DNA of 64,000 nt from Patagioenas fasciata (taxonomy: Eukaryota > Chordata > Aves > Columbiformes > Columbidae). The notes below the pieces were generated by a model that had not been told where the DNA came from, made no database searches, and saw nothing but the letters and a program-made list of their open reading frames with translations. Below are positions 1 through 64,000 of the stretch, in pieces; within the stretch, counting starts at the first letter, position 1, and each line of letters starts with the position of its first letter. The stretch is taken from positions 34,201,501-34,265,500 of the forward strand of contig NC_092523.1 in NCBI RefSeq assembly GCF_037038585.1, given 5' to 3'. The position numbers were made by a program, and so were the translations under genes.

Positions 1-3000
1 CCTAGCAGGACAAGTACATAGCAGAAGGTCTGGTTTTCAGACATTTAAGATGAACTTCAGTGAAATAACTGTTTGCACCATCCTATACCTTTACAACCTT
101 CAGCCTAAAAAGCTGTTGCTTTTACTCCCTATGCATGCACCATTTTGTGAATCTGAAACATGTATAGGCAGGAGTCGTGTTAATTTCAAAAAGTGACAGA
201 AGTCATGGCTTGAAGGGTACTGAGAGGAAAAAAAACAAAGTCTGTATTGCTCTGACTTTGTTATCTCTGTTCCTTGTCAATCACGATACAATACAGGAGG
301 ATATGAGAGTAATGTTGTAACGGATTATGCCCCTGGTGTTATGCAGCTATGTTGTATTGCTTGCTTACTTTTCTAAAAATGGAGTATTCAAAGCCCCTGA
401 CTGATGCTCTTTGGTGTGAGAAAAAGGTTTCTGAGTATCAGTTTAAACATGAATATTTCTCTAAGAGCCAGATGGCTTCACCTCATCTTGTGAGGTCTGC
501 ACATGTAATGGATCCTCTCCCAGAGAATAACTCATTAGCTTTTACTTGCCAGCATGGGCTATAAGGTCTTCTAAACAATTTGGGCTACACTCTGTTATGA
601 TGAAAAAACTGATTTCTTGCCTTTCTGGCACTGCCAATGGCAATGGCTTAAACAACAGAGAACTTTAAAGGAAACATGGCTGAGCAGTGCAAGCTTTTGC
701 AGTGTTTTGCAAAGCTCAGAAACTAATTTTTCCTTCTTCTTAGGAGTGGATGAAAAAGCAGCTCTCCTTGAATTCATTGTGGCGCTGGCATATTTCTGGC
801 TCTAGAGTCTGCCCCCACAAAGGTCAATATTTCCCCACTCAACAGAGCTGTAATGTCTTGTACACATTGAGAAAACATGGCACACTGGTTGAAGTCAGGG
901 GAGAGAGCTGAGCAAAGACTCTAAAGCTTGATTATCAGCATTAATTTCTAAAAATGGGGCACACAATGAGAATGTGTCTGTATACCACAAACTACTTGTC
1001 TTTAATTTCTCTGGCTACTACGGCCACAGTCACAGGAGGCCATAGTAACCACAAATCTAATGTAGGGGGAGAAGCTGAGGAGTTTCTATGATAGCTCAGA
1101 GCCAATATGCTTATAAGTGTGAAACAAAAAATGTAAAGAATTGGGAACATTAATAGTGAAATAATATTTGTATGAAAAGTCCTTTCAGCTGGATACACAT
1201 CATGACAAGGGGGTTCTAGATGTGGCCAGCAGGGCTTTGTAGTCATACACACTCTTTTTCTAGTAAAGTAAAAATTGGAGGTAGTTATATAGGTAATTTT
1301 TGCAGCTACCCAAATAAGAAGTTTCACATATTGTCTCTACCACATGTATAACCCTACTCAGCACCAAGAATTAAAATAGAGAGTGAAGAGAATTAAATGA
1401 GAACATTGTGTCAAAAGGCGACTGCAGTAAAAGTAAGTCATTTCCTTTGGAATTCACACCTACTTGAATGTGTAATTTCACACAGATGGAAGCTTGCTCA
1501 AGTTTAATAAAGAACAGTGATCTCATGAGGAACAAAAGGAAGCCACTGTGGTCTACATGTACAGAAATTAAATCACTAAAATACTAAACAATAAAAATTT
1601 GCATAAGCAATGGGCTAGCATAGTTATTTTACCATTCCTTCAGCTTTTGCATGCTATTTCTAGTCTTCTAATCTTCCTTATTTAAACAGCCTCACATGAA
1701 CAGGACATGTGAGTTTGTGGTATAAAGTATTAATGACATCAATGAGAAAAGTTGTACAGAAGAGCAGAGGACCGACACTTCAGTTCTCTTGTCTCTGCCC
1801 ATGGCTCATTAAGTGACATCCCTGTATTCTTAAATTCATCTCTATTCTGGTCAGAACTTGCGAATGCATTAGCTTTGAGCACATGCTTGAGTAATATCAA
1901 ATTTGCAAAATTTAATTTGCATGGTCCTAAATAGAGATGATTTCCCAACTCTAGTCTTAAGTCTTTAAAATAACAAACAGCTCACGAATATATGTCCATG
2001 CCCAAGTCACACATCGTTTGTAAATTACACTACAAAGTTCAAGTGCACAGTATTGTAGAGATACGAATTTATGTTCTGTAGGTAGCAACTTATTCTGCCT
2101 TGCTGTGTTATCACCAGTACCTAAAACTGACTTAAGTTATCTAAGGCTTTGGAAAGCCAGACATCCATGGACTATTCCCCTCTGATGTGGTTCTCTTCCA
2201 CCATCTTGATACTGCAGTTTTACTATTAGGAAGTAAAAAAACATGGATAAAACTGCTCAAAATATAGCTTTGCCGTTGTGTTTCAATGATTTTCCATACT
2301 GTTTCTTTAGAAAGCAATCAGAAAAATTTACCTTGTGGTGATGCACTTTCATCCTAGAAAGAAGAGGGGTAGGTGATGAATGAGGAAAATAATTGTAACA
2401 AAAAATTGTAATTTCAACTAAAAAATCAGCTTAGGGGGATTTACATGGAGAAAATATGTTCTATTTTTCCTGAAATAGTTCCTGGAAGCCCAAAATTCTG
2501 TTCTTGTTGGTGTACAAAAAATGTATTTCCTTCAGACCTGGCTCCCTCCAATTATTTAGAAATCTGTTTTAGACTTCAAAGTCATTCATGTTCACTTATG
2601 TTGCTATGTTACCAGTGTAACATATACAGCTACTAAGGCCACAGGTAATAGCACTGTGTGTGTGTGTGTAACACATTAATAATGTCAACATTCTGAGCAC
2701 AGTATTGGAATATAAACTATTAATTTACCTGGAAAAATTCTAGGTTTTGACTACTATTCAGCTTTTCAAATGACAGACATTTTATGTTCAGGTGTTCTAG
2801 TAATCACCTGACAATGAATCATTCAGTTCCACAAATTTATTATTGCAAATTTCCAGTGCTAACTAATTGGATGTTTCAGTAAGCGTTTGTCACAGTACTA
2901 GGAAACCAAGTGATCGGTTCACAATGCAAAGCATTCATGCAAGTTAAATTGTGACAGGGCTGAGCTAGGAGGACTTCAAGAGACAAACCGTTTACTTATG

Positions 3001-4750
3001 ATGTCCCTTGAAGGACTATTAATCGATGTAATCCATATTTTGGAGAGAAGAAAAGCAATTAGTGAGACCTGCTAATCTCACTATTACATCTTTCAACCAT
3101 TAAAGCATTCTGAACATACCTCTGCGCTAAAAGAAATTTCAAACAAAAAAGTGAAGTTTGGTCATGACGCAAAATGGTTTCTTTCAAGTTTTTGATAGTA
3201 ATAAGACTGTGTTTCTCACATCTAAACTCCAGATTACACTGTATCACCCTATGTTGTGAGATTACATCTCACACATGAGGTCCCCTTCTAAGGTAAAAAA
3301 TCAGCAGTATCATTCAGTTGAAGTCATGGATGTAGAATATTATGTAGAACAGTAGTTTCATTATCCTGACCATCTTAATTTACTTTACAAATGTACCACT
3401 GCATTTTTAATTTAACACATATAGCAACAATCCAGCCTTCAGACAATGAAAGCAGAGACAATATGAGCAGGAGTTAGCCTGAGGAACAGAAGCATCACCA
3501 AACGACTATATTTAATTTGGTCCAACATTAAAGATATCATAGTCTCACAGATGTTTGATTTCAGGGTATAGGAGACAGAGCTAATCACTCTAATAATCAG
3601 TTTCCGTTGTGCCTCACTCTGTACCCAGATTTTAAAAAATCTATAGTAACGATAGAACTCAGCTTCTAATACAGGACTTAGTTTTGCTTATTAGCCAGGA
3701 AATTCTGTTATGACACTAATTTAAAAAACCCTAAACATTGAAAATTTGAAGCTGATCAAGCTGTCTCTTTATATTGCAAAAATACTGACAAATAGTACCA
3801 TCCCTATCTGTTTTGTTATTTTTTTTCACTAATAAATATTGTCAGAACACACCTGAAATGCAGTCAGTTTAAAAATGTCATGAATTTTATTAAAAAAAAA
3901 AAAATAAACAGATTGAGAAAGCAGTCTTGGAACATGCTTAAATTATTTTTCCTGCACCTGATTCTCAACCATGTGAAATATGTTTTTTTTTAAACTGAAG
4001 GTCATCCAGTGAACACCAGTGAACTGCTTTTCCCATAGAGCAATATGAGAAGTACTTCGTCCTTTCAGAAATGGAAGATGTTTAATTTATCACTTTTCCC
4101 CTTCTACGAATAAACCAGCTTGGCTCATTTACATCAGCATGTTAAGCCTTTGCCAGCAAGAAGAAAAACACTGATGTTCCAATTTAATAATGCTTGTTGC
4201 CACCTCATGTAGCTGAGAGTAACTAAGAAGTAGGACTGTGTTCTGGATATCGAAGGGCTCCTCAGAAGTTTAAAAAAACATCCACTAAGCACATTTTTCC
4301 AGGTATAAAAACATGTCACATACAGTAACAATCAGCTCTTGTACAATTTTGGCTTGCATTCCTGGAAATAAAGAGCTCAAAACAATAACAAAGTTCTGAG
4401 CCTTGTAGAAGTAGAAATATGGGAGTGACATAACATTGTGAACATGTGGATCTGTACAAGCATTCTTATCTCCTGTGAAATAATGATTGCCTTGGTTTAG
4501 AAAGAGAGGTCAGTTGCCAACTTTGTACAACTTCAAAACGACTGCCATAGTCTCTGGGGAAATTCCACAGATGCAGGACAAGTAAGGGCTGAGAGAACAG
4601 GGTGAAATCCTTCCATCTCAAGGCAAACCCACAGGGACAGGTTTGTGGAAGCCCATACATTCAACAGACTCTCACTAGAGGAATTTTAAGGCAATGGTTG
4701 GGGAAGTACTGGCAGATCTTCCAGAACTGCAGAATGAAATTGAAGGGGGG

Positions 4751-4780
4751 AAAGAATATGAAAGAATATGAAAGAATATG
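4751..4780. repeat. 10-bp tandem repeat, 3 copies
   Basis: The unit AAAGAATATG occurs three times in a row with no mismatch. It is a short minisatellite-like tract in non-coding DNA. Confidence 0.9.
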
Positions 4781-7700
4781 GAAAATAAAATCTATCAATA
4801 TTCTAAGCTCCAGATCTCATCACCAGGTGTGCAACTACTACACTGTCCTTTTCCTGTCTGCCTTCACTCTCCTGCTCTGCAGGGATTTGCAGCCTATTCA
4901 CCCGATCAACCCATTGCACGACTTTTGCTTTCATTTAAGAAGAGTGCAGCCCTCTTGCCTTGCATCCCTCTCAGCGCATCTCTGCTTTTCATCCCTGCCT
5001 TGGGCAGTCTACCAAAGCTGTAGGAAATCGTGTTATTCCCCTAGGGCATAGAGCTGACAAGTGACGCTTCCTGAGGGATGAAAGAGGGGGAGAGCCCGTT
5101 GGTGCAGTCAGGGCCCAGACTGAGCCTTCAGAACCCTAAAACTCATTGGCTGGCATCCTGTCTCCATTTCATGGTCTCACATAGGAATAACATCAGCAGT
5201 AAGTGGTACCTGACCTTGCTGGCAGTGCAAACCGTGGAGGTAGCAGCTGAAACACCTGTTGATTGGTCTGTTGAGGTAGACACAAAAGCTCCCTGGAAGA
5301 GGAAAATATACTTCAGTGTAAAACCATATTTCTGAGGTTAGTTGTGACGTTTCAGAAAACTCTTTCATGAAAACAAAGTGAAAAAAGGAAGATGTAGCAT
5401 TATGCACAATTCACTCTGTGTCAACAGGGACAAAACTGCTATTGAAATCTGTCACAAGGGTGTTAGTAAGCTCTACCAAGTGGTAAGCACTTTTGTGTCA
5501 AATGCACAATTTGAAACTTTCAGGGTGAAATAGTGTCCTGGAAGATGTGCATAAAAAGGTCCCCAAAGCAAGGAGTAAACTAAATAGTCTCTGACCAGTT
5601 ACTTGTCACATGGCTTGAACAGCTGCAACTACCTTGTTTCCTTAAGGGTTACCTTGAGAGTTTTTAGGTATCCTAGCTATAATGCTTAGCAGAACAGGAT
5701 TTTATTTTCTTAGTGATTTTTTGTTGTTGTTGTTCAAAATATAGGCATAATCAGAGATTAAATAAGCATTTAAAGATGTTACAGAACGTTTCCCACCTTG
5801 TAAGCCAGAAATACATCATTTTCTTTTCAAGACACTCCATTCATATTTCTGAGTTCAGTTCATATGACACAAGGACAGCAAACCAAATACCATGGCTATA
5901 TCCTTTGTTGTAAGGGTTTTTAAGGTTGCGTTAGAGGTGGTAAGAGACACGGTGAAGAAGAGAAATAAAATAGTCTGTGTTGTAAAATAAACTGAGAAGG
6001 GTCACAGAGCAATAAATGGCACAAAAAGCAATATATCAAAAGGAGGAGGTAAAAAGAAATGCCAACAGAAGCACACCTACACTAAATGTCCCCATAGCAC
6101 AGAGAAAAAGCTGAACTTGGTAAGGCTGAAAATAAATTTGACAGCCTCGAAGAAGAAATGTAAGACAACCTTGGCTACATTGATTTGAGTAAGCTGGTGC
6201 AGACAGATGGTCAAAATAAAAAAATCTGTGTACTTTCAAGTATAAAATATTTCTGGGACGGTAGAGACAGTGTTGCCATTTGTGAATGAGGTCTGAAGAG
6301 TCAAACTAGATGTTGCAGTGTAATAAAATGCCAAATATTATCTTCAGAAAACAATTTAAGGTGTCTTAACACAAAAATACTTGTCACTGAGTAGAAGATA
6401 TTCAACCATAATAACTGAAATTCAGAGAAAAGAAAAAGTAATAGAGCCATTGTAATTAAAATGCTTGGTTAACCTTTGTGCAATAGTAAAGAGGATATAT
6501 TGAATGACAGTGGAAATTTTATCATATATTATCTTTTCTGCAATTAAATTAATGCAGAAATGTCACATAGTAGCATTTGAATTCATTTTATATTAATTTT
6601 TAATAAAAATATTTATTCTAAATAAAGCAGAATAATTGTCTGCAATTTACAGTGGAGGATGCCACTCCTGGAGCTGTGTTCTAGGTGTCCTCAGCTATGA
6701 GGTACAAAAAGTGTTTTGTCTAACCCCTCCACGAAATCTCCTTACACCCAGACTTGCAGCGATTTCACTGGGCAGTTTTCTTAAGCATCAACATAAGCCA
6801 TGTTTTCTTCTGAAACAGAAGGTATATGGTTCTGTTTGTTCTATGTGTGTGTCTCTGCTACACCAGTAACAAACTCATCACCTAGTCTTTGGATTTTAGA
6901 GACCTCTGGTGACAAAGACTTTCATGTTCCTCAGGTTGTCAGCATATAGATCAGCCTCAAGACAAATAGGGGTACATCACATTGCCCAGAGGTACATAGA
7001 CTTCAAACAAAATTGAAATCTTGACTTCTATTTTTCTCCTGTCTGGCAAGAACTGCAAAGGGCTCTCTGTGCTGGAGAAATATTTGATTTACAGCTTTCA
7101 TTTATTAATTAGAAATCTGCAAAAATAAGAGGATCATTTTTGACATTTGGTTTGCTTAATTTTCCTCCATAGTAGTAAGCCCTCATGTTTAATTATTCAT
7201 TACACTTCCCTCATTCAGAGTCTGTGGATGGTATGCCATTATAGTTAAGTTTTTTTCCTCAAGAGTGACTCGCATTACTAGCAATGTGCAAAAGAAAAAA
7301 AAAAAAACAAACATGTGGTGCTTGCTCTTTTGGAGAAAAGAACAGCAGAAGTTGCATACTGTGCAAGTATTTTAAACTTAATGAAAGCTCATCAGCATAT
7401 CAGAAATAATTATGCTTTTTCTTTGATTAAAAAAAAAAAAAAACAAAAAAACAAAAAAACAGAATTTGGTTTGAGTCCCTATGAAGATAATTGAAGTACT
7501 TTTCAGCACTAGAGATAACTGACTTTTTAGGTCAACTCCCTTAGATTCACTTGTAAGGCAACATTGCATCATTGACATGTATCAAATGTATCATCAGTTT
7601 AAGCTCTTGGCTACTGTATTAGAGTTCTCTTGTTTTATTTGTTCAGTTCTGAATGAAAACTACTTCCAATATGTTTTCCATTTAAAAAGCTATTTGTAGT

Positions 7701-8295
7701 GGTCTACAGGAATTTTCAATTTTATTTTACATTATCATTATAAAACTATACTCTAATCTTAGATGAAATTACAATCGTCAACTATAGCTTTCTGCCTATG
7801 AGTGCTGAAATTCGGAGTGCTGTGAAAATCCATACCTGGCAGATGACTGAAAGAAAATAATTTATTCATATCTCAAACTGCTGAAGGGTTCTGGACAACC
7901 TTCTCCACACCTCTACCAGATGGTATGTTTCAGTTTCTATTAAAAAATAACTCCATCAAGCACATTAAAGCACCTGGATAGGGATTAAAAGAATGTATAA
8001 TAGCAATGGTAAAATGGTAACTGGCCCATACTTTTCTAATAACTGATGAGGCTGTCGCAGAGGAACACATGCATGCCTGCATGAGCAAATGGTTTGGATA
8101 AGGGCAAGTTCAAACATGAACAAGAATGAGAAGTGCAGATAAATACCAATCACAGAGCCTATTCAAAAAATGAATTAAGTTAACAAAAAAAATCCCACAA
8201 TTTGCTGTGGGTTTGACGTCTGACTCTGGCAGCAAGATGCATGGTGGTATAATATAACCATTCCGACCAGGGTTTCTGTCTCATTTTTATTTCCA

Positions 8296-8363
8296 GGAAG
8301 ATGAGGAAGAGAGGAAAATGGAGGATGGGAGGGGAAGAGGAGGTGAGGAGGACGAGGAGGAGA
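8296..8363. repeat. Purine-rich (GGA/GAA) tract
   Basis: The plus strand is almost all G and A here, with repeated GAGGA and GAAGAG words. It is low-complexity sequence without coding evidence. Confidence 0.7.
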
Positions 8364-9394
8364 CAGCTACAATTTCAGCTCCATGTCTGGAACATTAAAG
8401 CATAAAGTACATTGTTGTGAACATAACATTTTCATTCTGAGAGGAAAAGTATCAGAGATAGAAGTCAGAAAACAGAATGCAACATATCCGTAAGTCATAT
8501 TGGATTTTGCTATCCATAAATTATTAATATGTATCTTGTAAGTATGTTCAGAACAAAAAATAAAAATCATATGTTGTTCTGGCAAACTCTCTGCCTACTA
8601 AGAGCAAAGGCTGTGGCAGTTGGCAGATGGGTGTCCCTATAATTCTTAACAGAAAATATATAGATGTATATCTTAGGTCCAAGAGCTCTCTCCAAAACTC
8701 TATTTGCTATACATTTTACAAGTTTCTAAATGTGTCTGTATTACAAACGAAATATTCTAGCAATTATTTCAGTGTTTCTTTTTATTTGTACCATCCAGGG
8801 GCAGAATTTCCAAGTAAACCTACTCGTGCTTTGAATTCACAGATTAGAGTCTTGGTAATGCTCATTTTTAATCTCTGTTGCTATTAATGTATTTGAAATT
8901 GCTTCTGTTTTCCTACAGAGCAAAAGCCCAAAGAAATTTGCAAGTAAGTTATTTTGGCTGTAACAATCGCCTATTCAGCTGTCATTCTCACTCTCCTGTA
9001 TTTTTGTCAGCAAACCGAGACCAAAATACATCCAACATTAGCAATTTCTCAAAACATGTAGCTGTTTCATAGTGGCATTTGAACATAAAAGTTGATTGCT
9101 GTAGCAAATGGTATGATAGTACAGTGAAACATCCAAATGGTCTGTGACTCACATTTCTGATGGCTGGGCCAATTTCCCTGTGTTGAGAGCTCTGAGCAGT
9201 TACTGTCTGTTACACATTTTCCCTTTAAGAGAAAAAAAATATTTTTCTTGTATTCCATAAACTAGATTTTGAAAGCACGAAACTTAACTTGGCCACACTT
9301 TGGTGTAAGGTCCGCTGTTAGACTTGGATATGTCAGATGGTTTGGTGTGGCTAGAAAATTTTTAAAAAATTAATAATAATTTTTTAAAAATCTG

Positions 9395-9962
9395 TGTTCC
9401 GGTTTCAACTGGGATGGAGTTATTTTCTTTCTAGTAGCTGTGTTTTGGATTTAGTGTGAGAAGAATATTGATACTATACTGATGTTTTGGTTATTGTCAG
9501 GTAGTCAAGTACTTTTTTGGCGTCCCATGCTCTACCAGGTGCACAAGAAGCTGGGAGGCAGCAAAGCCAGGACATCTGGCTGAAGCTGGCCAAATGTGTA
9601 TTCCTTGTCATATGACGTCATGCTCAGTATATAAATTGGAGTTGACTGGGGAGCAAATACCACTGCTCAGGAACAAACGAGTTATTGGTTCCACAGACAG
9701 TGAGCAATTCCATTGTGCATTATTTGTTTTGTATATTCTATTATTATCATCAGCATCATCATCAACATTATTATCATCGTAATCATCGTGATTATTGTTG
9801 TTATTATTGTTTTCTCTTTCGTTGCTGTCTTCTTAAACTGTTCTTATCTCAACCCATGAGGTTGGGTGGGGTTTTTTCCCCATTCCCTCCCCCATCCCTT
9901 TTTTGGGGAAGTGAGTGAGTGGCTACATGGTCTTAGTTGCTGGCTGGTGTTAAACCATGGCA
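9395..9962 (+). mobile_element. Solo LTR, avian ERV-L-like
   Basis: The element starts TGTTCCGGTTTCAACTGGG and ends GTTAAACCATGGCA, so it has TG...CA ends. It is flanked on both sides by the 5-bp duplication ATCTG (9390-9394 and 9963-9967). A TATA-like box (TATATAA) lies near 9628-9634, after a TGACGTCA element (CRE-type) near 9613-9620. The sequence pattern matches the ERV-L LTR group that I know from neoavian genomes. No internal genes are attached, so it is a solo LTR left by LTR-LTR recombination. An imperfect ATC/ATT triplet tract occupies about 9738-9811 inside it. Confidence 0.88.
9738..9811. repeat. Imperfect ATC/ATT triplet repeat inside the LTR
   Basis: A run of ATT, ATC and GTT triplets lies downstream of the TATA box of the solo LTR. 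It looks like a triplet expansion acquired within or after the element. Confidence 0.75.
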
Positions 9963-9967
9963 ATCTG

Positions 9968-12900
9968 CTAAAAACAAATACTGTTAACTAATACGAGCCA
10001 TTACTCTTCAGGGCATGCTCCAACCAAGTTGTTTTGAAAAGGAATACATTTTCACTATTGGGTTTCTGTTTCCTTCAGCTAAAAATCCAGATCCTGCTCT
10101 TTGCTCGAGACAGTGTCTCAAATGGAGACATCCCATGTAAAATACTTGACTCTTAAGCAAACTTATCTCTTTGCTTTATGTTAACTTCCTTTTAGCTCAG
10201 TTGATTAAAAGAATTCCAAAGTGTAATCAACTTGTGTAATTAATTTGTGTAATTATTTAAATTGTCACTTTTTTATTTAATTAATCTTTTCTGAGATTTT
10301 TTAATGAGAATAAAAAGACTAGAGTCACCTGATTTATCTTCTTTGTACAATCCATGCCTTTGTAACAATTCAGATCTAAATTAGAAAACTACAGCTATGC
10401 ATTACTTTTTTACCTAATACATCAATGAAAAAAGTGAAAAATCATGTTTTTCTGCCCATGTTAATTCTGTTCTCTGTGCTACAGCCTGGAAGAGATAGTA
10501 TACCTCATCTCCTTGCTCTCACGGGGCCACTTGTACCTAAATGAATCCTCCTTTGATCTGCTTGAGAGGAGAAATTGAACACTCCATGTAGTTAATAATA
10601 TATAAATCTCCTAGATAAAATAATACAAAGCATTACATAAAAACATGCATAAAAATCCAAACAATACCTATATTTATTTACATATACCTGCATGTAGGCA
10701 TGCCTCAAAACATGTTACATGAAGTTTTACAAATACTTAGGAAGCAATAAGGATTTGCTTATTGCTCAAAGTCAATTAATACTTTTTTCTTTAAAAGTCA
10801 TAGTAAGCAAGTAAATGGTGCATGCCTTAAAACTGTATCCATTAAGAATATTCAGAATTTTGGGTTACAACTGCAGTAATTCCCACAATGTACAATATCT
10901 CCTCCAAAAGCACTCAAAAGGCTCTAATGACAGAATTGCCTGCCTAACAACTTTTTCAGATAGATACACAATGAAGCAAACCACCTTGTCATACTGGAAA
11001 ATATGTGGCAATTAAGACCTATGCTAATCATGTGCAAGAAAACTGGCTGATTAACACTCACACAGAGCTCTTACATGGATATATATATATGCTGCTCTCC
11101 ATAATTTTCACCTGAGGAAACAGAACTATTGAAAAGCTCCATTTTGTATTGGATATTTCCAACTCAAAATGGAGGGTTTGTGTGAGGAATTTTGTTGGCT
11201 CCATTGGCACCATTGGACACTTTGTAATCTCCTGTTTGTCAAGGTTTTGCTTATTTTGCAAACCTCTGAACTGATCCAAATATGACATTTACTTGAAATC
11301 TAAGTGACTCTTCAATGAGCCATTCTGCAATTGGCTTTGTTTCAGTCTCTCTAGGATAACCCAGTCCAACGTTCCAGAAGGGAAATGGAATAATCAACCG
11401 CATCTCCCAACATTATGATGTTGACTTTCATTGCACTTCCACACAAAGGTCTCACTCTGTGATTGCAACTCTGTTTTACTGAGTATTTACCCAGCATAAT
11501 ACACTAAAATGTAGTTCCTCTCACTTTTCTCGTAAGAAATTAGTCCTTTTTTTTCGTTGCAAAGCTATTTAATATTCAGTTGCCTTCAGCATTTAATGCA
11601 AAAACAAAGAGAAAATAAACAACACAGTGCTATCAAGGACTGAATTGTCTCCATCCACTCGGAAATACAGTGGATGTACTCTATAGTCATTCTTTGCCTT
11701 GCAAGACATAACTTCATTTATTCATTCAACATGATTAAAGATTATTAATCTCTTCTTTGTATTATCTGTATCTTACTGCATAAAAATATTACACTGCTCA
11801 CAGAATGAAATTTTCCTTTTGTGGTCAGAGCTATGGAATTGTATATATGTAATGTCTAAATCCTTACAGTAATTTCTAATTCCCCAGAAAATATAACAGG
11901 AAAAACATCTCTAGCATTAGTATCTGTTATCCACCTTCAAAAAAATCCTCATAGGTTATGTCCATTCAAGCACTGACTGCAAATTGTAGTGAGTTTTATC
12001 TGTAAAAAACAAACAAACAAACAAACAAACAAAATCTCAACAGATATTTAAAGAAGTTTGAAGAAGTATTTTCTCTTGGAATCTTTTGCAAAGTACCTTT
12101 CTATTTCCAAATAACCACTTACAAAACTCACCCCACCCCCCATCTGTCTCCCTTCACTCTTTTTATATTAGTCTCTTCGTCTTCCCAGTCCTTTCGCTTT
12201 TGCTTTGTCTTCTCTCTTTCAGGATAAATTTCACTGATCAGGTTCTGCCCTGATTTAAACTTCGGGTGGCTCTGCCACTTTTTAATCAGGATGCAGAGCG
12301 TGAGTATCACAATTCCAGAAAACCTGCAGGGTGCAGCCTCCACTGCAAAGTGACTTGGACAGAATAAAATTAAGATGCTGTGGAAGAGGAGGGAGTGCAA
12401 AAATAGCCCCTTTTTTCTTCCTGCAGTAAAGGTTACTTCCTTAGATTCTACATTGAAGATCAGCATCAAATACCTCCATACGTCCTTTGGTCTGTATTCA
12501 GCAAATGTTTAGACAACTGATTAGCCTTAAGCACACTGTTATTCAATAGAGTGCTTTACTTAAATTGATTCCTCACTGTCCTAATCTTGAATAAATATTC
12601 TTAATTACTTGAGATGAATTGAAAGTGCACGTATCAGTACTGTCTGTGATTTACTGTTTTGGGAACTGTGATTTCTTATCAAAATAAATGTAATAGAAAA
12701 TTACAAAATGAAACAACTTTTCATTTTACATTGTAGCTTATGAATTATTAAATTTTAATTACAGATGCTTTAGGTTTTTTAATCGTTCAAGTCAACACTT
12801 ACTGTCTGAAGGGTTACATATATTTTGGTTATTTAATCTATCAATGGTTCAAATTAGCACTCAGACAAAGTCTTCCCTGGCATTTTATGAATTTTAGAGC

Positions 12901-15900
12901 ACTCATACCAGAAATGACCTCAAGAGCTAAATTTCTCTTGTTAAATCCTTCGTGCACTGTGCTTATAACTGAGAAAGCAGCATGATGCTTCTTCATGGAG
13001 GAGGTTTCGGACAATTTTCACATAGGGAAAAGAGGTAGTAATGTAAAATTTTCCATTACTTTTCTCTGCAAAGCAGAGACAGAAAAAGTCCTGGCTAGAA
13101 AGTTATGCCTTCTGCCATCTTTTATCAAAGTTGGATTATATACTGAATATGCTTTGATCTTCACAGAAAAATGTCACCTTTGCTTTCTTCCCTACTATCC
13201 AGCAAGTAGCACTCTGGCCACCAGGGATCAAGCCAAGAAGCTTTTTTTTTTCCAGTGAAGTCAACTAAAGCTGGTTTTAGACCATGCAAAGCTTAAAAAT
13301 AGTCAGATACAACTAGAATTTCAAAGCCTCAGGCTTAAGGTTTCACTTGATCGTGGCTTTGTGTCAGCTTTATCTGCTAGAGCCTGTCTATCTTTATTGC
13401 AAATGCTTCCATTTCCTTTGATCCTCGCTTGTCTCTACACAACTGGAAGTCAGAGGGTCACTTGACCTGGTGTTAGAGAGAGTGAGACACAACAGTGAAC
13501 TCTTTTTCACCAAGTAATGTCCTGAGTCAAATTCTGGCTCCAGGAGAAGGTAGGATTTCACCTCTAGTATGACTGTCTTCTTCTTTGTCACAGAGGAAAT
13601 TCTGTAAATATCAACAGTTTGGTATCTGTAAACCAATGAACTTCACAGCTTAAGTATTATACTTCCTAATACTTAAAACTGTGAACACAGATACTTCCTT
13701 TACTACTTTTTTCATAATATTATTTCCAGTCAGTGACCAGCAGTCCAGACACACCCAATATGCAGTTTTGCAATTTTCAAAATCCAGAGCCTTGGAGAGG
13801 ACATGAGAAGGAGCATTTAATACAACAACGAAAAGTTCAGAGATCTTTGTGCTGAAGCTATGCTGTTTAAAATGGTCTAAGCTACATTCCATTTGAAACT
13901 CAACTGTGTGGTCAGTCCTGACAGCAACTGGACTAAAAAGTGTGAGATTAGTACAGACAATTTTACATTTGCTGCACTGAGCAACTGATAGTCTTAGAAT
14001 CTGCTTTTTCTAAAATCTCCAGGCCATGGTTCCTCAAGGCTGCTAAAGCAAAAGTTCTGAGTTTCACTTTCTCCTTCTCTCATGCTCTGTTGCAAGAAAA
14101 AATAAAAGATACAATATGACACAGAATTGGGAACTCCATCTAAAATCCAAAAAAATGAGTCAATACAGGATTTTTACATTCACCCATCCTCCACAAAAAA
14201 AAATCTCAACCGTAAAACTAGTATTAAAAGCCTTTCCAGGCTGATTCTCAAAAATTGAGAATTATTATCTGAACTACTGCAGTTGCTTGAGAGAATGTGT
14301 TACTTTCTCAGTCTCAACACGAACAGTGCAAGTGGCAGCCACTTCACATCCCTGGTACAGCAGTTGAGACATGCTGAGCCAAATTGAATAAGATGGTAGC
14401 TCCTCTGGTCTTAACACTTCAGCTTTGCCTGTGAAGTATGAAATAGGTCTTAGGCTGTTTCACCAGACTATGAACTGAAACAGCATTTCCAGGATTAACA
14501 GGACATTAGATTTTTTTCCATAAAGCAAGTGAAAATTCTTATTACAAAATTCAATGCATTCTTTTTGTCCAAATATTAACCAAATACTTCACAAATCACA
14601 AAACTTGATATAACACTGAATGCATGATTACCAGGGAACTGAAATCAGTCATACAATAGATTTGAAGAAGATTACACTGTTTAAGCTGAATGCATCTATA
14701 ACCATTACATGCTTGTGAAAAATAACACTGTACTTCTCTCACTTCAGGAAAAAATTGGGGCCGGGAAACAGTAGGGTGGGAAGTTTTCCTTGGTTTCAGT
14801 AGAAGAAACTACAAATTTCACAGATTTAGGGGCTTAAATGCTTGTAGAAATGCTTAAAACTATATTAAAACTGAATTAAAAAGTGAGCAGGAACAGCATA
14901 AGCCAAAAATGCCGTAAGAAAGAAAAACTCTTCTTCTAAGCTCCTCCCCTACTTACATTCAATATCTCTCTAAGCTTCATTCACTAGAATAGGATGCCTG
15001 CACAAAAGTCAATTGGGGATAATTATGTCACAAGATGTGAGTGCAGTGTTATTATCTATTCAAACTCAGAGATAAGAACATAAAAAACATAACAGGCCAC
15101 GCCACAGTCAAGAGACTTACACAGGTTTTTTAACTCTTCCCCACAATGTTCTTATTTATGTCATGTAACATACGCCAGAGGTGCCAGAGACAGCCCTAGT
15201 CTGATGATGCTAAGTGATACGGGAGCCCTTCCAAGAAGGTCAGGTCTGTGCTATTCCCTGTTCTGTGAAAGCTCGGCAGCTTTCCTAAGTGACTTATTCC
15301 TTTGGATCCAACTGGCTTTTCTCCATATCTGGTTAAAAATGATAGCAAGAAAATGAAACATATTTGATTTTCCAAATAAACTTGATGAATTTGCACTGAA
15401 ATATGACCCAAGTAATCTTTAAAGTTTGGTTCATCTGCCAAGGGATAAAACCAATTATTAATACAGCTTTACACAAAGGAGTTATGTTGTCACTACAATG
15501 CATTATTAACTTTCCAAACATAAAAAGAATATATTTCTCTCCTCAGTTCCAAAGTCCTGACATAACCCCCACATTTCATGAGAAACATGCACGTCGATGA
15601 TTCCTGAGTGATTCCCAGGATAATAAATACATCTGTTTTACACAGTGGCTAGCTACTATAAATAGCAGAGAGTTTCAGACCAGTGAAGCAACCAAAGTAA
15701 CAGCCAGATACCAGAAGAACAATCTTCAGACAATAATTGCACCGCCTCTGACCTCTCAGATCTCAGTTCCCAATTACACAAGCCTGAACCCACTCAGACA
15801 CTCTTTTTTTTTCCCTCCGCCTCTGTTTTCTTGTTTTCATCTCAGCACTATCCTTTGGCACCACTCACAACACAGCCTCCATCACAGAGATGGGACTGTG

Positions 15901-16259
15901 CAACCAGAACAAGACTTCAAATCAGAGCCTCAGAACAGGACTTTCACAGATGTTTACCAGAATTTTTTAAAGGGAAGCCTCGGAGTAAAAATTTCTACCT
16001 AAAAAGCATGAGCTAGAAGGAAAACCATGTTTTATGCCCATGACATTTTCTACTAATCCACCCCATTCTCTCCTGATCCCAAGTTCTTCCTCCAATTTGG
16101 TTATAACCAGGACACTTTGACCTACTTAGCCTGGTATTTGGTCTCTCTGTATCAGATTTGACAACGGGCTTACTTATCTGGCAGTCTGTCCAGAGTTCTC
16201 AGGTACATCTGTTCATCCAAAAACATCTATCTGATCATCTTACAAATATTGTTTCTTTT
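9968..16259. other. Non-coding DNA, no gene recognised
   Basis: AT-rich sequence with scattered short open frames and no recognisable protein. It contains an AAAC microsatellite near 12004-12034. I see no RNA gene and no clear mobile element here. Confidence 0.55.
12004..12034. repeat. (AAAC)n microsatellite
   Basis: About seven AAAC units in a row, ordinary simple repeat. Confidence 0.9.
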
Positions 16260-16498
16260 CATAGAGTCATAGAATGGTTTGGGTTGGAAGGGACCTTAAA
16301 AAGATCCAACTCCCCTACTGTGTCCAGGGATACCTTATGTTAGACCAGGTTGCTCAATGCCCTGTCCAGCCTGGCCTTGAGCACTTCCAGGGATGGGGCA
16401 TACACAGTTTCTCCAGGCAGCCTGTTCCAGTGTCTTACAGTAAAGAATTTCTTCCTAATATCTAATCTAAATCTACCCTCTTTCAGTTTAAAACTGCT
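16260..16498 (-). mobile_element. CR1 LINE, 3' part of the outer copy
   Basis: The sequence begins with CATAGAGTCATAGAAT, the reverse complement of two CR1 3' octamers (ATTCTATG and ACTCTATG). The typical CR1 3' end follows, read on the minus strand. The copy breaks off near 16498, exactly where a second CR1 tail starts, and resumes after that copy at about 17211. The outer copy is therefore older than the inner one. Confidence 0.85.
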
Positions 16499-17210
16499 AC
16501 AGAATCACAGAATGTTAGGGGTTGGAAGGGACCTCGAATGATCATCTAGTCCAATCCTCCTGCCAGAGCAGGAACATCTAGATGAGGTTGCACAGGCAGG
16601 CATCCAGGTGGGTTTTGAGTGTCTCCAGAGAAGGAGACTCCACAACCTCCCTGGGTAGCCTGTTCCAGTGTTCTGTCACCCTCACTGTGAAGAAGTTTCT
16701 TCTCAGATTTAAGTGGAACCTCCTGTGTTGCAGTTTATACCCATTGCCCCTTGTCTTATCATTGGTTGTCACCAAGAAGAGCCTGGCTCCATCCTCATGA
16801 CACTCACCCTTTACATATTTATAAACATTAGTGAGGTCACCCCTCAGTCTCCTCTTCTCCAAGCTAAAGAGACCTTCCCCTTTCCTCATAAGGGAAATGC
16901 TCCACTCCCTTAATCATCTTTGTGGCTCTGCACTGGACCCTCTCCAGCAGTTCCCTGTCCTTCTTGAACTGAGGGGCCCAGAACTGGACACAATATTCCA
17001 GATGCCATCTCACCAGAGCAGAGTAGAGGGGAAGGAGAACCTCTCTTGACCTACTCACCACTCCGCTTCTGATACACCCCAGGACGCCATTGGCCTTCTT
17101 GGCAACAAGGGCACAGTGCTGGCTCATGGCCATCCTGCTGTCCACCAGAACCCCCAGGTCCCTTTTCCCTACACTGCTTTCTAATAGGTCATTCCCCACA
17201 TCATCATCCT
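16499..17210 (-). mobile_element. CR1 LINE, nested inner copy (5'-truncated)
   Basis: On the minus strand it ends at its own octamer tail (CACAGAAT on the plus strand at 16506-16513). It encodes the C-terminal end of the CR1 reverse-transcriptase protein in two open pieces, about 17199-16864 and 16889-16578. These include the recognisable [14 protein letters not shown] and [14 protein letters not shown] segments. The pieces are in different frames, so a frameshift lies near 16864-16889. It is 5'-truncated, as most CR1 copies are, and cannot be active. It sits inside the outer CR1 copy. Confidence 0.88.
16578..17199 (-). pseudogene. CR1 reverse-transcriptase C-terminal remnant, frameshifted
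   Basis: Two overlapping minus-strand frames (17199-16864 and 16889-16578) carry the end of the CR1 ORF2 protein, downstream of the polymerase palm. The upstream frame holds a segment read as [17 protein letters not shown] followed by [18 protein letters not shown]. The downstream frame holds a Lys/Arg-rich region and the terminal [18 protein letters not shown] region. The catalytic palm and the endonuclease domain are missing. It is a dead fragment within the nested CR1 copy. Confidence 0.85.
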
Positions 17211-17465
17211 GTTGTTACACTCCTTGATAAAGACTCTCTCCCCATCTTTCCTGTAGTCCTTTGAAACCTGCTGTAAGGTCTCTTCAGAGCCTTCTCTTCT
17301 CTAGGCTAAACAACATTAATTCTCTCAGCCTGTCCTCATAGGAGAGGTGCTCCAGCTCCCTGATCATCTTTGAGGCTCTCTGGACCCACTCAAGCAGGTC
17401 CATGCCTTTCTTGTGCTGGGAGGCCCCAGCACTTGACACAGTATTCCAGGTGCTTGTCATTATCT
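17211..17465 (-). mobile_element. CR1 LINE, 5' part of the outer copy
   Basis: The text resumes the CR1 consensus pattern (for example AGCCTTCTCTTCTCTAGGCT, then CTCAGCCTGTCCTCATAGGA) where the outer copy was interrupted. It fades into unrelated sequence near 17465. Together with 16260-16498 it forms one older CR1 copy split by the nested insertion. Confidence 0.8.
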
Positions 17466-20400
17466 TGTCATTGTGTACGATGCATAAACAAGAGATAGGC
17501 AGCAGCCAAAAAATTCTTTCTGCCTCCCAACTGGGCTAGGGAGAGAAACTTCTCATCTCTTCTCCTTCATACTCTTAGCTTTGTAATGACCAGCTGCAAT
17601 GAGGAGCTTTTGATACAAGTTCCTCATGCCAATGTGAGTCTTGGCTCATGGGCCTAGACTTTCTGTTAAACCTAATCCTAGCTGAAGGTTCCTCAGCTTC
17701 AATCAGGACAGAGAGTCTGTTTTTGCTTATTAAGACACTAATAAAGGGGAAATAGGTTACATCCATCCCCGTGTATGGATGTAATGGGCAGTATTCTTGT
17801 ACATGCAAAGTCTCATGTTCTGAACTCCTCAGTGCAGTGTTAAATGAAAGAGAAAAATATTCTGTAAAGAATTTTACTGGTGCTCAGAATTTCAATTAAT
17901 TGATAACAGTCTTTGCAACACATCGACCTCTTTCACAAACACTCCAGTGACATTTTTATTGTGCTAAACAATAGGGAAGTTTTGTTTCTCAGTGAACAAT
18001 TGCAAAAAAATATATGTCTTTCCTATGCCTGTCATACTTTCAAGAAGCTATTTCTTGATCAGGGCAACAAAGGTGAATTGATTAAGGGGTTTAGATCAGT
18101 ACCACTTAACTGAGACACTAAGTTCCAGCCAGAGAAATAAAATCCAACTGAATTCGAGACTGCAGAATCGGTGCTTGGCTTGTCAGGATCATTTATAGAA
18201 GTTGTAATCTTAATTTCGTCTAGATAGCTATCTATTAAGAAGTGCACAAGATGCATCCCACCACAATTGTGCTATACTATTGGCAGTTCTCAGAGCCTAA
18301 ATCAGAGGTGTCTTAGTATTTAGTGTTCCTCTGAAAGGCCAAGTCCCGCTGTGAGAACTGCTTCCATAAAAACAATGCACAAGTACTGCCTAGCATTTAC
18401 AGTTACTAGCTAATCATATAAGAATGAATATTAAAAAAAAAAAAAATGTGCAAACTAACAAAGTTTAAAATTAAGAAATCAATAGTATTTGGTTTGAAAA
18501 CCAACCTCAGTATTTTGGTGTTATTTTTCTCTTGTGCTAAGAAATGAAGGGATTGTTTGACTTATTTTCAGCCTTCCCTAATCTGCTATTCTATAAGACT
18601 ACAAAAAAGAACAGCACTTTAAGTGGTAGCCTTGAAAACTGTGCTTATCCAAGCTTAAATTTTCTGCCCTAGGTTCTAATAGTCAAGGACTTCCTATGTC
18701 CCCAAGAACCTCTTCAGGAAATTCAGTGCTTTCGAGCTAAAACAGGCTCCAGAAACATCAAAGAAATTGAAACAGACTGAAAAAGGCAGTTCTTCATATA
18801 TTTGATTCCTATAATTGCCAATTCAGATTTGATTAAGAAAGGAATAAACAATTCTGATATTTTAAATTTTTAACTGTCTGTTTCCTCCACTACCAACAAA
18901 AGAAACCTGGGAACTGAGGGAGCGATAGTAAAAAAGAAAGTCTGTGTTTTCCTCTATGTATATGTAAATAGATAGCTGGATTAATACAACTACTCCTTTC
19001 TAAGTAAACATGCTCAATTGTAATTAAGATATTCATTAGTGAAAGGATAGCTTTTTCTGCTGTGTAGCTGGGGAAGATATAAATCAACTGATCGCACAGT
19101 CTGTAATTCCTGGGAATTTGTAAGGGAAACATACCTAAATAGTGAGCACTGAATTATCATTATCACACTAATAATTGCCATCTGGGTTCCCATCTCATGT
19201 AATGAGAAAGGCTTTGGGAAAAAAAAAAAAAAAGAAAGCAAGCAGGCTGCTTAAGTCATGGTTGACAGATGCAAGTCCTTTGACTTCATTTACAAAAACA
19301 AACACTCACATGAGCAAACACAAAACCAAAACCCCATATCCATGTAGAACGCCTTTTTCAGTACTTCTTATACTTGCTTTTTGTCCATGTGACAGCAACA
19401 GCCAGTATATACATACAATCCATTGCTTGGTCCGAAAAGCTCTAGGTTCAGATTTTATGTATTTTTTGGTACTGTACTGTTTTTGGCTAGGAGAGAGTTT
19501 TACTTTGCTTGCACGTGTGGCTTTTGCTTTACTTATTAAACTGTCTTTATCTCAGCTGGATTTAAACCATGACAGGTACATGCAGATTTGTGTAAAGATA
19601 ATGAAGCAGACCGAATACATCTTTTGGATTGACTTTAATTTCCTGTACTGCCATCTAATAGCTTTTGTTTTAACATTCATATCTCTTATTATCATGTTGA
19701 TGCTCGAGAAGGGAAGGTAACTCAGTGCTGACACTTCTGGCTCCTGTATTCCTGTCCAAATGTCACCAGGATGTCAAATACACTGCAAGCCACAAGATTG
19801 TGCAGAGAAGGAAGGAAAATCAGGAGAGAGAGGTGCCAATTTTCCCTCCCCCCCTCCTCCCCCCAATGTTCATGCGATTGTCTCTACATTCTTCTGGGAC
19901 AGAAGGCAGTCAAAAGGATTTAATTTTTTTTTTTTTTTTTTTTTAGAGCTACAGCAACTGAGCTTTCTTAAAAAATAAAACTCTCTTTGGAAGACTGAGA
20001 AAAGATGGGGACTTTTTTTGACAAAAAGCACAAGTTTTGTTTAAAATGATGAAGTAATTTCCAAAGCTGAAATGTGCAGACAGAACTGGTTGGTTTCTGG
20101 AGAGGATGGGGGGGATAAATGAGACAGAGATGAGGATAAGTGATGTTAAGTGTGTGACTCTGATAAAAAAGAGGGGGAGAAGTACTTTCACTGAGAAAAC
20201 TAGATATCTGTTAAGATGTAGCATACTTGAAGTTACGATTTGTAACATCACATCTGACATAACAGGTCTGTTGCTATATTTTCTCAAGTATGTACAATCA
20301 TTTGCTGTGAAAAGTAATAAGGGTCCCCAAAAGCTTCAAAAAGCCTTTGAAAAACTCTCAAAAAGTAAACAGGCATAAATAAGCCATCCGAAATTTGTAG

Positions 20401-20938
20401 GTATTTAAAATTCAGTCTCATATTCATGTGTTTAAGAAAGGTCCCCTGATTCAAGTAGTTTAGAGACCAACAATTTATACTTCAGTTCTTTTTTACTGAA
20501 ACTGTTATTTTCAAGCCATCTATTAAAAAAAAAAAGTAGACAAAAAAACATAAACAACAAAAAATTTTAAACAAGATATTACAGCTGTGTTACAAATGGT
20601 AGTAAAAATATAGTTTTAAAGAATACAGAATGAGAACACCTGTGTGTTGAGTTTTTTCAGACTGTCACTGTTGCAGAGAAGTTTAAAAAATAACCACCTG
20701 ATAACTCACATAGTCTTGTAACCAAATAAATCTCCAGGATTCCTTTCTAATACTATCATTTCTGAATTTTCTTATTATCTTTAAGCATGCTTAGTGAAAC
20801 AAATTCACCAAAAAACCCTTAAAAGCATCCATGTTTCACAATCTCATGTTCTAAAACTGATTTCAGTACTGCTAAATCTCATAAAATTATCATAAGTCGT
20901 GTGTTTTTTGTTTCTTTCTTTCTTTCTCTTTAGCACAC
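17466..20938. other. Non-coding DNA with possible LTR trace
   Basis: No recognised gene. The longest plus frame (ending at 19720) has 181 codons, but it runs from a non-ATG codon through an A-tract and shows no domain. The stretch at about 19487-19556 contains TATTAAACTGTCTTTATCTCA, which resembles the R/U5 part of avian LTRs and may be an old fragment. A pure T run of about 23 lies near 19923-19944. Confidence 0.45.
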
Positions 20939-21624
20939 TGTTGTAGTTTAACTCGAGCTAGCAATACAACCATGATAGCCACTCACTCACTCACTCCTTC
21001 ACCCCCCAAATAGGGGAGAGAATCAAAAGGGAAGGGAGAAACTTGGACTGAGATAAACACAGTATGATAAAATAACAAAATCTAATACAATACTAGTAAA
21101 AATAAATATATATAATAGAAATATAATATTTAAAAAAAAAAAAAGTTACTTAATGCAATTCTTCATGAACGCCATCCACACTGAGCAGCCAGTCCCAGGA
21201 AGCAGGACCTGGTCCCCAATAGTCAACCTCAGAGAGAGAGGAAAGAAAAAAGGCACAAAGGCCCAGAGGCCTCTACAAAACAGCAGGATGGTGAAAGGCC
21301 AAACTAAAGAAAGTCCCACACAGAACTCCCCTGAACACGCCTCCACCCCAGCTCCAACTAAGAGAGAGAAGAAAACCAGAAGATTCTGACTCTCCTTAAA
21401 TATGAAGCCTGACACTAATGGGATGGAATACTCTCATTGATCAGTCTGGATGTCAGTCAAGCTCTGACCCATCTATGCCCCCTTTTTACCAGCCAATTCA
21501 AACCTGTGGGCAAAGCTCAGAACCGTCATTGGGTCTCAGACCAGAGCAATTACAAACATTAACTCGGTCCTGCGGTGTTTTCTTCCTGTTCTCGTATTAA
21601 ATTCAAATGACTGTGCTAGCTACA
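20939..21624 (-). mobile_element. Probable solo LTR, minus strand
   Basis: Read on the minus strand, this has a TATA-like box (TATTTAAGG, about 21395-21403). It ends in a GAGTGAGTGAGTGGCTA region followed by GTTAAACTACAACA, which resembles the 3' end of the solo LTR at 9395. The plus-strand low end is TGTTGTAGTTTAAC and the high end is GCTAGCTACA before a 25-bp A run. No clean target duplication was found and an AT-rich insertion sits near 21090-21145, so it is probably an older, modified copy. The high end is uncertain. Confidence 0.5.
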
Positions 21625-24600
21625 AAAAAAAAAAAAAAAAAAAAAAAAAGGCTTCTAACTGCATGAAGAAAATTGATTTGTTTTCAATCAAACCAGCACG
21701 CACATAAACTTCTTTTGGCATAAGAGTAGGTAAATGCTAAGCCTATGAAGTAAATACTACATCAGATCCAAGGGACCCAAAAGCACTTCCCACATTTAGG
21801 AAGTACAGTCCAGGTTCAATCTTTATCAGAGTGAAACCTGAGGAACAACCATTCCCCTCCCATCTACTCAAGACCTGGTCCTAGTCTCAAGTCCAAAGAC
21901 TCTGCTTCTCTTATGCAATGTTTCTTCATGCTTTTGAGGATGAGTTAGTCTTGACATATGCATCATTACTTTCAAAGATGCATTAAACCTCAGAAAACTT
22001 TTTAACAGTCATCTCATGCACAAAGGAAAATCTCTAAAGTTAGGTTTTCAGAGAAAATGGCTGTCCTAGGTCAGATATATAAAATACCTTGGGAAGATGT
22101 GGAGACTTCGAGTTAATGCCCATTTGATAAAAGTTATACCATATATAGTGAAGTGTTTACTCTAGCACAGACTTTTAAAGCTTATTTTAGGATATTATTA
22201 ATGTATCCTGGTGAAACAGAGCTAGCTCCTCTGTAGCCAGGTACTTGGCCATTGATATAAATTTCTTATTTTTCAAAGACAAGTTAGGCTATCAAAACCA
22301 GAAGATATTAAAAACGTGTATCTGAGGACATATGCTATATCACCCAGCAACAGATTTAATCCATGCCTTTCGGAATGCTTCAAAATGTTTCTTGCATTGA
22401 AATGTACTGTAACAGCTAACAAATGCTCATTCAGCTAAATGAACATCCAATATCCTCAGCCAACACAGACAAGGTCAGATGAAAGACAGAAGCTCTGCTG
22501 AATAATGATGAAAGTTCTTGTGTTGAAAAAGACAACAGATGACACCACTGAGGAAAACACAGTGGAGAGACACCAAGAACACCTCCTGGTTACTTATGTA
22601 GGCAGTGGGGAAGGTTCTGTATTGTAAGCATTCCCATATAATGCAATTTAGCATCGTGTATAAGTACTCAAGTCCTGAACAAGCACCAAAACAAAACAAA
22701 AAGAGCAAGAGCTCTTTTGCTTTAAGACTATTCTGGATCCAGACTAAATTAGCCTTGCTATTCAGCAGAGCTAAGTTACTCTGGAAGAGCACTAAATTGC
22801 TTCTGGACCCCACGGGGCCTTTGCAGTATGTTGGACAGGCCATGACACCACCTGGACATGGCAGCACACACAAACCTGGCTCAGGGATCACTTACAGGAA
22901 CACAGCCCACAGCTCTCTCCTGTGATACAGCAGAGCTTTTACAAGTCATTTTGTTGACACTACTTTGCAGCTCTGAAGGTACAGCATAGAGATGATACAG
23001 GATAATATCCTGCAGAGAGAAGCTCTGGCCTTGCTAAAGAGAGAGGTAAACTACTCACCAACTTGAATAGGGCCAGAATTTACCTTTCCTTGTAATGAGT
23101 CCCAAGGTGTTCAACTCAGCATCAGCTGAGTCATAAATCATAAGCCTTTATCTCTGAGTTCACTCTGGCTGGAATTTTTTGCTGAATGTGTATTGATCAT
23201 GTCAAACATGTCTGAAATGTTCTGACCCTCAGGGTCAAGAGACCACGACAGCCATTTCATTCTTGAAATATCTCAAGGCTGGTTTTCAGACAGGAAATAA
23301 AAGCCAAATTCTTCAGAAGAAACTGCAAGTAAAAGGTAGATGAAGAGAATGCAAATATTGCCCTGTCTAAAATATAGCTGGAGTGGTTCAAGTTGGCATG
23401 TGTATACTTCAGAAAAGTGCAAGAGTAATCGCAAATGCCAGTGCTCCTGATTGTGCTTCCTTGAACTTTGAACATCCATGAGCAAAGTATAATTTGTATC
23501 ACCTCTCTTCCATTTTCTCTCTGTATTATATATTTATATATATTACCTTATAGTGCTGATGGAGAGAATCAGGTCTTTGTGTCTCCTCTCTTTTTAAAGT
23601 ATTGCCTTTTCTCATGCTTATGGAATAGTTAAAAGCCCAAAAGTCAGCAGTACTTCGTTTTCTCGTCTTGCTTGCCTTATTATACGTTTGCATGCTTCAA
23701 CCGCCAAAGTATATTTAGCTCTCCCAGGCTATCCCCATTCTTTTTTCTCATCAGTATATTTTTTGTGTGTGTGTGTAAGGTCTTTCATCAATCTTCCTTT
23801 GAGCCATGAATTTTAATCTTTTCTACACTTAAAAATTGCACTGCAAAGGCCAATCTTTGTACATGTACAGCTTAGCACCAACACGCCCTCCAGTTTATTC
23901 TAACACCTTCCCTGATGTCAGGTGCCACTGACCTTCCATTTCATCCTTAACAAATAATTCTTCCAGCAGATACTTATTTAATAATTTCACACAAAGATTT
24001 TTGCTATGCTGTTTACTGTCTCTGTAAACTCATACGGTGGGGAGAAAGCAACTTAGGCTTTTTGGTGAAAAGAACATTTCTGGTAACACAAAAAATGATC
24101 TTTGAGATGAAGGTGCTGGTACCAGGAGAAAATGTGGTGATAAATAAAAACACAGAAGATTGAAAGGCTATTTAATGTGGTTATCTAGGCTTGCGATCTT
24201 ACATCTGCATGTGATATAGAGTGAAGGAGGAGTTTATCAGACACCACGATAGCTTAAGAATCCTATTTACCAGATTAAAACTATGTAGTGAAAGATGACA
24301 CCTGACAGACACATTAAGAATCTGACTTTCCACACCCATCACCCAAGTGTGGTTTTTGTTTTTCCTTTTGCCAGAAGTCAGCTGTCAATAGCATCTACGC
24401 CATCCATGCCTCTGTTGAGAGTTGTTCTCAAGCAAGCTGAGATAATCCACCAGCAAGAACGAATTAATTAATTAATTCCTGTTTATTTTTACTGAGAATA
24501 TTAGTACATGTAAAACTGCATTTAATCATGAGAGATGATTAAATGCCATCAAAATTGTCAAAAATAATTTAGTCAAAAAATATTATGTTTTTTTCAATGG

Positions 24601-27584
24601 TTTGATTTGTCCAGTGCCCTGAAAAAATTGAATCTTCTTAAAACAGAGTTCAAATATTAAGAAAACCAACTTCATTACCAAATGAACACTTTCCTAATAT
24701 ACTTCATGAAAATGTCATAATCTTCATTAGAAATGTTTGCAGTCAAAAAATAAAGGACATCCAAAAGTTCACTTTGTTTTATGTTTGTTTACTCTCTGCC
24801 TTAGTAGCATAACTGCATAACACAACAGCAAAACCTCTTACAATGCCCTATCTGGAAGAGTTATCAGGTACAATAATTTGTCTAACATCCATATGGGTAC
24901 TTAGTCTTTACTTACAGATTTTTTTTCATCATGCTTCTCGTGTGCTTAGAAATCTAATAGGTAGTCTCTCAAAGCAAAATTGGTCCATAGCTGTTATAAA
25001 GCTGTCTGGGCTATGCATTCATACTAAAAAATGCCATAACCCCTTTTGCTGTCTCTATTATGCTTAGAAAAGACTTAAATTCATGAGGAATGTCTCATAC
25101 GCTAAACATTAATTAAATGGAAAAGAATGATCGCAGTCAGTCAAAAATGTCTGTTGACTGTACATTACAAAGAAGATTGCACAAGCAACATTGAACAAAA
25201 CAAGACCTGTTATTTACAAAACTAATCATAGCATCTGAAACACAAATCCACTATCCATCTCAGCGTTATACTTCAGTAAAGTGTCAGCATCTGATTTTAG
25301 TATTGATAGTTTACTGCAGATTCTTATTAAGAAAAAAAAAAGCAATAATTATTTTTCTGAAAAAGAAACCAACACGTGCACATGAAAAAGTTGTTCATTT
25401 ATCCTCTACATTCATCACTTCCCTCTCATCTACATACAAATAATTTATTTCACTATAGAATCATCTATTTTATGATGATCTAGAAAATTTACTTGTTTCT
25501 TTTGTTCCCGCAATCTGTGTTAAGGAAATATAACTGCAACTCTATTTCAAACATCATTTTTACCTCATCAAAAGCCCTTCACTGCCCATCCAGCTAGTCG
25601 TAAAGCATTTTGCAATGCTGTAACTAGAGATGAACAAAACAATAATAAAAGTGATAAGAGTTAGTGAAATGAGCTCTACTCTACCTCACGGGGTACACAA
25701 GTCAGGTCCAGATACAGATTTCTTCAGCTATGGGGAATGTCCCCCATATGAGGTCAAGTCAGGCAGTTAAGCTTAGCCCATTCATAATGACTGGTTATCC
25801 TGCAACACTTAGTACTACGGAGAAGTTATATTCTTATTGGCATACTAAATCCTTTCCAATTAAGTTCATAGCGTAAAATCTAGATTTTCGGTGGAATAAA
25901 TCAAACATTCTGTGTTAGATGTGTTATAAAGCAACCTTTTGCACTGCATCAAAACATACACCAAAAATTAGGTTGCTTGATGCCATATGAAACTGCAAGT
26001 GTTATAATAAGGTTCTGAAAGCAATTCATTGAAAAATAAATGTCTCACTTACCAGGCAGGCATGAGTCATTTTGCTGTGGGTATCCCTTGTGATTCAGAT
26101 AATGCATTTAGGAAACATGAGTTATCTCTCTATAATCTTGTCTGCCCTAAAATGTTGTAGATGCTCATCAGAGCATTGTAAGTGCACCCCTGGAACATTG
26201 CAATTGGGAGTCTCTCCATCAATCAAAGCACAGAAACAGAAGCTGAAAATTTTGCTATACTTTCCTAATGATAAAACAGTATTATTATTTACTTTGGAGA
26301 CTTCCCCTAGCCAGGCCAGATTAAAGACGTATAGGGAGGCATCAGAAGTTATAGTCTTCAAACAAAGAAAGAATAAGTGACACGCTGTAAATAATCATCT
26401 CTTTCAAATCCCAGTTTTAACTGCAAGATTACCCCACCCATCTCTTTTCCAAGTGTGCTTCTACAGGGCAATTTTATCTATGACTGTAAGTCTGAATAGT
26501 GTTGATACAGAGAGTTTGCTTCTGGAATGGAAAAGTAACACCAAGTCCTGGTGAATCATCTGTGACCTGTCTACCAAGGCTGCTCTCAGGTCTGGAGTAT
26601 TTCAGCTGTGCACACTGACCCTTGAGGAACCAATGTTAGTGGCTGTAGACAAAAGGGAATGCAAGAAGTTCAGGTCAGATTTTGCTGAATTTAAGCTCTG
26701 GTGGAACATTTGGCCTACATTTTTAGTTCAGGAGGTTTACTCTTACTCTTGTCTGACGGTTTACGTAGTATTGTCAGTGCCACAAACGTGACAGCTGTGA
26801 GTGAGATCTCTGAAAATAATGACAAAAGCTTTAATACGAGGAGGATTTTTGTTCAGAAAAACTGATTACAAATACTAATGGTGGCTTATAAGCCTCTAGA
26901 ATGGCCATAGCTGATGTTTTTCAGCTTTTTTCCCTGTAACCACAAGAGACAGAAATGTACTTTTAATTAATAAAGGTGACCTTCCTACCCAGTCCTATGA
27001 TTCTAGCAGCTGCAGCTTTAAGAGGCATATCAAATACATGACATTCTGTAGAAACTTTAAAAATAATCAATACTAACTGTGTACAAAATCTTCATATGTC
27101 AATATCAAGAGCATTTATGAGGATGCTATGAGTTATTTATTTGCCAATGTTCCTTTTCATTACATAGCACCTGGAGGCTAACTTAGGTGAATTTCCATTG
27201 TATTATGCAGAGTAATTTAAAAATTCAGAAACAACAGAAGAAGTTACAAAAAATGTGATTTTCTTGTTTTTCACTCAATGGACAACAATATTCCAAACTT
27301 AAATTCTGGTGCTGCCTTGAGAGAGATTTCTAGTTTTCCTTCTGTGCTTCCATAACCCAAGGTAGATCTCCATTTATTTTGTGTCACACTGAAAAAGTCT
27401 TCTTGTGGGCAAAAGGGAATGCACCACACATGCACATTCAAAATGGATTGCCGGTATAGCTAATGTTTTAATAACTTAATAATCTGTGTTGTCCAATTAA
27501 CACAGAAAAGCTTCATTAATGATACAGGAAAAATTGCTATAGAAAGAAAACTTTTCCTAGTGTGTACCCCTTGTCTCTGATGTG

Positions 27585-28080
27585 TGCTGCCCCTTCCCAT
27601 GTCCCATGTGTCCCAAGGTAAATGATTTCAGGCTTCCTTGGGAGGCTTATGGCCAGGTGGGGAGGGTGGGGTGCAGGGCTGTTGTGTACACAGCAACCAC
27701 CAGCATCCTCAGTCCTTCACTGGGAGGACTATGATGGTAATAGCAGGGATCCCAAAGATCAACTTGAAATTATCTTTTTACACTTTTTATCACAGTCCAC
27801 CTCTCTCTCATTGCTTGCCAGTGGAAGTTTGAAAGATGACCTCCAAACCCTGTTACCCCCAGGGGGCTGTTGTTTGTTGCAGGTTGCTTTGCTGGGGCTC
27901 TGGAATTTACCACATACAGTTTCCCATTGTTCAAGCTATACCAGGTCAAGCAGCAGTCACTGGCCACTGCACAACTGTTAAACCAAGTTACAGCCAAGCT
28001 CAGGCTGAGGCACAGACAAGTGCATGGTCCCTTGACAGCTAAGTCGGTGCAGAGCCTGGTGCTTCCCCCTGGTAATGACA
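27585..28080. other. GC-richer block with open frames, unidentified
   Basis: This roughly 500-bp block is clearly richer in G and C than its surroundings. It is open for about 100 codons on both strands: plus frames at 27622-27981 and 27870-28178, and a minus frame at 28081-27770. I recognise no domain. It could be an old processed pseudogene, a worn retroelement piece, or a regulatory block. Confidence 0.35.
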
Positions 28081-28170
28081 AAAATCACATTTACTGGGCT
28101 AGCACAACTCATGTCTTTATATGGGTCATGTTTAGGCCTACATTATTTCCCCATTTTTCTTTATTCCTTT

Positions 28171-28221
28171 TACTTTAATATATACTTTACTTTAATATAT
28201 ACTTTACTTTAATATATATTT
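28171..28221. repeat. 17-bp tandem repeat, 3 copies
   Basis: The unit TACTTTAATATATACTT occurs three times, the last copy slightly changed. It is a minisatellite-type tract. Confidence 0.88.
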
Positions 28222-29035
28222 AACATGATTTTAAATGAACTTTCTAAACAAACAAAATTTCAGGGCAGGAAAATAGGTCTACAATAAAAAATTTTGTTGT
28301 TTGCAGGAGAATGAAAGGACTGAACCAGCTAAAGAATGGGTAAGAAAAGCAAACAAATATTCTTCTGATGATAGTGCAAGAAAAAAGAAAATTATTCTGT
28401 ATTTCTATTAGTGATTACAGGCAGCAGCTGGAAGGAAAATTGTCCAGTCCACCTCCTCGGTGCAAGGCAAGGCCAGTTACACTGTGGTGTAACCTCACCC
28501 TAAATGCTCCCAGTGATGGAAGTTCCACAATATCCTCAACTGCCCTCTATCCACTACTTCACTCTCTTTATCCAAGACAGCTCTTCTCAGCATTCTTCTT
28601 GCTGTAACTTAAGACCATTAGTTGCTCTTCAATCCACAAATACCTCTTTTGTTCACTGATGCACATAGAGAACTTCTCTCTCCTCCTGCCTTACTGGTGC
28701 AAGTTTTACTAAGGTCAATGACCACACTGACATGATAGAGTTGTAGTAGAACAGCAAGATATTATTTACCCTTCTGTTTCTCGAGACCTGTAGTACCTGG
28801 GATATTGTTCTGCATGATTCCCCTTCAATTGTGTCCAGAGCAAATACTGGAGACTGACAATTCAGATTTTAATCTCTGCCCAATCCTGAACAATTTATCT
28901 GTTTCAGAAAATCTCCCTATAGATTTTTCCAGCCATGAAAATCTGACAATGGGATTCTTAACAGCTAGATATATTTTTGGTGGTAAGAACCAGTCATACA
29001 TTATTAAAGTACAGCCTCCATTTGCTCTAAGGTTA

Positions 29036-29694
29036 TGTCCTGGTTTTGTTAAAAACAAGTTTCTTTTTTAGTGAATTTGCCTGTCAGCTAAAGCCTTCAT
29101 GTTAGCTGCATTTTCCTGGAGAACCCAACACATGTTTTGCTTAAACCTAGCAATGGAATGCAAACTTATTGATAAGCACGGATGGACATCTCGCGAGAGG
29201 GGCAACGAGAAAACTGATGACCGAGAGACTGACCAACGGTGTATAACATTCCATTCATGTGAATACTTCATATAAAAGTGGGAGATCACGAGGATCTCGT
29301 CCCTTTGCCCTTTTCCCTTTTTTCCTCATGGCTGACATTAGGAGAGGACCTTGCTGGTCGTCCCTGTGAACTGAGGCCTAGCGAGAGACTGAATCCAGCT
29401 CCGGTTGGCTACAGAGTCTAATCCAGGACTTTGGGTGCTGGCTCTGCAGTTGCTGAGACTTACAAGATTGGTTTTGTATATTTTGTATTATTTTCTCTAT
29501 TCTTATTAGTAGCATTAGTAAAACATCTTTAACTTTTCCAACTCTCTTCTCTCTGTCCTTCTTTCCCTCCCAATTGCCTGTCCTGAGTGGGAAGGGGGGA
29601 GAGGGAGGGGCAAAAGGGGGAAGTGGGGGGGAGAGGAGGTTAACAATACATCTGCCAGGGTTTAATTGTCACCCCGCAATCTTAACCCTCGACA
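29036..29694 (+). repeat. 5' LTR of the provirus
   Basis: Same length as the 3' LTR. Aligned by eye it differs at 7 of 659 positions, all transitions. It has a TATAAAA box at 29271-29277, and a pyrimidine-rich then G-rich 3' part. U3 is therefore about 260 bp and transcription should start near 29300. Confidence 0.93.
29271..29277 (+). promoter_or_regulatory. TATA box of the 5' LTR
   Basis: The string TATAAAA sits about 235 bp into the LTR, where a retroviral core promoter is expected. The same string is at 35518-35524 in the 3' LTR. Confidence 0.75.
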
Positions 29695-29700
29695 GATAAT

Positions 29701-29718
29701 TGGCGCCCAACGTGGGGC
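29701..29718 (+). promoter_or_regulatory. Primer binding site, tRNA-Lys1,2 type
   Basis: TGGCGCCCAACGTGGGGC lies 6 bp after the 5' LTR end. It is complementary to the 3' end of tRNA-Lys1,2, the primer used by foamy viruses and some lentiviruses. It would prime minus-strand DNA synthesis. ERV-L elements of mammals were named for a tRNA-Leu primer, so this choice differs from that group. Confidence 0.85.
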
Positions 29719-29884
29719 CAGAGAAAGGGGTAAATTTGGAGATTTTTGGCTTTTCTACTGCTCTGACGTACCTTTCAATTTTCTTGGCACGGTGCCAACT
29801 CATAGAGTTGTGATACTCGCGCGTCTGTTTGCTTCGGATATTATTTAGCGGTATTAAGGCAAAGTGAATTACATTGATTTAAAG

Positions 29885-31303
29885 ATGTTATGGCAAAAGT
29901 TGTATCAGTTATTTTCTACATTGTGCTCGCTGATCCTATATCTGTGTTGGTGTTTCTTTCTGAATCGAAGTATTCATTATATAACAACAAGAAACTGGAC
30001 AGCGGTCATGATGATTCTGTGTGGTATGGCACTGGTTTATTTCATTATACTGCAGCCGCTAATGAATTTCTACTCGCTTCTGCTTTACCTTGAAAAACCT
30101 CCAGGAGAGATTAAAGAGCAGAATGGCTCTATATTTGCTAATTGGTCAAGCGAATCTTTAGAAAGGCTGACTAACAATACTTTTGTGTTTTCGCTAGGAC
30201 AGTTTGCAAATGTTTTAGAGAACTTTGAATATCCTTGGAGCTTTGATAGAACTGTGATGGTGTTATCTGGTTTGCTGAATGTGTGTCAGTTTGTGTTACT
30301 GTTAAGAGAAATGAGGTTCAATAGGAGGTTTGCGTCTCTTTTTAGTCCTGAGATTTGCGGTGCGTCTTCGGAAGCTTTAGCAAAAACCACTCCTAGCCGC
30401 TCGAGAAAAGGCAAAACAGCCAAAGCTGCTGCTGCAGCCACTGCCCCCTCAACCGCGGCTTCACAGGCTGAAGCTACAGCTCCTCTGCAGAGCTCCTCTG
30501 CCAAGGTCGCTGCAGATAACGTTACTTCCCCAGCCTCAAAGGCTAACAAGGCAGCCCCCCCGTCTTCACACACTGGGCACTGTTGCTGCTGTAACCACAG
30601 CAATCACTGTGACAGTCATTCAGACTCTGGAAATGAATCAAATGATGGTGAACCCATATCAGCATCAGTTGCTGGTTGTAAGAAAGTCACTAGAAAGACT
30701 ACCCGTGCAGCAGGTGATGGCACAGGGCCAACATCAACCCAAGAGACATCATCAGGACAGGGTGGAGATGAAGTGACCACCACTCGGTCCTTTTCTCCAG
30801 GTGAGCTGAGAGATCTGCGAAAAGACTTTAGTCGTCGTGAAGGCGAGAATATTTTAACCTGGCTGCTGCGATGCTGGGACAATGGGGCAGAAACAATTGA
30901 ATTGGAAGGTGGTGAAGCCAGGCAGCTGGGATCTCTGTCAAAAGATTCCAGCATTGATAGGGCAATTTCAAGAGAGTCTAATGCTGCTACTCTCTGGACC
31001 CGACTCCTGGCAGCTATGAAAGTCAGATTTCCCTACAAGGAAGATTGTATATCCACGTTAGGGAAATGGAATACTATGGAGAGAGGTATCCAGTTCCTGA
31101 GAGAATTAGCTGTGCGAGAGATCATCTATCTAGGACCAAACAGCCAAGAGGGGACAGACCCAGATAGAATCAATTGTACAAAATCTATGTGGCGCAGATT
31201 TGTACAAAGTGCACCACCTGCATATGCTAAGTCATTGGCAGGAATGGTCTGGTCGGCTAGAGGTGCACAAGAAATTAATGAAGTGATTGAGCAGCTCCGG
31301 TAA
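29885..31303 (+). CDS. gag: Provirus gag-like protein with hydrophobic N-terminus
   Basis: The first ATG in the open frame is at 29885; the frame is open from 29864 but starts there with GTG. The product is 472 residues. Residues about 10-26, 38-68 and 121-141 are hydrophobic and could span a membrane. Between the second and third lie sequons at N80, N86 and N97. Residues about 160-230 are Ala/Ser/Thr/Lys-rich. Residues about 232-245 form a Cys/His cluster beginning HCCCCNHSNHC. From about 305 to the end is a capsid-like region with WLLRCWDNGA and ARQLGSLSKD, similar in pattern to the capsid region of mouse Fv1 and ERV-L Gag. I see no CCHC knuckle of the usual kind. It ends at TAA (31301-31303), and the same frame continues open as a coiled-coil segment. 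Confidence 0.8.
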   Translation: MLWQKLYQLFSTLCSLILYLCWCFFLNRSIHYITTRNWTAVMMILCGMALVYFIILQPLMNFYSLLLYLEKPPGEIKEQNGSIFANWSSESLERLTNNTFVFSLGQFANVLENFEYPWSFDRTVMVLSGLLNVCQFVLLLREMRFNRRFASLFSPEICGASSEALAKTTPSRSRKGKTAKAAAAATAPSTAASQAEATAPLQSSSAKVAADNVTSPASKANKAAPPSSHTGHCCCCNHSNHCDSHSDSGNESNDGEPISASVAGCKKVTRKTTRAAGDGTGPTSTQETSSGQGGDEVTTTRSFSPGELRDLRKDFSRREGENILTWLLRCWDNGAETIELEGGEARQLGSLSKDSSIDRAISRESNAATLWTRLLAAMKVRFPYKEDCISTLGKWNTMERGIQFLRELAVREIIYLGPNSQEGTDPDRINCTKSMWRRFVQSAPPAYAKSLAGMVWSARGAQEINEVIEQLR

Positions 31304-31732
31304 TTTGAGGACAGCCTTGCTGGTTCTCTACGGGCTTGTGTCTCTGCTGTGGAGAAACTGTGTGAAAAATCTGATGACCGGTTTGAAAAGCTGTTGCAAG
31401 AAATCAAAGAGCTCAGAGAAGACTCGTACCGTTCACGACCTGCACAAACCTATGTTTCAGCTGTTAGGAGAAGGCGTTTCCAATCTCGAGAGAGAGGGCA
31501 GAGACAGCCCACAAAAAGAGGTTCACTGTGGTTCTTCCTACATGAGCAGGGAGAAAACATGAATAAGTGGCATGGAAGGCCTACCTCAGAACTTCAGGAA
31601 CGAGTACGTGAGATAAAAGGAAAAACTCCTAGGAAGGTGGCTGCTCCAGTTTATAAAAGGAGCAGAAGAGATTCTGATGCTCTTGAAGGAACCTCTAATT
31701 CACACCCAGAGACTGTGCAAAACAGGAATTAG
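31304..31732 (+). pseudogene. Gag C-terminal segment, cut off by an in-frame stop
   Basis: This is the same frame as the upstream gag, continuing after the TAA at 31301-31303 until TAG at 31730-31732. It has a heptad-like stretch of about 40 residues (LRACVSAVEKLC, then DRFEKLLQEIKELRED) and then a very basic Arg/Lys-rich tail. A coiled coil followed by a basic tail fits a Gag C-terminus involved in assembly and RNA binding. Without an ATG of its own near the start it is probably not made in this copy, unless the TAA is read through. Confidence 0.65.
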
Positions 31733-33511
31733 AGGTGCCCTGCCTCCAACCAGGTGGAGGAAAGGGATAACAGAGTCTATTGGACTGTACAAATACTATG
31801 GCCTGGTACAACACAACCCCAGGAGTACAAAGCTTTAGTGGACACTGGTGCTCAGTGCACAATAATTCCTTCTAATTATAAAGGAACGCAATCCATCAGT
31901 ATTGTTGGAGTGACTGGGGGATCCCAGGAGCTGACTGTTGTAGAGGCTGAAATGAGCCTAACTGGAAAAAACTGGCAAAAGCATCCCATTGTGACTGGTC
32001 CAGATGCTCCGTGCATCCTTGGTATAGACTACCTCAGGAGAGGGTATTTTAAGGACCCAAAAGGGTATAGGTGGGCATTTGGTATAGCAGCTGTGGACAC
32101 TGAGAAAATTGAACAGCTGTCTGATTTGCCTGGTCTTTCAGATGACCCTTCTGTTGTAGGACTGCTGATGGTTGATGATCAGCAGGTGCCAATTGCTACC
32201 ACGACGGTGCATCGCCGGCAATATCGCACCAATCGAGACTCTTTGATTCCTATCCAGAAGCTGATCCGTCAATTGGAAAGCCAGGGTGTGATCAGTAAGA
32301 CTCGCTCACCTTTTAACAGCCCAATCTGGCCAGTGCGTAAGTCTAGTGACGAGTGGAGACTAACTGTAGACTATCGTGGCCTGAATGAAGTTACACCACC
32401 ACTCAGTGCTGCTGTGCCTGACATGCTAGAACTGCAATTTGAACTGGAGTCAAAGGCAGCCAAGTGGTATGCTACAATTGACATTGCTAATGCATTTTTC
32501 TCTATTCCTGTAGCAGCAGAGTGCAGGCCGCAGTTTGCTTTCACCTGGAGGGGCATCCAGTATACATGGAATTGCTTGCCCCAGGGGTGGAAACACAGTC
32601 CTACCATCTGTGGACTGATCCAGACCACGCTGGAGCAAGGTGAAGCTCCAGAGCACTTGCAATATATTGATGACATCATCGTATGGGGCGACACAGCAAA
32701 AGAAGTCTTCGAGAAAGGTGAGAGAATAATTCACATTCTTTTGGATGCTGGTTTTGCCATAAAACGAAGCAAGGTCAAGGGACCTGCACGAGAGATCCAG
32801 TTTTTAGGAATAAAATGGCAAGATGGCCGTCGTCAGATCCCAATGGATGTGATCAACAAAATTGCAGGAATGTCTCCACCTACTAATAAAAAGGAGACAC
32901 AGACTTTCTTGGGCGTTGTAGGTTTTTGGAGAATGCATATTCCTGACTACAGCCACATTGTGAGCCCTCTCTATCGAGTGACTCGTAAAAAGAACCAATT
33001 TGAGTGGGGCCCTGAACAACGAGAAGCCTTTGAACAAATTACGCGTGAGATAACTCATGCGGTGGTCCTTGGACCCGTCCGAACTGGACTAGATGTTAAA
33101 AATGTGCTCTACACCGCAGCCGGAGATAATGGACTTACCTGGAGCCTCTGGCAGAAAGCACCAGGAGAAACCCGAGGTCAACCCTTAGGTTTTTGGAGTC
33201 GAGGATACAAAGGATCTGAGGCCAACTATACTCCAACTGAAAAGGAGATACTAGCAGCATATGAAGGAGTTCGAGCTGCTTCAGAAGTGATCGGCACTGA
33301 AGCACAGCTCCTCCTGGCACCTCGACTGCCGGTGCTGAGCTGGATGTTCAAAGGGACGGTTCCCTCTCCACATCATGCAACCGAAGTTACATGGAGTAAA
33401 TGGATTGCACTGATCACGCAACGAGCTCGAATTGGAAGTCCCAACCGTCCAGGGATATTAGAAGTTATTACAGACTGGCCAGAAAGCAAAGACTGGGATG
33501 TCTCCAGATGA
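31733..33511 (+). pseudogene. pol: Provirus pol part 1: protease and reverse transcriptase
   Basis: The frame is the same as gag and is open directly after the TAG at 31730-31732; there is no upstream ATG start. The protease active site is Asp-Thr-Gly at 31841-31849, with ILGIDYL near its end. Reverse transcriptase follows, with LTVDYRGLNEV, the first catalytic Asp in ATIDIANAFF, LPQGWKHSP, and the YIDD box at 32663-32674. A tether region leads towards RNase H. The frame closes at TGA 33509-33511, in a region where the family protein would be expected to continue. The following frame carries the continuation, so a frameshift lies at about 33495-33511. Expression in an intact relative would depend on stop-codon readthrough or a fused gag-pol frame. 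Confidence 0.85.
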
Positions 33512-34676
33512 GGAGGAAGTAAAACATGCTGAAGAAGCACCACCATATAATACGCTTTCAGAGACTGATAAGCAGTATGCACTGTTCACAGATGGATCCT
33601 GTCGTCTTGTAGGAAAACATCGAAGGTGGAAAGCTGCTGTGTGGAGTCCCACACGACAAGTTACAGAAGCCACTGAAGGGCAAGGTGAATCCAGTCAGTT
33701 TGCAGAAGTGAAAGCCATCCAGCTGGCTTTGGACATTGCTGAACGAGAGAAGTGGCCAATACTTTATCTCTATACTGACTCATGGATGGTAGCAAATGCC
33801 TTGTGGGGGTGGCTACAGCAATGGAAGAAAAGCAACTGGCAGCGCAGAGGTAAACCCATTTGGGCTGCCACACTGTGGCAAGACATTGCTGCTCGGCTAG
33901 AGAGCCTGCCTGTGAAAGTTCGTCATGTAGATGCTCATGTGCCTAAAAGTCGAGCCACCGAGGAACATCTAAACAACCAACAAGCGGATCAAGCTGCTAA
34001 GATTAAAGTAGCTGAGGTGGGCTTGGACTGGCAACATAAAGGTGAACTTTTCCTAGCTCGGTGGCCCCATGATGCTTCAGGGCATCAAGGTAGAGATGCA
34101 ACATACAAATGGGCTCGTGATCGAGGGGTGGATTTAACTATGGACATTATTTCACAGGTTATTCATGAATGTGAAACTTGCGCCGAAATCAAACAAGCAA
34201 AACGGTTAAAACCTGTATGGTATGGGGGGCGATGGTTAAAGTATAAGTATGGAGAAGCTTGGCAGATTGATTATATTACACTTCCACAAACACGTCAAGG
34301 TAAGCGTTATGTACTTACAATGGTGGAAGCAACCACTGGATGGTTGGAAACATATGCCGTACCTCACGCTACAGCCCGAAATACTATCTTGGGCCTTGAG
34401 AAGCAAGTCCTCTGGCGGCACGGTACGCCAGAAAGAATTGAATCAGACAATGGTACTCATTTCAAAAACAGTGATATAGACAATTGGGCCAAAGAACATG
34501 GTATTGAGTGGGTATATCATATTCCATATCATGCACCAGCCTCTGGGAAAATTGAAAGGTACAATGGTTTGTTAAAAACTACACTAAAGGCACTTGGTGG
34601 TGGAACCTTTAAAAACTGGGATTCACATTTAGCAAAAGCCACTTGGTTGGTCAACACTAGGGGATCAACCAATTGA
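33498..34676 (+). pseudogene. pol: Provirus pol part 2: RNase H and integrase
   Basis: This frame overlaps the end of pol part 1 by 14 nt and differs in phase. RNase H is visible from FTDGSC (catalytic Asp at 33591-33593), AEVKAIQLAL, YTDSWMVANAL and HVDAHVPKS. Integrase follows with a His-His-Cys-Cys zinc-binding region ending in CETCAEIK. The catalytic triad is Asp 34269-34271, Asp 34446-34448 and Glu 34554-34556, with the canonical 35 residues between the second and third. The frame stops at TGA 34674-34676, but the same frame stays open to TGA at 34917-34919 and carries a plausible integrase C-terminal domain. This copy therefore has a premature stop in integrase. Confidence 0.85.
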
Positions 34677-34919
34677 GCCGGGCCTGCCCAATCAGAAATT
34701 CTACGGACTGTAGAAGGAGATAAAGTCCCTGTAGTACACATGAAAAATATCTTAGGAAAGGCAGTCTGGGTTACTCCTGCCTCAGGCAAAGGCAAACCTA
34801 TTCATGGGATTGTTTTTGCCCAGGGACCTGGCAGCACCTGGTGGGTGATGCTTAAGGATGGAGAAGTTCGGTGTGTACCTCAAGGGGATTTGATTTTAGG
34901 TGAAAATACGCAATGCTGA
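34677..34919 (+). pseudogene. Integrase C-terminal remnant after a premature stop
   Basis: Eighty open codons lie in the integrase frame after the stop at 34674-34676. The segment includes VEGDKVPVVHMKN and a Trp-rich GSTWWVMLKDGE stretch, as expected of the beta-rich DNA-binding end of integrase. It is separated from the catalytic core by the stop, so it is not made as part of the enzyme in this copy. Confidence 0.7.
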
Positions 34920-35282
34920 ACTGTATGATGTGAATTGCCGCACTAACAATGTTTAATAAGTGTCTTTCAGATCAAGACAATGGTGATGAAACTAGAGCTA
35001 GCTTCTTCGAGTGGCGCCTGACACCTTCTTCAAAGTTGGTGTCCTTAACCCACAAACAGTGGTCATGAGATGCACTTGTACCATTTTTCCTGCCCTGGGA
35101 GACTGTTGTGACAAAATGAACTTAATGAACTTTTCAAAGGATGGTCCACTGATTAATTACTCCTGTGTATATATGTACATATGTATATATATATATAGTA
35201 GTAGTGATTAATTAGATTGTATTGATAGATTGTATTGATAAGGTTTAAGTATTCAGTGAATGTCATATTATAAGGGGTGGAA
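34920..35282 (+). other. Provirus 3' end before the LTR, no env or dUTPase seen
   Basis: Only 363 bp separate the integrase frame from the 3' LTR. It holds a short open frame (35011-35211) without a recognisable domain, a TA-rich tract at about 35167-35198, and a polypurine run (AAGGGGTGGAA, 35272-35282) directly before the LTR that would prime plus-strand synthesis. Confidence 0.75.
35272..35282 (+). promoter_or_regulatory. Polypurine tract
   Basis: AAGGGGTGGAA ends exactly at the first base of the 3' LTR, the position needed for plus-strand priming. One T interrupts it. Confidence 0.7.
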
Positions 35283-35941
35283 TGTCCTGGTTTTGTTAAA
35301 AACAAGTTTCTTTTTTAGTGAATTTGCCTGTCAGCTAAAGCCTTCATGTTAGCTGCATTTTCCTGGAGAACCCAACACATGTTTTGCTTAAACCTAGCAA
35401 TGGAATGCAAACTTATTGATAAGCACGGATGGACATCTCGCGAGAGGGGCAACGAGAAAACTGATGACCGAGAGACTGACCAATGGTGTATAACATTCCA
35501 TTCACGTGAATACTTCATATAAAAGTGGGAGATCACGAGGATCTCGTCCCTTTGCCCTTTTCCCTTTTTTCCTCATGGCTGACATTAGGAGAGGACCTTG
35601 CTGGTCGTCCCTGTGAACTGAGGCCTAGCGAGAGACTGAATCCAGCTCCGGTTGGCTACAGAGTCTAATCCAGGACTTTGGGTGCTGGCTCTACAGTTGC
35701 TGAGACTTACAAGATTGGTTTTGTATATTTTGTATTATTTTCTCTATTCTTATTAGTAGCATTAGTAAAACATCTTTAACTTTTCCAACTCTCTTCTCTC
35801 TGTCCTTCTTTCCCTCCCGATCGCCTGTCCTGAGTGGGAAGGGGGGAGAGGGAGGGGCAAAAGGGGGAAGTGGGGGGGGGAGGAGGTTAACAATACATCT
35901 GCCAGGGTTTGATTGTCACCCCGCAATCTTAACCCTCGACA
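35283..35941 (+). repeat. 3' LTR of the provirus
   Basis: Same ends and same length as the 5' LTR, with 7 transition differences. The TATAAAA box is at 35518-35524. The target duplication GGTTA follows at 35942-35946. Confidence 0.93.
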
Positions 35942-35946
35942 GGTTA

Positions 35947-37863
35947 TAACGTGTAGTAGTAGTGTGTGAAGGCCAGGCGCACACATAGCTCCCCAAGCTG
36001 AGGTTTCCTCCAACTCTATCTCCTCCAGCTCCCTGATTCAGGGCCAAACAACTGTGCTGTGCCCCAGCTGGCCTGGAGCCAAGGCCCCCAGGGTCAGCTG
36101 ATGTGCTCGGGTCCTTGACTGTGGTTTTCAACAGTTTTCATGCCTGTTTATTGAAATGTGAAATACTATGAGGTTCCATAGAGAACAAATAGCATTTGCT
36201 TAGCTTTTGTAAACCTACCTGTCGTCTTGTCTCTTAATATCCTGGTGCCATGCAGAAAAGTGGAGCTAAACATATCCATTGTCTTTGAACTCTCAGAGTT
36301 CTACAAATGAATATGCTAATTTAATTATTTACTTTTATTTATCAGCTACAGGAACAAAAATATCCTTTTTAGATCTACTGATCATATTTATTAATCCAAG
36401 ATATGCCAGAACAAGTTCGCCTTCTCACCATAGCTCCTAAACACAAGCCAAATTAAAGCAAAAGTGCCATCTAGTGACAAAACTACTGAAAGTTATTTTA
36501 TAATAGAATACATGACAACACTTCTCTTTTTCCTTGAAATTTTATCTGAACATGTAATGAATGTTAAATAAATCAGAAGCTGAGAGTCATAAAAACCTTT
36601 CTGTAGCTAAGCAGAATACCTTTACTGGTAAAAAATATACAACCTCTTCATTCCATTTTTCATGTTTATAATTATTTTAATGCTCTTACCAGGCCATTCT
36701 GCACATCTTAAATTTTGAACTCTTTGAAGTCCTAAGTTTTGGATTATGTGGCTTCATCAAACATGAATCATACAAATGTTTCACTAACTCTTCACCACAA
36801 GTTCTTCCAACAAAAGAGTTCAGAGAATTAACGCATTCAGTTAAGTTTATGGCACCAATTCATCTGTCAAAACAGTGAAATACAGGAAGCCCAGAAGAGA
36901 CAATCAGCTCTAAAGCTGACATACCTGTGCCTTTCCCCTCCTACACCTGCCCCAATCCCTCATGAGATGTGACTGCTCCTCTCTCTTTCCCCAGTCATAC
37001 TGGGTGATCTGTTGAGTACATCTTGTTCCCAACTCAATGTGTTGGGCACAAGTTCAAAACCAAAATGCTTATCCTTAGAGCTCTCAAATGGTAAGCCATG
37101 CGTGAGAATCACTCACAGCACAGAAACACAGAGGATTCAGTAGCACTATAGATGGTGTTTCCATAAGTAGCACTTTTCCATCAGCAGCACTCAGCCAACA
37201 GAAATGACTGAAAAAGTAATACTGTACTATGGACATATAATGCAATAAACCTCAGGGAAACTACATTACCCATTAGTACCCCAGGATAGTGATTTATCCA
37301 GATTTCCTATGATTAAAATCATAGCATTCTTCACATCACTGTACATGACCTTTGGGGGCAAAAATGAGGTTGACAATTTGGACTGCTCCATCCATGCAGA
37401 GAAGTAAATCATGGCAGAGGTGTGTGGTAAGAAGCTCAGGTCTGAGCACAGCACAGTCATGTTAGGGCAACACTGCACTTCAGACAAGTCTACAACTTCC
37501 TAACATATAAAGAGCCAATAAGTCCATTTCTGCACTATACGTCATTAACCTTCAGGTCTTGGGGTATGGTTACACAGACCTGGAAGGGATGTCTATGTGC
37601 TCCATCATGTTTTCAGTTTCAGATGCCCGGGTGAGTACCTACTATTTGGGCAGGACTTCCTTTAACTTGCACTAATTCTTGTTTTATTTGTTCCAACTCC
37701 TCTCTCAATAACTTCAGCTTTAGTTCTTATCAGCTCTTTTTAATGTCTTCTTGCATACCCTGTGCATATAGGCGTATTCCTTCAGTGTCATCATCCATCT
37801 TTCCTGGTCTTTACAAACAAACCACATAGCAAACAAACAAACACCAAACAAACACACACACAC

Positions 37864-37894
<31 letters not shown>

Positions 37895-40800
37895 CACAAA
37901 ACACCACCTTCCCCTCTCTCCATTTGCACATTTGCATGACACATAGCACAAGAAGTCCTGAAACATAACTGCAGCAAAGCTTATTTTATTCAGTGACAAG
38001 GAAAAACTAGTGCACTTATCTCTGAAGACTGTCTCCAGATCTCTTTTCTAGGACCTTATCAAAACAAACAAACATTGAGATGCAAAACAACTGTTTTACA
38101 CCTCCATTGAATGACCCAGGAAAAAAAAAAAATTATTGTAACAACAACACTCCATAGTAACTCTAATACATCTATAAATATCTATAACATGATTTACAAC
38201 ACAAAGACCACAGGAAAAAACAATTAATTTACTATTCCAGGAAATGTTGGACTATAAATATGTACAATTTCATAACAGTTATTATTGTTCAAAGAGGCAA
38301 ATTAATGTTACCCTTTATTTGAAGTGGAAATGCATTTTATAATATATTATAGTGCAGATATCTCATAAACAAAATGAGCTACCAATAGCTTTCCAAATAA
38401 TCCTCCATAGATACTGGAAATCAGACAGAGAACAAGAATCCACATTTTAACCGAGTTCTCCTGCTGCGAAGACTACAACCATCAATTATTTTTATTCCAT
38501 CCAGTTTCATATTTTTCAGCATCTGAGATGCATTTTTGATCACAGCAGAATAATAATTTTTCACAGAACAGATAAAACGTATACTGAAAGCTTATCCAAT
38601 TTATTCACTTCCCCTCTTCATGACAAGCAGAGGAAATGGGCATACTTGGTGATCTCTTCACATTTTCACTCTAAGAATTTTTAATTCTCCCAGGCAGAAG
38701 AAATAAGAGGCCTTGTGTCATCTGATTTCCAGCTCAGGTCACTTTCAAGAAGACATACTTCAGTCTCAGACATTAGGCAAAGCATCAGCAGTGATAGAAA
38801 ATGCAATGCAAAAGTGGTTTAATGGGAAGCTGGTTTTGTTTGGTTTGTGATTCTATTAGAATGACTACAGAGAAGACTATTAGAAGTTGAAGAGTCCACT
38901 TGAACAGCAGCACAGTATGCCTTACTTTATGACAAACTAATTGTTCTTCAGACTATCACAGCACACATAAAGTGTTTCATCTCTGCCTAAACAGCACTGT
39001 AAATTTCTGGGATCAGGGACCTTAATCTGTATGAAAACTCAGGGCAGCCTAATGTTGCCATTCAAAATATCGACAGCGGTGTTTGCCCCTTGCAAGATTT
39101 CTGTTCATCCAGTATAAGTAAAATTAGGAGCTTTATTGATTTTCAGTGTAACTAAAGAGCTGAATATAAGACACTGCCAAAGACACTTGCCATTAATCAA
39201 AAAAACAACTAAAGCACCGGTGATTATGCTCTGTACAAACATAAATAGAGGCAGATTTAAAGTCCAGGCTTTTATTTAATGAGATTGAGATAAGTTTTGT
39301 GGTTGTTAGTTTGGGAGATAGAGGTGAAAGGAGAATAAATAAAGGTCATAAACTGCCTCTCATTTAGTGCAAGCTACATATTGACACCAGAAAGCCTAAG
39401 CAACATAGCACTTGAGAACACCAATGCGTTTCTATCTGTGAGTCTAAAAGTCTCAATGAATTACATATTATGCTGATACATTTCACAGAAGGTCAGATGT
39501 CCCTCATGTAGTTGTTCTTAAACGAAATCATCAGGACTTTGTATAGCTACCCGAAACTCCTGCGTTCTCCACATAATATCTATCCCTCTTACTCACTTTT
39601 TAGCTATCAGGAATTTGTTATCGATGAATAGACAACCAGTGCAAAACTTCACTGAAAAATATCTGCTCCAGGTGAAAATACATTGAAATAAGTTCTTTTA
39701 TCTAGTCAACACCTGCTGATGAAAAATGTTTGCAGTCACCAAAATCCCTTATGCTTTCCACAGGAACGACTAAGTTTCCTTAGGCATATTGCTGTCACCA
39801 GAAACAAAACATGAAGCTTCAGAGGTCTACTGAGCTGTCATTCCTCTTCATTACACCAATAGACACAACCCAGAGAGTCTCATAGCAAAGAACAAAACAA
39901 AAAATAAAGCATAGCCATACATTTTGTGTCCATTTGAAAAAGAAGCTGATGACAACACTATTATGAGGAAGCATTACGGTTACCACTTCAACATTGCATG
40001 TGCTCCTTAGCAAATACACAGTTTCAGTATTGGCAGATGAGTATTTCAAATGGTCTCTTGACGATTCTTCAGAGAGTTTCAGTCTCTGTTTTCGTATTGA
40101 AGTAATTCCTTTGTTTCTTCAGCAGCTCTTTTCCAGCTGTCTTCATTCCTGCCCCATGGGGACAGAACCACATTTGAATGCCAGTAATCTTTTTTTTTTT
40201 TTTTCCCTGCTGTTTTTTGCTACTCTTCTCAGTCTCTTATTTAAGTCTCTAGGTTTTTGATGGCAGGTTTGCTGATGAGGTTTGCTGATATTTTAAACCA
40301 GTTGTGGATCAAAGCAAGCATGAAAGGGACATCAGCCTCCACCTTTATCTCCTATTCTGCTTCTGCAGTGTTGATAAAAAGTCCCAGTACAGTGATATGC
40401 CTTCCCTCTCCCCCTTGATCCAGTTCCCTCAACCACATGCCAGACTTTGCCTGTTGGCTCTCTGAACATCTGCAACCTCCATGGGGATTCCCAAAGCTGG
40501 AGACCTTCAATTCTGTGCACCACCTGCAATGCAATGCCCTGTGCCCCAGAGCCCACTGCAGGTGGGAGGGCAGGCAGCAGCCTTCTTTCCCAAGATGTGA
40601 CTGCAGCAGCACCATTTCCTCTTCCCTCCTGTTATATTTGGACTGTTTTCAGCATTGCTTGAGATTTTGGTTCTTTAAGAAACAAACAAACAAAACAAAA
40701 CCCCTCAGCCCTTGAATACGGCTTTGGACTTTCAGATTCATTAACTGCAGTCAGCACCGCATACCATGAGAAACACCCTGACCCCAGGAGCTCTTTGGAC

Positions 40801-41804
40801 ACTCAGGCACAGATACAACACTTTGTAAACTTGTGGTTGTGGATTTACATTTTTCCTGAGTGTTAGCTGCAAATAAGGCATCAAAAAATTAAATACAAAA
40901 ATTATTTTCAGTTTTCTTCCATTAATTTGATGTGTTTAATTTCTGATCTTCACGACCTCATTTATTTGTGAAGCTACTCCTGCTGTTTGCCTCCACAAGA
41001 TATACAGTGTGGGTGTGCGGCAATTATGAGTAGCACTCTAGAACATCTTTTCAGTAATTAATGTTGATGATTAGGAAACAAGCTTATGAAGTCTGGCAAA
41101 GACAAATGTTAAGTCCTGTGCCTTCCTTTCTGATTCAGTGTGAAATGCTTCCTCTTACTACGGGAAAATAATAAATTTTTTACTGCTGTTTCTTATAAAC
41201 ATATGTGTTAATTTTGGCCAAAAAACGTATTTGCCTCCTGACACAAAATAAGGAGAAAGCATAAAAGGAAAGAAGGAGAAAAAAGAAAATGAGAAATCTT
41301 TAATGAAGAGAGGCCAGAGATCTAGTTAATAAAACTATATTGTGCTGAAGACCAATGACATATGATGTCTCTAAAGGGGATTATTCTTCAATTGACTTTC
41401 TGGATATTCTGTTTCAAGGGAAGTAGATCCACAGAAATTAGAATAATGTAAGTGAAAGACAGCACTGGTACCATACTTGCAAAACTGTTACCTCAGAACT
41501 TTGCCAAGGCCTCTGTTTTTGTTTTCTCTGCTAGTGCTGGCTGTCACTTTTTTTTCTCTCTGCCTCAGTTTCCCTTACCCAAGCTCCTTAGTAAGTTTGT
41601 AACTGGTCGGCCCATTTCAAGCCAATTGGACAAGGGAGTGAAATCTCCATTGCTGTGTCCAAACTTCAGAAGTCAGGAGCAGCTCCCACCTCCATACATG
41701 CCCTGTAACCTCATCACTCTTATTTTATGCTAGCAAGGACAGAAGAAATCAATGGTTCAGACATATTCTTTTTTTCTGCCGAATCAGTGACCACAGACTT
41801 CATT
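35947..41804. other. Non-coding DNA downstream of KLKB1
   Basis: No gene recognised. It contains a GC-richer patch near 35960-36125, an AC/AAAAC-rich tract at about 37814-37903, and short A or T runs (for example T runs near 40190-40204). Open frames here are short and show no domain. In particular, I saw no apple-type or GDSGGP-type exon of a neighbouring F11 gene. Confidence 0.55.
37814..37903. repeat. AC/AAAC/AAAAC-rich simple repeat
   Basis: Runs of AAAC, AC and AAAAC units follow one another. This creates a spurious open frame on both strands. Confidence 0.85.
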
Positions 41805-41823
41805 TTTATTACTGTTTTTTATT
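41805..41823 (-). promoter_or_regulatory. Possible polyadenylation signals of KLKB1
   Basis: Read on the minus strand, AATAAA occurs at 41823-41818 and again at 41810-41805, about 165-185 bp after the KLKB1 stop codon. Either would give a short 3' UTR. This rests on motif and position only. Confidence 0.4.
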
Positions 41824-41988
41824 TAGTAATGGTAAAGTTCATTCATTCCTGCTTTTCTGCTTTCTTAATCACCTTTTACATTCCAAGCTAACAAGAAACA
41901 CCATTTAAAAATGCTAATGCACTTTATCACATTGTTCCTAGGGTTATTATTTCATGACATCGCTTTGAATCATTAGGTAAGTCTCATG

Positions 41989-58801
<16,813 letters not shown>

Positions 58802-59342
58802 CCTAAAAAAAAAACGCAAAATCATTCTTTAGGATATGTTTATTAAAGGTGTATAATTAGTTTTGTAAAGTATCGCAAGGTACATCACCAATTTAGACTT
58901 GTACTGTTACACCATTAATTCAAAATGGCATTGAGAATTACAAATTACAGCTGTGATACGCAGTTATGGTATATATAAAGTAGCATATGAGAGCAACAAA
59001 GGTTTGTCCTTTACTTACGGTTGCAAGAAGCAACAAAGCTTACAACCACTCAGAGAATTTGTGCTTTGTTTTACAGTAGAATATTTATTCTTGCTTAGAC
59101 TGGGAACAATATTCCATCAAAATGTTATTATTAATCCTGACTGTCCTGGTAGCTAAGTGGATAATACTATCAAGGGAGCAAACAAATGACTTGCACTTAC
59201 TACTTTCGGTATATGTTATATGAATTTAAATCTTTTTTTTTTCCCCACATGCTATGACTTAAGCTGTGAAAGAAGCAATTAAATTAGCCACCAACACAAT
59301 CCATAAATAGATCAACTTACACTGGCTTGTTATGAAATGATC

Positions 59343-59480
59343 ACATACCTGAACATACAGCAGATCTGGATAAATGGATAAGGTCTACGCTCTGCTAAAA
59401 AAAAAAAAAAAAAAAAAGTCAACAGTTTGTGTTAAATATTACTGCGCCTGCAATGCTAACTTATGTTAATATTTACTTTG
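59343..59480 (-). promoter_or_regulatory. Possible KLKB1 first exon and proximal promoter
   Basis: On the minus strand a strong donor, TTCAG|GTATGT, ends a possible exon at 59349, about 550 bp before the coding exon. This fits the human plan with a non-coding exon 1. A run of about 20 As (T on the minus strand) follows upstream. Near 59465-59476 on the plus strand, GTTAATATTTAC contains an HNF1 half-site (GTTAAT) overlapping a FOXA-type TATTTAC. Both factors drive liver genes. The transcription start is not visible, so this is inference. Confidence 0.3.
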
Positions 59481-62400
59481 AACAGGTACTCTTTCTGTCA
59501 ATGTTGTTACTGACCTTAGGTCACATTTTCAGAGCCTACATCATTCAGACTTTACTGAAATTAATGCCTGGGTTTTACAGCAGCTGAGCATCTGCATCTT
59601 GATGATATTTTAAAATAAAAGGTGAATCCCTGGTTCAGAACAGCCAGAGTATTTGGTACTAACAGAAGAACCTGTATAAACCGGGAATGAGATTCATCTC
59701 AAGAGTAAATTCTGAGCTGTGGCAGGGGGAAATCCACACAGTCAGTAAGGCTAGTGACTCAGACCCAAGCAAATGACACCATGATGAAACTACTGTAACT
59801 GAGGACAGAATCACCACCTATGGTTTTTTACTATTACACCATTTTCTTGAGGCATTCCCTTGGCAGATAGAGACAGATTTACTCTTCAACTATGTATTCT
59901 GTGCTCTGTTTTCTTTAGCATCAGTTCAAATTCTTATTCCTCCTTTTCAATACTCCGCAGAAATTATCTTGTCTTCATCTTCCAAGTAGTTTCACTGTGG
60001 TCCTTTCTACAATCCTGTTTCATTCTTAGATTAAATTAAGACCATCTTTAGTTTGCTGGAAGCCATTAAAAACAAAGCAAAACAAAAACCTGCTCACCGA
60101 TATAAAATCTTGCAACAACAATAAGTCCAACTTAGTTTATAGCTGATCTGAATCACTTGTTTTTATTTCTACAACTCTTTTTAACATGAATAACCAAAGC
60201 AAAATCAATTGCAAACAAAATATTCTTCCAAATGTTAAAAAGGTATTTTGTTTCATAGTGAAGTTGCCAAAGGGACAACTCTTCCCTCCTTCTCACTCTT
60301 TTTCCTCTTTTCCTTTAGACTGAATATGCTGAAAAAACTGATAAATATGCTGTACTCAAAAAATATCTAGATCAAAAGATTTCACCCAACTGTGACCCTT
60401 TCAAGCATCCTGATGATTGAAATGACTTCTCCATGACTTATGGGCCAGCAAGGTTTCCAGTGCTTTCGTACAGAGGACGAACTGTCTCAAAGAAGGTCTT
60501 CATAGTCTCCTGTGTATCAATGTGCTTTACCCTGACATGCTTGTAGAAGGGGACTAAAATGTTCTCAGTTTCACAGCTTCCATTTTTATGTGCTCTCTTT
60601 TGTTTTAAGTGTGCAACAGTGACAAGGGAGAGCACAAGAAGGCTTTATTGCAAAATACAATGATAGTTCATCCCTGTAACATGAAGTGTTTTGAGACTAA
60701 GATGCCCGTGCAGCTCTGACCTTCAGCTCAGAAGATGAGATTTTCGATCAGCAATGGAGTATCATGGGAGTACAGCTCTGGGAAAGTATACCATGCCAGC
60801 TCCAGCCAACACCACTGAAGCCTTTCTCTACAACCACAGGTATGTCACTTAGTCTCTCTTTTCTCATCTCTAAAATAACGATAATCTTCCACACATCTGG
60901 AAAAATTATTACCTTTAAATTATAGAATTTTCATAATCCTGAAAGCAATCACAACACCTACCATCTATCTGAAAATTTATACACAAAACAAACTGAACTC
61001 ACAAGTTTTTGCGCTGCTTGACCTGCACTAGTATTCAATTAAAAATTTATAATTTAAAAGTTTACACCACTGCACTGTTGCTCAAATCAGAGTTGTACTC
61101 CTCTACAGTGAAAATAATGTGTTATGAACTCTATGTTCTTGAATAAATAATTTCTTATTACATTATAGGACCTATTTATTGGAGGATAAATTATACACTA
61201 TGCTGAGACATTCTCAGCTAGTATCAGTTTACTGAGTGTCACTGAAATCCAAGGAGATTACATTATTTAAATTAGAAGAGCTAGAAATTCAAAGTGCATA
61301 GAACATCAAAACCATCTAACACTCCTTATGTTCAAAAAGGCTCCACACATAAGGTTGCTGTTGTCTGAATTTCCTCTTATTCATTCAGTTATCAATAATA
61401 TTCTGGCAACTAAATCAGGATATTATAGTTAAGATCTAGTAATCCACATGGAAGGGTTAAAAAAAGAGCTCATCAAAACATTTTGATAAAATGGAAACAT
61501 TTTTTGATGATTCAAGTACAAAATTTAGATGAATCATCTGGAAAAAAAAGTGCGTTTTTGCTTCTGTTTTGACAGTTTCATTTTGACTTGATATTTAGAA
61601 AAATATAAAACCTATTCAGCCTAAGCCATCAGCAAGTTCTTTCTCCTTAGAGGTGTGATTGTCTAGTAGTTTGATCCTACTTTCTGTTGACTTCTACTGT
61701 GATTTATGCGAAATCTCATTCATCTGCAATGGTGTCAGGAATTACTGAATTGTTTCACCCTCGGAAATGAATGACTTTAGTCATTCACTTACTTTAGTCT
61801 AATTTAGGTCTAATTCTGCCTGACAAAACAAAATCCCACATTTCTTATGGCAATTGTATTCAAAAAGCAGGCTCAACATGGCAGAGGATTTACTCTTTGT
61901 GATGAGACACCCACCAGTCATGACATAGAAACAAAAGGAAGAATATCTCAGAGGGAAGGAGAAAAGGAAGGTAGCAGTAAGACAGGAACAACATAGGTTC
62001 TCATTTCAATATGGCTTTGTTGACCTCCTTCCATTTGAATGAAGATGCTATAACAAAATTATGAACCTGACTCTGAATGTTCCAGTAGGAAAAAAAGAAA
62101 AAAAAAAATCTGAATTATTCTCTTGTGTATCTTCAATTCTGCATGGTTTTCATTTGATAGATGACAGAGTGAAATACGAAATGTGGCTAAAACAAGTTCT
62201 GAAAATCAAATCTTGATCTTCCCTTCTTCCAGTGAACAATCTGGAGCCTTTTCATCTGAGTTCAGATGACATTACTCGAGTGAAAAGTCCACTCTCTCAC
62301 TAGGCAAAAGTCTTCTCGTGTTTGACTTGATTCCACCTAAAATAGTCGCCAAAAAATGGCTAGCATAACTCATTTGCTGATTTGTGGAAAGTGCTGGGTT

Positions 62401-64000
62401 GCATACTGTAGCAAAATACAAGCAGTATCGGAGTTCAATATCCTGCAATTACATGTCGACAGTAGCCTTCCTAGAAATACAGCCCAGAAATAACCGCACA
62501 TCAGATGTTAAATAAGAAATCAATGCAGACAAAATTGAGGATCTAGGAAAAAAAATAAGATAGTCACAAATATTAAACAACAAATCACTACTGAGTTTAT
62601 TATGTAAGAGGGCTTCTTCGATTTTTATTTCTTATCAATAGATGTGATTTTTGTTATAAATGGAGAATCACATCATTGCCCAAGGTCTTGCTTCTTGCAG
62701 CTAAAACACCTGATGCTTGTTATTGTTAGACGTTAGAGAAGACAGAGAATTTCAATGTACTGAAGGGTTCCAGTGTCTTGACCAGGCCCTGTAAATGGTG
62801 AAACCGTAACTCTTTACCAAGTTATGTGTGTCCCTGAATTACTAGCCTGGAGTGAGGTCTGGAGATTTGGCCATACCATTTTTTGCTGACTGCCTCTCTT
62901 TGCTCAAAATAATTTGCTTTTTCAACGAACACTTCCCATCTCCACAAGCTACACTCCTTGGATCAGAAAAGCCCATTTGTTGAGCTAAAGACTGAGCGGA
63001 GAACTCCCATTTTCCAAAGAACCTCAGATTTTTTTGTTTTGTTTGGGTTTTTGTTTGGGTTTTTGTTTGTTTGTGGTTGGTTGGGTTTGTTTTTGTTTGG
63101 TTTGGGTTTGTTGGGGTTTTGGGGTTGGTTTTTTGTTTGTTTGTTTGGGGGTTGTGGGTTTTTTTAGAAAGTGAGTTCATTTAGTTTTTAATCCCTGCAA
63201 ACTATGAAGATCATCTTTTAAATATGGTAGGATTCACCAAAGGCTCTTTGAGTCTTTCACCTGCTGAAGAGGAGTATCAGTGAAATGGCAGGTTGCATCA
63301 CACATGGCAAGAGGATCTGTAGGCAGAAGTGTTCTAACATCTCTACATGACTGTTTGTCCTTTGCAGTATGAATATTACATTCAGGAAGCCAGGCAGATG
63401 TCTAGTAAGCACCACTAGTACACCTCCTGCATGTGTCCCAAACATGCAGCTTTCTGAGCCCAAAAAGCAGTTTGTTATCAAGGTGGTTGGAAACTTCTAG
63501 TTCTCCTGAGGCAGTCCTGGATGCACTTTCAAGCAGCACCACCCAAGAGATCACACAGAGGGTTTGTTGTCCGTTTTCTTCATAACAGCTGTAAAGCATG
63601 ATCCATAAACATTCACACGCTCTATTTCTGTCATCCCAGTAGAAAATTGTGTCCTTTCTGTCACCATACAAAAGAGATCTTTATATGATAAAAGGATATC
63701 AACTTCTCACAGCAAGATGGTCATATTTCACAGATCCAGCTCCACCCCACAACTAGCATAATTGGTATTACCCTATATGAACCATTATTCAGAAGTAATA
63801 TTTGGGTTTATTGTTCAGCCACCACCTTCATACTATCAGCAGATACCTACCCATTAGGACAAAAATCACAAACAGTTACTATGCACATGTAGTTTTTATT
63901 AAACAGTATTTTACTGTCCCATTACTTTATCAGGAAACCATTCCTAAGTCCTACAGAGTTAAAAACAAAAAATAAACAAAACAAACAAAAAACCCTAAAG
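59481..64000. other. Upstream non-coding DNA
   Basis: No recognised exon. In mammals CYP4V2 lies upstream of KLKB1, but I saw no cytochrome P450 motif here. The minus frame at 60635-60438 (65 codons) and the minus frame at 63671-63402 (89 codons) have no recognisable domain. A T/G-rich tract is at 63029-63166. Confidence 0.5.
63029..63166 (+). repeat. T/G-rich low-complexity tract
   Basis: Repeats of TTTG, GGTTT and GGGTTTTT type. The 3' half has G runs of 3 to 5 close together. It opens spurious frames on both strands. Confidence 0.85.

What the first reader, a model, noticed from the sequence alone, without database searches (positions are those of the whole stretch)
29885..30330. Gag-like protein begins with a three-helix hydrophobic, glycosylation-prone domain
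Seen: from the first ATG the provirus gag frame has hydrophobic segments at residues about 10-26, 38-68 and 121-141. Three N-X-S/T sites (N80, N86, N97) fall only in the loop between the second and third. Known: retroviral Gag usually reaches membranes by myristoylation or a basic patch, and this one has no N-terminal Gly for myristoylation. Inference: this Gag may be a multi-pass membrane protein with a lumenal loop and a cytoplasmic capsid, a different way to target membranes and perhaps an env-free route through the cell. It could be an acquired domain.
Basis: partly seen in the sequence, partly recalled or inferred. Interest (0 to 1): 0.75.

Follow-up and report, generated by a model that had tools for sequence, protein, structure and literature searches.

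The report
Membrane-spanning Gag in bird retroviral elements
A group of envelope-less, foamy-virus-related elements in bird genomes carries a Gag protein that starts with a conserved, selected, glycosylation-prone hydrophobic domain, which suggests that their particles form on internal cell membranes by a route not used by standard retroviruses.

Summary
From ATG 29885 the gag frame opens with three hydrophobic helices (residues 8-26, 38-56, 122-140; no Gly2) ahead of a linker and a class III capsid. The domain survives both proposed refutations. Sixteen of 19 aligned N-termini begin ML. Changes shared between copies are mainly synonymous (3 N: 9 S in 14 copies ranked by non-coding leader; 16 N: 28 S in 46 distinct copies). 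A pigeon-family profile matches one from raptor, ibis, manakin, duck, goose and unnamed elements over 120 columns (E 1e-9). Charges and a recurrent sequon fit helix 2 - lumenal glycosylated loop - helix 3 - cytosolic capsid. Helix 1 is optional: 120 exact matches to a deletion junction, 611 to the intact start. No env frame was seen; RT and integrase match foamy viruses best. Best reading: Gag is inserted co-translationally into the ER and capsids assemble on, or bud into, internal membranes. Membrane insertion is very likely; topology and route are inferred. Ten literature searches showed no comparable Gag.

The parts
29036..29694 (+). 5' LTR (TG...CA); the 5-bp duplication GGTTA flanks the provirus (29031-29035 and 35942-35946)
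   Evidence: 654 of 661 aligned columns identical between the LTRs (7 differences, no gaps; one flanking base on each side is in the 661)
29701..29718 (+). Primer binding site, reads like tRNA-Lys(1,2)
   Evidence: sequence; tRNA identity recalled, not computed
29885..31303 (+). gag frame of this copy from its ATG; ends early compared with 80 of the 90 matches listed
29885..30328 (+). N-terminal hydrophobic (membrane) domain of Gag, residues 1-148
29906..29962 (+). hydrophobic helix 1, residues 8-26 (absent from one subfamily)
29963..29995 (+). helix 1-2 connector, residues 27-37, 2 K/R and no D/E, sequons N27 and N37
29996..30052 (+). hydrophobic helix 2, best window residues 38-56 (predicted helix runs to about 70)
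30053..30247 (+). predicted lumenal loop, residues 57-121, sequons N80 (30122), N86 (30140), N97 (30173), 3 K/R against 8 D/E; ends in ENFEYPW, a motif shared with other bird families
30248..30304 (+). hydrophobic helix 3, residues 122-140, followed by 10 K/R and 3 D/E in 40 residues
30329..30784 (+). low-complexity linker, residues 149-300 (boundary chosen by me); other bird families have a WQGVW...FTPEQ domain here
30785..31300 (+). start of the capsid region, residues 301-472, the part shared with the other avian class III Gags aligned
31754..34676 (+). protease, RT, RNase H and integrase in two frames (31754-33511, 33498-34676), closest to foamy virus among solved proteins; an in-frame stop ends the second frame
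34677..35282 (+). integrase tail (to about 34918) and about 360 bases with no env-like frame
35283..35941 (+). 3' LTR

Best explanation
The element is an env-less, spuma-related (class III) bird ERV whose Gag is a membrane protein. The ribosome making Gag is probably brought to the ER by the hydrophobic N-terminus. Helix 2 enters, the 65-residue loop passes into the lumen and is N-glycosylated, helix 3 returns, and the basic segment, linker and capsid stay in the cytosol. Helix 1, where present, adds a further pass or lies in the membrane surface. Capsids then assemble on the cytosolic face of ER-derived membranes and may bud inward, and protease may later free the capsid by cutting between helix 3 and capsid. 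The integral anchor does the work that myristate plus a basic patch do in orthoretroviral Gag, or that binding to the Env leader does in foamy virus. Shown here: the domain is in frame with capsid, under purifying selection, and shared by several bird families. Strongly inferred: membrane insertion. Inferred: lumenal loop and cytosolic capsid. Speculative: assembly site, cleavage, release.
For: Three hydrophobic segments, rare under shuffling. Purifying selection: the 14 copies ranked first by the non-coding leader give shared changes 3 N: 9 S (pN/pS 0.10, binomial P 1.6e-4) and singletons 8 N: 11 S (P 9e-4); 46 distinct copies give shared 16 N: 28 S (pN/pS 0.17, P 6e-9). In the 30-copy sample the linker is looser (shared 15 N: 8 S against 5 N: 14 S in the domain, Fisher P 0.016). 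Profile match over 120 columns, hhalign probability 96.4, E 1.1e-9; reversed profile 1.6%, best of 30 column shuffles 10.8%. A separate search with P0005 aligned its residues 4-149 (to 153 in some rows) to window-family copies apart from the capsid match, E 2.3e-5 to 8.1e-4. Sixteen of 19 aligned N-termini begin ML, two of them (P0026, P0122) further in. A sequon lies in the helix 2-3 loop of 12 of 16 representatives against 6.2 expected from shuffled loops (P 0.002, treating them as independent); 11 of 19 rows carry an NxT/NxS at one aligned place. K/R exceed D/E after helix 3 in 14 of 16; D/E equal or exceed K/R in the loop in 14 of 16; the connector has K/R in 13 of the 13 with a helix 1 window. 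The eight helix-1-less copies keep loop and helix 3. AF2 puts helices at 2-27, 36-70 and 120-152, plus two in the loop, at low confidence. Precedents: MuERV-L particles accumulate in the ER (PMC5930517 passage); SRP brings IAP Gag to the ER membrane (PMC3945221 passage).
Against: No experiment. Neither AF2 model is good (mean pLDDT 53 and 56). The passerine/galliform and mousebird/crane groups have hydrophobic segments at the same place but no significant similarity to the pigeon profile (0.4% and 0.3%) or to the mixed group (5.5% and 12.3%). Four of 16 representatives lack a loop sequon. Some relatives have K/R before helix 1 (sequences), which does not suit a lumenal N-terminus. The stretch after helix 3 is acidic in the duck representative (2 K/R, 8 D/E) and about even in the goose one (5, 6). 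Singletons in the 46-copy set are close to neutral (50 N: 22 S, P 0.07). Of eight pairwise comparisons with the window copy, two gave dN/dS near one (L040 0.87, L024 1.16) and six 0.04-0.53. Eight helix-1-less copies gave 3 N: 2 S shared, too few to judge.
Confidence: 0.62

Rival explanations
1. The membrane domain is cut off and works as a separate accessory protein (as MLV glycoGag does through its leader), acting on host membrane proteins or making pores, while capsid proper assembles in the cytosol.
For: The domain is followed by a low-complexity linker; MLV glycoGag is a membrane-bound Gag form acting on SERINC5 in the ER (PMC12530543 passages); helix 1 is dispensable.
Against: No separate start for a plain Gag was seen, though none was searched for systematically; in the longer relatives aligned, the domain is in frame with capsid; the element has no env, so a role in protecting virion entry is hard to see.
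Confidence: 0.15
2. Opposite topology: the N-terminus acts as a signal and the capsid itself enters the lumen, as reported for Ty1 Gag or predicted for MLV glycoGag.
For: Ty1 Gag is translocated into the ER lumen (PMC3945221 passages); glycoGag is reported as type II with Gag outside, though type I has also been reported (PMC12530543 passages); downstream sequons exist at N212, N237, N250 and N430.
Against: K/R exceed D/E after helix 3 in 14 of 16 representatives and a sequon recurs in the helix 2-3 loop; a lumenal loop followed by one more helix puts capsid in the cytosol.
Confidence: 0.12
3. The hydrophobic part is a 5' relic or a soluble helix bundle: Gag starts downstream or does not enter membranes.
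For: One subfamily starts later; many database gag models begin downstream.
Against: Purifying selection on codons 1-148; ML start in 16 of 19 aligned N-termini; between the presumed transcription start and the gag AUG only one other AUG (29328, 13 codons), and a purine at -3 of the gag AUG; the subfamily keeps helices 2 and 3.
Confidence: 0.06
4. About origin rather than function: the domain was captured from a host or viral membrane protein, for example an Env leader fused to Gag when env was lost.
For: Foamy virus Env leader is a membrane-anchored type II subunit that binds Gag, and foamy Gag itself has no membrane signal (PMC7828637 passages).
Against: No donor found; no comparison with any Env leader was made.
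Confidence: 0.15

Closest known systems
MuERV-L / ERV-L (mammalian class III ERVs)
   Same: Env-less, spuma-related, Gag without myristoylation signal or zinc finger; MuERV-L particles accumulate in the ER (PMC5930517, PMC8278194 and PMC2717909 passages)
   Different: MuERV-L has a dUTPase (PMC2717909 passage); none matched here. ERV-L is named for a leucine primer (recalled); here the site reads as Lys. Whether mammalian ERV-L Gag has an N-terminal membrane domain was not tested: no mammalian sequence was in hand
IAP (mouse class II retrotransposon)
   Same: SRP interacts with its Gag and brings it to the ER membrane, without translocation in vitro (PMC3945221 passage); env-less intracellular particles (recalled)
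   Different: Class II (recalled); its ER signal is recalled as one hydrophobic N-terminal stretch, not a multi-helix domain with a glycosylation loop; no sequence comparison was made
MLV glycosylated Gag
   Same: Membrane-bound, N-glycosylated Gag product
   Different: An N-terminally extended form started at a CUG upstream of Gag, predicted type II with one membrane span (PMC12530543 passages); here the domain is in the main Gag frame from its ATG
Foamy viruses
   Same: Closest solved relatives of RT and integrase; Gag without zinc knuckle
   Different: Foamy Gag has no membrane-targeting signal and relies on Env (PMC7828637 passages); this element has no env and a hydrophobic domain in Gag
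XtERV-S of frogs
   Same: Class III, ERV-L-related gag and pol, no myristoylation signal (PMC8278194 passages)
   Different: Has env; Gag has polybasic regions and was seen at the plasma membrane and in the nucleus; no membrane domain of Gag is mentioned in the passages seen

Membership tests
Class III (spuma-related / ERV-L-like) ERV | RT and integrase closest to foamy viruses | tested here: met
   best PDB sequence matches Pr125Pol 7o0h (E 1.8e-46; that Pr125Pol is foamy is recalled) and PFV integrase 3l2q (E 2.3e-15); no tree was built
Class III (spuma-related / ERV-L-like) ERV | no CCHC zinc knuckle in Gag | tested here: met
   pattern scan of 29885-31300 and 31349-31732
ERV-L in the strict sense | dUTPase in pol | tested here: not met
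   no dUTPase match in either pol frame at E<=10; the open tail after 34676 is about 80 codons
ERV-L in the strict sense | leucine tRNA primer site | tested here: not met
   site at 29701 reads as Lys(1,2); identity recalled
ERV-L in the strict sense | major homology region QX3EX4(hydrophobic)X2R in capsid (pattern from PMC8278194) | tested here: not met
   strict pattern absent from 29885-31300 and 31349-31732; a degenerate form was not sought
ERV-L in the strict sense | no env | tested here: met
   no env-like frame between pol and 3' LTR
Membrane-spanning Gag | two or more hydrophobic helices long enough to span | tested here: met
   hydropathy only; no dedicated membrane-protein predictor was available
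Membrane-spanning Gag | membrane insertion and glycosylation in cells | not testable with these tools
   needs the assay in the next steps
Myristoylated Gag | Gly at position 2 | tested here: not met
   MLW...
MLV-type glycoGag | long extension from an upstream non-AUG start beside a plain Gag | tested here: not met
   the frame opens only 9 codons before the ATG (stop at 29855-29857, sequence)

The most novel reading that the evidence does not exclude
A bird lineage of spuma-related elements uses a polytopic (2-3 helix), N-glycosylated integral-membrane Gag as its principal structural protein: a third way of putting Gag on membranes besides lipidation/basic patch and Env-leader binding, giving an env-free cycle on internal membranes.
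Probability: 0.5. Interest if true: 0.8.

Novelty: new variant of a known kind. Interest (0 to 1): 0.62.

Why it matters
Gag is usually described as a cytosolic protein that reaches membranes through a lipid, a basic patch or Env. A foamy virus review states that foamy Gag has no membrane-targeting signal and that Gag of env-less LTR elements consists only of capsid and nucleocapsid, some lacking the latter (PMC7828637 passages). A conserved multi-helix membrane domain at the front of Gag in an env-less group would add another solution and give a simple, testable reason why such elements stay inside the cell. The helix-1-plus and helix-1-minus subfamilies in one genome are a natural deletion series.

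Tried and rejected
Family libraries gave only sub-threshold matches to the domain (DUF4184 E 0.019, DUF4131 E 0.28, PIG-P E 0.33) and none to it in NCBIfam; rejected as hydrophobic composition. PDB sequence and fold searches gave nothing usable. The fold search used a model of mean pLDDT 56, so its failure says little; the pdb_via and viral fold libraries were not run. I first counted polymorphism in the 30 copies ranked by protein similarity, a sample biased towards few amino-acid changes, and repeated it with copies ranked by the non-coding leader: the 14 first-ranked of 40 listed; the other 26 were left out of that count. A 47-copy count included L038, which is frameshifted and inflated the singletons (83 N: 29 S), and was redone without it. 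The 46-copy set is those of 80 loci with an ungapped domain at least 401 of 444 bases identical to the window, duplicates dropped; gapped, truncated and helix-1-less copies are not in it; 3 of the 46 (L040, L055, L078) have a stop in the domain. A link between the pigeon domain and the passerine/galliform or mousebird/crane groups was tested and not supported. Late-domain patterns: only PPAY at residue 444; in the alignment a PPxY stands there in 2 of 16 rows (window, P0007). Whether mammalian ERV-L Gag shares the domain was not tested. Literature: ten searches; no listed title or abstract start describes a membrane domain in avian ERV-L Gag. Six papers were seen as passages only (PMC5930517, PMC8278194, PMC2717909, PMC3945221, PMC7828637, PMC12530543), the rest as listings; the library lacks most subscription papers. 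My note says all hits are birds; that is wrong (many are unnamed and two are filed under Klebsiella).

Full report
WHAT IS THERE. The window holds one provirus on the + strand: LTRs at 29036-29694 and 35283-35941, with 7 differences in 661 aligned columns and a GGTTA duplication on both sides. A primer site follows at 29701 that reads as tRNA-Lys(1,2) by recall. Then come gag from ATG 29885, pol in two frames to 34676, and no env-like frame before the 3' LTR. Pfam finds protease, RT, RNase H and integrase. The best solved relatives of RT and integrase are Pr125Pol (7o0h, E 1.8e-46; foamy by recall) and PFV integrase (3l2q, E 2.3e-15). The element is therefore spuma-related class III and ERV-L-like; no dUTPase and no strict MHR pattern were found. 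The host genome (G000, 1.45 Gb) is unnamed. The closest named proteins are from Columba livia (90% over 57% of the query) and Patagioenas fasciata (92% over 54%), so a pigeon or dove is likely but untested.

THE OBSERVATION. Residues 1-148 hold three hydrophobic helices, best windows 8-26, 38-56 and 122-140. Three windows >=1.6 occur there and none in the rest of the frame; 25 of 20,000 whole-Gag shuffles reach three. Sequons N80, N86 and N97 are real, but N27 and N37 lie between helices 1 and 2 and four more lie downstream, so the claim that sequons fall only in the loop fails. There is no Gly2.

IS IT A REAL PART OF GAG: START SITE. The genome search returned 90 matches, the 90 scored of 4,373 candidates, and all 90 run from residue 1; these are the best matches by design. 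An exact pattern over the gag start is found 611 times. Sixteen of 19 aligned N-termini from several families begin ML; two of these (P0026, P0122) begin further in, and P0032, P0077 and P0085 begin otherwise. A subfamily carries a deletion from the end of the leader to just before helix 2; its junction is found 120 times exactly. In eight such copies examined the ATG that opens the domain lies at helix 2, and the loop with its sequons and helix 3 are kept. Copies inside large repeats, such as those of contig C47, may be counted many times in both numbers, and the listings were cut at the first places.

IS IT A REAL PART OF GAG: SELECTION. The 14 copies ranked first by their non-coding leader (of 40 listed) gave shared changes 3 N: 9 S and singletons 8 N: 11 S where about 77% N is expected without constraint (P 1.6e-4 and 9e-4). 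Forty-six distinct copies gave shared 16 N: 28 S (P 6e-9) and singletons 50 N: 22 S (P 0.07); without the four oldest (L040, L055, L057, L060) the figures are 7 N: 19 S and 22 N: 16 S (P 6e-8 and 0.006). This is constraint while replicating with less of it after insertion. Pairwise dN/dS against the window copy ran from 0.04 to 1.16 over eight copies, and among four older ones 0.36-0.52. In the 30-copy sample, biased by its selection, the domain had shared 5 N: 14 S and the linker 15 N: 8 S. N86 and N97 are kept in 46 of 46, N80 in 43 of 46.

HOW WIDE IT IS. Two protein searches with other families' N-termini returned 41 and 13 proteins; all those named by species are from birds. Of the 41, ten cover 87% or more of the query; many cover only the part behind helix 3. 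Gags beginning with hydrophobic segments come from pigeon, raptors (Morphnus, Buteo), ibis (Theristicus), cranes, duck, goose, mousebird and manakin, besides unnamed sources, and by eye from quail (P0151). Profile comparison supports common descent of the pigeon domain with a mixed group of 12 sequences (raptor, ibis, manakin, duck, goose and unnamed): probability 96.4%, E 1.1e-9 over 120 columns, including the ENFEYPW motif before helix 3. Reversal gives 1.6% and the best of 30 column shuffles 10.8%. The passerine/galliform and mousebird/crane groups are not linked at this level to either or to each other (0.1-12.3%); there position and hydrophobicity agree, not the sequence. Most other families aligned have a further WQGVW...FTPEQ domain after helix 3 that the pigeon family lacks.

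TOPOLOGY. In 12 of 16 representatives the helix 2-3 loop has a sequon, against 6.2 expected from shuffled loops (P 0.002 if independent, which relatives are not). K/R exceed D/E in the 40 residues after helix 3 in 14 of 16; D/E equal or exceed K/R in the loop in 14 of 16; the connector has K/R in 13 of 13 with a helix 1 window. This fits a lumenal loop and cytosolic capsid. Exceptions: duck, goose, mousebird and one crane representative lack the sequon, and duck and goose are not positive after helix 3. K/R before helix 1 in some families leaves open whether helix 1 spans. AF2 models agree on helices but are poor, and no PDB fold matches.

MECHANISM. The best-supported reading is co-translational insertion of Gag in the ER, a glycosylated lumenal loop, cytosolic capsid, and assembly on or budding into internal membranes. 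Shown: in-frame domain, selection, spread. Strongly inferred: membrane insertion. Inferred: orientation. Speculative: assembly site and later cleavage in the linker. Precedents seen in passages: MuERV-L particles accumulate in the ER (PMC5930517); SRP brings IAP Gag to the ER membrane without translocation in vitro (PMC3945221); glycoGag is a membrane Gag form (PMC12530543). For foamy virus, a membrane signal fused to Gag lets particles leave without Env but they are not infectious, which the review links to aberrant assembly and impaired disassembly and to possibly permanent anchoring (PMC7828637); an element with a natural anchor therefore probably needs a release step (inference).

NOVELTY. 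Ten searches of an open-access library listed no report of a multi-helix membrane domain in ERV-L-type Gag; subscription papers are mostly missing, so this is weak evidence of absence. The element is of a known kind; its Gag architecture is a new variant, and if the topology is confirmed it would be a distinct way of membrane targeting.

Noticed in passing
G000 contig C47, about 9.8-43.3 Mb (not in the window): Several dozen matches with the same score and frame length (420 codons) to a window-related gag recur every few hundred kilobases, as in a large amplified array; C47 may be a sex chromosome, not tested.
   Followed up: no
P0127, P0128, P0055 and P0099, P0120 (protein database): Raptor and owl gene models named USP4 and AMFR match ERV Gag, suggesting an exonised Gag piece or model error; many Gag proteins of Grus japonensis are named 'ubiquitin carboxyl-terminal hydrolase 4'.
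   Followed up: no
window 29701-29718: Primer site reads as tRNA-Lys(1,2), the primer of foamy viruses, rather than leucine as in ERV-L (all three recalled; sequence).
   Followed up: no
L039, L047, L056, L058, L059, L061, L062, L070; matching window stretch about 29849-30010: A deletion removing the end of the leader and helix 1 marks a widely dispersed subfamily (120 exact junction matches).
   Followed up: partly
P0008, P0043 (protein database): Bird-like ERV Gags filed under Klebsiella pneumoniae, presumably contamination of the assemblies.
   Followed up: no
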